Below are positions 1 to 64,000 of a stretch of DNA of 64,000 nucleotides, in pieces; position 1 is the stretch's first letter; every line of letters begins with the position of its first letter. A program made the translations under genes and the position numbers. The DNA is from Verrucomicrobia bacterium LW23 (lineage in GTDB: Bacteria; Verrucomicrobiota; Verrucomicrobiia; Methylacidiphilales; UBA1321), in contig QAZA01000050.1 in the NCBI GenBank assembly GCA_003054695.1, positions 124,001 through 188,000 on the forward strand, in the 5' to 3' direction. A model generated the notes under the pieces. That model saw nothing but the letters and a program-made list of their open reading frames with translations. It was not told where the DNA came from and did no database searches.

Positions 1-1130
1 GTATGGGGCGCACCATGCACACGTCGATATCGCCGCTGTGGGCCACCACGTAATCGGTCAGCAAATCGCGCAGCAGCGAGCGCCGGTTGGGTTTGCCCAC
101 CACAATCTGCGTAACGTTGCGCTCCTGCGCCACCTCCAACAGCGCCTTGCCTACATTGTCGCCGGTAACGGAGACGACTTCCCCCCCCAGCTTGCGGGCC
201 AGGTTCAGCGAGCGCGCCAGGCGCTCCTGATCCGCACGGGCCAGAGGCCGGGAGCCCTCCACCCACACAACCAGCCACTGGCAGGAGAGGCGCATCGCCG
301 AACGGCGCGTCCAGCGGATGAGGCTCTCCGCGTAGGGGCTGGGGCCCACTCCCACCAGCAGCCGGGCGTTGGTGCGCCACGGGGTGCTAATGCGCCGAGC
401 CCGGCGGATTTCCTCCAGGTCGCGATCGACATGCTCGGCGGTAAAGCGCAGCGCCATCTCGCGCAGGGCGGTAAGGTTGGCCTCCTTGAAGAAGCCCGTG
501 GCCGCAAGCTCCGCGCGCTCGCCCATGTACACTTTGCCGGAGGCGAGCCGCGCCAGCAGCTTGTCCACGCTCAGGTCCACCAGCTCAATCTCATGGGCGC
601 GGTCCAGGATGGAATCCGGCACGGTTTCGCTGACGGTAACGCCGGTGATCTGCCGCACGGTATCGACCTGGCTCTCAATATGCTGGACGTTGAGCGTGGT
701 GTAGACATCGATGCCGGCGCCGATAAGCTCCAGCACATCCTGATACCGCCGGGCGTGGCGCGAGCCGGGCACGTTGCTGTGCGCCAGCTCGTCGACAAGC
801 ACCAGCTGCGGCTTGCGGGCCAGGGCGGCGTCGATGTCGAACTCGCGGAGATTGTGGCCGCGGTGCTCCATGGAGCGCAGAGGCAGAAACGGCAGGCCCT
901 CCAGAAGCTCGGCCGTCTCCCTGCGCCCGTGCGTCTCCACAATGCCCACCAGCACGTCCACGCCTTCCAGCTGCCGCTGGCGGGCGGCCCTCAGCATCGT
1001 GTACGTCTTGCCGACGCCCGGGCACATGCCCAGGAAGATGAACAGCCGGCCCGGCCGCTTCTGCGCATCGGCCCGCAGCAAATCGGCCAGCAACGCATCG
1101 GGATCGGGACGCAGGGGATCGTGGTTCATC
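1..1130 (-). CDS. kdpD: KdpD sensor histidine kinase, N-terminal part (cut by window edge)
   Basis: This is the amino-terminal 376 residues of the potassium-responsive sensor kinase; the membrane helices, GAF and histidine kinase core lie beyond base 1. The frame was read on the minus strand from an ATG at 1130. Near residues 33-45 is the family signature with Walker A (GMCPGVGKTYTML). It is followed by the conserved KdpD stretches VETHGR, LVDELAHSN and GIDVYTTLNVQHIES, then a universal-stress-like domain starting around LLVGVGPSPYAE. KdpD senses low K+ or ionic stress, phosphorylates KdpE and so induces the kdp operon. It sits 36 bases after kdpC, as in a kdpFABCDE operon; kdpE is not in view. 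Identity is clear from motifs and context. Confidence 0.95.
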
Positions 1131-1166
1131 AACGGGCCTTGGACGGACTGGGGGAGTTAACCAGTC

Positions 1167-1757
1167 TTACAGTAATCCATCCAGCGCCATATTCAGCTTC
1201 AGAACGTTCACGCCCGGCCGGCCGAGCACGCCGAACAACGTGCCGTCGTCGGTGTTGGCGCTGATGAGTCCCCTCACCTGATCCTCAGTGAGGTTGCGGG
1301 CGCGGGCCACGCGCGGCGCCTGCAGCTCCGCATTGGCCATGCTGATGTGAGGATCCAGGCCGCTGCCGGAGGCCGTCACGGCGTCGGCGGGAATCCGCGC
1401 GTCGGCGGCCAGGCCGTTGGCTTTGCGGTACGCCGCCACGCGATCGCGGATCTGATCCGCCAGCTTTTGCGACGTGGGGCCGAGGTTGGAGCCGCCGGAG
1501 CCGGCGGCATCGTACCCGCTGGCACCGGCGGCGCTGGGGCGGGGGTGAAAGTATTGCTCGCCGGAGAAGTTCTGCCCCAGGAGGGAGGAACCGCGGATCG
1601 TCCCGGACTTGTCGACGATAAGGCTGCCATTGGCCTTGTCCGCAAACACGGCCTGGCCAATCGCCCATATTGCCAGGGGGTACACGCCGCACAGCAGTAC
1701 GGCAAAGACAAACGTAACGGCCAGCGCGGCACGGGTTTGGAGGAGTAGCGTTTTCAT
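1167..1757 (-). CDS. kdpC: Potassium-transporting ATPase subunit KdpC
   Basis: 196 residues, normal length for the family. KdpC is the single-span subunit that stabilises the KdpB-KdpA complex and raises its nucleotide affinity. The sequence shows one N-terminal membrane helix (about residues 10-34) followed by a periplasmic domain with typical motifs: GSLI near 44, GSSLLGQNFS and YFHPRPSAAG around 56-76, SGSGLDPHIS around 130 and a C-terminal NVLKLN. It lies between kdpB and kdpD on the same strand, so it is probably co-transcribed with them. Confidence 0.97.
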   Translation of the reverse strand: MKTLLLQTRAALAVTFVFAVLLCGVYPLAIWAIGQAVFADKANGSLIVDKSGTIRGSSLLGQNFSGEQYFHPRPSAAGASGYDAAGSGGSNLGPTSQKLADQIRDRVAAYRKANGLAADARIPADAVTASGSGLDPHISMANAELQAPRVARARNLTEDQVRGLISANTDDGTLFGVLGRPGVNVLKLNMALDGLL

Positions 1758-1845
1758 AGGAAGTCAGATGTCGGATTTCGATGTGAGAGGTCCGTTCGGG
1801 AATCAGGGAAGTTCCGGAAATCAGGTAAGTACAAGGAAGCGCGCG

Positions 1846-3927
1846 TTACACCAGCCCCAGCGCCACAATGGCCATGTCGATTGCCTTGATGCCGAGGAAC
1901 GGCAGGATCAGGCCGCCAAGGCCGAAGATCAGCAGATTGCGCTGCAGCACCGCCACGGCACCCAGCGGCCGGTACTGCACACCGCGCAACGCCAGGGGAA
2001 TCAACGCGATGATGATCAGCGCGTTGAAGATGACGGCGCTGAGGATGGCGCTTTGCGGCGACGCCAGGTGCATCACGTTCAGCGGCACAATGGCCGGGAA
2101 CGTCGCCATCAGCAAGGCGGGGATAATCGCAAAGTACTTCGCCACGTCGTTGGCGATGCTGAACGTCGTGAGCGAGCCGCGCGTCATCAGCAGCTGCTTG
2201 CCTATCTCCACTATCTCGATGAGCTTGGTGGGATTGCTGTCGAGATCCACCATATTGCCCGCCTCGCGGGCCGCCTGGGTGCCGGTGTTCATCGCCACAC
2301 CCACGTCGGCCTGGGCCAGAGCGGGGGCGTCGTTGGTGCCATCGCCGGTCATCGCCACCAGGTGGCCTTCGGCCTGCTCCAGGCGGATGCGGCGCAGCTT
2401 GTCCTCGGGCGTGGCCTGGGCCATAAAGTCATCGACGCCGGCCTCGGCGGCTATGGCTGCGGCGGTCAGCGGGTTATCGCCGGTAATCATCACGGTGCGG
2501 ATGCCCATCTTGCGCAGCTGCGCAAACCGCTCCTTGATGCCGCCTTTTACCACGTCCTTCAGCTCCACCACGCCAAGCACGCGCCGGCGCTCGGCCACCA
2601 CCAGCGGCGTGCGCCCGGCGCGGGAGGCCGCTTCGACGGCCTTGCTTACTTCGTCGGGGAATTCGCCGCCATTGGACTGCACGTAAGCCTTCACGGAGTC
2701 CGCAGCGCCTTTGCGGATGCTGCGGACGGTCGTGGCCGCCGGAGCGCCGCCGCCCTTGCCGGCGCTGCCGTCCTCGGCCAAAAAGTCCACGCCGCTCATG
2801 CGCGTTTGCGCCGTAAAGGGGACGAACACGGCGTGGGGCTCGGCAAGCTCCCGGGCACGGATGTTGAACTTCTCCTTGGCAAGCACCACAATGCTGCGGC
2901 CCTCCGGCGTTTCGTCCGCCAGCGAGGCCAGTTGGGCGGCATCGGCCAATTGGTGCTCCGTAACGCCGGGCGCGGGGGTAAAGGCGCTGGCCATACGGTT
3001 GCCGATGGTGATGGTGCCGGTCTTGTCGAGCAGCAGTACGTCCACGTCGCCCGCAGCCTCCACGGCGCGGCCGCTGGTGGCCATAACATTGCGGCGGATC
3101 AGCCGGTCGATGCCGCTGATGCCAATAGCGCTAAGCAGGCCGCCAATGGTGGTGGGGATAAGGCACACCAGCAGGGCAATCAGCACAGGGATGGAGAAAT
3201 CCACACCCGCGTAGGCGCCAAACGGCTTAAGCGTAACGGCAACCAGCAGGAAGATCAGCGTGAGGGCGGAGAGCAGAATCGTCAGCGCAATCTCGTTCGG
3301 CGTCTTTTGCCGGCGAGCGCCCTCCACCATGGAGATCATGCGATCCAGGAACGTGTTGCCTTTTTCCGCGGTGATGCGGATGACGATGCGATCGCTGATG
3401 ACTTTGGTGCCACCCGTCACGGCGCTGCGATCACCGCCGCTTTCGCGGATGACCGGCGCGGACTCGCCTGTAATCGCGGCTTCGTCCACGCTGGCGATAC
3501 CGTCGATCACCTCGCCGTCCGACGGGATGACATCGCCGGCCTCGCACACGACCAGGTCGTCCTTGTCCAGCTGCGATGCGGCCACCAGGGTTTCCACGCC
3601 ATTGTGGATGCGGCGTGCCATGGTGTCGCGGCGCGCCTTGCGAAGGCTGTCCGCCTGCGCCTTGCCGCGGCCCTCGGCCATCGCCTCCGCAAAGTTGGCA
3701 AACAGCACGGTAAACCACAGCCATATGGCCAGCTGGATCACAAAGCCCTGCCCGGCCGGCCCGGGCGAGGAGGTGAAGATGCTGACGGTGGTGAGCACCG
3801 CGCCGACCAGCGTGACAAACATGACGGGATTGCGGAACATGATCCGAGGGTCCAGCTTGCGAAAGGAATCGACAATGGCCGGCCCCATAATAGTCCAGTC
3901 GAAAAGAGACGGGGATTGATGAGACAT
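1846..3927 (-). CDS. kdpB: Potassium-transporting P-type ATPase subunit KdpB
   Basis: Catalytic P-type ATPase subunit of the Kdp pump, about 693 residues. It carries the phosphorylation motif DKTGTIT (near residue 300), an actuator TGES motif, TGDNPLTA in the P domain and the hinge [11 protein letters not shown], followed by the KdpB-specific segment [13 protein letters not shown] chose the ATG at 3927 ([11 protein letters not shown]) rather than the upstream TTG at 3945, because the first six residues of the longer frame are not family-like. It is flanked by kdpA and kdpC and hydrolyses ATP to drive K+ uptake through KdpA. A 780-codon frame on the opposite strand is only its shadow. Confidence 0.98.
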
Positions 3928-3995
3928 AGGGAGAAGCAGGAACAAGGTTGAATGCGCTGCGGAAAAGGCGAGAAGAGAGTGAGAGCCAGTAGCGC

Positions 3996-5747
3996 TCAGT
4001 ACATCCGGCCCTGCAGGTTAAGGAAGTGCTCGACGATCGGGCCGAGGGCCAGCGCGGGCAGGAAGTTCAGCGCCCCCACCAGCAGGACGCATCCCACCAG
4101 CAGCACCACAAAGGTAGCGCCTGAGACAGGGAAGGTGCCGGGGCTGGGTGGCGCCACTTTCTTGCGCACCAGCGATCCCGCCAGGGCCAGGATTGGCACA
4201 ATCATCAGGAAGCGGCCGATAAGCATCGCAAGGCCCAGCGTAAGGTTGTAGCGGATATCGCCGTTAGCCGGCGTGGCCGTAAGCCCCGCAAACGCGCTGC
4301 CGTTGTTGCCCGTGGCGGAGCTGTAGGCGTAGAGCATCTCGCTAAAGCCGTGCGGGCCGCTGTTGTTGAGCCCGGCGGTGCCCCACTCGCTGGCGCTTGC
4401 CCAGGCCGTAAAGCCCAGGATGGACCCGCACAGCACCAGCAGCGAAAGCATCGCCATCTTCACGTCGTACGCCCCTATCTTCTTGCCCAGGTACTCCGGC
4501 GTGCGGCCCACCATGAGGCCGGCGATAAACACCGCCAGGATGACGAAGACCAGCATGCCGTACAGGCCTGCGCCCACGCCGCCAATCACCACTTCGCCCA
4601 GCTCGATCATAAAGAGCGGGACGAGGCCGCCCAGTGCCGTAAAGGAATCGTGCATGGCATTGACCGCCCCGCACGACGCACTGGTGGTAATGACCGCAAA
4701 CAGCGAGGACGCAAAGATCCCAAAGCGCACTTCCTTGCCCTCCATGTTGCCGTCCGCCACCGCCAGCCCCAGCGCCTGGTGCAAGGGATTGCCGCGCGAT
4801 TCCGCCGCCCCGCAGACGACGACGGCCGCGACAAACATCACCATCATGGCCGCCCACACCGCCCAGCCGTGACCGGGGTTGCGGGTGATCCGGCCCAGGT
4901 AATACGTCAGAGCGCTGCCAATGGCAAAGATGGAGAGCATCTGCACAAAGTTGGAGAGCGGCGTGGGATTCTCATACGGATGCGCCGCGTTGGTGTTATA
5001 GAAGCCGCCGCCATTGGTGCCCAGCATCTTGATCGCCACTTGCGACGCCACCGGGCCCTGGGCGATCGACTGCGTCTCCACACTCGTGCCGTCCGCAAGG
5101 CGGATGGGCTCCACGAGTCTGGCCGTGTCGTAAGGGCGGAAATTCTGGGGCACGCCCTGCGACACAAGAAACACCGCAAACACCACGCACACAGGCAGTA
5201 GCAGATAGTAAGCGATACGCACCAGGTCCACCCAGAAGTTACCCAGCGCCTCGCCGGATTGCCACGCGATGCCGCGCACCAGCGCAGCCGCAATGGCAAT
5301 GCCCACCGCCGCCGACATGAAGTTCTGCAGGGTTAATGCCACCATCTGAGAGAAATACGACATGGTGGATTCACCAACATAGCTTTGCCAATTGGTATTG
5401 GTGGTAAAGCTGACAGCCGTGTTAAATGCCAAAGCCTCGCCAAGCGCAGGAAGGCCCTGCGGGTTAAGCGGTAATACATGCTGCAGGCGCAATATAGCGT
5501 ACGTAAATACACACGAAACAGCGCTCACCAGCAGCATGGCCATCGTATACCTCTTCCAGTCGTACTCTTCATTATGATCCACACCCATCAGTCGATAGGT
5601 AAGAAGCTCCAAAGGCCGCACCACGGGATCCAGAAACGTCTTGCCATTGGCATCCAGCACCTGGACGAGGTAGAGGCCCAGCGGCCGGGTAATCAGAGCC
5701 ACGAGGCCCACATATAACGCGAAGGAAAACCAGTCAACGTTGCTCAT
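3996..5747 (-). CDS. kdpA: Potassium-transporting ATPase K+-channel subunit KdpA
   Basis: 583 residues, a full-length K+-translocating subunit of the superfamily of K+ transporters. Around ten membrane helices are visible. The four selectivity-filter regions can be recognised: [11 protein letters not shown], the [13 protein letters not shown] block, [13 protein letters not shown] and the GNNGSAFAG block. It begins 20 bases after the kdpF stop codon and precedes kdpB by about 70 bases, giving the standard F-A-B-C-D order. Confidence 0.98.
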
Positions 5748-5766
5748 TGCAGTATCCGGATAAAAG

Positions 5767-5850
5767 CTAAAACTTCTCCGGCCATATCATGGCTGCGAAA
5801 AGATAAATCACCAGCATCAGGGAGATGCCACCTACAACCAAAGTCTCCAT
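5767..5850 (-). CDS. kdpF: KdpF, 27-residue accessory membrane subunit
   Basis: Short gene missed by length filters. The minus-strand ATG at 5850 opens a frame that begins METLVVGGIS, continues as one hydrophobic helix (LMLVIYLFAAM) and ends IWPEKF before a TAG at 5767-5769. Length, single helix and the terminal WPEKF-type motif match KdpF, which binds and stabilises the KdpABC complex. It is the first gene of the operon, 20 bases before kdpA. No strong Shine-Dalgarno sequence is evident upstream. Confidence 0.9.
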   Translation of the reverse strand: METLVVGGISLMLVIYLFAAMIWPEKF

Positions 5851-6290
5851 AGTATGGGTAATAGAATAAGGTTAAATTCTATCGCAGAATTGAACGTAAA
5901 ACCCACTGAAAGCAAAGAATCCAAGGATAACAGCAAGGAAGATAGCGTCGAACATATAAGGTTGGTAATGACAGGAAATGTCACTCCCCACATTATTCGG
6001 CAACACCCCACCCTCCGCTAATTAAAAGGTCCGCCGTAAGTATTAAAAACGTATTAAAACAGCATGACACAATCGGAAGCGCCACAGGCGCGAAAGCCTG
6101 AAGACTCTTTCCATGGCTTACGCCCTGGGCTTTAGGCTTTCGCGCCTGTAGCCGGGCAAAGTCCCGACGGATTTTCACGCAACGGTCGCAACGGGGGAAT
6201 GGATCAATCGTCAAAGCAGGCCTGTTGGCAAGCTTTGGATTCTCATTCGAATCCTCTGTCTTAATGATTACACCTGTACGTAAACCGCTC
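5851..6290. other. 440-base intergenic region upstream of kdpF
   Basis: No convincing gene. A 152-codon minus frame here has low-complexity, non-family sequence and overlaps the cyclase gene end, so I reject it. The AT-richer part nearest kdpF (about 5851-6060) should hold the kdp promoter and KdpE-responsive site, but I could not assign boxes with confidence. The central part holds the inverted repeat listed separately. Confidence 0.6.
6084..6149. repeat. Perfect 16-bp inverted repeat with inner stem
   Basis: The arm ACAGGCGCGAAAGCCT (6084-6099) is exactly complementary to AGGCTTTCGCGCCTGT (6134-6149). Inside the 34-base loop a second stem is possible (CCATGGC at 6111-6117 with GCCCTGG at 6122-6128, 6 of 7 pairs). 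No U-tract follows on either strand, so it is not a classic intrinsic terminator. It resembles interspersed extragenic palindromes (my recollection of PVC-type genomes), but copy number cannot be seen from one window. Confidence 0.7.
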
Positions 6291-7637
6291 CTAATGCGGC
6301 ATCGCGTTTTCAGCGCCCTGTGCAAAGCCGGCGAGCATGGAGCGCCGGATGATGGCGAAGACTTCGCACCAGCTTTCCCTGACGCGGGGGATAAAGGCCT
6401 CGCCCAGGTGCAGGGCAAGCGCGTGGAGCAGGGCGGCCTCGGCGTAGTCAAAGTGCTCCTCGCGTACGCCGTAGCCCGCGTGGCGCTGGCCCAGCATGCG
6501 CAGCTCCGGCGTGATGCTGGGGAGGTTGTGCAGGCCCTGCACGGTAAGGGCGATCATGCGCACCAGCATAATGCGCATCGTTTTCATCTCCACGCGCACA
6601 AAGAGGGGCTCCAGCTCCGGCTTCAGGGCAAACATGTGCTCGTAAAAGTCGATGGCAAAGGCGTCCGCCTTCGGGGCCAGCAGCTCAAAGGTGGACTGGA
6701 CGAGATAAAGCGGGTCGCTGTCCAGATAGCCCAGGATCTCGTACATGCGAACGCTTCCGCTGCGACCGCGAAGCTCCGTCTCCAGCGTGCGACCGATCTC
6801 CAGGGAGGGCAGGATCGGCGCGACAAGGTCCTCCGAGGCGAGCAGCCGGGTGCCGTAGATCTTGTTGGAGGCCTCGATTCTGCTGGCCGTGTTCACGGCG
6901 TCGCCGATCACCGTAAAGCTCATCCTGGAGGGATGCCCCTGATGACCCACGAGAACCGGCCCGTAGTGGATGCCAATCCGCGGCTCAAACGAAAAGCCGA
7001 ACTGGTTTTGCAGGTTCTCGTTCAGCGCCTGCGCGGCGGAGACCATCCGCAGGGCGGCCCGCACAATGCGGCGGGCGCATTCGTCGTGCGTGGGGTTATC
7101 CAGCCCAAACAGGGCAAACATGCCGTCGCCCAGGTATTTGTCGATAGTACCGTGGTTGGCGAGGATGGGATCCCCCAGCAGCTTGAAAAAGCGGTTGAGC
7201 GAGTGCACCACATCGTACGCCAGGTGGCCCTGCGTAATGGCGGTAAAGTTGCTGATATCGCAAAAGAGCAGCCCCAGCCGCCGCTCCTCCGCAACCGGCT
7301 GCCCGCTGTTGGGGCCCAGCGCGAGGTTTGCTACCAGGGTGTCCTGAACCAGCCGGCGCACCGTGGCGGGGCCGGCTGGCCGGCTTTGGCACGCCAGACG
7401 CACGTTGTCCGCCCAGGGGTAGTGCGCGGCAAGCGCGGCCTCCATCGGGGTGCGCGGTCCAAAGGAGTCCAGGCCCTCGACGACCAGCACCCGGCACGTG
7501 GAGCACCGCGCCTGCCCGGCACAGGCGTGAAAATGATGCAGGCCTGCGGCAAGAGAGGCGTCGAGCAGGGTTTGCTCCTGCGGATTGCAGTGGACGACAG
7601 TAACGCTGTCATCTTCCAAAAATGCAATCTTCGACAT
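6291..7637 (-). CDS. [2Fe-2S] ferredoxin / nucleotide cyclase / globin fusion protein
   Basis: 448 residues from the ATG at 7637 (MSKIAFLEDD); in-frame upstream ATGs give a non-conserved extension. Residues 1-95 form a ferredoxin domain with Cys39-x5-Cys45-x2-Cys48-x34-Cys83, the adrenodoxin-type spacing. Residues 120-300 are a class III adenylate/guanylate cyclase domain with metal-binding Asp127 (CDISNF) and Asp171 (GDGMFALFG) and the IGDAVNTASR block providing Asn249 and Arg253. Residues 310-440 match the globin part of flavohaemoglobins: FYEHMF with Tyr332 at the expected B10 position, NLPSITPEL, and RHAGYGV with His386 as the likely haem ligand. The E-helix is diverged. It lacks membrane segments and is probably cytoplasmic, making cAMP or cGMP under redox and/or O2/NO control. 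Which nucleotide is made is not evident. Confidence 0.88.
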   Translation of the reverse strand: MSKIAFLEDDSVTVVHCNPQEQTLLDASLAAGLHHFHACAGQARCSTCRVLVVEGLDSFGPRTPMEAALAAHYPWADNVRLACQSRPAGPATVRRLVQDTLVANLALGPNSGQPVAEERRLGLLFCDISNFTAITQGHLAYDVVHSLNRFFKLLGDPILANHGTIDKYLGDGMFALFGLDNPTHDECARRIVRAALRMVSAAQALNENLQNQFGFSFEPRIGIHYGPVLVGHQGHPSRMSFTVIGDAVNTASRIEASNKIYGTRLLASEDLVAPILPSLEIGRTLETELRGRSGSVRMYEILGYLDSDPLYLVQSTFELLAPKADAFAIDFYEHMFALKPELEPLFVRVEMKTMRIMLVRMIALTVQGLHNLPSITPELRMLGQRHAGYGVREEHFDYAEAALLHALALHLGEAFIPRVRESWCEVFAIIRRSMLAGFAQGAENAMPH

Positions 7638-8091
7638 GGAGCAGTTTGGAAACGGATGCATGGATGGCCTGGTCGTCCTGTCCTGATGGCTGTTGGTTGG
7701 TTGGGAATGAGAATCGGCGCACCTCTGTCGCCCACAAGAAGAAGCCACGCGCTTTCACCGCCCTTTCACCGCGCCTGTTTCGCATTGTGGCACCGAGGTC
7801 GCGCCAGCCGGCTAAACCCGGCGGGGATGCTCGCACAACGTATCCCCCCAGGTGTAGCGTGACAGCCTTCCCACTCGTCCACGGTAAACATTGTTACTTC
7901 CTCGCCGGGAAGCTGAACAAGATCTTTCTTTATGAAATCCGAATCCAAGCGCTTTTCGAAAGGCACGTTAAGCAAACGCTCCTTCTTGTGCAGGACGGCG
8001 AGTGGAACTGCTTAAGCGCGATAGCCTTTGGCCGCATTCTGGGGCGCCCCTGGTACGAAACGCACCGCCCGTACGTCATCATCATCGCCCC
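7638..8091. other. 454-base region with no convincing gene
   Basis: Frames in this gap (a 172-codon plus frame, a 69-codon minus frame starting with TTG) have no family-like features and I do not call them. GC-rich complementary segments around 7800-7860 (CCGGCTAAACCCGG and neighbours) may fold, but no clear regulatory RNA is recognisable. The cyclase promoter should lie near 7640-7760 on the minus strand. Confidence 0.5.
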
Positions 8092-9102
8092 CTACCGCAT
8101 TCCAGGATCTCCGCTCTGCCTGCGGATCTGCTCCGAGTAGTCGGGGGAATCGCCCGCCGCTTTGCCCCGCGCGTTGATGTACGCACGCTTTTTCAGCTCA
8201 TCAAACGGCAGGGAGGTATCGAGGATGCCGCGCTCATAGAACATGCGGTCGATATAGCCGTTGGCCAGCATCCGCCAGTCCCAGGCGGCACGCTCGTCGG
8301 GATTAATCAAGCCGCGGATGCTGGTGGTGCAGTTTTGAGTGAGGGAGTTGTACCACTCGGGTCGCTCCCGCAGGCGGTTAAGGGCCGCCATGTAGTCCAG
8401 AAACCGGCGGCGGATCATCTCCGGCGGCAGCTTAAGGCTATAGAGATAGCAGTCCTCGCCCGGGCGGATGTTGGTGCGCAGGCGAATCACGTCCCGCTCG
8501 TCCGCGGTCACGATCATCAGCTCAAACCGCCGGTACAGGCCGCCGATCGGGTCGTACGCCTCGCCCTTCTCGTACCGGGCCTCGATGCTGAACACAAGGC
8601 GCCCCTGCGGGCCAAAATCAAAGCTCAGCAGCGGATGCGCCATGTACTCGGCCCCCCAGTACGTCTGGATGACATCCAGCCCGCGAAGCTGGGAGAGCGA
8701 GTAGGTACGCGTCTCGTAGCGCAAATCAAAGTCGTCCGCGGTTCGGAAATGGTTGTTGCGCACATTGTACACCCTTACCGTGTCGCCCTCCACCTCCGCC
8801 CACGCCGGCTGCGACATCTCCGGCTTCCAGTCCCTGTCCTGGGACGGCGTCAACGTCAGCCACCAGCCCAGTATAGCCGCAAATACCGCCCCTGCCCCCG
8901 CCAGCGCACGCCAATCCAGGCGCCGGCAGATGAGCACCGCCGGGCAACCTGCCACCCACAGCAACGCCACGGCAGTGCGGACGCCCGCCGATGCCGGCAG
9001 GTCGTAATACAAAGCGCCGCCCGACCACGCCAGGGCAATCCCGCCAAACACCGCGCCGGCGGTAATCGCCATCCCCTTGAGGATAGTGAGCAGATTAGCC
9101 AT
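8092..9102 (-). CDS. DUF4105 / Lnb-type membrane protein
   Basis: 336 residues from the ATG at 9102, preceded by a GGGG-containing stretch. The N-terminus has three or four hydrophobic helices (to about residue 90), followed by an extracytoplasmic domain with the DUF4105 hallmarks: an NHF motif, a region of paired aromatic/Gly residues, and NCTTSI with the conserved Cys. DUF4105 is related to Lnb, recently described as an apolipoprotein N-acyltransferase in Bacteroides. The Cys/His pair would fit a thioester-type acyl or peptidase chemistry, but function here is inferred only. A longer frame reading back to 9474 is Arg/Pro-rich and overlaps the upstream gene, so I rejected that extension. It lies 64 bases downstream of the acidic protein gene, probably in one operon. 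Confidence 0.75.
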   Translation of the reverse strand: MANLLTILKGMAITAGAVFGGIALAWSGGALYYDLPASAGVRTAVALLWVAGCPAVLICRRLDWRALAGAGAVFAAILGWWLTLTPSQDRDWKPEMSQPAWAEVEGDTVRVYNVRNNHFRTADDFDLRYETRTYSLSQLRGLDVIQTYWGAEYMAHPLLSFDFGPQGRLVFSIEARYEKGEAYDPIGGLYRRFELMIVTADERDVIRLRTNIRPGEDCYLYSLKLPPEMIRRRFLDYMAALNRLRERPEWYNSLTQNCTTSIRGLINPDERAAWDWRMLANGYIDRMFYERGILDTSLPFDELKKRAYINARGKAAGDSPDYSEQIRRQSGDPGMR

Positions 9103-9166
9103 GAACCCCGGCACGTTGCCAAAAATGGCCGCGAAGCCAAAGGACAAAATGCCGGCGATCCCGCTC

Positions 9167-9706
9167 TCAGGGGCTTCGCTCGCTTTCTGGCGCGGGGGCG
9201 GTTTCCTCCGGCGGGGCGGGCGACTCCGGGGCGGTGGCCGCGTAGGCCGGTTCCGGTTCGGGCACGGCTTCTGCCGCGACTGCTGCGGCCTCGGCTTCAG
9301 CGTCCGGGTACTCTGTCGGCGAGGGTTCGGAGTTGGCTTCCGCTTCAGCCTCGGAGTCGGCGCGATCCTCGGCTCCTTGATTCTCGACCGGCGCGGGAGT
9401 GGGCTCGGAGCCGGGCATAATAAGGCTTTCGACCGGCGCAAAACCGATGCCTTCGGTGGAGCCGCGGCTGACAAAGATGACGTTGGAGGGGGCGCGCTCC
9501 TCTCCGTCGAAGGGAAAGACGAAGAGGTTGCTGCCGTTGGTTTGCACGGCCCACAGCTCCATGCCCTCCACCACCATCTCGGGGTGCGCCTCGGAGTAGC
9601 CGGGCAGGTACCAGACGATGCCGCTATATCTGAGGAAAAAGAAGCGCTGGACGACGACGCGATCGCCTAGTTTAACCTCCGTAACACCGTCGTCGTAGTA
9701 TAACAT
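9167..9706 (-). CDS. Hypothetical protein with acidic Ala/Glu/Pro-rich tail
   Basis: 179 residues from the ATG at 9706 (MLYYDDGVTEVKLGD), which has GGGGACA upstream as a plausible ribosome site. Residues 1-95 look like a small all-beta domain rich in Val, Phe and Tyr (GDRVVVQRFFFLRYSG, YLPGYSEAHPEM). Residues 100-179 are a disordered Glu/Ala/Pro tail. I recognise no family. It lies directly upstream of the DUF4105 gene on the same strand, suggesting joint function. An in-frame extension to 9787 is not supported by a better start. Confidence 0.65.
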   Translation of the reverse strand: MLYYDDGVTEVKLGDRVVVQRFFFLRYSGIVWYLPGYSEAHPEMVVEGMELWAVQTNGSNLFVFPFDGEERAPSNVIFVSRGSTEGIGFAPVESLIMPGSEPTPAPVENQGAEDRADSEAEAEANSEPSPTEYPDAEAEAAAVAAEAVPEPEPAYAATAPESPAPPEETAPAPESERSP

Positions 9707-9949
9707 AGTTGTCCCCGGAGATATTAGGCACATGTGTGCCAGGTGCGGCCGAGCCGTGAAGCGTGGATCGGCAGTGTGCACGCCCAACCTGTGGCGTTAC
9801 GAGTGAAAATCCTACACGCTTGCCGATAGAAAATCCACCTAAAAAGGGTCCCTGCGATTGCTATATACCGCGTCAAAATAATTGTCGCCGTCACTGCGAC
9901 ACGTTTGGGCGCGCGGCAACCGGCGGCGAAACCGACAGGGCCGCCAGGC

Positions 9950-10552
9950 TTAAATAAACGCGGGCACCCCCTCATCCACATACTGCAAAATAAGGCGAGT
10001 AATGTGGTGCGGAAGCTGGGTGGAGTCGATATTGAGGACCTGATCCTCCCCGTAATACTCCAGGACGGGTTTGGATTCACAGGCATACGTCTCCAGTCGG
10101 CAGCGGATGACTTCTTCATTAGCATCATCCAGCCGGTTATCCTTAAGCGCGCGGCGCTTCAGGCGTTCCACCAGCTTTTCGCGGTTGGGGCAGGAGAGGT
10201 GGAAGACGCGGCGCACGTCCAGGCGGTCGGCCAGCAGGCGCGCCTGGTTGACGTTGCGCGGGATGCCATCGAGCACCAGGTGGTCCGTGGCCGGGTTGAA
10301 TCGCCCCGTGGTGACCATCGCTTCGATCTGGTGGGACCAGAGCGAAATGGTCAGGTCGTCGGGCACGAGGACGCCGCGGCTGGAGTAATCGAGAAAGGAC
10401 TTGCCCAGCGGGCTGCTGAGGTCAAGCGCGCGAAACACGTCACCGCACGCGCAGTGGTAAAACCCGGGGATTGCGCCCATGATTTTGCCCTGCGTACCTT
10501 TGCCGCTGCCTGGTGCACCAAAGAGGAGAAACGTCTTAAACTTCACCGGCAA
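9950..10552 (-). CDS. Adenylate kinase-like nucleoside monophosphate kinase (short LID)
   Basis: 200 residues. The P-loop GAPGSGKGTQGK lies at residues 12-23, CGDVFRAL and RGVLVPDDL form the NMP-binding region, and DGIPRN matches the conserved DGFPR motif. The LID is the short type (NRLDDANEE, RLETY), as in eukaryotic AK1 and UMP/CMP kinases, rather than the long zinc-binding LID. It transfers phosphate between ATP and a nucleoside monophosphate in the cytoplasm. AMP is the most likely acceptor, but the sequence cannot exclude UMP/CMP. It is a single gene, about 210 bases from the SDR gene. Confidence 0.85.
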   Translation of the reverse strand: MPVKFKTFLLFGAPGSGKGTQGKIMGAIPGFYHCACGDVFRALDLSSPLGKSFLDYSSRGVLVPDDLTISLWSHQIEAMVTTGRFNPATDHLVLDGIPRNVNQARLLADRLDVRRVFHLSCPNREKLVERLKRRALKDNRLDDANEEVIRCRLETYACESKPVLEYYGEDQVLNIDSTQLPHHITRLILQYVDEGVPAFI

Positions 10553-10762
10553 AGGATGTCTGAACTATGGCAGTTTCGCAACTCCTGATTTGCGATAAAG
10601 GCAAATGTGATCGATGCATTTCCTTTGCATTAGATAATCTAATAGCGCTCAGTCCGGTATCCAAGTGTATTGCATCTTTCCAACGAATTGGTGACGTGTT
10701 GGTTACGTTTATACGTACATCCAACTTTTCACATGCGTGAGATATCGCAAAAATCGCACCTT

Positions 10763-11614
10763 CTATAGCGCAACCGGCTCATTCTCCGCCGCCTTTTTCG
10801 GATTTTTGCCCTGAATCAGTGCCTTCATCAGGCCCGAAACATTGCGCAAAACAAAGGGCGGAATCACTTCCATGCCCAGCATCGGCACCTTTACCACCCA
10901 CCCCGGGATGACCCGCGCGCTGCCACGCGTGGCACCGCATAAGGCATCCTTAACCGCCTTCTCCGGCGTAACTTTGAAGAACGCCGGCGGCTGGAAAATG
11001 CGGCTGGAGTGGGGCCGCGCCGCCACATCGCCAAACTCCGTGGGCACCGGGCCGGGACACAGCGCCGTTACTGTCACGCCCGTGCCGGCCAGCTCGTTGC
11101 ACAGCGCATCGCTAAAGCTGCATACATAGGCCTTGGTGGCCGCGTACACGGCAAAATCGGGCATGGCAATTAGCCCGGCGATAGAAGCGACGTTAATGAT
11201 AGTGCCGGACCCGCGCTCCACCATGCCGGGCAGGATGCGGTGTGTCAGCTCCGTCAGCGCCATCACGTTCACGCTGATCATGTTACGCACTTTCGTCCAG
11301 TCGCTGGACTCGAACGGGCCGTAGTCTCCAAACCCGGCGTTGTTAATCAGCACATCCACCTTCAGCCCCATCTCGCCCGTCCACCGCACCAGCGCCTCGG
11401 GCGTGTCGGCCAGCGAGAGATCTCCCGCGTAGTGGTGCACGACAAGCCCCGCGTGCTTTGCCTCCAGCTCTTTCTTCAGCGCGTCCAGCTTGTCCCACCG
11501 GCGGGCGGTAAGGATAAGCGTGCTGACGTGCGGGGCCAGTTGCCTGGCAAATTCGACACCAAGACCGGCGGAAGCGCCGGTGACAAGAGCTGTTTTTTTG
11601 GCAAAGGCGTTCAT
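10763..11614 (-). CDS. Short-chain dehydrogenase/reductase
   Basis: 283 residues from the ATG at 11614 (MNAFAKKTALVTG), which places the nucleotide motif TGASAGLG at 12-19 as usual; the longer frame to 11749 adds unrelated sequence. NNAG follows strand 4, and the catalytic Ser (NVASIAG) and YAATK (Tyr-x3-Lys) are intact. This is a classical NAD(P)-dependent SDR, similar to the DltE/YqjQ-like group of fatty-acid or steroid-type reductases. The substrate is unknown. The hydrophobic C-terminal part (MLGMEVIPPFVLRNVSG) may associate with membrane. Confidence 0.88.
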   Translation of the reverse strand: MNAFAKKTALVTGASAGLGVEFARQLAPHVSTLILTARRWDKLDALKKELEAKHAGLVVHHYAGDLSLADTPEALVRWTGEMGLKVDVLINNAGFGDYGPFESSDWTKVRNMISVNVMALTELTHRILPGMVERGSGTIINVASIAGLIAMPDFAVYAATKAYVCSFSDALCNELAGTGVTVTALCPGPVPTEFGDVAARPHSSRIFQPPAFFKVTPEKAVKDALCGATRGSARVIPGWVVKVPMLGMEVIPPFVLRNVSGLMKALIQGKNPKKAAENEPVAL

Positions 11615-11777
11615 CGCGCGCAAGATACTCTGTGCGCGCTGCGAAATCAATGGTGGGCGCGCAGGGAATACGTCACAAAAGCGTGAAGTTAAGCTGACGC
11701 GGATGCCCGGCGTTTGTGCGGGGGAACAAAAAGATAACGCCCCGCGCATAACCTGTCGTCAACAGAAGCAAACCTGC

Positions 11778-11783
11778 TATAAT
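11778..11783 (+). promoter_or_regulatory. Candidate -10 box for the TPR-protein gene
   Basis: TATAAT, an exact sigma-70 consensus -10 hexamer, 57 bases before the ATG at 11841. A -35 box at the proper distance is poor, so this is a partial promoter call. Confidence 0.45.
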
Positions 11784-11840
11784 ATGTAGGCCCGCAAACG
11801 CCACGACGCTACCGAGGCCTTCCGCTCCGCCCGCCGCAAC

Positions 11841-14492
11841 ATGAATCCGACGCCCGTCACCTTCTCCTCCCCAGCTTCCGCCCAGGCACGCGCACGTATC
11901 TTTGCGATTGCCCTGGCCATCGCCGTCGCGGCGCCAGCCCTTTGCGCCCCGTTGCCGGGCGCGCGTGCGCAGGAGATAGAGGGCCGCGAGACGGCGCCCA
12001 GTGTGCACCCTGCCGCCCCACGCTCTCCCGTGCGCCGCCCCGCGCCCACTCCCGCGGATCCCGCAGCGCAGCCAGCCGAGCCCCCTACCGCGCCCGTCGC
12101 GCAACCGGCCGCCCCCGCCGCAACGCCCGCCGGCCCCGCGGATGCCGAATCGGCCGGCCCGGCCCCGGCAGGCGCGCCGCCCGCCCCGTTCTCGCCCGGC
12201 GGCACCATCCAGGTCACGCGTCCGGCGGACGGGCACTTTGAGCGCGCCAAGATGCTCTATACCAACAAGCAGTTCCCCGGCGCCATCAAGGAGTTCGCCA
12301 GCTTTCTGCGCGACTACCCGAAGCACGACAAACGCGACGAAGCGTTATTCTTTATCGCCCAGGCCTTTACGGAAGCCGGGCAGGCCAACGACGCCGTCGC
12401 CTCCTACACCCTGCTCATCGAGCAGTTCCCCAACAGCATCTGGGTGCCCGCCGCGCAGATCAACCTGGGCAGCATGTACTTCCGCGCATCGGAGTACGAG
12501 AAAGCCATCGCCTCGCTCACCCCGGCCCTCAAAGGCGGCGACGCCGCGGTGAAGGTGCCCGCGCGCTACATGATCGGCGTCTCCCTGCTGCGCACCGGCA
12601 AGTTCGACGACGGCCGCACCGTGCTCAACGAGCTCATCACCGCCACCCCGCCCAGCGAGTACGCCGCGTGGTCCGCCATGGCCCTGGCGGAGGCCGCCAA
12701 GCAGGAGGGCAAGCTGGAGCTGTCGCTGAGCTTCTGGCGCCAGTGCATCAAGCTGCCCATGCGGGACAAAGGCATGCAGGCCCAGTGCGCCGTGCTGGCC
12801 GGCGGCATCGCCTACGACCTGAAGCAATATAAGGACGCCGAAAGCCTCTTCCGCACCGGCCTGGAGCTCGACCCGGGCACCATCTGGACCAAAGCCGCCA
12901 ACTCGCGCCTGCTCAACCTCTACGTCGTTACCCGCCGGTGGGACGACCTGTTGGAGCTGGCCAGGCCGACAACCGAGCGCTTTGAGGAGAAGTTTCTGGA
13001 CGAAAGCCGGCCGGGCCTCATCTTTAACGTGGCCAACGCGTCCTTCCAGCTCAAAAAATACGCGGCGGCCATCATGTACTTCGACCGCTTTCTGGCCGAC
13101 TACCCCAAAGAGCGCAGCGCCCCCACCGCCGGCTACCAGCGCCTCCTCGCGCACATCAATGCGGAACCCAAAACGCTCCCCGCCAAAGGCGCGGAGTTCC
13201 TGGAAGCCTGGCCGGAAAGCCCCTGGACAGCCGACGTGCAAGTGCTTCTGGCCCAGTATTATAGCAAGGAGGGCGACTTTGAAAAAGCGCTGCCCTACTG
13301 GGAAAAAGTGTCCTCAAAACCGCCCGCGGGTATCGACGACGAAGGACGCGAAAAAATCGCGTTTGAGCTGAGCCGCTGCTTCATCAAGCTGAGCAAATGG
13401 GCCCAGGCCGCCGACGCCTTCCGCGCCTTCGTGCGTGATTTCCCCAAAAGCAAGCTCTCGCTGGAGGCCCGCGAAAGCATGGCTGTCTCCCTGCAAAACG
13501 ACCGCAAGCTGGACGAAGCGCTGGAAGCATGGAAGGTGGTTGTCGAGAAAGCGCCGGCCAAATCGCGCTCGCGCGAGCAGGCGCTGAAACAAACCGCCCT
13601 GCTTCTGGCCCACCTGGGCAAGCGCAAAGAGGCCGTGCCCGTCTTCGACGACCTGCTCACCGAGTTCCCCAACAACGACGTGCGGGCCATCGCCGCGTTT
13701 AACGTGGGCGCGGAAGCCTTTGATGCCAAGGACTATAAGAAAGCGGAAAACATGCTGACCAAAGCCCGCGAATGGGATCCGGCCGAGTTTGCCCTGGGCA
13801 GCAGCAGCATGCTGGCATTTATCTCCTTCACCAACAAGGATGTAGAGAAGACGATAGCCAACGTAAAAGCCTACGAGGCCGCCGCGAAAGCGCGCACCGC
13901 AAAGGACAGCAAAGCGACGCCCGCGCCCCTGCAGGCGGCCCTCTATTTCTGGATAGCCCAGGAGAGCCGCAAGGCCGGCCGTACGGAGACGGCGGCGTAC
14001 TACTACTCCGCCGTTGCGGCGCACCCCAGCCCGGGGCAGTTTCGCAACGAGGCCTGGCTGGCGTTGGCGGAGGAGCAATACAAGCTCAAGCAATTCAAGA
14101 CATCCGTAGCCAGCTTTGAAAAGTACCAGACGCTGGAGCCCAAATACGCGCAAACGCCGCAAGTCGTTCTGGGCCTGGCAAAAGCGCAGCTTGCGGCGGG
14201 CGAATTCGAGGAGGCTCGAAAGCTGGCTGAGAACGTCATGTCCACCGACGCTGACGGCCCCAACAACGCCATCGCGCGTCTCATTCAGGCAGACTCCTTT
14301 TTTGGGCTCGGCGACTTCGACAATGCCGCCAAAGCCTATAAGGCGCTGGCACTTGTGCACGATGATCCGGAAATCACCCCCAAAGCCATGCGCGGCGCCG
14401 TGAACGCCTTTCAGAAGCTGGGGGACACCAAGGAAGCCGCCGCATGGAAGGACCGCCTGAAAAAGCGCTACCCCAGGGCGGAGGGCGCCTGA
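11841..14492 (+). CDS. Secreted TPR-repeat protein
   Basis: 883 residues. There is a signal peptide (about 1-43, Ala-rich hydrophobic core, cleavage near ARAQE), then a Pro/Ala-rich linker to about residue 130, then TPR-type helical repeats to the C-terminus (recurring patterns such as YTNKQFPGAIKEF, YKDAESLFRTGLELDPG and DYKKAENMLTKAREWDP). The first repeats resemble the periplasmic BamD/CpoB group. It is likely a periplasmic scaffold. It heads a plus-strand set with an OmpA-domain gene 83 bases downstream and a transglutaminase-like gene after that, suggesting an envelope assembly. No enzymatic motif is seen. Confidence 0.85.
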   Translation: MNPTPVTFSSPASAQARARIFAIALAIAVAAPALCAPLPGARAQEIEGRETAPSVHPAAPRSPVRRPAPTPADPAAQPAEPPTAPVAQPAAPAATPAGPADAESAGPAPAGAPPAPFSPGGTIQVTRPADGHFERAKMLYTNKQFPGAIKEFASFLRDYPKHDKRDEALFFIAQAFTEAGQANDAVASYTLLIEQFPNSIWVPAAQINLGSMYFRASEYEKAIASLTPALKGGDAAVKVPARYMIGVSLLRTGKFDDGRTVLNELITATPPSEYAAWSAMALAEAAKQEGKLELSLSFWRQCIKLPMRDKGMQAQCAVLAGGIAYDLKQYKDAESLFRTGLELDPGTIWTKAANSRLLNLYVVTRRWDDLLELARPTTERFEEKFLDESRPGLIFNVANASFQLKKYAAAIMYFDRFLADYPKERSAPTAGYQRLLAHINAEPKTLPAKGAEFLEAWPESPWTADVQVLLAQYYSKEGDFEKALPYWEKVSSKPPAGIDDEGREKIAFELSRCFIKLSKWAQAADAFRAFVRDFPKSKLSLEARESMAVSLQNDRKLDEALEAWKVVVEKAPAKSRSREQALKQTALLLAHLGKRKEAVPVFDDLLTEFPNNDVRAIAAFNVGAEAFDAKDYKKAENMLTKAREWDPAEFALGSSSMLAFISFTNKDVEKTIANVKAYEAAAKARTAKDSKATPAPLQAALYFWIAQESRKAGRTETAAYYYSAVAAHPSPGQFRNEAWLALAEEQYKLKQFKTSVASFEKYQTLEPKYAQTPQVVLGLAKAQLAAGEFEEARKLAENVMSTDADGPNNAIARLIQADSFFGLGDFDNAAKAYKALALVHDDPEITPKAMRGAVNAFQKLGDTKEAAAWKDRLKKRYPRAEGA

Positions 14493-14575
14493 CAAAAAGT
14501 GGCGCGCATCGCGAGAATCGACTTGCTGAATGAACGCGCCCAGGTATTGTTCTTATTAGCACTATACATTCGGCC

Positions 14576-15685
14576 ATGCCCTCCCGCCCCGCACCACGCC
14601 GTGTCCCGGCCCGCGCCCCCGCCGTCCAGACGGAGCCGCCGCTGTTTTACGTTACGCAACCCGTTGCGGGAGATGGTGTTGCCAAATATGTAGTCGCCGC
14701 ATTTGTCATCTCCGTCGTCTTCCACATTTTTATCGCCGTCTACTCGGGCTATATCAAAGTGCCCGCGCTTCCCATCTCCCTCCAGTTCCCCAAGTCGGAG
14801 TCCATGGAAGGCAAAACCTTTGAGATCCAGGAAGTTGTGGAGGAAAAGCCGAGCCCCGTCAACAACCCGCAGGCGCCGGCGGCCAACCTCCCCCCGCAAA
14901 GCGCTATACCCCAGGCGCAGGACATTCAGGAGAACACCAAACTCGACTCCGACGGCAGCACCATCGACCGCGCGCTGCTGGCCAGCCGCCCGCAGGTGGA
15001 CATCCCGGCGCCGACGGATCCCAACATGGCGGTATCGCCGGAACTCACTGCATCCACGGCATTTACAACGCGCGACGATGCGATTATCGAGTCCCATATC
15101 GCCCGGCTCCCCGTCGGCCCCACCTCCTCGGACAGCCTCCCCGAATTCGTCGCGCCCCCCGACGCCTTCGCCAAACGCTCCGGCGCCGCCTCCTCGCCGG
15201 ACCCCGGCGGTCGCGGGGGCATCAAATCGACGGCCTCCAACCCCGGCGAAAAAGTGCCGACCTTTGCGGACGTTTCGCGCAGCCTCAAGGAGCCCAAGCC
15301 GGTCGTCGACCCGAAGCTGCCGGAGCCGGTTCTCCTCTACCTGCCGAGCGACGTGCTTTTCGATTTCGGCTCCGCCAAGTTGCGTGAGGAGGCCTACCCG
15401 TTGCTGCAGCAAACCGCCTCGATGATCTCGCAATACGCACGCGCGAAGGTGACAATCAGCGGCCACACCGACTCCTTTGGCAGCGACGGCTTTAACCAGC
15501 GCCTCTCCGAGCAGCGCGCCCAGGTGGTGGAGAACTACCTGCGCAGCAGCCTCTCCTCCCCCGTATATACTTTTAGCGTAACGGGTTACGGCAAATCCCG
15601 GCCTCTTGTCAGCCCCACGCTCACGCGCGAGGAACAACAACGCAACCGGCGCGTCGAGGTCGTCATCCAGGCTATCCCGCAATAA
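14576..15685 (+). CDS. Inner-membrane-anchored OmpA-domain protein
   Basis: 369 residues. A short cytoplasmic N-terminus is followed by one membrane helix (about 37-58, YVVAAFVISVVFHIFIAVYSG), then a long low-complexity periplasmic linker rich in Pro and Ser, and a C-terminal OmpA-like peptidoglycan-binding domain (about 250-365). The domain shows FDFGSAKL, the GHTDS turn with the conserved Asp, LSEQRA with the conserved Arg, and GYGKSRP. The architecture is TonB-like at the N-terminus and MotB/Pal-like at the C-terminus, so it could bridge inner membrane and cell wall. It is separated by 21 bases from the following gene and likely co-transcribed with it. Confidence 0.88.
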   Translation: MPSRPAPRRVPARAPAVQTEPPLFYVTQPVAGDGVAKYVVAAFVISVVFHIFIAVYSGYIKVPALPISLQFPKSESMEGKTFEIQEVVEEKPSPVNNPQAPAANLPPQSAIPQAQDIQENTKLDSDGSTIDRALLASRPQVDIPAPTDPNMAVSPELTASTAFTTRDDAIIESHIARLPVGPTSSDSLPEFVAPPDAFAKRSGAASSPDPGGRGGIKSTASNPGEKVPTFADVSRSLKEPKPVVDPKLPEPVLLYLPSDVLFDFGSAKLREEAYPLLQQTASMISQYARAKVTISGHTDSFGSDGFNQRLSEQRAQVVENYLRSSLSSPVYTFSVTGYGKSRPLVSPTLTREEQQRNRRVEVVIQAIPQ

Positions 15686-15706
15686 CCCGCTACTTTTGCC
15701 CTCGCC

Positions 15707-17530
15707 ATGTTTTTCCCTGCCCGCACCTGTGCCGCTGCGCTGCTGATGTTGGCGTTTTGCCTCTGGCATCCCACAGCCGCGCCGGCGGCGGACACGCCCC
15801 AGGTCAAGGAAGTGCGATCGACGGAGCCCGAGTCGGAACGCATTGAGCCTGAAGGCTATACGCTGATTCGCGACGAGTATTCGCTCGACACCCAGGACGG
15901 CAAGCGCATCGGCCACACGCACGCCCGCATCTACTCCCGGGAGACCCCGCAGGGCACGCTCTATCTCAGCCGTTACTGGTCGGAGTCCATCGTGCTGCGG
16001 GAGAGCGACGTCGCCCGATCGTCCAGCGCTTTCCAGGTTATCGAGGACGCCAGGGGCAAAGTCATCAGCTTCCGCAACGTCGATATGGAGCCCGGCTCGG
16101 AGATTGTCATCCAGGGGCAGATTGTCGGCAACAAGATGCACGTCACTAACAACGGCATCCGCAAAACTTACGTCTACCCGGAGGGGATGATCGGCCCGCG
16201 CGCCTACGACGAGCTGCAGCGCACACGCACTTATAAAGAGGGCGATACCTACAAGGTTACCGTCTTTGAAAGCTCATCGCCCGATCTCCCCGATGTTATT
16301 GAGCATAAAGTGGTTGGAAAGATCAAGAAGATCATCGCCCCTATCCCCGCGCTCCCCACCCCCGTCAGCGCCGGTTCGGCCGAAAAGGCGCCCGGCGAGG
16401 TCCTTGCCGATTCCTCCACACCGGCCCCCGCCGCCAAGGCCGAATCAAAGGGTACCGCCGCCGCGACGCCCGCTCAACCCGCCGCCGCCCCGGCCCCGTC
16501 GCCCGTCGCTTCTCCCTCCGTGGTGCAGGGCAAAGAGTACACCGTGTGGCATGTGGACGAGACGCACTCGCTCATCCCCCGCGGTAAAATTGGCTGTTAC
16601 ATTACGGAAAAGGGAGAGATCCTCATGTCCGAAGCGGATTTCCCCGGGCTCGGCTTTTTCCAGAGCATTCTCTGCACGCGCGAGGACACGCTGAAGCCGT
16701 TTACGCCCACCGACAGCGACAGCCAGAACGACATCGTTGTCACGCCGGGCCTGCCCAACTTCAAGTCGCTGAAGATGGCGCGCTATGAGATCTCCGCGCC
16801 CGGCGGCAAGGCGGAGGGCCCCGCCATGGTGCTGGAGGGCCCCGAACAGCGCATCCTCGCGCGCGCCGAAGGCAAGGTGGAAATCGAAGTGCTGCGCCGC
16901 ACCTTTGCCTCCGCATCGGTCACCTGGAAGCTTCCGTTCGCACCCAGCGACACGACCAGCCAGGAGCTCCGCGACTGCCTGGCCGCCGCGCCGTACATCG
17001 AAATCAACCCCGCCATCCGCGAGCTCAGCGCCCGTGCCCTGCAGGGCGAAACCAACCCCGTCAAGGCCACGCGCGCCATCGAGCGTTTTGTGCGCAGCTA
17101 CATTACCAACAAGACGTACAGCACCGGCTTCCTCAGCGCCGCCGACACCGCCCGCGCCAAAGCCGGCGACTGCACGGAGCACGCCGTCCTGTGCGCCGCT
17201 CTGGCCCGCGCCGCCGGCCTTCCCGCCCGCATCGTCGTCGGGCTGGGCTACCTGCCGCGGGACTACACGAGCAAGGAGGAAAAAGACGCCACGCCGCAAG
17301 CCTCCGGCATCTTCGGCTTTCACATGTGGGCGGAGGCCTACATCGGCGATCCCACCAGGCCGGGCGGCGACGACTGGCAACCGATGGACGCTGCCCTTGA
17401 TGGCTTCGACGTCGGCCACATTGCCGTGCTCCGCACCGCACTTAACAGCAGCCAGTCGATGCTGGATCTCACCAGCGCCATCACCCAGTTTATGGGCAAG
17501 CTCAGCATTAAAGTGCTGGAGACGAAGTAG
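15707..17530 (+). CDS. Periplasmic transglutaminase-like protein
   Basis: 607 residues with a signal peptide (about 1-28, cleavage after APAA). The N-terminal half is all-beta, interrupted by an Ala/Pro-rich insert (about 220-265). The C-terminal transglutaminase-like domain keeps a complete triad: Cys in GDCTEHAVL (about 489), His in HMWAEA (about 540) and Asp in MDAAL (about 562). Bacterial members are thought to be proteases or amidases rather than protein cross-linkers. The substrate is unknown. It lies directly behind the OmpA-domain gene, so periplasmic action near the cell wall is plausible. Confidence 0.85.
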   Translation: MFFPARTCAAALLMLAFCLWHPTAAPAADTPQVKEVRSTEPESERIEPEGYTLIRDEYSLDTQDGKRIGHTHARIYSRETPQGTLYLSRYWSESIVLRESDVARSSSAFQVIEDARGKVISFRNVDMEPGSEIVIQGQIVGNKMHVTNNGIRKTYVYPEGMIGPRAYDELQRTRTYKEGDTYKVTVFESSSPDLPDVIEHKVVGKIKKIIAPIPALPTPVSAGSAEKAPGEVLADSSTPAPAAKAESKGTAAATPAQPAAAPAPSPVASPSVVQGKEYTVWHVDETHSLIPRGKIGCYITEKGEILMSEADFPGLGFFQSILCTREDTLKPFTPTDSDSQNDIVVTPGLPNFKSLKMARYEISAPGGKAEGPAMVLEGPEQRILARAEGKVEIEVLRRTFASASVTWKLPFAPSDTTSQELRDCLAAAPYIEINPAIRELSARALQGETNPVKATRAIERFVRSYITNKTYSTGFLSAADTARAKAGDCTEHAVLCAALARAAGLPARIVVGLGYLPRDYTSKEEKDATPQASGIFGFHMWAEAYIGDPTRPGGDDWQPMDAALDGFDVGHIAVLRTALNSSQSMLDLTSAITQFMGKLSIKVLETK

Positions 17531-17924
17531 TTACGCCGAACAGTCCTCGCGGCGTCCCATGGGTTGCTTCTTGTGCGCTGCACGTCCAGCTGTCGCTGCG
17601 ACGTGTTAGACCAATTATCGGAATAAACCGGTACATTAGTGGAGGCGATTTTGAGATGAGAGCAAGGCGAGGCTGAGGGAGTGCATTTGAAAGATGCAAG
17701 ACCGAAGACTCAACGCCGCCCTCGCTCAAAATCGCCTCCACCAATATACCGGCTTATTCCGATAATTGGTCTTATACCGTAGTTTTGTTCAAAGAAAATT
17801 CGATGAAATATTAGGTTCGTAAGAGAAATCGGCGATGCATAGCGGACTTTATGCGTCTAACTTATAGGGTCGTAAATGGGGTTAATATCTACTCTCCCCT
17901 AATTCTACAATCCATTCTTCTCTT
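17531..17924. other. 394-base intergenic region containing a long hairpin element
   Basis: No gene. It holds the inverted-repeat element described separately, then an AT-rich stretch (about 17775-17924) that should carry the promoter of the DUF6600-like gene. Confidence 0.6.
17608..17772 (-). repeat. 165-nt hairpin element with 45-nt inverted-repeat arms
   Basis: The arms at 17608-17652 and 17728-17772 match in 42 of 45 positions when one is inverted (AGACCAATTATCGGAATAA at the tips, GTGGAGGCGATTTT inside). All three differences are transitions that give A-C mismatches in a plus-strand RNA but G-U wobbles in a minus-strand RNA, hence the strand given. Inside, GAGGGCGG pairs with the minus-strand copy of 17656-17668 by several wobbles, and UGCAU/AUGCA closes a small loop. 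It contains no frame. It may be a MITE-like palindromic repeat or a structured RNA. Confidence 0.75.
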
Positions 17925-20108
17925 ATGAAAAAAATATTAATGTGCCTCCTCGCTGCCGGCCTGACAGCGGGGACGTTGCCCCTCGCGCCGCAAGTGGCTC
18001 GGGCGCAACAGGAAAGCGAAATCACTGAAAGCGATGTTTCATTTCAGTTATTTTACGACGTACTGAGCGAAAACGGAACCTGGTTTGAGACGGAAGCCTA
18101 TGGCTATGTCTTTCAGCCCAAAGTGGAGGACCCTGACTGGGCGCCCTACACCATCGGCTACTGGGTGGACAGCGACGAGGGCTGGACGTGGGTCTCCGAC
18201 GAGCCCTGGGGCTGGGCCACCTACCATTACGGTCGCTGGGTTAACCTGCAGGACGATGGCTGGGTGTGGGTGCCCGGCTACCGCTGGGCGCCCGCGTGGG
18301 TGGCCTGGCGCTATGGCGAGGGCTACGCCGGCTGGGCTCCCCTGCCCCCGGAGACGTTTGACGGCACCGAGTACAATGAGCCCGACAGCCAGGTTTATGC
18401 CGAGGTACACTATGACAGTAATGTGGATGTGAACTACGACATCGGCCCCGCCTGCTACACGTTCATCCCCGTGGAATACATGGGCGGGCGCGATTACCGC
18501 CGCCACTACTTACCCCGTTACCGCAATTACACGGTGATTTATAACACGCTGAATATCACAAACATACGCGTCACCAACATCGGCTGGTGGAACCGTGGCG
18601 ACCGCCGCCGCGATCACGACCACCGCGACGGCGATCGGGCGCGCCGCTTTGGCTATGTGCGCTGCGGCGGCCCGCCCCTCGCGGAAATCAACGCGCGCTC
18701 TCGAGAAAAAGTGCTGACGGTGCGCCTGGAGCGCTCGCCCCGCGCCGGCCGCAGCGTGCTGCAGGAGACGACACTGAGTGTCTATGCCCCGCGCGTCAAC
18801 CCGTTGGTTGCCGCCAAAGCCCGGCCGCCGGAGGTTGCCCGCACCATTGCTGCGGACCGCCTTCGCGTGAACCGCGGCGACACCATCACCCGCCCGCTGG
18901 CCGTTACGTCCCGCGTGCGGCCGCCCGCCCCCACCGAGGAGGCCGTGCGCGCGGCGCAAACCGCACGCCGCGATGCCCCCGAGCGCTCCCGCACCGCCCG
19001 TATCGCCGGCCCCGGCGAGGACAAGCCCGACCGCCCCGCCTGGAGCGGCCGCCCTCTGCGCTCCCGCGTGCCCATCGCGTCAACGCCCGCAACGACCGCA
19101 TCCGACCCCAGCCAGCCACAGAAGCCGGAGCCGGGCAGCGCGCCGGCGGATCCTACCACGGTTCCCGCCGAAGCCGGCACGCTCAAGGCGCCGGAGCCCG
19201 GCTCCGTCAAGGTCAATCCAGGCCGTGGATTCGACCGCGATGGCCGCAGGGATGAGCGTCGGAACGACCGTCGCGATCAAAGCGGCGACAGACCTGAAGG
19301 CAACTTCGACCCGGCTCAGAAGCGCGCGGAGGGGACACCCGGCCAGCCCGCCGCGCCGGCATCCACGCCCCCTGCGGCGCCCGCGGCGCCTGCGGAAACC
19401 AGCCCGTCCGGCACTCCTCCAGAAGACGGCCGCAACCCCCGCGACACACGCCAGGACGAGATGGAAAAGCGTCGCGCCGAAGAGAAAGCCCGCCTAGATA
19501 AATCCGCCGCGGACGCCGCAGCCCGCAAAACTCAGCAGGCCGACGCCGATGCGAAGGCAAAGCTTGCCGAGGAGGAACGCCGCAAGGCCGCCATGGAAGA
19601 AGCCCGCAAGCGCGCCGAAGAACGCCGCCGTCTCGACACCGACGAGCAGCGCAATCGCCGAGACGAAGGTGACCAGCGCAAACCCCGCCAAAGCCAGCTG
19701 AATCCCGCCCTGACTCCCCCCGGCTCGCGCGCCGCGGAAACTCCGGCTGCCCTTCCCTCGCCGGCGCCGACTGCGCCCACGCCGGATCAGCAGAAGGCGG
19801 CTGAAGAAGCGCGTCGCAACGCCGCCCGTCAGGAAGCCGAGAGGCGCCGCGCCGATGCTGAAGCCCGAAGCCAGGCCGGAGATCAAGCCCGCAAGGAAGC
19901 ATCAGAACGCGCCCGCCAGGAGGTCGCACAACAAGCCCAGCAGCGCCAGCAGCAAAACGCCGCACAGAATGCCCAGCGCGAAGCCCAGCAACGCGCCCGC
20001 CAGGAGGCCGCGCAACAGGCCCAGCAGCGCCCTCCTGAGCAAGCCCGCCAGCCGCAAGGAGATGGGCAGCAACAAGATGGCCGTCCCGGCAAAAAGGAAC
20101 GGGACTGA
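17925..20108 (+). CDS. Secreted DUF6600-like Trp-rich protein with disordered charged tail
   Basis: 727 residues. A signal peptide (1-27, MKKILMCLLAAG to ARAQ) is followed by a domain packed with Trp, Tyr and Gly (about 45-150; WVSDEPWGWATYHYGRW, WVWVPGYRWAPAWVAWR), as in DUF6600 proteins that often accompany FecR-type regulators. A His/Arg/Asp patch (RRRDHDHRDGDRARR) follows. From about 300 to the end it is low-complexity: Pro/Ala-rich, then Arg/Glu/Ala/Gln-rich segments of coiled-coil or disordered type with repeated KAEEARR- and QQAQQR-like units. It is probably an envelope or extracellular structural protein. Function is unknown. Confidence 0.8.
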   Translation: MKKILMCLLAAGLTAGTLPLAPQVARAQQESEITESDVSFQLFYDVLSENGTWFETEAYGYVFQPKVEDPDWAPYTIGYWVDSDEGWTWVSDEPWGWATYHYGRWVNLQDDGWVWVPGYRWAPAWVAWRYGEGYAGWAPLPPETFDGTEYNEPDSQVYAEVHYDSNVDVNYDIGPACYTFIPVEYMGGRDYRRHYLPRYRNYTVIYNTLNITNIRVTNIGWWNRGDRRRDHDHRDGDRARRFGYVRCGGPPLAEINARSREKVLTVRLERSPRAGRSVLQETTLSVYAPRVNPLVAAKARPPEVARTIAADRLRVNRGDTITRPLAVTSRVRPPAPTEEAVRAAQTARRDAPERSRTARIAGPGEDKPDRPAWSGRPLRSRVPIASTPATTASDPSQPQKPEPGSAPADPTTVPAEAGTLKAPEPGSVKVNPGRGFDRDGRRDERRNDRRDQSGDRPEGNFDPAQKRAEGTPGQPAAPASTPPAAPAAPAETSPSGTPPEDGRNPRDTRQDEMEKRRAEEKARLDKSAADAAARKTQQADADAKAKLAEEERRKAAMEEARKRAEERRRLDTDEQRNRRDEGDQRKPRQSQLNPALTPPGSRAAETPAALPSPAPTAPTPDQQKAAEEARRNAARQEAERRRADAEARSQAGDQARKEASERARQEVAQQAQQRQQQNAAQNAQREAQQRARQEAAQQAQQRPPEQARQPQGDGQQQDGRPGKKERD

Positions 20109-20168
20109 GCGGCTGAAGCAGACGTCGGCCGCCAACCGTCTCAGCGTCGAAGGCGCAACACAGAGCAG

Positions 20169-20193
20169 CCCGGGGCGTAATGCCCCGGGTTTT
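20169..20193 (+). terminator. Intrinsic terminator after the DUF6600-like gene
   Basis: An 8-bp perfect stem CCCGGGGC / GCCCCGGG with a GTAAT loop is followed by TTTT, 61 bases after the stop codon. Confidence 0.85.
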
Positions 20194-20310
20194 GCTTATA
20201 CCGCAGCCTGCTTTGCAGGAGCGCATTAAGCCGTTGCAGGTGCAATCTGTCCGGCGGGTTGCCCACATTTCGCCTTGTCCTTGCCCGCTGATCGCGCAAC
20301 CATACTTGCT

Positions 20311-20895
20311 ATGAGCGCCATCTTTGGACTTCAGCCCGCCAGCGCACGCGCGCGCGACTGGCGCATCCCTGTGGACGACGCCGCATTGCTCCTTGTCGAC
20401 TACCAGGAGCGGCTGATGCCCGCCATTGCCGACAGCCGTCGTGTACTGGGCCGCGCCTGCACGATGGCCCGCGCCGCGGCGGCCCTGGGAATCCCCATAC
20501 GCGTCTCCGTGCACGTGCCCACCAAGCTGGGCCCCACCGCACCGGAGCTGCTGGAGCTGCTTGACGACCCTGCGGCCAGGCAAGTCACCAAAAGCGTCTT
20601 CTCCGCAACCGCATCTCTCCTCGAGTCCTTCGACACCCCCCAGACCGTGCTGGTTGCCGGGGTGGAAACCCACATTTGTGTGCGCCAAACAGCCTACGAC
20701 CTGCACGCCGCAGGCAAGCGCGTCGTTATTCTGGCCGATGCGTGCGGCACCCGCGACCCGCTGATGCATGACCTTGCCCTGCAGGAATTTCGCGCCGACA
20801 AAATCGCCGTAACCAGCACAGAGGCCGTGTGCTGGGAGTGCGTGCCGGAGGCGCAGGGAGAGCTTTTCCGCAAAATGTTATCGATACTAAAATAG
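20311..20895 (+). CDS. Isochorismatase-fold cysteine hydrolase
   Basis: 194 residues from the ATG at 20311; an upstream in-frame TTG at 20275 is less likely. The isochorismatase-like triad is visible: Asp30 (LLLVDYQE), Lys94 (VTKSVFS) and Cys123 (GVETHICVRQTAYDL). Members of this superfamily hydrolyse vinyl ethers or amides (isochorismate, nicotinamide, N-carbamoyl compounds). This short form resembles the YcaC/ISOC1-type hydrolases of unknown substrate. It is presumably cytoplasmic, since no signal peptide is seen. The next gene begins 138 bases downstream on the same strand. Confidence 0.85.
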   Translation: MSAIFGLQPASARARDWRIPVDDAALLLVDYQERLMPAIADSRRVLGRACTMARAAAALGIPIRVSVHVPTKLGPTAPELLELLDDPAARQVTKSVFSATASLLESFDTPQTVLVAGVETHICVRQTAYDLHAAGKRVVILADACGTRDPLMHDLALQEFRADKIAVTSTEAVCWECVPEAQGELFRKMLSILK

Positions 20896-21032
20896 AGGAT
20901 GCATCGCGGCCCCGCGCGGGCGATACTAGGAGAACGCCCGCCTCCGCCGTCCCCTCCTCCTTGCCAAGGGGGAAGACCGCCCCGACGCGCCCAGGCCACG
21001 CCGCCGATTACTGCCCACCCCCACGCACGCGC

Positions 21033-24000
21033 ATGAGAGACGTTTCGCTACCTATTGTCCCTACAATACTTAAGCGTTGCGCCGTTGCCTGTATACCCAG
21101 CCTTGCCCGGACGATTTCGCTTGGCGCCCTGTCGGCTCTGGCCGCCCTTGCCGCCCTGACGTTCTGCATCGCCCCCCCTTGCCTGCCCCTGCAAGCCCAG
21201 CCGCAGGCAGAAGCCGCGCCGGCCGCCAGGCCAGCGCCCCCCGCCCCCGCAAAGCCGGCCGCAACCACCAGCTTCCTTACCGGGCGCGACATTGTACTTG
21301 TCACGGGCATCCCCGGCGATATCTCCCACGAGAAGCTTTTTGCGGATAACATTACGCGCTTCCTCGATATCTGCACCCGACCGGAGAGCCGACCGCGCCG
21401 CATCTACATCCTGGCGGACGAACCCGCGTCTGTCACCGTTCCCTCCGTCCTGCGCGATATTACCGAGACAAGCCCTTCCGGCCGCGCCCCCTTTATGGCA
21501 CTGGCCGAAAAGCTGAAAGGCCGTCCGCTGCTTCTCATCCTGTGGGGCCACGGCGGCATGCTTGGCAAAAATCGCGTGTACCATCTGCGCGGCCCGCGCC
21601 TCACCGCCGACGATCTGAAAGCGTGGGCCGATACCGCTGCGCCGAACGCCGCCACCACCACCATCACCTCCGATATCGCCCCACCGGTCGCGCAGTTCGT
21701 GCTTTACTTTCCCGGCAGCGGCGTGTTTGCCAGGCACATTGCGGCACATGGGCGGGAGATCATTTCGTCCGACCTGGCCGGCGCGCGGGACGAATCAGTC
21801 GGCTTCCCCCTTGCGGTCGATCATCTGCAGCACAATCCCTCCGCCGACTTTGCCGCATGGGCCACGTCCATCGGCATTGCTACGGCCGACTGGTTTAACG
21901 ACCAGAGCCTCGTCTCCACCGAGTCTCCCACGCTGTGGAAGGACACAGCCGCCCCCGTTGCCCTGTTGCCGCCAGAGAAGCCCAAGGCGCTGGCCACCGC
22001 CAAGCCGCCCACCAAACCCGGCGAATCCGCCACCGCCACATCCCCAACATCCGCAACGGATAAGGAAAAAGCTAAGCCAGGGAGTGCCACCGATGCTAAA
22101 GATACGCCCGGCGGCTCCCCACCCGGCGCCGGCCCCGGGCAAAATCCCAATGCCCACGCCGCTTCCTCCCCCAGCCCTGGCGCCGGGCCCGCGGGGCAGC
22201 CCACAGTCCCTACCGGGCCGCTGAGCGACGTTGCACCCGTGCCAGCCCCCGCGACCAATGCCCCCGCCACAGGCCCGGCCACGGCGCCATCCGCAACAGC
22301 CTCTACCCCAACCACTTCCGAAACCGCTGCTCCACCTCCCCCTGCGGCCGACACGTACGAGCCTCACTGGGGCACGCTAACGCCCAGCACAACAACGACC
22401 GACCCCGAGCCACCGGGCTGGATTACCGTGCCACCCTCCGATGCATGGGCGGAAGTGACGCCTGCCGACCCACGCAAATACCCCGACGCAGGAGCCGTCT
22501 CCCTTTTGCGCCGCAGCACCTACGTGGCGGACGAAAAGCCGTCCCTTCGCCAAACGCAAGAGGCTTTCATCCAGATACTTACCGAGGAAGGCATGCGCGC
22601 TGCGGACTTCTCGCTGCCCAGCGATTCCGGCGTCGACTTCAAGGTGCTGGACGCCGAAATCCGTCTGCCCAACGGCGTCGTGCGCCGCCTGGCCAACCCC
22701 AACGCCCTCGCCACATCCCGCATGTCCGACGGCGAGGACGCGGACGACGACGAGCCGTCCCCCCGCATTGCATTTCCCGGCGCCGTGCCCGGCGCGGTAC
22801 TGCACATTCGGTACGAAATCGTCTGGGATGATTTTCCCATGCCGCAAATCTCCATGGACGTCAACCTCGGCGGCGAGTTACCCATTGTCACACGGGTCGT
22901 GGAGGTTCGCGTCCCCAACCGCGGGGCTTTTCACTACATGTTCCATCGGCTTCCTGCAGGCGTTTCCGAGCCGGATCCCGTGACGGTCAGCACCCGGTAC
23001 GCAAAAGTGTGGCGGTGGACGTTTGCCAACATGCCGCCCAACAAACGCGACAATCTGTCACCCAGCGAGAATAACCCGGCCCTTTTATTCTCCACATTTG
23101 CGGACTGGCGGGAGTTCTCCCGGTGGTACTGGCGTTTGATTCAGGACGCAGACCGGATCACGCCAGAGATCGTCAGTCGCGCCCATGAGATTACCAAAGG
23201 CGCCAAGTCCGATCGTGAACGCGTGATCGCTCTCGTCAATTTCGTCACGCGCATGCGCTACGTTGCCATCCCCATGGGCGTAAACTCTCACCGCCCACAC
23301 GCGGCGGCCAACGTGCTGGCTAACAACTACGGCGATTGCAAGGACAAGGCCAACCTTCTCAACACGATGATTCGCGCCTTGAAGATGCACGATGTTGAGG
23401 CGCACATTGTCCTGGTGCCGCGTATGAGTCAGGCTTTTGACAACCTGCCCGGCTTAGCCTTTAATCACGCGATCTCTCGTATACGCATAGGCACCGAGAT
23501 CATTTGGGCTGATACCACTGACGATAACGCGCGCTTTGGCCTGCTGCCACCGGGCGACCCCGGGCGTCGCGTTCTGGTCATCGACAGCAAATCGAGCCGG
23601 CTGGAAACCCTGCCAACACCCCATCCAGTAGATCACGTTATTGACTTGAAGGTGGCGACAGGTCCGGTCGATCTGCACGCTCCCACCGCCCCTGTCGAGG
23701 CCACGCTTCAGCTTAAAACGATGGGCATTGCCGACTACCTGATGCGTAGCAGCGTCCGTCGAAGCAGCGACAAAAATACACCTGATCTCTGGGAACTCGT
23801 CCAGCCCGTCAACGCGAGGTTTGCGCTTACAAGCCAAAAGCACACTCCCGCCCTCAAACTTGACCAGCCGTTTGAGTGGTCCGCGAAAGGAAAATTCAGC
23901 GCCGTTGCCAAGCGCGTCCCCACGCCTGCCGCAGTCTCTAACACCTCATTACCAAGCACTTACGAACATCTCCTGAATGTTCCGCTGCTGCTTCCGGAAT

Positions 24001-24377
24001 GGACCGATGCCCTGCACGATCGTACCAGCCCCCTCTTCATTAACGAGGGCTTTCCGCTCACCATTCGCCAGGCCAGCACCGTCCGTCTGGCCCAGGTTCC
24101 GGCATCGCTCACACTCCCCCAGGCCGTGCGGGGAGAAGCGCCGCCGCTCAAGTTTTCCATCGAATGGACGCGACCGCGGCCCGATGAAGTCGTGGCCACG
24201 TTGCGAATGGAGCTGGAGGCCGGCGAGCTCGCCACAACGCAAACCGGTGCCTTCCAAACACAACTTCGCGAACTACTTGCTGCCGCGGCCATGCCCGTCG
24301 TCGTAGTGCCCGGGGTTGAGGAGGCGGCTGTGGCAGCCTCTCCCGGTCCTGCAACTCCTTCTACCCCAACTAAATAG
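21033..24377 (+). CDS. Secreted caspase-like / DUF3857 / transglutaminase-like protein
   Basis: 1114 residues from the ATG at 21033; the in-frame extension to 20829 overlaps the previous gene. A hydrophobic N-terminus (about 10-55) looks like a signal peptide. Residues about 90-310 resemble a caspase/legumain fold: the LLLILWGHGG strand with His near 173, and LYFPGSGVF around 226-234 where active peptidases have a Cys (C-x-S-G); here that position is Pro, so it is probably inactive. A Pro/Ala/Thr linker (about 330-470) follows. Next comes a DUF3857-type beta domain (about 490-690, with RRSTYV and RYEIVWDDFPMP), then a transglutaminase-like core with Cys near 770 (NNYGDCKDKANLL), His in FNHAIS and Asp in WADTTDD. 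It ends with a C-terminal beta region. Role unknown; likely periplasmic. Confidence 0.75.
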   Translation: MRDVSLPIVPTILKRCAVACIPSLARTISLGALSALAALAALTFCIAPPCLPLQAQPQAEAAPAARPAPPAPAKPAATTSFLTGRDIVLVTGIPGDISHEKLFADNITRFLDICTRPESRPRRIYILADEPASVTVPSVLRDITETSPSGRAPFMALAEKLKGRPLLLILWGHGGMLGKNRVYHLRGPRLTADDLKAWADTAAPNAATTTITSDIAPPVAQFVLYFPGSGVFARHIAAHGREIISSDLAGARDESVGFPLAVDHLQHNPSADFAAWATSIGIATADWFNDQSLVSTESPTLWKDTAAPVALLPPEKPKALATAKPPTKPGESATATSPTSATDKEKAKPGSATDAKDTPGGSPPGAGPGQNPNAHAASSPSPGAGPAGQPTVPTGPLSDVAPVPAPATNAPATGPATAPSATASTPTTSETAAPPPPAADTYEPHWGTLTPSTTTTDPEPPGWITVPPSDAWAEVTPADPRKYPDAGAVSLLRRSTYVADEKPSLRQTQEAFIQILTEEGMRAADFSLPSDSGVDFKVLDAEIRLPNGVVRRLANPNALATSRMSDGEDADDDEPSPRIAFPGAVPGAVLHIRYEIVWDDFPMPQISMDVNLGGELPIVTRVVEVRVPNRGAFHYMFHRLPAGVSEPDPVTVSTRYAKVWRWTFANMPPNKRDNLSPSENNPALLFSTFADWREFSRWYWRLIQDADRITPEIVSRAHEITKGAKSDRERVIALVNFVTRMRYVAIPMGVNSHRPHAAANVLANNYGDCKDKANLLNTMIRALKMHDVEAHIVLVPRMSQAFDNLPGLAFNHAISRIRIGTEIIWADTTDDNARFGLLPPGDPGRRVLVIDSKSSRLETLPTPHPVDHVIDLKVATGPVDLHAPTAPVEATLQLKTMGIADYLMRSSVRRSSDKNTPDLWELVQPVNARFALTSQKHTPALKLDQPFEWSAKGKFSAVAKRVPTPAAVSNTSLPSTYEHLLNVPLLLPEWTDALHDRTSPLFINEGFPLTIRQASTVRLAQVPASLTLPQAVRGEAPPLKFSIEWTRPRPDEVVATLRMELEAGELATTQTGAFQTQLRELLAAAAMPVVVVPGVEEAAVAASPGPATPSTPTK

Positions 24378-24527
24378 AAGTGCAGGTTTTCTGCGCGTTG
24401 CGGCATGAGCAGGCTGTACTGGGGGCCTGCACGCTGGCGCGCAAAACTGGGCGAAATTGTACTGGTCAGCAAACAGTCGGAAATATATGCGCAGAAGCCA
24501 ATCCGCGTTGTTTTCCCCATCGAATTG

Positions 24528-25499
24528 TCAGGTCCTTTGCAGGAAGAAAAGCACAATCCCAAGCGACCAGGTGATCGCCAGTGTTCCAGAGATGACAAAG
24601 AGCCCGAGAGCTTGTACAAACGTTCGCTGAAAGAGGGACTGATAGACCCAATAGAGCTTCAAATCAAATAATGGGCCCGCGATCAGAAAGGCGAGTTTGC
24701 CTTCGATCGGAAGCGGGCCCATCCCCATTACCACAAAGGCATCGGTAGTACTGCACAGGCACAGCAATTGCGAGAGGGCGACGCCCACAACCGGCCCAAG
24801 AAAGCTGCTGTTAGCCACCATAGCAAAATCCCTTGGCGTAACAGCCGTGGTAAAGAAAGCGGCGCTGACCGCACCGAGGACCAGGAAGGGCAATACGCTA
24901 AGGAAGTCTCGAATAACCCCGTGCACAAACAGGTTAATGCGCAAAAAAAGCGGTGAGGTGCCAGGCTGTACCGTAGCCGGATAGAGATTGGCAAACGAGG
25001 AATCCGTCTGTTCATTCTCGCCTGTTAATACTTCGGGCTTAAGCACTTCCGCAGGATCGATACGACTAATCCACAACCCGATGGCAAGGCAGAGCAAGCC
25101 GCCCAGAACGGCGCGCCCCAGTAACATCCATAGAGCACCGCGCCCGCCGAAGGCAAGCCATGTGGTGAGAAGCGTTAGTGGGTTAAGTAGCGGCGATGCA
25201 ATGAGATACGTAGCCGCGACGGACACCGGAACGCCCTTGCGAATCAGCCGCCCCACCACGGGCACCATCCCGCACTCGCACACGGGGAAGATCATTCCGG
25301 CGCCCAGGGCAGCAAAAACGCCACTGGTTTTGCCGGTGGGAAGCATGCGGCGCAACAGGTTTGGTGGTACCCATTGATCCACCACAGCGCTGAGGATGGC
25401 GCCGGCCAGCAGAAACGGCAGGGCCTGGAACAGGATGGCCAGCAACCGCAGGTAAAAATCCCCCACGGCGAAGGTCTGATATAGGTAGTCGTCCGGCAT
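24528..25499 (-). CDS. Permease of the ArsP/DUF318 (SO_0444) family
   Basis: 323 residues, about eight membrane helices in two related halves. Two Cys motifs face the helix breaks as in this family: FPVCECGMVPV near residue 75 and LLCLCSTTDAF near 250. Relatives export copper/zinc or organoarsenicals; the Cys-rich motifs suggest thiophilic metal handling, but the substrate cannot be fixed. It begins 19 bases after the glycosyltransferase stop on the same strand, so the two are probably co-transcribed, an unusual pairing. Confidence 0.88.
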   Translation of the reverse strand: MPDDYLYQTFAVGDFYLRLLAILFQALPFLLAGAILSAVVDQWVPPNLLRRMLPTGKTSGVFAALGAGMIFPVCECGMVPVVGRLIRKGVPVSVAATYLIASPLLNPLTLLTTWLAFGGRGALWMLLGRAVLGGLLCLAIGLWISRIDPAEVLKPEVLTGENEQTDSSFANLYPATVQPGTSPLFLRINLFVHGVIRDFLSVLPFLVLGAVSAAFFTTAVTPRDFAMVANSSFLGPVVGVALSQLLCLCSTTDAFVVMGMGPLPIEGKLAFLIAGPLFDLKLYWVYQSLFQRTFVQALGLFVISGTLAITWSLGIVLFFLQRT

Positions 25500-25518
25500 G
25501 TCCTTGGGCTAGAAGCGG

Positions 25519-26337
25519 TTAGCCTCCCGGGCCGTTACTGCTGGGCAGCGCTCGCGGAACGCGCCGGGCAGGCGCCAGCAGAAGCCGTGCGGCGCACAAG
25601 GCAAAGCGCAGTGTATCGCGCAGCCACACAATTTTGGAGCGCTCGCCGGCGTAGATGGTGGGAATGGGCACGGAGCGGACGACGGCGCCCCTGCGCACGG
25701 CGTGCACGTAAAGCTCGGTTTCAAACTCGTAGTGGCGCCCCGCGGGCAGCCAGCCGGTAAGGATCTCGCGGCGCAACAGGCGGTAGCCGCACTGCGTATC
25801 GGGGGCGGCCCCGCCGCAGATGGTATTGAGGAATGCCGACATGAGGCGATTTGTCCAGAAGCGGGCGAACGGCATGCGGCCAGCCGACGGAAACCTGTTG
25901 CCCACAACAACATCCGCGCCATCAAGGCCTGCTGCAAGCAGCAGCGGCAAGTCGTCGGGACGATGCTGGCCGTCGCCATCCATAAAGCATATCCAGGGGA
26001 TGTCCTCCATAGCTGCAAGTTCCTGCAGCGCAAAGCGTAACGCGGCGGTCTTGCCCCCCAGGCGGCTGGGGCAGGTAAGGACGCGGGAGGCTCCGGCCGC
26101 GAGGGCGACCGCCGGGGTGCCATCCGTGCTGCCGTTATCGACAACCCACACGCGGGCGCCTTGGCGCCGGCACCCGGCGATAACCCGCCCAATGGCTGCG
26201 GCCTCGTTGCGGACGGGAATGATGACAAGACAGCAACCCGCTGGGCTGGAGGGGCTTGCGTCGGCTGTCACCCCGTGGCGGCGCCGCGGCAACTGGCGGG
26301 GGGCGAGGGACGCCGGTGATTCCGGAAATACCGGCAT
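25519..26337 (-). CDS. Family 2 glycosyltransferase, dolichyl-phosphate-mannose-synthase type
   Basis: 272 residues from the ATG at 26337; an in-frame TTG at 26439 gives a less family-like start. GT-A fold motifs are present: VIIPVRNEA near the N-terminus, VVDNGSTDGT for UDP/GDP binding, the metal-binding FMDGDGQH (DxD) and the DTQCGYRLLRRE segment typical of polyprenyl-phosphate glycosyltransferases. The C-terminus has no membrane anchor beyond a weak hydrophobic stretch. It probably transfers a sugar from NDP-sugar to polyprenyl phosphate for envelope glycan synthesis. Confidence 0.88.
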   Translation of the reverse strand: MPVFPESPASLAPRQLPRRRHGVTADASPSSPAGCCLVIIPVRNEAAAIGRVIAGCRRQGARVWVVDNGSTDGTPAVALAAGASRVLTCPSRLGGKTAALRFALQELAAMEDIPWICFMDGDGQHRPDDLPLLLAAGLDGADVVVGNRFPSAGRMPFARFWTNRLMSAFLNTICGGAAPDTQCGYRLLRREILTGWLPAGRHYEFETELYVHAVRRGAVVRSVPIPTIYAGERSKIVWLRDTLRFALCAARLLLAPARRVPRALPSSNGPGG

Positions 26338-26492
26338 GAGTGCAGTGGGGATGAAAGGTTCTCGCGGCGGCTTACGCAGGCAACGGTCGCGTCGCGTGCA
26401 GTTCGCGTGTAGAATTAGCGCTAAAGCTTCGGGCGTCAAGCCTTAGCAGAAGCTCCTGGCAGGTCATGCCAGGCTGCGTGGCGCGATTGGGC

Positions 26493-26521
26493 TTGGGCCT
26501 GCAGCGACGCGATGCTATACT
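26493..26521 (+). promoter_or_regulatory. Candidate sigma-70-type promoter for the 99-aa gene
   Basis: TTGGGC (26493-26498) and TATACT (26516-26521) are separated by 17 bases, and the ATG follows 33 bases after the -10 box. Confidence 0.5.
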
Positions 26522-26554
26522 GCCCCTGCTTTCATCCACGCCCGTATCCAAGTT

Positions 26555-26854
26555 ATGAATCTCCAGGACTTTATGTCATCCGCCCAGGACGCCGGCGCCA
26601 CGGTGCCGCCTCCCGGCCTTAGCCTGCCCCTCCAAGCGCTCTGGTACACGTCCCGCGACTGGGATCGCGCCCACACGCTTGCCCAGGAGGCTACGTCGAC
26701 CGAAGGAGACTGGGTGCACGCCCATCTTCATCGCGTGGAAGGGGATTTGGCCAATGCCTCGTACTGGTACAACCGCGCAAGGCAACCCGTTTGTACGCAA
26801 CCGCTTACGCAGGAGTGGGAAGCCATTGCCGGGGCGTTGCTGGCAAGGGCGTAA
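26555..26854 (+). CDS. Small conserved hypothetical protein (99 aa)
   Basis: 99 residues. The centre reads QALWYTSRDWDRAHTLAQEA, then WVHAHLHRVEGDLANASYWYNRA. This is a known short family (from memory) with the same Trp-Asp-Ala-His and His-Leu-His-Arg-x-Glu-Gly-Asp pattern, found in several phyla and without assigned function. It looks like a pair of alpha-helical hairpins similar to one TPR unit. It stands alone, with a promoter-like sequence just upstream and a signal-peptide protein gene 78 bases downstream. Confidence 0.75.
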   Translation: MNLQDFMSSAQDAGATVPPPGLSLPLQALWYTSRDWDRAHTLAQEATSTEGDWVHAHLHRVEGDLANASYWYNRARQPVCTQPLTQEWEAIAGALLARA

Positions 26855-26932
26855 TCCCTCCCTCGGCACCAGATTCTGACGTGCAAACGCCAACGCCATA
26901 TACGCGCGGCAAAGCCCTTCCTCCTTAGCCAC

Positions 26933-28093
26933 ATGCGCCGCATCTTGAGTAGCCGCTGCCTGGCCGTGGTCGTTGCGATCGGCTTTGCGCTAAGGGCCTC
27001 TGTGGCGCAGCACGTTGCTGCAGATCCCAAGCGCGACGACGAACTTGCCCGGCTTCGCCGCGAGGTGAATGAGCTGAGGCAACGCCTGGAAGTCCTCGAG
27101 CGTCGTCTTGATGACAGCTCGGGCTCAGCTCAGCCGACCTCTTCCGGGCTTCTGCCCTCGCCAGCTCGTCCCGAGGACGCGATGGAGCTTCCCACGTTGC
27201 CCCCGGCCGCAACGTCGGCTCCGTCCATTTTCGACTCCGCGCATCCGTTGTCGCCAACCGATGGCGACGGCGCGGCGATGGATTTCGGCTTCGCGCTTCA
27301 ACGCTCAAGTGCCGGATTTCGAGTCACTTACGTGTACAAGGGAAGTCAGGCAGCGGCCGCCGGACTTCGACCGCGCGACCTCGTCGTCCGGCTGAACGGT
27401 CAGGACGTCTCAAGCTGGACACCAGACAGAATGGCCGCATTCCTGGCGGGTGAATCAGAGCTTCGCACCGGCATCGCCTTACGCAAGTCCTTGCCCAGTA
27501 ACAGGTTACTTGCTGTCGAGCCGGAGATTGCACTCCGCCGCGAACCACGCTCACGATTTATCTCTCCGTTTGGGACGTTTGAATTCGTGGAAGGCACCTT
27601 TGTCTCGCTTACAGAAGTTGCTGCTGAACAAAAGGTTCCCGATTTTTCCATACACTTCCCTACGTCGGATCTGCACGCGCGCATGCGATCGCTTCGGGGC
27701 AGATGGGTGCTGGTGGTTTTTGAGCAGCATCTGGCAGACGCAGAATCGACATTGTGGAACACCCTGGTCGCCGTATCGCAAGTCTTTCCCGTTCCAGCGC
27801 TTACGGTGGTTGTTATCTGTATGGATAAGGATTCATCGCCGCTCGTCGACCGGATACGGGCGGAAAAGCTACCCTGGGGGGTATACCACGACGGCCATAC
27901 CTGGGATAACAAGGTTGCGCTGCGCTGGGGTGCCACTCTGCTGCCAACCGTCGCCGTCGTTTCGCCCTCGCAAACGCTGTTTCGCGAGCACGTGGCGCCG
28001 GACAGGCTGGGGGGCATCGCTTCGCAGCTTGGCCGGTACATTCCGCCGTGCTTTTCAGCGCCTTGTTTCTCGCTTATTCCCAAAGCTTTATAA
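26933..28093 (+). CDS. Secreted PDZ plus thioredoxin-fold protein
   Basis: 386 residues with a signal peptide (1-25). A short coiled coil (about 33-62, heptads around LARLRREVNELRQRLEVLERRL) is followed by a linker and a PDZ domain (about 118-195; AAAAGLRPRDLVVRLNGQDV). The C-terminal part (about 225-375) has a TlpA/AhpC-like thioredoxin fold (RGRWVLVVFEQHL, LTVVVICMD, YHDGHTWDNKVALRWGATLLPTVAVV), but no CxxC is present, so it is not a standard disulfide oxidoreductase. It may be a periplasmic binding or chaperone module. Its end overlaps the upstream extension of the acyltransferase frame; the acyltransferase start used here avoids that. Confidence 0.78.
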   Translation: MRRILSSRCLAVVVAIGFALRASVAQHVAADPKRDDELARLRREVNELRQRLEVLERRLDDSSGSAQPTSSGLLPSPARPEDAMELPTLPPAATSAPSIFDSAHPLSPTDGDGAAMDFGFALQRSSAGFRVTYVYKGSQAAAAGLRPRDLVVRLNGQDVSSWTPDRMAAFLAGESELRTGIALRKSLPSNRLLAVEPEIALRREPRSRFISPFGTFEFVEGTFVSLTEVAAEQKVPDFSIHFPTSDLHARMRSLRGRWVLVVFEQHLADAESTLWNTLVAVSQVFPVPALTVVVICMDKDSSPLVDRIRAEKLPWGVYHDGHTWDNKVALRWGATLLPTVAVVSPSQTLFREHVAPDRLGGIASQLGRYIPPCFSAPCFSLIPKAL

Positions 28094-28149
28094 CTCCTCG
28101 CCCGCTCCGGCTTGATCTGATAACAATCATCGCGTTCAATCGCTGCCTC

Positions 28150-28794
28150 ATGCCTTCGCCTCTGCTAAAAAATCCGTACGTTCTCCGCCTGATTCCGCCG
28201 ATCGCCGAAGGCATCATCCGCACAATGGGATTTACCATGCGCATGCGATACGTCGATCCCGACAAAATCAAAGGGAAAAAAGATCGCGGTCCCTTACTCT
28301 TCTCGTTCTGGCACAACAGGTTCCTGCTGATGCCCTATCTCTTTCAACACATGGAACCGGAGCGGCGCGCTGTGGTAATGATCAGCCGCAGCTGGGATGG
28401 CGAAATTATTTCGTCGGTAGCCAACAGGTTCGGCATCCATTGTGCGCGGGGATCGACGTCCAAAGCAGGGCAAAGTGCTTTCCACGAAATGGTAAACCTT
28501 GTAACGAAAGAGGGTTACGACGCCGCAATTACTCCGGACGGACCTCGTGGGCCGCGATACTCGGTGCAACCGGGCATCCTGCACCTTGCGCAAATCACAG
28601 GGTGCCCCATTGTACCGATTACGTATCACCTGAATTGGAAGCTGGAAACGCGCAGCTGGGATAAGTTCCAGATCCCCATCCCCGGTTCTGTCTGCACGCT
28701 CCAGGCTGGGCGCATGATCCACGTCCCCCGAGGGGCAGGCGCTACCGAAATGAAAGTGCTTGCCGAAGAGTTGCGTGTTGCAATGGGGGAATAA
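28150..28794 (+). CDS. DUF374 lysophospholipid acyltransferase-like protein
   Basis: 214 residues from the ATG at 28150; the frame opens at 28048, but that overlaps the PDZ gene. The DUF374 signature is clear: FSFWHNRFLLMPY, a block around VMISRSWDGE with FGIHCARGSTSK, and the acceptor-site motif TPDGPRGPRY. The family belongs to the LPLAT superfamily and acylates lipids, possibly lipid A precursors or lysophospholipids. There is no evident membrane anchor beyond the N-terminal hydrophobic stretch. Confidence 0.87.
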   Translation: MPSPLLKNPYVLRLIPPIAEGIIRTMGFTMRMRYVDPDKIKGKKDRGPLLFSFWHNRFLLMPYLFQHMEPERRAVVMISRSWDGEIISSVANRFGIHCARGSTSKAGQSAFHEMVNLVTKEGYDAAITPDGPRGPRYSVQPGILHLAQITGCPIVPITYHLNWKLETRSWDKFQIPIPGSVCTLQAGRMIHVPRGAGATEMKVLAEELRVAMGE

Positions 28795-28848
28795 TGGGCT
28801 CGTGCTCACCGATATCACATTTTCGCTATATTTCCCCCAGGGGCCCTC

Positions 28849-30594
28849 ATGATCACACCACCGGATGATCCAAAAGACGAGAAAGCGAACCTCGTCGATC
28901 CTGCTGATTATCAACGGGATACGGCAATGTCGGAAGATCCGGAGTCCTCCAAGAATGAGGCCGACTCCGATTCCAGCGACGACGCAGAGTCCTCCCCCTG
29001 GATCGCACCGTGGCTGGAGCCATGGATGATTACGGCCGCATACTTCCTGTGCTCCGCCTATCTAGTTTCGCAACACATAATGTGGCGCGATGAACTACAA
29101 GCCTGGGCCATCGTCTGGCAATCGCCTACATTAGTCGCTCTGTGGGAGAACCTACGGTTTGAGGGGCATCCGGGGCTCTGGCACCTGCTCCTGTGGCTAC
29201 TCTACAAGGCGGGGGCCCCGTTCGCCTCTCAGCAGCTTTTGCATCTTGCGATAACAACGGGGGTTGTGTGGGTTTTTGCGCGCTGGAGTCCATTTACTTT
29301 CTGGCAAAAACTCCTCTTTGCGTTCAGCTACTTTCCCTTGTTTGAGTACGGGCTTCCCGCACGCAACTACAGTCTCTCCATCTTGCTTTTATTTGTTGCC
29401 TGTGTGATACTTACGCGTGAGACGGCTACCCGGTCCGGCACCGTTGCGCTGTGCGCCGTGCTGTTTCTTCTGCCCCAGGTAAGTGCATTCGGGGCGTTGA
29501 TCGCAGTCGCCCTCGCCGTCACGCTTGCTGGTGCCAGGTTGCTGATGATCAAGCCGTTAGCTTCGCCAGCACCCGTCCTTTTCCCGCTGCTTTCCACTCT
29601 ATTCGGTATTGCGCTGTTTTACCTGCAAATCTTCCGAAGGGTCGGCGACAACGGTTCGTTATCCCCTGCGCCAGACAGTGTTACGAGGATTCTCTTTGCC
29701 CTCGAGAGCGTTCCGAAGTCTTTATTCCCAAATCCTGGCTGGAAAGTGCCGGAGTGGTTTGCTTTGTGGAATACATCATGGATCGCCAGCCTGTCTGTCA
29801 CCCAAACCGATCATCTCTACCTGGCTGCGACGCTTTGTGCTATTATAGTCTCCTTTACCGCTATTTCGATAGCCAAACAGCGCCGCGCGCTTCTTCTCCT
29901 GTGCGCAGGTGTAGCCGGACAACTCCTCTTTATCTACGCTTTTGTGATGTCTGGAACAATGCGCTACGCCGGCACGGCCTTTTTCCTTTGGATCGCTGCC
30001 ATCTGGATTGCAATCTGCGATCGCAACGAGGAATCGGCGGAAGCCATGGCCGGCGAACCCGCCAATCCACTGGGCCATACGTGGCGTTCCCTTGTATCTG
30101 GCACCTACCTTGGTTATTTCGTAACCTTTTCTCTGGCTATGAGTTGCGTCGCCAGTGCCCAGTTCCTTTATCTGGCACAAAGCGTACCCTTTTCCCAGTC
30201 GAAGGTAGTAGCGGATTGGCTGGACGAACCTCCCCAGAAAGGGATGCCCGTCGTGATCTACCCCGAGTACGTCGGTACCCCCATCGCCGTCCGGCGCCAG
30301 CTCCCTTTCTATTCCCTGGCGCGGCAGGCCGATGCGACATTTTGTATATGGAAGCCCGCCAATATCTGGATTCCCGGCCCGGAAGTACGCGCCAGATTAG
30401 AAGAACGGGTCGCCCGTGTCGCGCCGCGACCGCTCATCTACATCGGCAATAACACGATTACTCCCCGGATCGGAGCACCTGACGTCACACCCATCGCTAT
30501 GTTCGGCCCCAGTGTGTCCACCGAGTCCTATATCGTTTATATTTTGCGGCAAACCCCTCGGGGCATGGAGAGCGTTCATCCGTCCACCCGCTAG
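28849..30594 (+). CDS. Multi-spanning membrane protein, GT-C glycosyltransferase-like
   Basis: 581 residues. An acidic cytoplasmic N-terminus (about 1-60) precedes roughly 11 membrane helices. Between helices 1 and 2 lies MWRDELQAWAI, followed by EGHPGLWHLLLW; an acidic pair in this first loop is characteristic of GT-C transferases such as the PMT/ArnT types, which use polyprenyl-phosphate sugars. A short C-terminal periplasmic domain begins at about 440. The donor and acceptor are unknown. It lies 54 bases after the DUF374 gene and is convergent with purN. Confidence 0.65.
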   Translation: MITPPDDPKDEKANLVDPADYQRDTAMSEDPESSKNEADSDSSDDAESSPWIAPWLEPWMITAAYFLCSAYLVSQHIMWRDELQAWAIVWQSPTLVALWENLRFEGHPGLWHLLLWLLYKAGAPFASQQLLHLAITTGVVWVFARWSPFTFWQKLLFAFSYFPLFEYGLPARNYSLSILLLFVACVILTRETATRSGTVALCAVLFLLPQVSAFGALIAVALAVTLAGARLLMIKPLASPAPVLFPLLSTLFGIALFYLQIFRRVGDNGSLSPAPDSVTRILFALESVPKSLFPNPGWKVPEWFALWNTSWIASLSVTQTDHLYLAATLCAIIVSFTAISIAKQRRALLLLCAGVAGQLLFIYAFVMSGTMRYAGTAFFLWIAAIWIAICDRNEESAEAMAGEPANPLGHTWRSLVSGTYLGYFVTFSLAMSCVASAQFLYLAQSVPFSQSKVVADWLDEPPQKGMPVVIYPEYVGTPIAVRRQLPFYSLARQADATFCIWKPANIWIPGPEVRARLEERVARVAPRPLIYIGNNTITPRIGAPDVTPIAMFGPSVSTESYIVYILRQTPRGMESVHPSTR

Positions 30595-30626
30595 TGGCCG
30601 CAGCACCTCCGCAAACTCGCAACCCT

Positions 30627-31247
30627 TTACAGCATAAGAGGTTGCGCCTTCAGCGGTTCGATTCCTGCAGGGCTCTCCGCAATCCTTTGCAGGGTGGCGG
30701 GAAAAAGCCGATGCTCCGCCGCGTGGATGCGCTGGTGCAGCGTTTCCGGCGTATCTCCCTCCAGCACAGGTACTTTTGCCTGGGCCAGCACGGGCCCCTC
30801 GTCTATACCAGGGGTGACGATATGGACGGTGCAACCGGTCTCGCTCTCCCCGGCCTCCAGCGCCTGCCGCCATGCTTCCAGCCCCTTAAACTTGGGCAGC
30901 AACGAGGGGTGAATATTGATGATTTTGCCCGCAAATGCCTCCAGCAGAGGCGCTTTCACCACCCGCATGTATCCGGCAAGTATCACCCATTCGCATTGGT
31001 TCCTGCGCAAAATGGCCACCAGCTCCTCTTCAATTTCGGGCTCCAGCTTCGTACGGAATTTACCTGCCGGCAATGCTGCAGCCGGAAGCCCGAACTCCTT
31101 GGCGCGCAACAGGATGGGAGCTGAAGCGATATCACTGACAACCACGCGGATATCGGCCGCAAGACGCCCTTCGGCAATTGCCTTATGCAACGCAACAAAG
31201 TTGCTTCCCTTGCCAGATCCCAAAATACCAAGTTGAAGTCGTTTCAC
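30627..31247 (-). CDS. purN: Phosphoribosylglycinamide formyltransferase
   Basis: 206 residues, normal length. It transfers a formyl group from 10-formyl-THF to GAR in purine synthesis. Visible motifs are GSGKGSNF (phosphate binding), INIHPSLLPKFKG with catalytic Asn and His, and GIDEGPVLAQ with the conserved Asp. It is divergent from recG with a 157-base shared upstream region, and its 3' end is 32 bases from the convergent membrane protein. Confidence 0.95.
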   Translation of the reverse strand: MKRLQLGILGSGKGSNFVALHKAIAEGRLAADIRVVVSDIASAPILLRAKEFGLPAAALPAGKFRTKLEPEIEEELVAILRRNQCEWVILAGYMRVVKAPLLEAFAGKIINIHPSLLPKFKGLEAWRQALEAGESETGCTVHIVTPGIDEGPVLAQAKVPVLEGDTPETLHQRIHAAEHRLFPATLQRIAESPAGIEPLKAQPLML

Positions 31248-31404
31248 GCCCTACTTGTACCCGCATGCAGTCCGGCTGAAAACGTCGAATTGTATCCGGA
31301 GGGAATTTCCCGACCCGGACCTTTTTCCGTGACTCTTCAGGGATACTCGTGCAAACTCCTGTTATTCTCGCGAATAACACTTTGCGACCGCACTCTCCCT
31401 TCCT

Positions 31405-33798
31405 GTGAACCTTACCCCGGCGGCCCCAGGCTCCTCTGCTCAGTCGACAGAACTCTTTGGCAAGGAAGCATTTACACTCGCAGCGCCAGCCGCCGCACCC
31501 AAACAGTCCCGCCGGTCTGGCAAAGCGCCTACGCCCCCAGCAGCCGCTTCGCAAGCTACTGACGTATCTCCCTCGCCATCAACTACCTCCAGTGCTTCGC
31601 ATTTCCCGGCACTGCGCTCCGTCCCTGGCATCAGCCCAAAGATTGAGGCCCTGCTGAACCGCATGGGCATCCAGACCCTGGAAGAGCTACTCCTCCACTT
31701 GCCGACGCGCTACGACGACCGCCGGACATGCGCCCCGCTTACAGAAGCCATTGCCAACACGCCGTTTACATACATGGGGCGTATCATGAGCGCACGGTCC
31801 AGCCGCTGGCGCGGAGGCCGCGCTGTGTTTGAGATCGTACTGGCACCCGCGGGCAGCGATTCGATGCCCTCCAGGGAGCAGTTACTTACGTGCCGCTGGT
31901 ACAATATGTTCGGGCTGAACAAGGCCCTTACGGTAGGAAAGGAACTGTTCCTTTACGGTAAAGTGACCAAGGGTAAAACCGGTTGGAGCATGACTCATCC
32001 CGATTTCGAGATCGCCGAAGCAGAAGCTCCGGCCTCCGCAGAAGTCTCTGTCCATGCGCCTGATACAACTTCCCATGCCCCCTCCCGCCCCCGTGTGCAC
32101 ACGGGGCGCATTGTCCCCGTCTATCCACTCACGGAGGGCTTGACGCAGCGTCTATTGCGGCAACTTATGTACCGCGTTGTACAGGAGTATGGACCGCGCG
32201 TGCCCGAGATTTACGAGGCACCCGAGGTTCTTCCCCGGCTTGCGCAAGCCATTCCGGCCGTGCACTTTCCGGATTCCTGGAACCAGCGGGACACCGCCCG
32301 GCAAAGGCTGGCGTACGACGAGTTTTTTGCGCAGCAGATGGTGCTGGCGCGCCGCCGCGCCAAACGCCTTCGCGTAGAAAAGCCCCGCCCGCCTGCCCTT
32401 CAGGAAGATCACCCCGCATATCGCCTCGCCCGCCGCTGGCTCGCCACCCTGCCGTTTCGCCCCACAGGCGCGCAGGAGCGGGTGATGACGGAACTGGACC
32501 AGGACATGCAAGCCGGCGTGGCCATGAACCGCCTGCTACAGGGCGACGTGGGCTCCGGCAAAACGCTTGTGGCGGCTTACGCGATGCTGCAGGCCGTAGC
32601 GCACGGCTTTCAGGCAGTACTGATGGCGCCAACGGAAATCCTTGCGGAGCAACACTATCTGAATATTTCGCGCTGGATGGCCCCGCTGGGAATTCCCGTA
32701 GGCCTGCACACGGGTAGCCGCAAGCTCCTGCCAGGCAACGACATAGCCACGCCCGAACTAGCCCTGGGTGCTACGCCCGATCATCAACTGCCGCCGCCGG
32801 CCGAAAGCTTTACAGCCATCGCAGAGCATGTCGGCAGCATTGTAATCGGTACGCATGCCCTTGTTTATGAACGGTTTGTGGCAGACAGACTCGGGCTTGT
32901 TGTTATCGACGAGCAGCATAAATTCGGCGTCCTCCAGCGCGCCGCCCTCACTCGCAAAGGCGACAACCCGGACGTGCTGGTGATGACCGCCACGCCCATC
33001 CCCCGCACCCTGCGCCTCACCGCCTACGGCGACCTCGACGTCAGTATCCTCGACGAACTACCACCCGGCCGCACGCCCATCGCCACCGCTGTACGTCGGC
33101 CGGACGACCTGGACCGCATGTGGGAGTTTGCCCGCGCCCAACTGGCCGCAGGGCGGCAAATGTACGTGGTGTGCCCGCTGGTGGAGGAGTCCGAAAAGAT
33201 TGAGGCGCGCGCCGCCGAGAAGGAGCTGGAGCACGTGAAAGGCCGGCTGCCGGGCGTCTCCGTTGGGCTGCTGCATGGACGCATGGCGCCGGCGGATAAG
33301 GATGCCATCATGGCAAGCTTTCGCACAGCTCGCACGCAAGTGCTTGTCAGCACGTCTGTTATCGAGGTGGGCGTGGATGTCCCCAATGCCACCCTTATGG
33401 TGGTGGTGAATGCCGAGCGATTCGGGCTGGCTCAGTTGCACCAACTGCGCGGTCGCATAGGCCGCGGCGCGCTCAAGTCGTACTGCGTGCTCGTCTCGGA
33501 GCCAGGCAGCGAAGAGGGCTGGCGGCGGCTAAAGGTAATGGAGGAGACCGCAGACGGCTTCCGCATTGCGGAGGAGGACCTGCGACTGCGCGGACCCGGC
33601 AATATCTTTGGCACCGAGCAAAGCGGCCTGCCCAAACCCCGCTTTGGCAACCCGGTAACGGACCTGCCGCTGCTACAACAGGCACGCAAGCATGCTGCAC
33701 AAGTTATTGCAGCCGACCCAGATCTGGAGAAACATCCCCAGCTTGCCCAGCTGGTAAACCGCATGGTTTTGGCCGGGGGAGGCGTGGATGGCGGCTAG
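31405..33798 (+). CDS. recG: ATP-dependent DNA helicase RecG
   Basis: 797 residues with a GTG start at 31405, though the true start may be further in, because residues 1-65 are low-complexity. A wedge/OB domain lies at about 70-220 (LPTRYDDRR, Y-G-K). The helicase core follows, with Walker A LQGDVGSGKT (about 377), motif II DEQHKFGV (about 501), MTATPIPRTL (motif III), VVCPLVEESEK and GRIGRG of the C-terminal lobe. RecG reverses stalled forks and branch-migrates Holliday junctions. Next on the same strand are the hypothetical gene and the xerD-like gene. Confidence 0.95.
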   Translation: MNLTPAAPGSSAQSTELFGKEAFTLAAPAAAPKQSRRSGKAPTPPAAASQATDVSPSPSTTSSASHFPALRSVPGISPKIEALLNRMGIQTLEELLLHLPTRYDDRRTCAPLTEAIANTPFTYMGRIMSARSSRWRGGRAVFEIVLAPAGSDSMPSREQLLTCRWYNMFGLNKALTVGKELFLYGKVTKGKTGWSMTHPDFEIAEAEAPASAEVSVHAPDTTSHAPSRPRVHTGRIVPVYPLTEGLTQRLLRQLMYRVVQEYGPRVPEIYEAPEVLPRLAQAIPAVHFPDSWNQRDTARQRLAYDEFFAQQMVLARRRAKRLRVEKPRPPALQEDHPAYRLARRWLATLPFRPTGAQERVMTELDQDMQAGVAMNRLLQGDVGSGKTLVAAYAMLQAVAHGFQAVLMAPTEILAEQHYLNISRWMAPLGIPVGLHTGSRKLLPGNDIATPELALGATPDHQLPPPAESFTAIAEHVGSIVIGTHALVYERFVADRLGLVVIDEQHKFGVLQRAALTRKGDNPDVLVMTATPIPRTLRLTAYGDLDVSILDELPPGRTPIATAVRRPDDLDRMWEFARAQLAAGRQMYVVCPLVEESEKIEARAAEKELEHVKGRLPGVSVGLLHGRMAPADKDAIMASFRTARTQVLVSTSVIEVGVDVPNATLMVVVNAERFGLAQLHQLRGRIGRGALKSYCVLVSEPGSEEGWRRLKVMEETADGFRIAEEDLRLRGPGNIFGTEQSGLPKPRFGNPVTDLPLLQQARKHAAQVIAADPDLEKHPQLAQLVNRMVLAGGGVDGG

Positions 33799-33909
33799 GC
33801 GCGTGGCCAAACATGAAACGGCAATATTTCTACGCTAACCACGCTGGCCTTTTGCACCCGGTGGCTGTAGATTGCGAAAGCCCGCGTGCCGCACGACGGG
33901 ACGAGAACC

Positions 33910-34434
33910 ATGCTTACTCCAGACGATATCCAGTACGCCCTTGAGAACACCCGTGTAGTGCGCGCCCCGCAGCACAGATTGGCCACATTCGGGACATCGC
34001 TCCTCAGCTATTATCTGGTGACGGAGGACATGGACAGCGTTAACCGTTCCCGCGTGCGAGAGGGTCAGATCCACGCGGAGCGCCCGCAGATCATGACACC
34101 GGCCTACTTTGCGAAGTTGATGCTGGAGGGCTTTGGCGATAAGGCGCAGGAGTACGCAGAGGCCATCAGTGCAAACGCGCAGGAATTCACTTTTCTGAAA
34201 TACGGATTCTGGTTCAAGAAGACAGAGATCCGCACGTACGAAGTGCATGAGTCCGTGGAGTTTGTGACGGAAAAGGTAATCTCCGAGGTGGAGCGGCTGA
34301 ACAATCCGCTCGCGGGCGTTATCCATGGAGTCGACGATGGCTGGGAGATCTGTCTCGTCAAATTTATGATCGACGTGATCAATGAATCCAAGCGCGGCAA
34401 TTTAGGGGATTTCAGGGATCACGGGATGCTATAG
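33910..34434 (+). CDS. Conserved hypothetical protein (174 aa)
   Basis: 174 residues from the ATG at 33910; a GTG at 33886 is an alternative. The N-terminus LTPDDIQYALENTRVVRAPQ and the block SVNRSRVREGQIHAERPQI are strongly patterned. I recall these from a short family of unknown function in several bacterial phyla. It is alpha/beta and has no signal peptide, membrane segment or catalytic motif. It lies 111 bases behind recG and 73 bases before the xerD-like gene. Confidence 0.72.
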   Translation: MLTPDDIQYALENTRVVRAPQHRLATFGTSLLSYYLVTEDMDSVNRSRVREGQIHAERPQIMTPAYFAKLMLEGFGDKAQEYAEAISANAQEFTFLKYGFWFKKTEIRTYEVHESVEFVTEKVISEVERLNNPLAGVIHGVDDGWEICLVKFMIDVINESKRGNLGDFRDHGML

Positions 34435-34452
34435 CGGCAGGTATCAGTGCCA

Positions 34453-34553
34453 GGGACATATCATGTCACTGACGACCCAACCTATTTTCCATTAGCCTTT
34501 TACATCCATGCAGAGACATAACATGTCCCACCCTAAGGGACATGCAGTGTCCC
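34453..34553 (+). promoter_or_regulatory. Three-copy GGGACAT-N3-ATGTCCC dyad at the xerD-like gene
   Basis: Copies lie at 34453-34469 (GGGACATATCATGTCAC), 34513-34529 (GAGACATAACATGTCCC) and 34537-34553 (GGGACATGCAGTGTCCC). Each has a 7-3-7 inverted repeat with at most one departure from the consensus. They are spaced by 60 and 24 bases, and the third covers the likely GTG start of the recombinase. They look like operator sites. Alternatively they could be decayed transposon ends, since short ACATGTC-type terminal repeats occur in some insertion sequences. Confidence 0.6.
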
Positions 34554-35479
34554 TGCCGGTTCAGTGGAAGGATGAAATGGAAGCCTGCCTGGCCACGCTT
34601 TCCGTAGAGCGCGGGCATGCTGCACATTCGCAACGCATTAATCGCGAGGCACTTACCCAGTTTGCCAGCTGGGCGGCTTGCGATGCGGGGCTTGCTTCGC
34701 CGGACACGGTGCAGGACGTCCATTTACAAGCCTTTTTGAGGCATTGCTCTCAGGAACTGGGCCTCGCCGCGGCTTCCATCAAGATTCGAGTGGTGGCAAT
34801 CAAACACTTCTTTCGCTGGCGCACGGCGGAGGCCGGGGCCAGGATTGATCCCTCGCAAACCCTTGCTCAGCCGAAACTTCCGCGTAAACTGCCCGGCATT
34901 CTTACGGAAAGCGAGGTGCGTGCGCTACTCGATGTCCCCTTTCCCGATACCCCGCTGGGGCGGCGCGATCACGCCATCATGGAGTTACTCTACGCCAGCG
35001 GCTTACGCGCCAACGAGATCGTGACATTGCGTGCCGAACAAACCTTTCTGGATCAACGTGTTGTGCGAGTTCTGGGCAAGGGATCCAAGGAACGGGTCGT
35101 GCCCTTTGGCGAGCGCGCCGCCGCGGCCATCGCTCGATGGCTAAAGGCCGGACGGGCGGAGTTGGCGCACGCCAAAACCGGGCCGGAGCTCTTTTTGAAC
35201 CAGAACGGCGTAAAGCTTACTACCGTGCGGCTATGGCAAATTGTAAAAGAGGTAATGAAACGGGCGGGCATTGAGAAGGAAGTTTATCCCCACCTTTTGC
35301 GCCATGCCTTTGCAACGCACTTACTTAGCCATGGCGCGGATCTCCGCGTGATTCAGGAAATGCTGGGACACGCCTCGCTGGCGACGACGCAGATGTATAC
35401 CCATGTCGATCACCAGCGGCTTCGCACCATTCACCAGGCGCACCACCCGCGCGCCCGTAAAGCCACGCCCGATGGGTAG
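34508..35479 (+). CDS. XerD-like tyrosine recombinase
   Basis: 323 residues as drawn from the first ATG. A GTG at 34547 with AAGGGA six bases before it gives 310 residues, fits XerD lengths better and leaves the dyads mostly upstream. The N-terminal SAM-like core-binding domain (about 20-110) and catalytic domain carry Arg in ASGLRANEI, Lys in GKGSKERV, HLLRHAFATH, HASLATTQ and Tyr in MYTHVD. It should resolve chromosome dimers at dif with a XerC-like partner, which is not in the window. No att sites or cargo suggest an integrase. Confidence 0.9.
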   Translation: MQRHNMSHPKGHAVSLPVQWKDEMEACLATLSVERGHAAHSQRINREALTQFASWAACDAGLASPDTVQDVHLQAFLRHCSQELGLAAASIKIRVVAIKHFFRWRTAEAGARIDPSQTLAQPKLPRKLPGILTESEVRALLDVPFPDTPLGRRDHAIMELLYASGLRANEIVTLRAEQTFLDQRVVRVLGKGSKERVVPFGERAAAAIARWLKAGRAELAHAKTGPELFLNQNGVKLTTVRLWQIVKEVMKRAGIEKEVYPHLLRHAFATHLLSHGADLRVIQEMLGHASLATTQMYTHVDHQRLRTIHQAHHPRARKATPDG

Positions 35480-35483
35480 AGCC

Positions 35484-36293
35484 TCAGTCCGCAAATTGTT
35501 GCAGCAGAGAGACTAGCGAGGGCTGGCTCGCCACCGCGGGCTCATCCAGGTAGCCATATATCAGCTTGCTGCCAAGGGCGGTAAGGGCCATGCGCATCCG
35601 CGCGGCGCCTTCGCCCATCCCCATCACGGCCCACGGCAGGTCGGGCCGGGTAACCAGCGGCAAGGCGAGGTTGAGGAGATCCTGGCGCGACTTGACGAGG
35701 CCCGCGATTTTGTACACGGTGGCGGCGTGGGTGGGGAAAGCCTGGGTCCAGTGCTTCCACGTGGCCTTGCTTGCGGGCCGGGCAATGGCATGGGCGCTGA
35801 GAATCAGTGCTTTGCCCTTCGATAAAGCCTCCTCGTAAACCGCACGGATCGAAGGACTTGCTTCGATCTCCGCAAGCTCCAGGTCCAGCGCGTCAGCAAA
35901 GGGCAGCAGCGCTCGCGTCGCTTCCTCGCGATGGCCGGGCTCCCACGTCAGCTTGCCGCCCTCGGAGGGGATGCGTGGCGTAATGAGGGCAGGGTGGCGA
36001 CGCGCGCGAAGGGCATCGGCAATTGCATCTACCGTAACTCCTTTGGCAAGAAGAAGATCCACGCGCACTTCCACGATGTCTGCGGGGCAGGCGGCGGGAC
36101 TTTGCAGGATCTCCAGACCGGCAAGAGTGGAGACGGAGCCGACGCCGATAAGCGGCTCGCCCCAGTCGACAGGCGGGAACGAAGGCACGCCGGGCTTCCG
36201 ATTCGCCTCAGTCGCTTTCTTGTTGCTGGCGTTGGACTTATGTGGTTTGACCGGCGCTGCTGCCTTGGGCGCGGCCGCTGGCTTCTTGCTCAT
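35484..36293 (-). CDS. aroD: Type I 3-dehydroquinate dehydratase
   Basis: 269 residues. A Lys/Ala/Pro-rich N-terminal extension (about 1-40) is followed by the class I DHQase barrel: VEVRVD, catalytic His in ILSAHAI, Schiff-base Lys in VYKIAG (YKIA) and a C-terminal MGMGEGAARMRMALTALGS. It forms 3-dehydroshikimate in the shikimate pathway. It is 16 bases downstream of the dUTPase gene on the same strand, and its 3' end is 4 bases from the convergent recombinase stop. Confidence 0.9.
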   Translation of the reverse strand: MSKKPAAAPKAAAPVKPHKSNASNKKATEANRKPGVPSFPPVDWGEPLIGVGSVSTLAGLEILQSPAACPADIVEVRVDLLLAKGVTVDAIADALRARRHPALITPRIPSEGGKLTWEPGHREEATRALLPFADALDLELAEIEASPSIRAVYEEALSKGKALILSAHAIARPASKATWKHWTQAFPTHAATVYKIAGLVKSRQDLLNLALPLVTRPDLPWAVMGMGEGAARMRMALTALGSKLIYGYLDEPAVASQPSLVSLLQQFAD

Positions 36294-36309
36294 AAATGTC
36301 GGGCTTAAG

Positions 36310-36687
36310 CTAGATGTGCTTGGAATCTTCCGCGTCCTTCACGGCGTAGCCGCTGTCCTGGCGGGCAAAGTTGACAGCGTTTTTCTTGAGATAGGCCTGG
36401 TAAACGTCGTCAGCGCTCATTCCAAGCACTTGCGCCAGAGAGATTAAGAAGTGGAACAGGTCCACAACTTCGACCCGCGCGTTCTGCTCGTCAAACTTCT
36501 GGTACTTGGCCCACCATTTCCACGGAACGCTGTCGGTCAGCTCGGCCATTTCCTGCGTCATGGCGCGGGTATAGTTGAGCACCCACTTAGTCTTGGTTTC
36601 GTCGTCCATCGCGGAGGTATCGACGCCGATGCGAAGGTTGAGGGACTGCTGCATGCGAAAAAGTTCGTCCAGTTTATCGGGGCTCAT
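36310..36687 (-). CDS. Dimeric (all-alpha) dUTPase-like protein
   Basis: 125 residues. The motif EMAELTDSVPWKWWAKY, then VEVVDLFHFLIS, matches the dUTPase_2/MazG-type all-alpha NTP pyrophosphatases, with Glu/Asp residues for Mg2+ and WKWW as the typical signature. It hydrolyses dUTP to dUMP and keeps uracil out of DNA. It is a single-domain protein and the first gene of a pair with aroD. Confidence 0.85.
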   Translation of the reverse strand: MSPDKLDELFRMQQSLNLRIGVDTSAMDDETKTKWVLNYTRAMTQEMAELTDSVPWKWWAKYQKFDEQNARVEVVDLFHFLISLAQVLGMSADDVYQAYLKKNAVNFARQDSGYAVKDAEDSKHI

Positions 36688-36814
36688 AGGGCACCTGTTG
36701 TAGCAGAAAGCTCGGGCGTGGAAAGGGGGAAGAGGGAATCGATTGACAAACGTGGCGAAGGCGCGAGCATAGAGTACCGGGGCGCCAGCGGTTGGTTGCT
36801 CGCAAATTACTCAC

Positions 36815-37792
36815 ATGGAACAAGTTGTCATTATTGGAACCGGCTGCGCCGGACTTACCGCAGCCATTTACACGGCCCGGGCCAACCTGGCTCCGATGGT
36901 GCTGACCGGCGCGATGCCGGGCGGGCTGCTCACGACCACGAGCACGGTGGAGAACTTCCCCGGCTTTCCCGAAGGCATTGATGGTAATGAACTTATGTCG
37001 CGCATGCAGGAGCAGGCCGTTCGCTTTGGCGCCAAGATTCATTACGGCAACCTGGAGTCGGTCGATTTTTCGTCGTATCCCCTTAAGCTGACGATAGATG
37101 GCGATCCGGTCGAGGCGAAAACGGTCATCATTGCCACGGGTTCGTCGCATCGCCATCTGGGGCTGGAGAGCGAGGCGAAGCTGGAGCGTTTTGGCGTAAC
37201 TTATTGCGCCACATGCGATGGCGCCTGGCCGCAGTTCCGCGATCAGCCGCTGGTGGTGGTGGGCGGCGGGGACTCCGCGCTGGAGGAGGCGACTTATCTA
37301 ACCCGTTTTGGCAGTAAGGTTTACATCGTGCACCGTCGCGACGAGTTCCGCGCGTCCAAAATCATGCGCGACCGCGCTCTGGCGCACGAGAAGATTGAGC
37401 CGGTTTGGGACTCGGTGATTGAGGAGATTCTGGACGTGGGCGCCGGCAAGGTAACGGGCGTGCGCCTGCGCAATCTCAAAACGAACGAGACGAGCGTGCT
37501 GCCATGCGCCGGCGTGTTTATCGCCATTGGGCATGTGCCTAATACTGAGGTGTTTAAAGGCCAGGTGGAGCTGGACGCGCATGGATATGTGTCCTTACGC
37601 GGCGGGGCAACTACCAGCGTGCCGGGCGTGTTTTCGGCGGGCGATGTCTCCGACAGCGTGTACCGGCAGGCCATTACGGCGGCAGGCACCGGCTGCGCGG
37701 CGGCGATTGAGGCCGAGCGGTATCTGGCCGCGCTGGACGCAAATGAGGGCTCCGGCACCGGCGAGGTGCTGGTGGTGGGGACCAGGGCCTGA
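36815..37792 (+). CDS. trxB: Thioredoxin reductase
   Basis: 325 residues with two Rossmann domains: FAD-binding [10 protein letters not shown] at the N-terminus, redox-active CATC (YCATCDGAW, about 135-142), NADPH-binding [10 protein letters not shown], and the C-terminal GVFSAGD with AITAAGTGC. It reduces thioredoxin with NADPH in the cytoplasm. It is transcribed away from the dUTPase gene across a 127-base region. Confidence 0.95.
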
Positions 37793-37822
37793 GCCTAAGC
37801 GTAAGCCCAAGCGGCACAACGT

Positions 37823-37848
37823 GTTGCGCAGCAACCGGTTATCCGGTT
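37823..37848. terminator. Hairpins between convergent trxB and glycosyltransferase genes
   Basis: GTTGC-GCA-GCAAC (37823-37835) and AACCGG-TTAT-CCGGTT (37833-37848) are perfect small inverted repeats in a 64-base convergent gap, so a bidirectional terminator is plausible. There is no U-run on either strand, and confidence is low. Confidence 0.35.
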
Positions 37849-37856
37849 ACCAGCCT

Positions 37857-38636
37857 CTACGTGGTGCCGCCTCGTGTCCGGCGCCACGTGGAGAGGGTAT
37901 CGTTGAGGATTCCCCACACGGTGTGGATGCCAATCCCGCCGAATTTGAACTTATATTCCACAACCACAGGGGCTTCCACCATGACGGCCTTGAGCTGCAC
38001 GAGGCGCACAAGCAGCTCGAGGTCGAACGCGAAGCCTTTCACCTGCGTTTGCTCCAGCGCGCGCAGCAAGAGGTTGCGGCGCACGAGTTTAAGGCCGGTT
38101 TGCGTGTCGCGGATCGGCAGGCCGAAAAGGATTTTGGTGAGCGCAAAGTAGCCGACGCTGTAGACGCGGCGGATAAAGGGGTAGTGGACCGTGCTGTCCG
38201 GGTGCATTTTGCTGCCGATGACGGCGTCCGCTTTTTTGGCGCGCTGTACGGCGATGAAGAAGAGGATTTGCTCGGGCGGGATGTCGAGGTCGGAGTCGAA
38301 GAATATCACGAACTCGCCAGTGGCCATGCGGGCGCCCTGACGCAGGGCTTCGCCTTTGCCGCCGTGGGTCAGGTGCAGAGCGCGGACGCCTGGTATATCT
38401 GCTTCTGCGCGATCGACTTCCGCACGGGAGTTATCGAGGCTGCCATCGTTGGCCACGATGATTTCGCAGTCCCCCAGGGGGCCGAGCATACGCACGGTTT
38501 CGCTGGTGCGGCGCAGGTTGTCGTAAATGTGGGCGCCCTCGTTAAACAGGGGCATAACGAGGGAAAACCGGGGTGGCACGGGGGCGTCCGCAAGGGGCGC
38601 CTGGGCGGGGCGGTTATCGGAGAGCGACGCAATCAT
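37857..38636 (-). CDS. Family 2 glycosyltransferase (dolichyl-phosphate sugar synthase type)
   Basis: 259 residues. SLVMPLFNEG, IIVANDGSLDNS, FFDSDLDIPPEQ (DxD) and RDTQTGLKLVRRN are typical of polyprenyl-phosphate glycosyltransferases. The C-terminus lacks clear membrane helices. Its ATG overlaps the stop of the methyltransferase gene in ATGA, indicating translational coupling and shared function, perhaps envelope glycan modification. Confidence 0.88.
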   Translation of the reverse strand: MIASLSDNRPAQAPLADAPVPPRFSLVMPLFNEGAHIYDNLRRTSETVRMLGPLGDCEIIVANDGSLDNSRAEVDRAEADIPGVRALHLTHGGKGEALRQGARMATGEFVIFFDSDLDIPPEQILFFIAVQRAKKADAVIGSKMHPDSTVHYPFIRRVYSVGYFALTKILFGLPIRDTQTGLKLVRRNLLLRALEQTQVKGFAFDLELLVRLVQLKAVMVEAPVVVEYKFKFGGIGIHTVWGILNDTLSTWRRTRGGTT

Positions 38637-39535
38637 GCGGGGGTGGCGGGCTTGCGGCCCAGGCCCTCCAGCCAGGGTTGGACGAACAGGGCGTCAGGGT
38701 GCGAGGCCCACTCGCGGAAGGCGGCGGCGGATGCGGCATCCCCTTCGTGCTCAAGGCGTTGCGCCAGGAACTCGGCGATGAGTGTGGTGTCGTGGTAAAT
38801 CTCGTTGGAGACGGAGGCGACCGCCTCGACGAAGCCGGCGGCACGCATCCAGGACGTAAGTTTACGGCCGGCGTGGACGTCGCCGCCATTGCGCGTTTGC
38901 ATGGCGGTGTAGGCGGCGATTCCGTCTCGCAGCGCGTCTGTCCAGGGGTGAAGCATAAAGCCGCCCCAGTCCGGCGAGCGCAGGGCGACAAGGCCGCCGG
39001 GCTTGAGGACACGATGGATTTCGCGCAGGGCGTCGACGGGGCGAGATAGGTGCTCGAAGAGGGCGTGGGAGAAGACGACGTCGAAAATGCCGTCCGGAAA
39101 GGCGAGGTTGTAGATGTCGCCGGCCTCAAATGTGGCGGGCAGGCCGGCTTCGCGGGCGTTGTCGGCTGCCTGGGCAAGCTGGGTGGAGCCTCTGTCGATG
39201 CCGATAACCTGGCCGATCTGGACGAGCGGGGCTGATCCCTCCCCGGCGTTGCCATCGCGCCGATCCTCCGACGTAACTCGCGCTACCACAGGGCCTTCGG
39301 ACGCAACGGCGCGTGCGATTCCCAGCGTGATGGTGCCTGGGCCGCAGCCACAATCCAGCACCCGCATACCGCGCCGCAGGTGGGGGATGAGGAAGGCGCC
39401 GTGCGATTGCAGGGTGCGGCGCTGCATAAAGCCCAGGGCGTTGGCGGTGTAGCCGGGCGTGTAGTTTTCCGTTGCGGCTGGCGCGGCGCAAGTAGCTGGG
39501 CCGGAAGGGCTTGCTGGCTCGGCAATGGTGGACAT
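38633..39535 (-). CDS. Class I SAM-dependent methyltransferase
   Basis: 300 residues from the ATG at 39535 (MSTIAEPASP); a TTG at 39574 is less likely. The SAM-binding core has LDCGCGPGTITLG (motif I), an acidic residue in VIGIDRG, FEAGDIYNLAF, and VLKPGGLVAL in the post-I motifs. This Methyltransf_11-like fold acts on an unknown small molecule or lipid. It carries an unusual insert between motifs (about 110-125). Confidence 0.88.
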   Translation of the reverse strand: MSTIAEPASPSGPATCAAPAATENYTPGYTANALGFMQRRTLQSHGAFLIPHLRRGMRVLDCGCGPGTITLGIARAVASEGPVVARVTSEDRRDGNAGEGSAPLVQIGQVIGIDRGSTQLAQAADNAREAGLPATFEAGDIYNLAFPDGIFDVVFSHALFEHLSRPVDALREIHRVLKPGGLVALRSPDWGGFMLHPWTDALRDGIAAYTAMQTRNGGDVHAGRKLTSWMRAAGFVEAVASVSNEIYHDTTLIAEFLAQRLEHEGDAASAAAFREWASHPDALFVQPWLEGLGRKPATPA

Positions 39536-39636
39536 GTTGTCTGCTAGTGTAACGGATGCGACGCGTTGGCGCAAGGTTGGCCTGGCAGGGAGTGTTGCAA
39601 GTTGCGTACCAGCTTCACTACAATAGCGCCACTTTC

Positions 39637-40197
39637 ATGAAAACGGTGATCTTCTCCCTGGCGGTAGTTCTCTGCAATCTATTGCGGCTAAGCGCTTTGC
39701 CTGCAGCGCTTGTCCTGGCTGGATGGATGGCATGCGCCCTCATCGCAAGCGCACCCGGCGCCCAGGCGCAGCGGCCGGCGGGTTGGGGGGTGTACAAGGG
39801 CGACTGGTTTGAGGTGGGAGTGCCGCCGGGCTTTCAGGTAAGCGGGCCGGTGAGCAAACCGCCCGGGGATACGGTGCATTTGGGAAGTAAGGAAGGCGTG
39901 GTGTTCAGCGTCTTCTCCCCGCTGTGGAATGGCACGGCGCCGTTTGCTTCGCCGCGGACCGGGGAGGTGGTGACGGAGAAGGATCGCACCTACGACAAGG
40001 CGACGGAGGTCTCTGTCGAGAATCTGACGATAAAAGCCGGTGACAACAGCTATGTGCGGTTTGTTTCCATTCGCATTGATGCGAAACATAACACTAACCT
40101 GACGTGGGGCGTTCAGGTGCCCAATATGGATGTGTACGCGAAGATTCGGCCGACGTATGTGAAATGGAAGCAGACACTTACGCAGTTTTCGGACTGA
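39637..40197 (+). CDS. Hypothetical secreted protein (186 aa)
   Basis: 186 residues from the ATG at 39637, beginning with a long hydrophobic signal peptide (about 1-44, ending AQAQ). The mature part is an all-beta-looking domain (GDWFEVGVPPGFQV, VHLGSKEGVVFSVFSP, KAGDNSYVRFVSI). I recognise no family. A frame opening at 39556 adds a non-signal extension, so I chose the later start. Confidence 0.65.
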   Translation: MKTVIFSLAVVLCNLLRLSALPAALVLAGWMACALIASAPGAQAQRPAGWGVYKGDWFEVGVPPGFQVSGPVSKPPGDTVHLGSKEGVVFSVFSPLWNGTAPFASPRTGEVVTEKDRTYDKATEVSVENLTIKAGDNSYVRFVSIRIDAKHNTNLTWGVQVPNMDVYAKIRPTYVKWKQTLTQFSD

Positions 40198-40230
40198 GCC
40201 GTGCCCGGTGCTATCCCGTGCAATCGCCTG

Positions 40231-41154
40231 TTACGCCGCTTCCTCCAGCGGTTCCACGTCGCTAAGCGTGGAGAAGCTGACGTCGCGCATAATGCGTAGA
40301 AACTCCTGCATAAAGGCGGCTTCGCCGGCAGCGGCGGTGGTGGCGGCGTACAGCTGGCTGAAGAGGCCGTTTTTCCCGACGGGGACGCCGGTGACGTATT
40401 TGCGGTCCAGGAACGGTTGCACGGCCCAGCTGGGGATGGCGGCGATGCCCCGGCGGCTTGCGACGAGCTGGAGGATGGCGACGGTGAGCTCTGTGGTGCG
40501 GCGGCGGGGGTTGATTCCGGCAGGTTTAAGGCAGTCGCGGATGATGTCAAGTCGTTCATCAGGAATTGGATACGTCACGAGCGTCTCGGCCTCAAAGTCC
40601 GCCGCGGTAAGGTACGGCTTTGCCGCGAGGGGGTGCTGATTGGCGACCAGTGCCATGACTTTGTAGCGAAAGATGGGGTGGAAGGTCCGGCCTTGTGCGC
40701 GCTCGCGGCGGCTGACGATGACCAGATCGGCGCCGTCCGCTTCCAGCAGGCCCACGGGGTTGGCGTGGAAGCCGGAGACGAGGTCCATCTCCACCTCGGG
40801 CCAGGCTTCGCGGAAGGCGTCCATGCTGGGCATCAGCCAGTCGAAGCACGAGTGGCACTCGACGGCGATGCGGAGACGGCCTGCTTTGCCTTCGCGGATG
40901 CGCGCCAGGTCGCGCTCCGCCCGCTCGATCTCGCGGATGGTGGCGTAGGCCGCCTCCAGGAGGCGATGGCCGGCGGGGGTGAGGCGCACGGGGTGGGTTT
41001 TGCGGATAAAGAGCTCCATGCCGGCCGCATCTTCCAGGTCCTTCATCTGGTGGGAGATAGCGGGCTGGGACAGGTGCAGGCGGCGCGCCGCGTTGGAGAG
41101 GCTGCCGGTGGAGGCCAGGGCCTCAAGCATGCGGAGGTGGCGGATCTCGATCAT
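40231..41154 (-). CDS. MetR-type LysR regulator
   Basis: 307 residues, closely patterned on MetR: N-terminal helix-turn-helix (MIEIRHLRMLEALASTGSLSNAARRLHLSQPAISHQMKD), then the sensor-domain sequence LRIAVECHSCFDWLMPSMDAF and WPEVEMDLVSG, nearly the same as the homocysteine-sensing regulator of E. coli from memory. It should control methionine or one-carbon genes, but no such gene is adjacent. Its neighbour on the same strand is ycaC, 89 bases upstream. Confidence 0.88.
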   Translation of the reverse strand: MIEIRHLRMLEALASTGSLSNAARRLHLSQPAISHQMKDLEDAAGMELFIRKTHPVRLTPAGHRLLEAAYATIREIERAERDLARIREGKAGRLRIAVECHSCFDWLMPSMDAFREAWPEVEMDLVSGFHANPVGLLEADGADLVIVSRRERAQGRTFHPIFRYKVMALVANQHPLAAKPYLTAADFEAETLVTYPIPDERLDIIRDCLKPAGINPRRRTTELTVAILQLVASRRGIAAIPSWAVQPFLDRKYVTGVPVGKNGLFSQLYAATTAAAGEAAFMQEFLRIMRDVSFSTLSDVEPLEEAA

Positions 41155-41172
41155 GGGGGCGCCAGAATAGCA

Positions 41173-41216
41173 CAGGCGCCGCCGGGGGAAAGCATGTTAT
41201 CCCCGGGCGACGCCTG
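41173..41216. terminator. Hairpin between ycaC and the MetR-like gene
   Basis: CAGGCGCCGCCGGGG pairs with CCCCGGGCGACGCCTG (two imperfections) around a 13-base loop. It lies between the stop of ycaC and the start of the regulator, both minus. No U-run follows, so it may attenuate readthrough or mark a terminator of low efficiency. Confidence 0.4.
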
Positions 41217-41243
41217 GACTGTGTACAACTACTTGCGCGTGCG

Positions 41244-41870
41244 CTACTTGCCTTTGGCGGAGTTATAGCTGTAAATCAGGCATTTGTAGCTGGGCAGGTG
41301 GTTGGCGAAGAGGGTGCCGAGGCCCTCGACGTCGTTGCGCCAGTCGCGGTGCAGCTCGCATGCGACGCCAAACCAGGTCATCATTTGCGCGCCGGCGGCG
41401 GCCATGCGGGCCCAGGCGGCGTCGCGCGTGGTTTTGTTGAAGGTGCCGGAGGCGTCGGCGACGACGAAGACATCATAGCCTTCCTCCAGCGCGGAGAGCG
41501 CGGGGAACGCGACGCAGACTTCGGTGACGATGCCGGCGATGAGAAGCTGTTTCTTGCCCGTGGCCTTTACGGCTTTGACAAAGTCCTCGTTGTCCCAGGC
41601 GTTAATGTTGCCCGGGCGCGCGATGTAGGGGGCGTCGGGGAACATCGCCTTCAGTTCGGGCACAAGGGGGCCGTTGGGTCCGTCCTCAAAGCTGGTGGTG
41701 AGGATGGTGGGAAGCTTGAAGTACCTGGCGGCATCGGCCAGCGCCAGGACGTTGTTTTTGAAGTCGTCGGGCGAGAAATCCTGCACGAGGTTGGTCAGGC
41801 CCGTCTGGTGGTCGACGAGGAGGACGGCAACGTTGTTCTTGTCGAGGCGTTTGTAGGTGAAATGGCTCAT
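41244..41870 (-). CDS. ycaC: YcaC-type isochorismatase-fold hydrolase
   Basis: 208 residues, with long stretches that I recall as near-identical to E. coli YcaC: TTSFEDGPNGPLVPELK, YIARPGNINAWDNEDF and TEVCVAFPAL. Catalytic-type residues are Asp20 (VDHQTGL) and Cys119 (TEVCVAF). The family is a homo-octameric cysteine hydrolase of unknown substrate, usually cytoplasmic. It is divergent from the first LacI gene. Confidence 0.88.
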   Translation of the reverse strand: MSHFTYKRLDKNNVAVLLVDHQTGLTNLVQDFSPDDFKNNVLALADAARYFKLPTILTTSFEDGPNGPLVPELKAMFPDAPYIARPGNINAWDNEDFVKAVKATGKKQLLIAGIVTEVCVAFPALSALEEGYDVFVVADASGTFNKTTRDAAWARMAAAGAQMMTWFGVACELHRDWRNDVEGLGTLFANHLPSYKCLIYSYNSAKGK

Positions 41871-42028
41871 GGTAAATATCTTTTTGCCTGGCTTTACCCC
41901 GGTAGCCTACGTCAGGCACTGGCACGATGCAACAGGCCGGAGCGAAGTTGGGAGTTTCCGCAAAAAAGGCACACTTTTTCACCTGCGAAGTTGTAAACTG
42001 TTGCAAAACGGACCACATTAACGTCCAC

Positions 42029-43093
42029 ATGGCGAACAGCCCCAAATCCGCGCACTCGGCCACCATGCACAGTGTGGCCGAGAAGCTTGACCTATCCATC
42101 GCAACGGTGTCGCGCGCGCTGCGCCGGGTGCCCGGCATTAATCCGGAGACGCGCGCCCGCGTGTTGCAGGCCGCTGCCGAGCTGGGCTACCGCCTCCCGC
42201 AAAGCTACCGAAGCGCGGCCCCCACAACGCGTGACCGCCTGCAGCATGTCGGCATTTTTATCGAGACCAATAACAGCAATCTGTCGCACCCGTACCTTAC
42301 CGGCCTTACCGAGGCGGCGCTGTCGCTTAACATTTCGCTCGTTATCCACCAGGTTAAGCCGGGCGAGTGCGCCCGCGTGCTGGAGCCCGGCCAGCAGCCG
42401 CGCGCCATGCGCTCCGGGCTGCTGGCCGGGATTGTCCTGCTCTTCTGGTGGCCGGCCGAGGTTGTGGCGGCGCTGAGTAACAAGCTGCCTACCGTGTCGA
42501 TTATGCACAAGTACACGGGCGCCAATGTGGATATGGTGGGCCTGGACAACGAGGGCGGCATGGAGATGTTGCTGCGCCGCCTGCATGCCGCGGGTCATCG
42601 CCGCATCGGTTTTCTTGGCCGCTGCTCCCGCCTGCACTGGTCCACGGCCCGCTTTGGCGGCTACGTGGCGGGGCTGGCCTCGCTGGGCATCGAGTACGAT
42701 CCGGCTCTTGTGGTGGATGTCGAGTTCGATGCCATCAGCAGTATTGAGGGCGACTGGAAGCCCTACGAGGACACGGTAATGCGCATTACCGAGAGGCACG
42801 GCGTTACCGCCTGGATGAGCGCCACCGAGCCCGGCGGCTGGGCGCTGTACGAGTGGTTTACCGCCATGGGGCTGAAAGTGCCCGGCGATATGTCGGTCAC
42901 CGGCTTTCACCGCCCCACCAACCGGGAAACCGCCCGGCACGACCTGACGAGCGTAAGCGCCTCCTACGAGGCAATGGGCTCCGCCGCCCTCAAGCGCTTG
43001 CAGTTTCGCATCAACAACCCCGCGGAGACGTCCCGCTCCATCCTGTTTCCCTGCGAGTATTTTCCGGGCAGCAGCGTCGGGCCCTGCCCTTAG
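42029..43093 (+). CDS. LacI-family transcriptional regulator
   Basis: 354 residues from the ATG at 42029 (MANSPKSAHSATM). A helix-turn-helix (about 13-45, SVAEKLDLSIATVSRALRR) and hinge precede a periplasmic-binding-like sensor domain (LQHVGIFIETNN, GLLAGIVLLFWWP, GHRRIGFLGRC, MSVTGFHRP). It probably binds a sugar. The end overlaps the opposite regulator's stop by four bases. A direct-repeat motif (GTTGTAAAC-T-GTTGCAAAAC, 41990-42009) in the upstream region could be an operator. Confidence 0.9.
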   Translation: MANSPKSAHSATMHSVAEKLDLSIATVSRALRRVPGINPETRARVLQAAAELGYRLPQSYRSAAPTTRDRLQHVGIFIETNNSNLSHPYLTGLTEAALSLNISLVIHQVKPGECARVLEPGQQPRAMRSGLLAGIVLLFWWPAEVVAALSNKLPTVSIMHKYTGANVDMVGLDNEGGMEMLLRRLHAAGHRRIGFLGRCSRLHWSTARFGGYVAGLASLGIEYDPALVVDVEFDAISSIEGDWKPYEDTVMRITERHGVTAWMSATEPGGWALYEWFTAMGLKVPGDMSVTGFHRPTNRETARHDLTSVSASYEAMGSAALKRLQFRINNPAETSRSILFPCEYFPGSSVGPCP

Positions 43094-44313
43094 GTGCTGG
43101 TGCGACGACTGCGGCGCGGCTTTGGGGCGGCTGGAATGGCGGCCGGCGCCGGCGGCACGGCAGCCTGGTGGGCTTTCCACGCGCAGTTGACGAGCACGGT
43201 TTTGGGTTGCGCGGGCAGGCCGCGCTCGTTGCGGTGGATCTGGCCTATGATCAGGTCGATCGCCGCCGCGCCCACCTGGCGGGGGTTCTGGTCAATCTCG
43301 TACGTGCAGGGAAAGCGCTGCTTGGTGGAGAGGGACGTGTAGGCCACCCGTGGCGGTGTAAAGCCGCATTCCCCCGCCCATATAAAAAAGTGCTCGCTGT
43401 TGGTAATGATCGCGTCCGGGCGCGCCATGGCAATCCACTGCTCAAATCGGTTTTTGTTAAACTCGGCGTCGATGTAGGTGGGCATTCGCTCCTCGGGCGG
43501 CAGAAGCTCGCGCCAGCCGGTGTAGGCGGCCAGCCAGTGGGGGGAGACGCGGGTGACATCGTCGCGGCGGCCGCAGAAGACGGGGCGGCGGTAGCCGTGC
43601 TCGAGCAGCTTGCGCAGGGCCAGTCGCATGCCCTCAAAATAGTTGGTGCAGGCACGCGAGAGCTCGGGGCGGCGCAGCGTGTAGTCCACCGTGGCGGCGG
43701 CCAGGTTCTCCAGACGCAGGGCGCGCAGGTCGATGTCCTCCGCCACGGGTAGCACAAGCAAGCCGTGAGTGTTGCGGGCAAAGAGGATTTTGTTAAAGCG
43801 CTCCACGGAGCCCACGTCGCGCAGGCGAAAGGTCTCGCTGCGATAGCCCAGGCTTTGCGCGCGGCCCGCGGCCCCTTCGCTGTAGGCGTCGCCAAAGAAT
43901 TTCTGCCCCGCCGGCGTGCAGTCCAAAAACGCAATGGTGGCGCCTTTGGGCGAGCGCCGGTAGGAGCGCACCTGCGAGGTAAACGCGGAGACAAACGGGT
44001 TGGGCCGGTATCCCAGCTTTTGCGCCACGTCCTGAATACGCCGGCGCTCGGCGTCGGAAATCAGCGGGTTGTTGTTCAGCGCCCGGGAGACGGTGCTTTG
44101 CGCCACGCCCGCCGCCTCCGCAATGTCCCGCGTGGTGACGGGGCGCAGCGGCTCATCGGAAGCGGTGCCGGGCGCGGGCAGAGGGGGAGATCCGGCCGCG
44201 GGCGCAGGGGACGCAGGCACAGGCATGGAAGCCGCGCGCCGGGCAGGCGCTGGGGACGCGGCGGCAGAGGGGGAAGCGGGGGAGGAAGAGCTGGAGCGCC
44301 TGGTTTTGTCCAT
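43090..44313 (-). CDS. LacI-family transcriptional regulator with long N-terminal extension
   Basis: 407 residues. Residues 1-55 are low-complexity Ser/Ala/Pro-rich, which is unusual. The HTH starts at about 58 (VTTRDIAEAAGVAQSTVSRALNN), then the ligand-binding region (ATIAFLDCTPAG, THGLLVLP, PRQVGAAAIDLIIGQI). A later start could remove the extension, but the ATG at 44313 lies exactly next to the palindrome it may bind. It is divergent from a beta-helix glycosidase gene, so it may regulate that gene together with itself. Confidence 0.88.
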   Translation of the reverse strand: MDKTRRSSSSSPASPSAAASPAPARRAASMPVPASPAPAAGSPPLPAPGTASDEPLRPVTTRDIAEAAGVAQSTVSRALNNNPLISDAERRRIQDVAQKLGYRPNPFVSAFTSQVRSYRRSPKGATIAFLDCTPAGQKFFGDAYSEGAAGRAQSLGYRSETFRLRDVGSVERFNKILFARNTHGLLVLPVAEDIDLRALRLENLAAATVDYTLRRPELSRACTNYFEGMRLALRKLLEHGYRRPVFCGRRDDVTRVSPHWLAAYTGWRELLPPEERMPTYIDAEFNKNRFEQWIAMARPDAIITNSEHFFIWAGECGFTPPRVAYTSLSTKQRFPCTYEIDQNPRQVGAAAIDLIIGQIHRNERGLPAQPKTVLVNCAWKAHQAAVPPAPAAIPAAPKPRRSRRTST

Positions 44314-44327
44314 GCATCAATATGCAT
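44312..44327. promoter_or_regulatory. ATGCAT-N4-ATGCAT palindrome, candidate operator
   Basis: ATGCAT (44312-44317), CAAT, ATGCAT (44322-44327), perfectly palindromic 6-bp arms. It overlaps the start codon of the LacI gene and lies 50 bases before the beta-helix enzyme start, in the 63-base divergent gap. A further TTTGCATATT is at 44358-44367. It fits an autoregulatory LacI site. Confidence 0.55.
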
Positions 44328-44376
44328 AAGGGTGGAATGGCCTAAGTCAAGTGTTCTTTGCATATTAAAAATCGCC

Positions 44377-45729
44377 ATGACACTCTCCCCTCCGGCCGTC
44401 CTGCTCACCCCCCACCGGTTCCCCGCCCAAACCGCGCGCTCCCTGGATTTTCAGGTGACCGCCAACGGCGTGCCGCTGGATGTTATCAGCCACTCCGCCG
44501 CGCACTTTACGTCGCTGGAGTGCGACGGCCCAGTGAGCATCGCCCTTACCCGCCTGCACGGCGCCGACGGAGCCCGGGCCCCGCGCTCCATTGTTGTGCG
44601 CCCCTCCCGCCATGGCATCCAGCCCCGCGTGGAGACAACCCCAAGCGGCACGCGCGCAACCTTCGCCATCGCCGGCCCCGTTTGCCTGCAGGTGGAGATG
44701 GATGGCGCGCCGCTGCTCTACATCTACGCCCTGCCCCCCGCAGCGGAGAGCCCGCGCGGCCCGCACGTGCGCCGGTTTGAAAGCGGCCGCGTGCACGACG
44801 TCGGCATGTTGACGCTCGGCACCGGCGAGGTGTGCTGGCTGGAGCCCGGCGCCATCGTCCGCGGCAGCATCCGCGCCGCCGACGCGCGGGACGTGCTTAT
44901 CGGCGGCTACGGCGTGCTGGACGGCAGCCTGTGGCCGGAGCGCGGCGAGCCTCTGAAAAAGGCGATCATTCTGGAGCGCTGCAGCAATTGCCGCGTGGAG
45001 AACATCCTGATGGTGAGCCCCTGCCGCTGGATGGTGGTGCTGGCCGACAGCGAGGATATGCAGGTGCGCGGCGTACGCCAGGTGGCCGACACCGTAAGCT
45101 CCGACGGCATCGACATCGTGGGCTCGCGCCGCGTACGCATCAGCGGCTGCATGCTGCACAATGGCGACGATAACATCGCGATCAAAGCGCTGAACGATAA
45201 CCCTGGGCAATCCGGCGAGCGCTGGTGTGGCAATGTGGAGGCCATTGTTGTAAGTGATTGCAGCTTCTACAACATCCACGGCGGCTCGGCCATGGAGATC
45301 GGCTACGAGACGTGCACGGAGCACATCCGCAACATCCGGTTCGAGGACATTGATGTGCTTGCAGTGCACCAGTTTGGCTCGGTCTTTGGCATCCATACGG
45401 GCGATCGCGCGCAGGTCCACGGGATCACCTGGGAACGCATTCGGGTGGAGCACCATTACGACAAGCTTATCGATATGCGCGTGGTGTGGTCGCGCTGGAA
45501 CCGCGACGCCCAGCGAGGCAGCGTGCGGCTGGTGGTCTTCCGGGATATCAGCGTGGTGCAGATTCCTCCCAACGTCGGCTACACGCTCAGCGTCATCGCT
45601 GGGTATGACGCTGAGCACACGATCAGCGACGTGCTCTTCGAGAACTTTGTGCTGGGCGGCCGTCGCGTGGCCAACGCCGACCACCTGGATCTCGTCACCC
45701 GCCACGCGCACAACCTGGTGTTTCGTTAA
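44377..45729 (+). CDS. GH28-type right-handed beta-helix glycosidase
   Basis: 450 residues from the ATG at 44377. Residues about 150-440 form a parallel beta-helix. The GH28-like catalytic strand reads SSDGIDIVGSRRVRISGCMLHNGDDNIAIKA (Asp about 243, and the DD pair near 267), followed by GGSAMEIGYE where polygalacturonases have GHG. No signal peptide is seen, so it may act inside the cell on oligosaccharides. It is divergent from a LacI gene, and the GH74-esterase gene follows on the same strand. Confidence 0.8.
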   Translation: MTLSPPAVLLTPHRFPAQTARSLDFQVTANGVPLDVISHSAAHFTSLECDGPVSIALTRLHGADGARAPRSIVVRPSRHGIQPRVETTPSGTRATFAIAGPVCLQVEMDGAPLLYIYALPPAAESPRGPHVRRFESGRVHDVGMLTLGTGEVCWLEPGAIVRGSIRAADARDVLIGGYGVLDGSLWPERGEPLKKAIILERCSNCRVENILMVSPCRWMVVLADSEDMQVRGVRQVADTVSSDGIDIVGSRRVRISGCMLHNGDDNIAIKALNDNPGQSGERWCGNVEAIVVSDCSFYNIHGGSAMEIGYETCTEHIRNIRFEDIDVLAVHQFGSVFGIHTGDRAQVHGITWERIRVEHHYDKLIDMRVVWSRWNRDAQRGSVRLVVFRDISVVQIPPNVGYTLSVIAGYDAEHTISDVLFENFVLGGRRVANADHLDLVTRHAHNLVFR

Positions 45730-45887
45730 GCCTGCGCAAAGCCTGTTCAAAGCTTTAACGGAGAAATCAGTGATTCCGTCTCCCATGCTCCCTCTCCCCG
45801 GGACGCCTCGCCTTACGTAAGCCAAGCCGGTAACTCCTTCCCGTTACGATACTTCCACTTTTAACCACATCCACACCCCCTCCCCCC

Positions 45888-48800
45888 ATGCCCGGCCGCA
45901 TCCTTCAACGCACAGCCGTTCTCCTGCTTTCGCTCGCGACTCTACTTTCCCTGTGCGGCGCCGTCCAAAGCGCCCGTGCCGCGGATCTCTCCACCCAGTA
46001 CGAGTGGAAGCCGGTACGCATCGGCGCCGGCGGCTTCGTCACCGGGCTGGTTATCCATCCGCTGGACCCCGAAGTGCGCTACTGCCGCACAGACGTGGGC
46101 AACGCCTACCGGTGGGATACCGCGCTTAAGGAATGGATGCCCATGGTCGTCAGCCATCGCGACGCCACCGGCAAGCCGCCCGCGGGAGCGGCAGGCACGG
46201 GCGTTCCGGCTTCCGTTGCGGCGGCGCCTTCGAAGATCGGCGTGGAATCGATCGCGGTCGATCCGCGCAACAAAAACGTGGTGCTCATCGCCTTTCCCGC
46301 CAAGTTCAGCTCGTCGGACAAGTCGCGCACGACGCCCGTGCTCGGCTCCGTGTTCCGCAGCAACGACGGCGGCCGCAGCTTTGTCCAGAGCGACCTGAAC
46401 GTGAAGATGGTGCCCAACGGCAGCTGGCGGCATAAAGGCGAATGCATGGGCATCGACCCCGCCAACCCGCAAACCGTCTACTACGGCAGCCGCCAAAACG
46501 GCCTGTGGAAAAGCACAGACGGCGGCATGCGCTGGAAACAGCTGACCACCGGCGGCGCCCCCGCGGCCACAGCCAACGTACCCGGCGTGCGCTTTGACCG
46601 CGTGCCCGGCCAAAGCACCAGCACCGTGTACGCCATAGTGGAAGGCACCGGCGTCCTGAAGTCGACCGACGCGGGCGACACGTGGACCGATGTCGGCGCA
46701 AAGTCCGGCCTGGAAGGCAAAGTGGGCAACAGCACCGTGGACCAGGACGGCAACCTGTTTGTGGTGCGCGGCGGCTCCACCAAAATCTGGCGCATGACGC
46801 GCGCCGGCGAGTGGAAGGAGCTCTCGCCCCACTTCGGCTCCTCCGGCAACAACGCCAACGGGCTTGCGGTGGACCCCACCAACGCGCGGCGCATCTTTGC
46901 CATAGGCGCGGGTTCCTGCATCTCGCGCTCGCTGGACGGCGGCGACACATGGGTTTGCCTGGGCAACACCCTTACCTTTGCCAACACGTTTGGCTGGCTG
47001 CCGCAAAAGGTTAACGGCAGCAGCAAAGCGTGGCGCTCCAACGGCGGCATTCTCTTCGACACAAAAGGGCGGCTGTGGATTATGCAGGGCAACGAGGGCA
47101 TCCTCACCGCCACACCCGCGTCGGGCGATCCCGAAACGGCAAAGGAGCCGCTGCAATGGACAATTGACAGCAAGGGCATCGAGGAGTTTGTGGCGCATGA
47201 TGTTGCCTTTATCCCCGGCACCGGCGGGCGCATGATTACCGCCGTGGAAGACGGAACAGCCTTCCTCATCCGCAACCCGGATAACTTTGACACCGCACAG
47301 GCCACATTGCAGAAGCAGCTCATCTCCAACGCTACTAGCGTGGCCATCTGTCCAAACGCACCCAACGTTCTGGTGGTTACCAGCGCGGATATTCATCATA
47401 CGGGCTCCGGCAAGGATTACTCCGGCATCTCGCTGGACGGCGGCGAAACATGGGCATCCTTTCCGACTCCCCCCGCCGCGGCGCGTGCCGGCACCATCGC
47501 CATCAGCCGGCGCGAGGGCTGGGGCGACGGTCAGGATCATCTGGTGTGGTACCCTCTCGGCAACCGCCCGCCGCACTGGTCCCACGACGGCGGCAAGACG
47601 TGGCAGGTGGGCGCGGGCTTTCCACTCAAGGCCAACGGCGCGTTTGATCAGAACATCAGCGGCTACTGGAATGGCTCCCTCAAACAACGCGCGCTGATCG
47701 CCGATCCCCACAAGGCGGACCGCTTTTTCCTCTACACCATTTGGGGCGGCGCCTCGCGTCTCTACCGCAGTGACGACGGTGGCCGCAACTGGACTCCCCT
47801 GCCCGACTCCGGCCTTCCGCACGGCGGCCACCACGCGCAGTTTGCCGCCAACCCGTTCGTCGCCAACGACATCTGGTTTTGCGACGGCTGGGAAAGCGGC
47901 GGTGAGAGCGGCCTCTGGCACTCCATCGACGGCGCCACGTTTACCAAAGTCCCCGGCGTGGAGCGCGCCATCAACGTAGCCGTGGGCAAGGGCAAAGACG
48001 GCGCGGGGGCGGATAAAGGCGCCGTCTACATCTACGGCAAACTCGCCGGCGACTCCAACTGGGGCATCTTCCGCACCCTGGACGCCGGAGGCACCTGGGA
48101 TCGCGTGGCCTACTACCCCGCGGGCCAGCTCGACATCCCCACCCGCATGGCCGCATCCCCCGACACCTTCGGGCTCCTCGCCATCGGCCTCTCCGGCAAC
48201 AGCTTTGTGTACGGCAAGCCTGTCCCCAGCGCCGCTGCCGCTCCCCTTCAGCCCATGGGTGATGGCGCGGGCGCGGAATCCTACCCGGCGATTGCACCCA
48301 CGCTCAAGGATGTGACTTTCTTATCAGCAGATCGCCCGCACAAAATGGACATTTATCTGCCTGATAAAGCGGTCACAGCGAACACAAAGCTCCCTGCTGT
48401 CGTCGTCATCCACGGCGGCGGCTGGTCCGGCGGCAAAAAGATCTGGGGCTTCCCCGTGGAGTTTGCCAAACGCGCCGTGCCAGCCGGCTACGCGGTGTTT
48501 TGCCCGGACTACCAGCTGAACGAATTTGCCGAGAAGAACGGCAAAAAGGTATCCACCAAAAAGGGCGGCCCGCAAAACATATACGATTGCCTGGACGCCA
48601 TCAGCTGGGTGCGCGAGAACGCCGCCACGTACGGAGTCGATCCCGACCGCATCAGCGTGGCGGGCGACTCCGCCGGCGGTCAACTGGCCATGCTGGCCGC
48701 TTACGGCTGCGACGCGCCCGTCCTGAGCGAAGGGCGCCTGTACCCCAAAGTGAGCGCCCGCGTCCGCTGCGTCGTGAACTTCTACGGCGTTGCCAACTTC

Positions 48801-49172
48801 GAGACTTTCCCCGCCTGGGCCGGGTGGACGTTCCTCAAAAGCCAGAGCGACCCCGACGAGGTAAAAGCCGCGCTGCTGAAAAAGTACAGCCCCGTCACCT
48901 ACCTCACCGCCGCGTCGCCGCCCACCCTCATCGTCCACGGTCGCAAGGACAGCGGCGTGACGTGGAAGCAGTCCGAGGAGCTGGCCGGCCGCCTTAAAGC
49001 GCTGGGCGTACGGTACGAGTTCATCACGCTGGAGCACGCCACCAGGCACGCCTTCAACTTCGATACGGACGAGTACGACCTCACCGCCATCACCCTCAGG
49101 TTTCTGGCGGAGCACTCGCAGGCCGGTGCGCAGGCGCCGGCTGCCAGGCAGGGCCGCGGCGCTGCGCTATAG
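45888..49172 (+). CDS. GH74-type beta-propeller / carbohydrate esterase fusion
   Basis: 1094 residues with a signal peptide (about 1-32). The front part (about 38-780) matches GH74: YEWKPVRIGAGGFVTGLVIHP followed by RTDVGNAYRWD with the catalytic-type Asp, SxDGG beta-propeller repeats (STDGGMRW, STDAGDTW, SLDGGDTW, SDDGGRNW), and large SGNNANG and SGIS loops. A linker at about 780-810 precedes an alpha/beta-hydrolase domain (to about 1085) with HGGGW, GDSAGG nucleophile Ser, Asp in GRKDSGV and His in TRHAFNF. The front part suggests xyloglucan hydrolysis and the tail an acetyl-type esterase, so one protein may deacetylate and cleave decorated hemicellulose. It is probably secreted. Confidence 0.85.
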   Translation: MPGRILQRTAVLLLSLATLLSLCGAVQSARAADLSTQYEWKPVRIGAGGFVTGLVIHPLDPEVRYCRTDVGNAYRWDTALKEWMPMVVSHRDATGKPPAGAAGTGVPASVAAAPSKIGVESIAVDPRNKNVVLIAFPAKFSSSDKSRTTPVLGSVFRSNDGGRSFVQSDLNVKMVPNGSWRHKGECMGIDPANPQTVYYGSRQNGLWKSTDGGMRWKQLTTGGAPAATANVPGVRFDRVPGQSTSTVYAIVEGTGVLKSTDAGDTWTDVGAKSGLEGKVGNSTVDQDGNLFVVRGGSTKIWRMTRAGEWKELSPHFGSSGNNANGLAVDPTNARRIFAIGAGSCISRSLDGGDTWVCLGNTLTFANTFGWLPQKVNGSSKAWRSNGGILFDTKGRLWIMQGNEGILTATPASGDPETAKEPLQWTIDSKGIEEFVAHDVAFIPGTGGRMITAVEDGTAFLIRNPDNFDTAQATLQKQLISNATSVAICPNAPNVLVVTSADIHHTGSGKDYSGISLDGGETWASFPTPPAAARAGTIAISRREGWGDGQDHLVWYPLGNRPPHWSHDGGKTWQVGAGFPLKANGAFDQNISGYWNGSLKQRALIADPHKADRFFLYTIWGGASRLYRSDDGGRNWTPLPDSGLPHGGHHAQFAANPFVANDIWFCDGWESGGESGLWHSIDGATFTKVPGVERAINVAVGKGKDGAGADKGAVYIYGKLAGDSNWGIFRTLDAGGTWDRVAYYPAGQLDIPTRMAASPDTFGLLAIGLSGNSFVYGKPVPSAAAAPLQPMGDGAGAESYPAIAPTLKDVTFLSADRPHKMDIYLPDKAVTANTKLPAVVVIHGGGWSGGKKIWGFPVEFAKRAVPAGYAVFCPDYQLNEFAEKNGKKVSTKKGGPQNIYDCLDAISWVRENAATYGVDPDRISVAGDSAGGQLAMLAAYGCDAPVLSEGRLYPKVSARVRCVVNFYGVANFETFPAWAGWTFLKSQSDPDEVKAALLKKYSPVTYLTAASPPTLIVHGRKDSGVTWKQSEELAGRLKALGVRYEFITLEHATRHAFNFDTDEYDLTAITLRFLAEHSQAGAQAPAARQGRGAAL

Positions 49173-49193
49173 GCCTGCGGCGGCCTTCGGCCA

Positions 49194-49982
49194 TCAATGC
49201 TTTCCCTGCACGCCTGCCATGTATTCCTGAACGATCGCAGACATCGCTGCCGCCAGGTTGTGGTTGCTCTTCACAAATTTGGGCTTGAACCACGGGAACG
49301 TGCCGAGCAGGTCGGTTGTAACCAGAATCTGGCCGTCACACGCATCGCCGGAGCCAATCCCGATGGTGGGGATACCCACCGCGCGGGAGATTTCCGCGGC
49401 CAGGTCGGGCACCACAAGCTCCATCACCAGGGCGCAGGCGCCGGCCGCTTCCAGCGCCCGGGCGTCGCCCAGCAGGCGCGCGCGCTCAGCCTCCAGGCGG
49501 CCTTTGATGCGGTAGCCGCCTTCCTCGCGGATGTGCTGCGGCAGCATGCCGATGTGGCCCACCACCTCAATCCCTTGCGCGCGAATGGCTTGCACGCGCG
49601 GGGCCATATCGCTGCCGCCCTCCAGTTTCACCGCGTCCGCGCCCGCGTCGGCCAGGCGGCGCGCGTTGGCAATGGCCTGCGCGTCGGTCTCGTAGCTTTC
49701 GAAGGGGAGGTCCGCCACCAGAAACGCGTGGGTCACGCCGCGCGCGGCGGCTCGCAGGTGGTGCTCAATGTGATCCATTGTCACCTGAGTCGTATCCTTA
49801 AAGCCAAGCACCACCATGCCCAGAGAATCGCCTACCAGCAGCAGCGGCACGCCCGCCTCATCCAGCAAACGCGCGGTCGGGTAGTCGTACGCGGTAAGGG
49901 TGGGGAGCTTCCGTCCCTCGGCCTTCCACTGCGAGAGGGTGGCCGCGGATATCTTGTGGCCGGAATGGGCGCTCTGGATCAT
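49194..49982 (-). CDS. panB: 3-methyl-2-oxobutanoate hydroxymethyltransferase
   Basis: 262 residues from the ATG at 49982; a GTG two codons upstream is an alternative. Motifs are VGDSLGMVVLG (metal/substrate binding), DLPFESYE, AVKLEGG, GHIGMLPQ and VMELVVPDLA, then the GIGSG block. It makes ketopantoate in pantothenate/CoA synthesis. The end lies close to the convergent GH74-esterase gene, and no panC is seen. Confidence 0.95.
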   Translation of the reverse strand: MIQSAHSGHKISAATLSQWKAEGRKLPTLTAYDYPTARLLDEAGVPLLLVGDSLGMVVLGFKDTTQVTMDHIEHHLRAAARGVTHAFLVADLPFESYETDAQAIANARRLADAGADAVKLEGGSDMAPRVQAIRAQGIEVVGHIGMLPQHIREEGGYRIKGRLEAERARLLGDARALEAAGACALVMELVVPDLAAEISRAVGIPTIGIGSGDACDGQILVTTDLLGTFPWFKPKFVKSNHNLAAAMSAIVQEYMAGVQGKH

Positions 49983-50109
49983 GAGCACACCTTACGCGCT
50001 TTTGTCCGCATGTGCATGGCAAAAGTGCGGAGAAATCGCAGGGAAATGCGCGGCGTGCGGCGGCGCGGCCGGGCGCTCCCGCTATGTGCCCCGCGCCGCC
50101 TCCCGCTCG

Positions 50110-50301
50110 TCAAAGTAGGCGGTGGATCTGTCGGAGTAGAGCATCCAGCGCATAGCAAAAGGCCAATGCCCCCGCGGGCAGCATGAACGCGGTCAAGTCG
50201 AAATGGAGACGCCCGACAGCGAAGGCAGCCACGATGTTGAAAATCGCAAGCATCCCCGCAATGCAGAAGAGGATGCCGAGGATGAGAATACGTTTGGGCA
50301 T
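50110..50301 (-). CDS. Small two-helix membrane protein (63 aa)
   Basis: 63 residues, beginning MPKRILILGILFCIAG, with two hydrophobic segments (about 4-28 and 36-54) and a basic C-terminus (LLRQIHRLL). No family is recognised. An alternative reading is a spurious hydrophobic frame, since no strong ribosome site is obvious. Confidence 0.5.
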   Translation of the reverse strand: MPKRILILGILFCIAGMLAIFNIVAAFAVGRLHFDLTAFMLPAGALAFCYALDALLRQIHRLL

Positions 50302-50486
50302 AGACGTGACATAGGTATCACAACATTATGATACACCTTGCATACACGCCATATCTCCATGTGTCAAGACTCGTTTAAAGGCAAGTGAAGGCGACGAAGT
50401 GGAGATCACCGGCCTGGCGATTTGCCGCCGGCGCCCCGGTGCGGCCACGGGGCACGTTCTGAGGAGACACTGCCAGCGCCGCTCGT

Positions 50487-50843
50487 TCAGCCTGCCAGAT
50501 TGCTCAAAAAAAGCTCGGCCTGCAGCCAGTGCTCCATGTCCTTGCCGTCGGGGCTGCCATCCTGCAGGTAGAACAGGTAGGCCAGGCCGGCAATCGCCTC
50601 GCGGCCGGCGGGGATGGTTGGCGACTCGCGCAGCGTCATCAACCGGTCCGTCGCGGCGTCGTCCGGGTACACCCAGCGGGAGGGGGCGATAAAGTTGGTC
50701 TCCTGCTGCCTCCGGGCGGTGCCGGAGCGGCCTTCGCTCGCATCCGGCCCGTTACCCGGGCAGATGTGCTGGCTGAGGCAAAGGCGCATGGCAGCGGAGC
50801 CGGCGGGAAGAGTGCTGGACGTGAGCATAATCGATAGATTCAT
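50487..50843 (-). CDS. DUF2934-type small protein (118 aa)
   Basis: 118 residues from the ATG at 50843 (a GTG at 50855 is an alternative). The C-terminal segment AYLFYLQDGSPDGKDMEHWLQAEL matches DUF2934, short proteins with the pattern A-x-x-x-Y-x-x-x-G-x-x-x-G-x-D-x-x-x-W-L-x-A-E that often lie near stress-related genes. The N-terminal part is not conserved. Function unknown. Confidence 0.72.
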   Translation of the reverse strand: MNLSIMLTSSTLPAGSAAMRLCLSQHICPGNGPDASEGRSGTARRQQETNFIAPSRWVYPDDAATDRLMTLRESPTIPAGREAIAGLAYLFYLQDGSPDGKDMEHWLQAELFLSNLAG

Positions 50844-51140
50844 GGCTAACTTCACTTAATAAATCAGGTTATTAGGGCGCAGGAAAGGCCGAATTTATCC
50901 CATCGCGGAAAAATCCAGCCCGGCATGCGTACAACAGTGGCGGCAGGTGGTCACGCAAGGACCCGATATCGAGAAAGGGGAGCTAGTCGGACAGTAGTGG
51001 TGCAGAAAGCAGGACTGCGCGAGCGAGTGGGTGAGAGAGTGAATGGAGTGGAGCTCATCCGCGCCGCCCGACGAGCGTGTTCGTGTGGGTTTGCAGGGCG
51101 GCGCGGAAAGCCTGTGGATTTGCGTAAGAAGGGCTACCCG

Positions 51141-51338
51141 TTAGCGACGCACAAAAATGGCGCCCATCACCAGACCCGTCAGCAGGGCGATGCCGATGCC
51201 ATACATCGGCTTCTCGCGCACGTAGTCCACGGCAAAATCCTTGGGAAGGCGGGCCAGGCTGGCCAGATCGTGCGCGCACTGGTTAATGCGCTGTTTGGCG
51301 ATTTCGGAGCGGGAGCAGACAACAGTAGGTATATCCAT
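51141..51338 (-). CDS. DUF883/ElaB-like small membrane protein (65 aa)
   Basis: 65 residues. A helical N-terminal part (about 12-40) precedes VREKPMYGIGIALLTGLVMGAIF, which matches the C-terminal anchor of ElaB/YqjD (DUF883), tail-anchored proteins that associate with ribosomes or membrane in stationary phase. Similar membrane-anchored genes accompany stress clusters. Function here unknown. Confidence 0.7.
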   Translation of the reverse strand: MDIPTVVCSRSEIAKQRINQCAHDLASLARLPKDFAVDYVREKPMYGIGIALLTGLVMGAIFVRR

Positions 51339-51560
51339 AGCGGTAGAAGTGTTACAGGTTGATGTTGAGTGGATTATTCTTCGTTAACGTTTTGCGGACA
51401 GTTTAGAGATGCACGTAAATTGTGAAGCAGAGGCTTCCGCACCAGCGCTGCCATCAGCACCGGGTAGTCACCAGGAGCAGATCGCCAGGGTCCTTGCCTT
51501 ACCCTGTGGAAACGCGATCCGCTCCTGGCCCCACTACCTGAATGGTGCATGCGCCGCCGC

Positions 51561-52091
51561 CTACGACGACGCTCTGGGTACCTCCGCTTCGGTGGTTTCG
51601 CAGATGTCCCGGGCGCCTTCCTGCGCCAGAATCTCGCGGGCGCGGCCGACCTCCTCGGACGACTCGCAGTGCACGGAGATCAGCACGTTGCCCTCGCGCA
51701 GCTTGCCTTCGTACTGCGTCGCCTCCAGCTCGGTAAGGCCCATGCCGGCAAGTGCGCCGCTGAGCGATCCGATACCCGCGCCGATGGCCACGCCGCTGAG
51801 AGCCGCCATGATGGGCCCCGCCGCGATAAACGGCCCGACGCCCGGCACCGCAATAGCGCCCGCGCCCAGCACCCAGCCGGCCACGCCGCCAAAGAGGCCC
51901 CCGGTGGTGCCGCCAATCACCGCGCCCTCCGGCGCCTTGGTGCTGTTGGAAATAGCGAAGTCCCGAGGGGCCGTGCTGTCGGAATAGAGCACCGACAAAT
52001 CCTCGGCCGTAAAGCCGAAGGCATGCAGCTTGGCCAGCAGCGATTCGGTCTGCCCGCGATTATCTACGATGCCAAAGACGGATGTATTCAT
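51561..52091 (-). CDS. Glycine-zipper, YflT/GsiB-like stress protein (176 aa)
   Basis: 176 residues. Residues 1-45 (SVFGIVDNRGQTESLLAKLHAFGFTAEDLSVL) resemble the heat-induced YflT-type domain. The centre (about 58-115) is a Gly/Ala-rich double glycine zipper (EGAVIGGTTGGLFGGVAG, then GAGIGSLSGALAGMG), which may insert in membrane. The end (about 125-165; VLISVHCESSEEVGRAREILAQEG) is an alpha/beta domain. It is probably a membrane-associated stress protein. Confidence 0.78.
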   Translation of the reverse strand: MNTSVFGIVDNRGQTESLLAKLHAFGFTAEDLSVLYSDSTAPRDFAISNSTKAPEGAVIGGTTGGLFGGVAGWVLGAGAIAVPGVGPFIAAGPIMAALSGVAIGAGIGSLSGALAGMGLTELEATQYEGKLREGNVLISVHCESSEEVGRAREILAQEGARDICETTEAEVPRASS

Positions 52092-52252
52092 AACGCAATG
52101 CTGGGTGTGCTTATACAGAAATTAATAAATGAGAGACGCCGGATTATTCTTTATTTAAAGCTTATATGTAGCTTATGAGAAATGACGTTGATAACTATTC
52201 GCGATGAAATGTAATCAGAAATAAGGAATATCCGGCGCCCTCAGCGTCGCTG

Positions 52253-52816
52253 TCAGGGCTTCGGTTCCGCGGGCGCGGTCTCGTTGCGCGGATCGCTGGT
52301 TCCCAGCGCTTTGGGCTCCGCGGGCACCTGGTTGGCCACCGTCAGTTCGTTCTTCAGCACATAGCCGGCTGTATTCTTTTTGGCGGCGTTAATGACGTTG
52401 GTCAGCTCCTGGCGTGTCGCAACCTCACCGCGCAGAAAGACTTCCTTGTCCTTGGTGGTGATGATTTTGATGTTTTGACCGCTGAGGGAAAGGCCTTCGA
52501 TCTTCAGGACATCATTGCGAATATTTTGTGTTACCTTCAGGTCAGCCGCTTCTTCGGACTGATCCATGGGCGAGGCCATCTGCTTCGCCTCTTCGGCTTC
52601 GGCCCTGGCCTGTTGTTTAATGATTTTCTCGCGTTTGACTTCCTTGGAATCGGAGGGCTTTACTTCTGTACTGTCCGAGGCCGCTTCAGCCTCAGCCTTC
52701 TTCGCGTTGTCCTTGGACAAGCTGTCGGTCGTATCGGCCGCATGCACAGAAGAAAGCGGCAGCGCCGCCAGCGCGGCAACGGCCCCCACAATAAGGTATG
52801 GGCATTTTGCTTTCAT
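52253..52816 (-). CDS. Secreted BON-domain protein
   Basis: 187 residues from the ATG at 52816; 10 extra residues from a later-starting frame are unlikely. The signal peptide (1-26) ends VHAAD. A Lys/Glu/Ala-rich segment (about 30-90) is followed by a BON domain (about 92-158; VTQNIRNDVLKIEGLSLSGQNIKIITT, VFLRGEV, INAAKK). BON domains bind membrane lipids and are often found in osmotic-stress proteins such as OsmY. The tail is Pro/Glu-rich. Confidence 0.82.
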   Translation of the reverse strand: MKAKCPYLIVGAVAALAALPLSSVHAADTTDSLSKDNAKKAEAEAASDSTEVKPSDSKEVKREKIIKQQARAEAEEAKQMASPMDQSEEAADLKVTQNIRNDVLKIEGLSLSGQNIKIITTKDKEVFLRGEVATRQELTNVINAAKKNTAGYVLKNELTVANQVPAEPKALGTSDPRNETAPAEPKP

Positions 52817-52935
52817 ACCATCCAAGGGATGCAAGAGCCGTGCCACATCCCTCGCTTATTACCTTAACTTGTTTGCCACCAATTACTTATATTTTTAAAG
52901 CCCGTCAGGCACAGCAATGCCCCTGGCCTGGAGGG

Positions 52936-52982
52936 GGCCTTGCACGATGCGATCTGCAACCTCGCTTGCATCGTGCAAGGCC
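52936..52982. repeat. Perfect 15-bp inverted repeat
   Basis: GGCCTTGCACGATGC (52936-52950) is exactly inverted at 52968-52982 (GCATCGTGCAAGGCC) around a 17-base loop. It lies between the BON gene start and the GH36-like gene end. There is no U-run, so it may be an extragenic palindrome rather than a terminator, although it sits where a terminator of the GH36-like gene could be. Confidence 0.65.
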
Positions 52983-53077
52983 GCTTGCGTTACGTAGTGA
53001 GGACAGCCATTCACGGAAGTGAATATGATTGTAATCATCGCATTACACGCGATGACACTTTAGCCTCATCCCCGTCC

Positions 53078-55288
53078 TTACTCCGCCTCCAGATCCGCAA
53101 TGCGCATGGCATGCGCAGGCAGGGCGGCCAGCTCCAGCAACCCGTTGTGCATCAAAAACCTGGGCACGCCCGCCCCCGTGGGCAGCGGAGCGGAGAGCGA
53201 CAACCGCCACTGCGCAGCACCATCCAGCCCCAGGTCCGCCAGCGCCACCGACACCGGCGCCGCTTCATCCCGCATATTATATAGCGCCACACGGTGCGTC
53301 GGACGCCGGCCGTCCGCAAAGCTGAAGCGGCACGCCACCAGCTCTCCCTCGGCGCTCAGCACCATGCGGTGGTCAAACGGCACGCGTGGCGCCGCCCAAA
53401 AGGCCTGCGCCACCGCCGCGTTGCGCGCCGTCCAGCCGCCGGGCAAATCCGCCGTGGCAAACACGCCGCCGCACAGGCCAAGCGTAGCCGTAAGCAAGTG
53501 CCGCTCCTCCTCCGTACTGGGCAGCACCCCCTGCAGCAGGTGAAACGGCCCCGGGTCCGACACCCACCACACCCCGTTTACCGCGCCGCACGCCAGCGCC
53601 GCAAACAGTGTGGCCTTGATGTTGCGCCAGCCCGCCATTGCCGCCGCCAGCATGGTGGTGCCGTGCACGGGGATTCCTGACGCGCCGGCAATCGTCGCGA
53701 TATCCACATAGCCGATGGCGCAGCGATCCGGCGTGCCCAGTCCGGCCAGCAGCCGAACGTCCGGGCCGGCCGCCTGCCGCAGCAGCGCGTGCAAGCCGCG
53801 TAGCGTCTCCATGGCCGTACGCGTGCGATCCACCGCCATGCGGCCGGTGGCGAGGGTGTGGGTGTAGTCCACCTGAATCAACCGCCAGCCGCCGCGCGTC
53901 AGCGCCTCGATGTTCTCGGTAATAACCTGTTGCGCTCCAGGATGATCCGGATCCAGAAAATACGTGCGCCCGCCCCATCGCGTGGTGTACAGGCAGGGCT
54001 CGCCCTTCTCCCCGCGCTGCAGCAGCTCCGGGCACTCCCGCGCCAGTTGGTGGCTCTCATGCACCGCGGTGGGGGCGATGCGAATGCCAGGCGCAAAGCC
54101 GTGGCGCTCCATAAACTCCGGCAGCGCCGCCCAGCGCTCCGCAAACGCTTTGTTGGGCGACCAGTCGCCCGGACACTTCTCGTACCCGTCGCCCACCAGC
54201 AACATGCGGCCGCCGGGCGGTATGGGCCAGCTCTCAAACTGCCGCAGCGCCTCCCCAATCGCATCGGGACGCGCCACCGTCTCCGCGTCGGCAGCCGTAG
54301 CCGCCACCAGCCCCCGGGGCAGCAGCGATACCCGGTGCCCCACCGGCGGCGGGGCCGGCTGAGGAGGCGCCAGCTCCTCCGCGCACGCCTGCGCCCACAG
54401 CCGTAGCCCCGCCTGCCAGTCCCCGCACCATAGCAGCGCCCCCTCCAGCTCGCGCGTGGTGCCGGGCTCCAGCACAACGTTGTCCAGCCGCACGCCCATG
54501 TAAAGGCGCTGCGGAAACGCGCCCGTCGTGAGGCCAATCTCCCCAAATGCGGTGCCCGGCCCCGTAAAGCCGATGCCCCAGCCCGTACCGCCGTCCCACG
54601 TGCGCAGCACGGCAGCCGCATCGGTGGATATTGCCCAGTCCGGCGCATCGTGCACGGGATCCGCCAGCAGCCGGTACGCACCGCCGCTGCCGGACCACTG
54701 CCTGTGCCACGTGTCGCGCGTCGGCGCAATGCGATCCTCCGGATGCCGAAGGCGCGGCGCGGGAAAGCCGCTCGGCCGCAGCTCCAGCAGCCCCGCCGCC
54801 TCACGCACCACCCCGTCCAGATAATGCACGCGCGCCAGCTCCAGGGGCTCGTCCGACTTGCTGATAAGCGTGGCGCGAATTTCCCACGCCCCCGTGCGCC
54901 CGTACGGCCGCAGCGCCACATCCAGGTCCATATGCTCCGTCAACCCGCGAAAGCTTACCTGAAAGTCCGACATGCTCGCGTTCTCCCAGTACCGCGCTAC
55001 CGCCATGCGCCAGCGCTCCTCGCCGGGGCGCCGCCAGGCAATCGTGGGTCGGCAGTTCACGATCTCCGGAGGGCGGGCCGGCGCGGGATCGGGCAAACCC
55101 TCCGCCGGGGTGGCCTCCGCAACAGCCTGCGAGCCTGTCGGCACCTCCTCCGGCGCCGACGCAGCCGGAATTTCCACGCCGTCCGTCATCACCACCGAAA
55201 GCTCCGGCTCCGCAGCGATATCAAGCCGCGCCGAGCCAAGCGTAAAGCGGATGGGCGTAAGCCTTGTGGGAGCAAGATTATGCGACAT
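53078..55288 (-). CDS. GH36-like glycoside hydrolase
   Basis: 736 residues from the ATG at 55288; a GTG at 55312 is an alternative. The N-terminal half is a beta-rich domain. The catalytic barrel (about 360-620) shows GDGYEKCPGDWSPN, HGFAPGIRIAP, a probable nucleophile Asp in LIQVDYTH, and DRCAIGYVDIATIAGASG, where the usual GH36 acid/base Asp position is not evident. The final all-beta domain is typical for the clan. It is probably an alpha-galactosidase-type enzyme, but the acid/base question leaves activity open. No signal peptide. Confidence 0.72.
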   Translation of the reverse strand: MSHNLAPTRLTPIRFTLGSARLDIAAEPELSVVMTDGVEIPAASAPEEVPTGSQAVAEATPAEGLPDPAPARPPEIVNCRPTIAWRRPGEERWRMAVARYWENASMSDFQVSFRGLTEHMDLDVALRPYGRTGAWEIRATLISKSDEPLELARVHYLDGVVREAAGLLELRPSGFPAPRLRHPEDRIAPTRDTWHRQWSGSGGAYRLLADPVHDAPDWAISTDAAAVLRTWDGGTGWGIGFTGPGTAFGEIGLTTGAFPQRLYMGVRLDNVVLEPGTTRELEGALLWCGDWQAGLRLWAQACAEELAPPQPAPPPVGHRVSLLPRGLVAATAADAETVARPDAIGEALRQFESWPIPPGGRMLLVGDGYEKCPGDWSPNKAFAERWAALPEFMERHGFAPGIRIAPTAVHESHQLARECPELLQRGEKGEPCLYTTRWGGRTYFLDPDHPGAQQVITENIEALTRGGWRLIQVDYTHTLATGRMAVDRTRTAMETLRGLHALLRQAAGPDVRLLAGLGTPDRCAIGYVDIATIAGASGIPVHGTTMLAAAMAGWRNIKATLFAALACGAVNGVWWVSDPGPFHLLQGVLPSTEEERHLLTATLGLCGGVFATADLPGGWTARNAAVAQAFWAAPRVPFDHRMVLSAEGELVACRFSFADGRRPTHRVALYNMRDEAAPVSVALADLGLDGAAQWRLSLSAPLPTGAGVPRFLMHNGLLELAALPAHAMRIADLEAE

Positions 55289-55475
55289 GGCGTGTTGCGT
55301 TGCGTCGATCACCCGCTAGTGAAGTGCAAACGCGCGAAAATGTCGCCTTTAAAGAAGAATCCGGCGACAAATATCTCCTTTCACCCATGTGGCAGGAGGG
55401 CCGTCATCGCCACAAATTTGTTACACAGCTGTACATAGCGGCCCCGCCCATGCTAGGCTCTAGTCACCGCCCGGC

Positions 55476-58400
55476 ATGAAGATCCAGCACCTTACGCTCC
55501 TCAACCTCAACTCCTTACGCGGCAAACACCTGATCGACTTTGAGGCATCGCCCCTTCGCGACTGCGGCCTCTTCGCCATCACCGGGCCCACCGGCTCCGG
55601 CAAAACCACGTTGCTGGACGCCATCACCCTCGCCCTCTACGGACGCGTCGTGCGCTTCGGCCGCTCCAGCCCGGACGAAATCATGTCGCGCGGCGAAACG
55701 GAGTCCTTTGCGGAGGTCATCTTCAGTACCGGCTCGCCCCGGGCCCTGGGCGACGACACCGCATCCCCCATCCCCGCAAAAACTTACAAAGCGCGATGGG
55801 CCCGCCGTCGCACCAAAAGCGGCGTTGCCCAGGCCCCTAAACGTGAGCTGTCCGAGCACCCGGGCGGCGTCGTCATCGCATCGCAAGCCAACGACGTCAA
55901 CGAAGCCGTCGCCACTATTACCGGCCTCGACTTCGATCGCTTCCAGAAATCCGCCCTTCTTGCCCAGGGCGAGTTCGCCGCCTTCCTTAGAGCCGGCGCT
56001 GAGGACCGTAAAGCATTACTCGAGCGCATTACCGGCACCGAAATTTACGCTGAGTTGGAGGACATGGCGCGCGACATCGCCGAGCAACGCCGCAAGGAGC
56101 TCGACCTGATTCTCGTCCAACTGAGCGCCACCCCGCCCCTGACCGACGCGGAACTGGAGCAGCGCCGCCGCGACGAAGCGGCCGTAACCGCGGAGATCGA
56201 GCAGCGCACGGCCCAAATCGCCACCCTGCGCACCACCCTGGCCATCCGGCAGCAGCTTGACCAGCTTGCCGCGGCCGCAGAAGCCCGCCGTATCGATCTC
56301 CAACACGCTCGCGAAGCCATCGACTTCCATCGGAGCGACCTCGGCAGTCTCGAAGCCGACCGCCACGCCCGCCCCCTGGAGCCGCACCTTCGCGAACACG
56401 ACCGCCTTTGCGCCGAAAGCCTTGCCCTGCAACGTGATGCAGCAGCCGCCGAAACCCTGGCCAAAGAGCGCGCCCAGGCCGCCCGCCTTGCCGAAGCCAC
56501 CCTGGCCGCCGCCAAAAACCAGGCCGCCGCCATTCGCCGCGACATCGAGACCCGCACGCCCACCTGGGATGCCATGCTCGCCATGGACGCCGCCATTCGC
56601 GAGCGAGAATCCGCACTGGCCCCCCTGCGCCTTGCCGCAGCCGACCAGGACACCAAATGGCGCGCCGCCGAACGCGAACTGGAGGCCGCCCGCAACGCCA
56701 TGGCGGCCGCGGCAGAACGCGCCGACGAACTGCGTAAGTGGCTCAACGCCAACGCCGGACTCGCGTCTCTGGCCCCACGGATTGAGCACCTGACCCACCT
56801 GTGTGCCCGGGCAGAAGCCGCGCAGGCCAGGGCCACCGCCCTGCACACCGAAGCCGAAGCGATTTCCGCAACGCAGTCCGAAACCCGTAAAGCCCTGACT
56901 ACCTGTCAGTTGCAAAGCCAGGGGATGCAGGAAAAGATTGCCCGCCAGGAGCAGCACGCCCTTCAGCAAAACGGGGAGCTGGACCAGCTCCTCCGGGGCG
57001 CAACCATCGCAACCCTGGAGAGCAACCGCGATAAGCTATTGTCACTCCAGACTTTACACGGCCGCGCAGAACACGCCGCGCATAAGCTGGCGGAGCTGGA
57101 CACCACTCTTTTCGCCGAGCGCAATCTGCTTGCCACGACGCAGGCAAAAATCACCCAACTCCAACAACGTCAACAAGATATCGCCAGGAGGCTTCCGCAG
57201 GCAACCGAACGCGCCAGCCTCCTGCGCCGGCAGTTCGATCTCGAGCGACGCGTTCTCGATCTCGAAACCGAGCGACACCGCCTCGCCGAAAACTGCCCGT
57301 GCCCCCTCTGCGGCTCCCTGGACCATCCCTACGCCCTCGCCTCGCCCGCGCCCAACATCTCCGAAACCGAGCGCCAAACCCTTGACACGGAGAAGCTTGC
57401 GCAGCAACTTACCATCGAATCCGCGCGAACTGCAGGCGATCTCTCCACCGTTCTCAACACCAAAGCCTCGCTCGAGGAACGCATTGCCACCGCAGCAAAA
57501 TCCCGCACGGCAGCCCTGGGCGAGCTCACATCCGCCCTGGCCGAAGCTGCGGACTGGCCCCATATCGAGGCGCATGTCAACGCCTTCGCAACAAGTCCGG
57601 CCCAGGATTTCCATCCCCTTACCGCCCAATATCTTGCGGAAGCCAGGCAAGCGCTTTCCAACGATCTGGCAGCCCTCGGCGACCGTATCCGCGCCGCCCG
57701 CACCCTCCGGCAGTCCCTGGATGCCACCCGGCAGTCGATCCTCCTCACCCGACAGGAGGAATCCACCTTAGTCCTTGCCACCGAACGACTTGAGCAGCAG
57801 CTCACCCAACTCGACGCCAAAGCCGGGGAGATGCGCCTTCACGCCCACAAGGCCTCTGCCGAAAAGACCGAAGCCCTCGCGGAAATCGAGGAACTCCTTG
57901 CCGGCACGGGTGTAACACTCCCCGATGGCAACGTGCCGGTCTCCCAACGCAACATCCCCAATCCCAACTGGTTACGCCAAGCCAAAGATTCCGTGACAGC
58001 CTGGTCTGCACGCACGGCGGAGCTCCCCGCGCTCGACAAGATCCAAGCCGAAGCCGCCGGCCGAGTCGAAGTCGCCACCGGCCTTGAGCGCCATCTCCAC
58101 GCCGCCCGACAACAGAGCAGCACGCAACTTCTTGAGGCTGAGGCATCTGTGAGAAGCGAGAGTGCCGTCCGGACAGAACGCTACGGCCCAGCCAACCCCA
58201 CTGCCGAACGCGCCGAACGCACCACCGCCCTTGCCCAAGCTGAAAGGAAAGCGGCCACGACCGAAACAACTGTCTCCGAAGCACTTAGGCAGGAAGCACT
58301 GGCAACCGCCCGCCAGGCCCAGCTCTCTGAGCATCTGGCTCTGTCCCAAACTCGTGAAGCCTCTGCCGTTCAACAACTTAACCAGGTCTGTGCAACTCTC

Positions 58401-59414
58401 GGCATTACACCGGATGTCGCCCGAAAGCAACTCCTCTCCCAAGCCGACCGGGAACGCCTCGAGGCTCTCGATGCCCGCCTCCACTCCACGCTGGCAGCCG
58501 CCACGTCAGAATCTACAGCTGCCGAGAGCATCCTAAGAGAGAAAGTCCGCGCCGCCAAGGAAACATGCCCGGCATCCCAAGCTCCTGCCGCCCAGTTACT
58601 CACCGAGCTCTCAAGCACCGAACAGGCCGCCATCGCCGCCCATCAGGAAAAGGGTCGCATCTCCGGCGAGATCCAGCGCGATGCCGAAATTCGCGCCGCC
58701 AAAAGCCAGGCCATGGAAGCCCGCGCCGCCGCCCGCAAGGAGGCCACTCGATGGTCTGACCTCGCCCGCGTCCTCGGCCACGGCACGCGTAAGCCGTTCT
58801 CCCGCTTTGCGCAAAACCTTACGCTTAGCCGACTTACAGCGCTCGCCAACATCCACCTTACCAAGCTGAACGACCGCTACCGCCTGGAGCGCCGCGGCGA
58901 CAAGGATATGGAGCTCGAAGTCGTCGACGGCTACCAGTCCAACGCGCGTCGCACTGTCGAGTCCCTCTCCGGCGGCGAAACGTTCCTTGTCAGCCTGGCC
59001 CTCGCCCTCGGCCTCTCGGACCTCGCCTCGCGCCGGGTGCGCATCGACAGCCTGTTCATTGATGAAGGCTTCGGCTCGCTCGACGCGGACGCCCTCGACA
59101 TCGCCATCGGCGTGCTTGAGAATCTACAGGCGGGTGGCAAGCTCGTCGGCATCATCTCGCACGTCGATCTCATCCGCGAACGCATCGCAACCCGCATCAA
59201 CGTCCAGCGCCTGGGTGGCGGCTTCAGCTCTCTTTCCCTGGTACCCGCAACGCCCGTCACAACTGCCGAAGGCACTACGCAACTCTCTCTTTACGAGCAA
59301 CTTGCAGCGCCAACGCCCCCTGCCTCCACAACAATACGCCGTCGCGCGCCGGCCCAGCGCCCGCCTGGCTCAGCGGAGCCGAAGCACGAACTTGATCAGG
59401 CAACACTCTTGTAA
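55476..59414 (+). CDS. sbcC: SbcC-like exonuclease subunit (SMC/Rad50 family)
   Basis: 1312 residues, with an ATG at 55476. Walker A GPTGSGKTTLLD lies at about 37-48 and a long coiled-coil region with a zinc hook CPLC near 608 is visible. The C-terminal lobe has LSGGETFLVSLALAL (about 1164) and Walker B FIDEGFGSLD. Together with SbcD it processes DNA hairpins and ends. sbcD is normally next to it but is absent in this window; the upstream neighbour is the divergent GH36-like gene. An Arg/Pro-rich tail follows the domain. Confidence 0.93.
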   Translation: MKIQHLTLLNLNSLRGKHLIDFEASPLRDCGLFAITGPTGSGKTTLLDAITLALYGRVVRFGRSSPDEIMSRGETESFAEVIFSTGSPRALGDDTASPIPAKTYKARWARRRTKSGVAQAPKRELSEHPGGVVIASQANDVNEAVATITGLDFDRFQKSALLAQGEFAAFLRAGAEDRKALLERITGTEIYAELEDMARDIAEQRRKELDLILVQLSATPPLTDAELEQRRRDEAAVTAEIEQRTAQIATLRTTLAIRQQLDQLAAAAEARRIDLQHAREAIDFHRSDLGSLEADRHARPLEPHLREHDRLCAESLALQRDAAAAETLAKERAQAARLAEATLAAAKNQAAAIRRDIETRTPTWDAMLAMDAAIRERESALAPLRLAAADQDTKWRAAERELEAARNAMAAAAERADELRKWLNANAGLASLAPRIEHLTHLCARAEAAQARATALHTEAEAISATQSETRKALTTCQLQSQGMQEKIARQEQHALQQNGELDQLLRGATIATLESNRDKLLSLQTLHGRAEHAAHKLAELDTTLFAERNLLATTQAKITQLQQRQQDIARRLPQATERASLLRRQFDLERRVLDLETERHRLAENCPCPLCGSLDHPYALASPAPNISETERQTLDTEKLAQQLTIESARTAGDLSTVLNTKASLEERIATAAKSRTAALGELTSALAEAADWPHIEAHVNAFATSPAQDFHPLTAQYLAEARQALSNDLAALGDRIRAARTLRQSLDATRQSILLTRQEESTLVLATERLEQQLTQLDAKAGEMRLHAHKASAEKTEALAEIEELLAGTGVTLPDGNVPVSQRNIPNPNWLRQAKDSVTAWSARTAELPALDKIQAEAAGRVEVATGLERHLHAARQQSSTQLLEAEASVRSESAVRTERYGPANPTAERAERTTALAQAERKAATTETTVSEALRQEALATARQAQLSEHLALSQTREASAVQQLNQVCATLGITPDVARKQLLSQADRERLEALDARLHSTLAAATSESTAAESILREKVRAAKETCPASQAPAAQLLTELSSTEQAAIAAHQEKGRISGEIQRDAEIRAAKSQAMEARAAARKEATRWSDLARVLGHGTRKPFSRFAQNLTLSRLTALANIHLTKLNDRYRLERRGDKDMELEVVDGYQSNARRTVESLSGGETFLVSLALALGLSDLASRRVRIDSLFIDEGFGSLDADALDIAIGVLENLQAGGKLVGIISHVDLIRERIATRINVQRLGGGFSSLSLVPATPVTTAEGTTQLSLYEQLAAPTPPASTTIRRRAPAQRPPGSAEPKHELDQATLL

Positions 59415-59507
59415 GTGCTTGTGGTTTGTGGTTACCTTAAGAGGCGACACGCGCAATCACACCTCACGCAGGGTTTGCATTGTGTCTGCTTGCCGTACTC
59501 AACTACA

Positions 59508-59708
59508 ATGAATCGCGAAAATCTCCCGCCCCGCCAGGACTATTTCGACTACGCCGCCGTTCGCAGCGCCTGGCGTCTGCGCGAGATGGAAGCCCGCTAC
59601 GCCCAGGAAAAAGCGAACGGAATGCACCACTATCCCCCCGCCCAGCCACCCCCTCCGGCCCGGGCAGAATCTTCAGGGCCTCCATCCCCGACCGATTCAT
59701 CCCCATGA
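59508..59708 (+). CDS. Small 66-aa protein coupled to the PP2C regulator
   Basis: 66 residues from the ATG at 59508 (MNRENLPPRQDYFDYAAVRSAWRLREMEARYAQEKANGM), followed by a Pro-rich tail. The TGA overlaps the next ATG in ATGA (59705-59708), strong evidence that it is translated and coupled. The front half is Arg/Glu-rich helical. It has no recognised family. It may be a binding partner of the phosphatase. Confidence 0.72.
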   Translation: MNRENLPPRQDYFDYAAVRSAWRLREMEARYAQEKANGMHHYPPAQPPPPARAESSGPPSPTDSSP

Positions 59709-61516
59709 ACACAACCGCCTCAGCACGAAAGCTTTCCGTAGCGGAGTGGTCCGAGTGCCACATCCCGCCTGATTTTGCAGCCGTGACTGAGGCCATGGCG
59801 TTTGTCGAGGACTACTGCCGCGCCAGGGGCCTGCGGAAAAGCTTGTGGCCCAACATGTTGCTGGCCATGACAGAGGCCGCAAACAACGCGGTGGAACACG
59901 GCTGCAAGGGACTGACACCGGCCTCTCCAGATGCCCTCCCCATCCGCCTCAAATGGAGCTGGCAAGGCAGCCGCTTTACCATGGAAATTACCGACCCGGG
60001 CTCTTTTGTGCCGCCACCGGGCCACGGGGAGCTTCCAACCGACCCAACCGCCGAAGGCGGCCGAGGCGCCTATCTCATCGCACAACTTGCTCTCTCTGTA
60101 CAACATACACTTACGGAAAGCAGCCATAGCTTGCGCCTGGAGTTCGACGTCGGCGAGCCTACCTGGACACCAGGCGATGCCGCCGAGCTGGAGGAAACCA
60201 TCAACAGCATGGCAGAGGACCTCAGCACCAGTTACGAAAATATCTCCGCACTCTTTCGCTTTGCGGAGGAGCTCGCAACCTCCGACACCTTCGGCGCCTT
60301 TACGCAAAAGGCCCTGAAACGCCTTCTCGCCCTTGTTCGCGGAAACCTCGCGTACCTGCGGCTGTTGCACAGCGACGACCAGCAACTCCATCTCACCTCG
60401 TCCCTCGCCTCGCAGGGCGGATCGGTCACCCCGCTGCAACCCCTTGTGCCTGTTGCATCTGCGTGGACGGAAGCCACCGCCTGCGCGGGCCGGCGCGAGC
60501 TTACTGTTGAGGATTGCGCCGCGCTGCAGCCGGGCGATCCGATGCGGAACATCCCGGGTAGCGCGGTTGTCGCGCCTGTCTTTTTTCAGGAGGGTATCGT
60601 CGGTTGCCTCGTCGTTACCCGCCCGCTGGGGGCCGAGTATTTCTCCGCCGGCGAGACTGCGCTGGTGCGGGTGGTCGCAGACTTTCTGGGGGTAGTCTAC
60701 ACCACGCATGTCCTTCAACAGCAACGACAAGCGCAACTTCAGCTTCGTCGTGAACTTCAGATTGCGTCCGACATCCAGCAATCGCTGCTTCCCCGGCACT
60801 TTCCCCATGCGGGCGATTACCGCGTGTTCGGCCTGTGCCACTCCGCGCAACATGTTGGTGGCGACTACTTTGACGTGATTGAACTGCCGGAACGCAACGG
60901 CATGCTGCTTGTCATGGCCGACGTCATGGGCAAAGGCGTCCCGGCCTCCCTACTGGCCAGCAACATGCGCTCCGCGGTTCGGGCACGCACCGCCCTTGCC
61001 GAAGATCCCGGCCGACTTCTCACCGAGCTGAACCACCAGCTTGTGCCGGACCTGGAGCGGCTGGAGATGTTCATTACTGCGCAAATTGTTTGGGTAAGCC
61101 AGGTTACGCACGAGATGCTACTGGCAAACGCCGGCCACTGCCCGCTTATTGTCATCAAGGGCGTCGACAGCCAGCCGCTCCTGGCGGGCAAGCGCAGCTT
61201 CCCGATCGGCATCATGCCTACCGCCCAATTCGAGTCGGAAACCATACCGCTGCCCCCCGGCAGCCGCGTACTCATGCTTACCGACGGCCTGTACGAAGTC
61301 GAAAATGAGGCCGAGGAAATGCTTGGCCAGCAAGCACTTGCAGCGCGCCTGCCTGAGCTTTGGGAGTGCGACGATCCTGCCCGTTTTTGTGAGCGGTTGC
61401 TGCACTTTGTGCGAGGCTACTGCAGCGCCGGCGCCATGTCGGACGACTGTACACTGCTGGCATTCCAGAGGGTAACAACGCGGGTATCCCATGCGGATGG
61501 GATCGCATCGCAGTAA
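59705..61516 (+). CDS. HATPase / GAF / PP2C (SpoIIE-type) regulatory phosphatase
   Basis: 603 residues from the ATG at 59705; a frame opening at 59480 is not used, since the ATGA overlap fixes this start. Residues about 10-150 form an RsbW/SpoIIAB-like ATPase with the N-box AMTEAANNAVEHG, then DPG and GGRGAYLI. A helical linker is followed by a GAF-like domain (about 195-345). The C-terminal SpoIIE phosphatase (about 350-590) has DIQQSLLP, GGDYFDVIEL, ADVMGKGVPA, LANAGHCPL, LMLTDGLYE and MSDDCTLL. It thus combines kinase and phosphatase of a partner-switch type pathway in one chain, probably acting on an STAS-domain protein not present here. Confidence 0.9.
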   Translation: MNTTASARKLSVAEWSECHIPPDFAAVTEAMAFVEDYCRARGLRKSLWPNMLLAMTEAANNAVEHGCKGLTPASPDALPIRLKWSWQGSRFTMEITDPGSFVPPPGHGELPTDPTAEGGRGAYLIAQLALSVQHTLTESSHSLRLEFDVGEPTWTPGDAAELEETINSMAEDLSTSYENISALFRFAEELATSDTFGAFTQKALKRLLALVRGNLAYLRLLHSDDQQLHLTSSLASQGGSVTPLQPLVPVASAWTEATACAGRRELTVEDCAALQPGDPMRNIPGSAVVAPVFFQEGIVGCLVVTRPLGAEYFSAGETALVRVVADFLGVVYTTHVLQQQRQAQLQLRRELQIASDIQQSLLPRHFPHAGDYRVFGLCHSAQHVGGDYFDVIELPERNGMLLVMADVMGKGVPASLLASNMRSAVRARTALAEDPGRLLTELNHQLVPDLERLEMFITAQIVWVSQVTHEMLLANAGHCPLIVIKGVDSQPLLAGKRSFPIGIMPTAQFESETIPLPPGSRVLMLTDGLYEVENEAEEMLGQQALAARLPELWECDDPARFCERLLHFVRGYCSAGAMSDDCTLLAFQRVTTRVSHADGIASQ

Positions 61517-61752
61517 TGATATATATTTGCTGCGAAATCGTCGAAAATCATTGAGGATTGCTGTGGTATAGGGTAATGATGGAAATCGCAACTGCGCGCC
61601 GATTTGACGATTGAATCCGGGCGAAAAAGGGGATCCTCGCCGTCGCTAATTGCCGGCGCAGCAAGTTGTTGATCAGGAGCCGTTTGGCCATGTTATCCCG
61701 CCAATGTCTTCCTGTACTTTCAGGCGAACTTTTTATCGGAAAGGCCGCAAGC

Positions 61753-64000
61753 ATGAAGCGCGACATCTCTCCCTCCACTTCTTCCGTAAGTTCCTCTTCC
61801 TGCACAAGTTATGGGTTTCGCTCCCTCATGGGAGGCAGGGTTTGCCGCCTCGCAGCTGTGACAGCTGCCCTGTTAACTGCTATTCTGCCTTTTGTTTACA
61901 GTCAGCAAACACCAGGCAACAGCGCACCCGTTGTCAAGCCGCCTGGCGAGACGAAGGCCGCTGAGACGGCAGTCGATCTCCAACCCAAATTCCTTAGCTT
62001 GGAAACACGAGGCACCGTGGGGCAATCCCAGGTTATCGCCTTTGCGGTATCAGCGGCCGCGCCGCAAAAGAAGGTGTTTGACTTCTCAGTGCAACCTGCT
62101 GAGGCCGTGGAGGTTCTGATGGCGCCCACAGTGTTGAACGGGGAGAAAACCGGCTTTGTGCGAATCGTTCCGCGACGCCCCGGCAAGTGCATTCTCAGTG
62201 TGGGCAAAGCCAACATAGCGCTGGAAGTTTCTCCTGCCGCCGACATTGAGCGGGGGACTACGCCGCTGTTGCAACTCGTTGCGCCTCTGTCAGGTGCGCA
62301 AATTTGGGGGCAGGTTACAGTAGGTGTCGAGTTTTTCGATGAGTCAGCCTCCAAGGACGTAAGCGGCACTGTTGACCTGGTGTTGCCTGGCGGTAAACGT
62401 TATCGCCCCGAGGTCAGCCTGGGAACTGAATGGGGTCCGCATCGCCGATTCACCTTTACTATCGACGCGGACAAGCTTCCTGCCGGCCCTCTTGTGCTGG
62501 CCGCCGAGGCCATCCTCTCGGATGGACGGCGGCTGCAAAGCCCGCCCATCCCTGTTCGGGTCATCCGCCCCTCGACGGCCGCAATTCTAAAGGGTGAATG
62601 CGAAGATTTATTGGAAGGCCCTAAGCCTAAACGACTTGGCGAAAACGCCGTGACACCGGCCTCGCGCGATCGCACAGCCTCCGGCGGTGCGGCTGTCATC
62701 AATCCCAATAATAACAAGGGAACCTGGGTGCTGCCGGTAAATGCCTCTCGTGCTGGCACTTACCAGCTTGCCATGCGCGTGCGCGGGGATTTCGCCTGCG
62801 GCACGTTCCCTACGCTCGCCGTCGCGCTGGATGAGAACCAGCAACCGATCACGGCAGCGCGGCTGACGGATTCTGAATGGCGACGCGTTATAGTTGGACG
62901 ACCTATCTATCTCACTGCCGGTGAGCACTTTATATGCGTGAGCCTTGCCAACTCCATGACGGTGTTTAACGAGACGCGTAATCTTAGCCTCGACACGTAC
63001 GAACTGGTGCGCCTCGACGACTCCGCAGTGCGCGCGGGTTCCGGTAAGGTGGCGAGTGAGGGCGGATCACCGATGATGGGAGGAGAAATGATGTCTGGCG
63101 GCGCGATGATGGCCGGTGATTCCATGATGTCGCCTGCGTCTCCCAAACCCGCCGACGCGATGATGGCTGCCCAACCGATGATGGCCGGGGGCGATGCCAT
63201 GATGTCGAAGATGGCCGCTGAGGAGGCCCCGCCCGGCAACGTTGGGCTGGAGCCGCCGCGTGTCGCATTTCAGCATGTGTTTGATATGCAACCTGTTACC
63301 GGGCCAGTGAGCTTGCGGGCGGCATGCTGGTGGCCGCGGCCGGAGGTCAATCGCGCTCCCAAAGTCACGCTCTTTCTTAACGGCAAAGCTGTTGGCTATC
63401 AGTACGGATCGCGTCCCGAGTTTCGGCTGGAGCCGCGCGATCTGCAGCAAGGCGTTAATACTGTGCATCTTACAGCGGTGGATTCGCAAGGCTACCTCAT
63501 CTCCAGCCCGGAGCAGCGAATTCTCTTTGCACCGCCCGGGCCGGCCAAGATGACAGCAAAACCGGTTGCGGCAACGGCCGTCGCCAAGCCGGTAGTCTCA
63601 CGCCTGCAAGTGTTTACAGCACAGGATGATCGCTGGGACGAGGCCATGCTGTCCCGCTGCACCACCAAGCCGACCGGACTTTTCATGGACGAAGCGGCTT
63701 TTTACTCAAACGGAGAAGTTCGCCTGAATCTTCCGGAAGAGCTTGAGGGCGAGTATGTTGTCACCGTCAACACCCGCGGAACGCCATGCGATGGCCCTCC
63801 GGAACTCCGCTTCCGCGTCGCCGATAACGCGAAGGTTGTGCCTGCCGAAGGCTCCGCTCCGGCCACAGCGGAAACTGCGGATGTGCTTGCGACTGTGGCG
63901 GTTGAGGATGCCAAGTATCACCAGAAGGATGTGGGCAAAATCCGACTTTCGCCCGGCAAAAAGGCGCTTTCGATGGCGTTTCTGAACGATCGTGCGGAGA
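61753..64000 (+). CDS. Secreted protein with carbohydrate-binding-like domain and Met-rich segment (cut by window edge)
   Basis: At least 749 residues, running off the window end. The ATG at 61753 opens MKRDISPSTSS, and a hydrophobic stretch at about 30-51 (RLAAVTAALLTAILPFVYS) is a signal peptide or anchor. Immunoglobulin-like beta regions follow (about 70-290), then a jelly-roll CBM-like domain (about 310-430; NKGTWVLPVNAS, YQLAMRVRG, EHFICVSLANSM). A Met-rich segment (about 440-487, bases 63071-63215) holds seven MM doublets separated by Gly, Ser, Ala. Further beta domains follow. It may be an adhesion or polysaccharide-binding surface protein. The C-terminus is not visible. Confidence 0.68.
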   Translation, partial: MKRDISPSTSSVSSSSCTSYGFRSLMGGRVCRLAAVTAALLTAILPFVYSQQTPGNSAPVVKPPGETKAAETAVDLQPKFLSLETRGTVGQSQVIAFAVSAAAPQKKVFDFSVQPAEAVEVLMAPTVLNGEKTGFVRIVPRRPGKCILSVGKANIALEVSPAADIERGTTPLLQLVAPLSGAQIWGQVTVGVEFFDESASKDVSGTVDLVLPGGKRYRPEVSLGTEWGPHRRFTFTIDADKLPAGPLVLAAEAILSDGRRLQSPPIPVRVIRPSTAAILKGECEDLLEGPKPKRLGENAVTPASRDRTASGGAAVINPNNNKGTWVLPVNASRAGTYQLAMRVRGDFACGTFPTLAVALDENQQPITAARLTDSEWRRVIVGRPIYLTAGEHFICVSLANSMTVFNETRNLSLDTYELVRLDDSAVRAGSGKVASEGGSPMMGGEMMSGGAMMAGDSMMSPASPKPADAMMAAQPMMAGGDAMMSKMAAEEAPPGNVGLEPPRVAFQHVFDMQPVTGPVSLRAACWWPRPEVNRAPKVTLFLNGKAVGYQYGSRPEFRLEPRDLQQGVNTVHLTAVDSQGYLISSPEQRILFAPPGPAKMTAKPVAATAVAKPVVSRLQVFTAQDDRWDEAMLSRCTTKPTGLFMDEAAFYSNGEVRLNLPEELEGEYVVTVNTRGTPCDGPPELRFRVADNAKVVPAEGSAPATAETADVLATVAVEDAKYHQKDVGKIRLSPGKKALSMAFLNDRAE

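Follow-up and report, generated by a model that had tools for sequence, protein, structure and literature searches.

We found that Verrucomicrobia bacterium LW23 encodes a 448-amino-acid protein in which a ferredoxin domain, a class III nucleotide cyclase and a globin follow one another in a single chain, and which is best read as a redox- and haem-regulated cyclase. With moderate confidence, we regard it as a soluble relative of the adenylate cyclase CyaC, in which a C-terminal globin would replace the membrane di-haem sensor, so that haem and iron-sulfur cluster would control the output of cAMP. The protein is likely to signal O2, NO or redox state through cAMP. Sensing of O2 and NO in bacteria is known mainly from haem-PAS proteins, globin-coupled sensors and Fe-S regulators; here, one cyclase lies between a [2Fe-2S] ferredoxin and a globin of the F family.

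The gene was identified in the window, i.e. the whole stretch of 64,000 nucleotides of LW23 DNA that was analysed, and its reading frame is intact (Table 1). It lies on the minus strand, the original prediction having given no strand. The plus-strand frame over the same positions is only a long antisense frame, as is usual in high-GC DNA. An upstream GTG start at 7748, which would add 37 residues, is disfavoured, because the ATG at 7637 corresponds to the start of the close homologue L055 (69% identical). All three domains score above the curated cut-offs of Pfam, so they are not chance matches, and they stand in the order proposed in the original prediction, whose listed residues (Cys39-x5-Cys45-x2-Cys48-x34-Cys83, Asp127, Asp171, Asn249, Arg253, Tyr332 and His386) are all found at the positions given there. 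An AlphaFold2 model of the full protein, built from 33 sequences, reached a mean pLDDT of 88; the sole stretch of very low confidence (pLDDT below 50) covers residues 100-114.

Table 1. Gene and domain coordinates in the window, with whole-protein Pfam E-values and further evidence
Feature	Residues	Window positions	Strand	Evidence
Whole gene, Fer2-cyclase-globin	448 aa	6291..7637	minus	ORF; stop codon 6291-6293
Fer2 [2Fe-2S] ferredoxin domain	11-87	7377..7607	minus	Pfam PF00111 (Fer2, residues 11-87), E 2.5e-10; Cys39/45/48/83
Ferredoxin-cyclase linker	88-113	7299..7376	minus	low model confidence at residues 100-114
Class III nucleotide cyclase domain	114-306	6720..7298	minus	Pfam PF00211 (Guanylate_cyc, residues 120-259), E 1.2e-18; VIA-align; residue table
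Flavohaemoglobin/HGbI-type globin	310-440	6318..6710	minus	Pfam PF00042 (Globin, residues 330-430), E 7.7e-10; 3s1i E 8.9e-16; Z 21

The N-terminal domain carries the Cys-x5-Cys-x2-Cys motif and the fourth cysteine of a [2Fe-2S] ferredoxin inside the Fer2 match, and all four cysteines are conserved in every relative that spans them. It weakly matches ISC-type ferredoxin. Whole-protein Foldseek and VIA lists were filled by the cyclase domain and were uninformative here, so that the assignment of the ferredoxin fold rests on Pfam and the conserved cysteines. Loading with a [2Fe-2S] cluster is predicted on this basis.

The globin assignment, which the original prediction had left to a profile search of residues 310-440, is backed by the Pfam match and by several further comparisons. 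Searched alone with phmmer, the domain is nearest in sequence to Hell's Gate globin I (3s1i), followed by Vitreoscilla haemoglobin, with flavohaemoglobins weaker. Its separate AlphaFold2 model (pLDDT 88) aligns by VIA to neuroglobin over 132 residues (Z 21.6, rmsd 1.3) and to 3s1i over 130 residues (Z 21.0, rmsd 1.5). It is the sole PF00042 globin in its own genome; a 133-amino-acid globin in another genome of the same order (G043) is, by our reading, Hell's Gate globin I from Methylacidiphilum infernorum, which agrees with the alignment to 3s1i. In established globin numbering, alignments to 3s1i and to the family place Tyr332 at B10, Phe346 at CD1, Met354 at E7 and the proximal His386 at F8. 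A PF00042 fold that carries Phe at CD1 and His at F8 identifies an F-family globin, for which haem loading is predicted.

This globin resembles Hell's Gate globin I, Vitreoscilla haemoglobin and flavohaemoglobin in its family and in Tyr B10, Phe CD1 and His F8, but differs from them in being fused to a cyclase and in having methionine in place of glutamine at E7. The latter residue (window 6576-6578) is methionine in the three globin-type members from the window's class, glutamine in Bacteroidota and Bradyrhizobium, and lysine in Thioploca. Haem ligand chemistry may therefore differ within the family, and Met354 could possibly mean a different ligand choice or ligation of the haem by methionine. 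With globin-coupled sensors the protein shares the fusion of a globin sensing domain to a signalling domain. Unlike their N-terminal S-family globin, however, the globin here is of the F family and C-terminal, and the Pfam scan of the protein gave no Protoglobin (S-family) match up to E 1.

Two different signals feeding one cyclase, as put forward in the original prediction, are not the only way to read such a chain. Ferredoxin and globin might instead form a single electron relay, in which the ferredoxin passes electrons to the globin haem, O2 or NO is turned over and the cyclase reads the resulting internal redox state, an alternative that we consider unlikely. In flavohaemoglobin, a fused reductase, whose flavin domain passes on electrons, keeps the globin reduced, and the globin studied here has flavohaemoprotein as its best NCBIfam match; Pfam detected no such FAD/NAD(P)H reductase domain behind it, and its fold stops about 8 residues short of the C-terminus. 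A ferredoxin is present in every globin-type protein that covers both chain ends, and haem b and [2Fe-2S] also share one chain in CyaC (PMC10463352), both of which would suit a relay. It is at odds with the position of ferredoxin and globin at opposite ends, with the cyclase between them, and with the lack of a conserved reductase partner gene beside family members. Its specific form, in which the cluster would reduce the haem of a Tyr-B10/Met-E7 globin, O2 or NO would re-oxidise it and the redox balance would set the cyclase, appears rather improbable. If true, such an internal-electron-chain cyclase would be a signalling enzyme driven by the turnover of its own globin.

The original prediction had also suggested that the same domain order be sought in other genomes, and it is indeed present in several phyla: the architecture already exists in public genomes and is not unique to LW23. 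A single-sequence contig scan gave no confirmed relative, and a three-sequence profile was needed to find them. Within the window's class, a genome of another family (G646) holds a full-length copy with 69% identity over residues 2-441. In G245, a cyclase-globin fragment runs into the end of its contig; across the 384 class and 388 phylum genomes sampled, further Fer2-cyclase or cyclase-globin relatives were limited to G105, G245 and G016. The profile scan of named genomes matched 15 loci over ferredoxin, cyclase and globin, namely in Thioploca, two Bradyrhizobium species, two Saprospiraceae, Echinicola (Cyclobacteriaceae) and nine Flavobacteriaceae. Cyclase and globin were detected in each of the 17 proteins of this architecture that were scanned, and Fer2 in 16 of them, the exception being truncated by a contig end.

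This distribution also bears on whether the globin regulates anything. The sensor could be the ferredoxin, with the globin serving as an accessory, structural or haem-binding, devoid of regulatory effect. This might be suggested by the variable distal pocket and by Fer2-cyclases that lack a globin in three separate cases: L044 and L015, both from the window's class, and Hymenobacter L155. The globin is evidently dispensable for the Fer2-cyclase core, as these three proteins indicate. Yet neither Phe346 (CD1) nor His386 (F8) varies across 17 proteins of distant phyla. This speaks for selection to keep haem binding and makes a mere accessory role quite improbable. L044 is 57% identical to the window protein over the Fer2-cyclase part, and tblastn found no globin remnant beside either L044 or L015.

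Where these proteins belong among class III cyclases was addressed with a tree of the cyclase domain (62 rows; quick search, no bootstrap), in which L015 forms a long branch. Globin-type, soluble and membrane-type Fer2-cyclases all fall on one side of a branch with an SH-aLRT of 99, which separates them from 20 further class III cyclases. The membrane-type proteins form one group (SH-aLRT 95), and a large alphaproteobacterial group of Fer2-cyclases without globin has a hydrophobic N-terminal region. L044 falls together with L055 and the window protein (98), a position that suggests loss of its globin. The tree does not settle the deep branching order inside the fusion clade, so the globin was likely, though not provably, fused only once.

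The clade also includes a protein that has been characterised. Among the tblastn relatives is the annotated cyaC of Sinorhizobium meliloti (38% identity over residues 23-301), whose product is described as an adenylate cyclase that has six helices, two b haems and a [2Fe-2S] cluster and whose activity follows the redox state of the quinone pool (PMC10463352). Its redox regulation acts via haem b, and a [2Fe-2S] cluster is carried (PMC10463352, citing Wissig 2019). The window protein is of this type, with Fer2 directly before a cyclase of the same clade, to which the membrane-type CyaC relatives sampled belong as well. It shares with S. meliloti CyaC the Fer2-cyclase core, the four cysteines, the Lys/Thr/Asp/Asn/Arg active site and the combination of haem with [2Fe-2S], both predicted here, in one chain. 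The two differ in where the haem sits: in CyaC it lies in an N-terminal membrane domain that reads the quinone pool, whereas the globin here is C-terminal and the protein shows no membrane helices. Fer2 is preceded by residues 1-10 only, the six-helix di-haem-b membrane domain is absent, and a Kyte-Doolittle scan found no hydrophobic segments in the window protein versus several in S. meliloti CyaC.

A second point of comparison is HemAC-Lm of Leishmania major, a globin-coupled adenylate cyclase that depends on O2 (Santara et al. 2013, via PMC4534343). Compared by description only, it likewise combines a soluble globin and an adenylate cyclase in one chain and makes cAMP on O2, but it is eukaryotic and the review mentions no ferredoxin domain (PMC4534343). 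CyaC, with haem, [2Fe-2S] and cyclase, and HemAC-Lm, with globin and cyclase, are thus characterised neighbours on either side. The original prediction named no characterised case; this stands for the full trio and needs qualifying by these two partial precedents. Our full-text literature searches returned no paper describing ferredoxin, cyclase and globin in one chain, with a mention in subscription globin surveys being possible, and a search on ferredoxin-fused class III cyclases returned general ferredoxin papers only.

The cyclase domain itself has a complete active site of the class III type. It combines metal-binding Asp127 and Asp171, adenine-pocket Lys167 and Thr242, and transition-state Asn249 and Arg253 with a PF00211 match and VIA-align Z scores of about 26 (26.6 to Pseudomonas aeruginosa CyaB, 26.5 to Spirulina CyaC), and the aspartates, Asn249 and Arg253 are conserved in all globin-type relatives aligned. 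The Lys/Thr pair is that of CyaC-type adenylate cyclases: Lys167 and Thr242 align to lysine and threonine at exactly positions 410 and 484 of S. meliloti CyaC, the substrate-site residues changed in its K410A T484A mutant (PMC10463352). This pair points to ATP as the predicted substrate. The Bacteroidota orthologues (L062, L064-L073 and L075) have glutamine at the Lys167 position and alanine, serine, cysteine or threonine at the Thr242 position, and their nucleotide product may differ from cAMP. Such drift of specificity in the family could hint at cGMP or another cyclic nucleotide in LW23 too, but this is very unlikely in a protein with the same Lys/Thr pair as the adenylate cyclase of S. meliloti.

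The reading we favour, a soluble CyaC relative under haem and cluster control, would work as follows. The protein would be soluble and probably form a homodimer, as a class III adenylate cyclase from the same Fer2-cyclase clade as S. meliloti CyaC, with the active site formed between the two cyclase domains of the dimer. The N-terminal [2Fe-2S] ferredoxin would report the redox state to the cyclase via a short linker, while the C-terminal b-type-haem globin, standing in for the di-haem-b anchor of CyaC, would bind O2 (or NO or CO). Ligand binding or haem oxidation in the globin would then change cyclase activity and hence cAMP, which may act through CRP-type cNMP-binding proteins, several of which are encoded in the same genome. 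Dimerisation, the direction of regulation and the physiological ligand are proposals of this model. Three observations weigh against it: the E7 residue, methionine here, is glutamine in most relatives; some Fer2-cyclases do without a globin; and gene neighbours differ across the family. As the same core occurs joined to a membrane di-haem domain, joined to a globin or lacking both, the family represents a natural test set for Fer2 control of class III cyclases, and for whether haem and cluster feed in separately or act as a single relay.

The strongest independent evidence for a role in O2 sensing or respiration comes from the genomic setting in Bradyrhizobium, which fits such a role. In B. 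altum (L063:3518-7287 onward), cydA and cydB are followed after 24 bp by the cyclase gene and then by fixN/fixP-type cbb3 oxidase genes, and gene clustering places the B. oropedii copy (L074) in the same cyd/fix setting. Beyond these two species, we sought and did not find a gene neighbourhood common to the whole family. In Seonamhaeicola sediminis (L073:7306-10680), a TPR-histidine kinase-receiver-cyclase hybrid adjoins the globin-type cyclase.

In the window, a kdpFABC potassium-ATPase operon (1167-5850; kdpA, B and C by NCBIfam, kdpF read by eye at 5767-5850) lies directly downstream of the cyclase gene on the same strand. This neighbour offers no link to O2, and we claim no tie of the cyclase to potassium. 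The cyclase gene lies about 440 bp upstream of kdpF, and between them is a long hairpin at 6081-6152 (ACAGGCGCGAAAGCCT ... AGGCTTTCGCGCCTGT). Its arm has about 64 copies in the genome compared to 12 for a reversed control, which marks it as a dispersed REP-like repeat. A riboswitch at this place was rejected, because Rfam gave only sub-threshold matches to animal and viral miRNAs and the hairpin is a genome-wide repeat.

The LW23 genome has 13 cyclase-domain matches and eight matches to cNMP-binding domains. Two cyclase loci, G000:C9:37210-37686 and G000:C10:111823-112299, have identical scores and 904-amino-acid frames on different contigs, and represent either a recent duplication or an assembly repeat.
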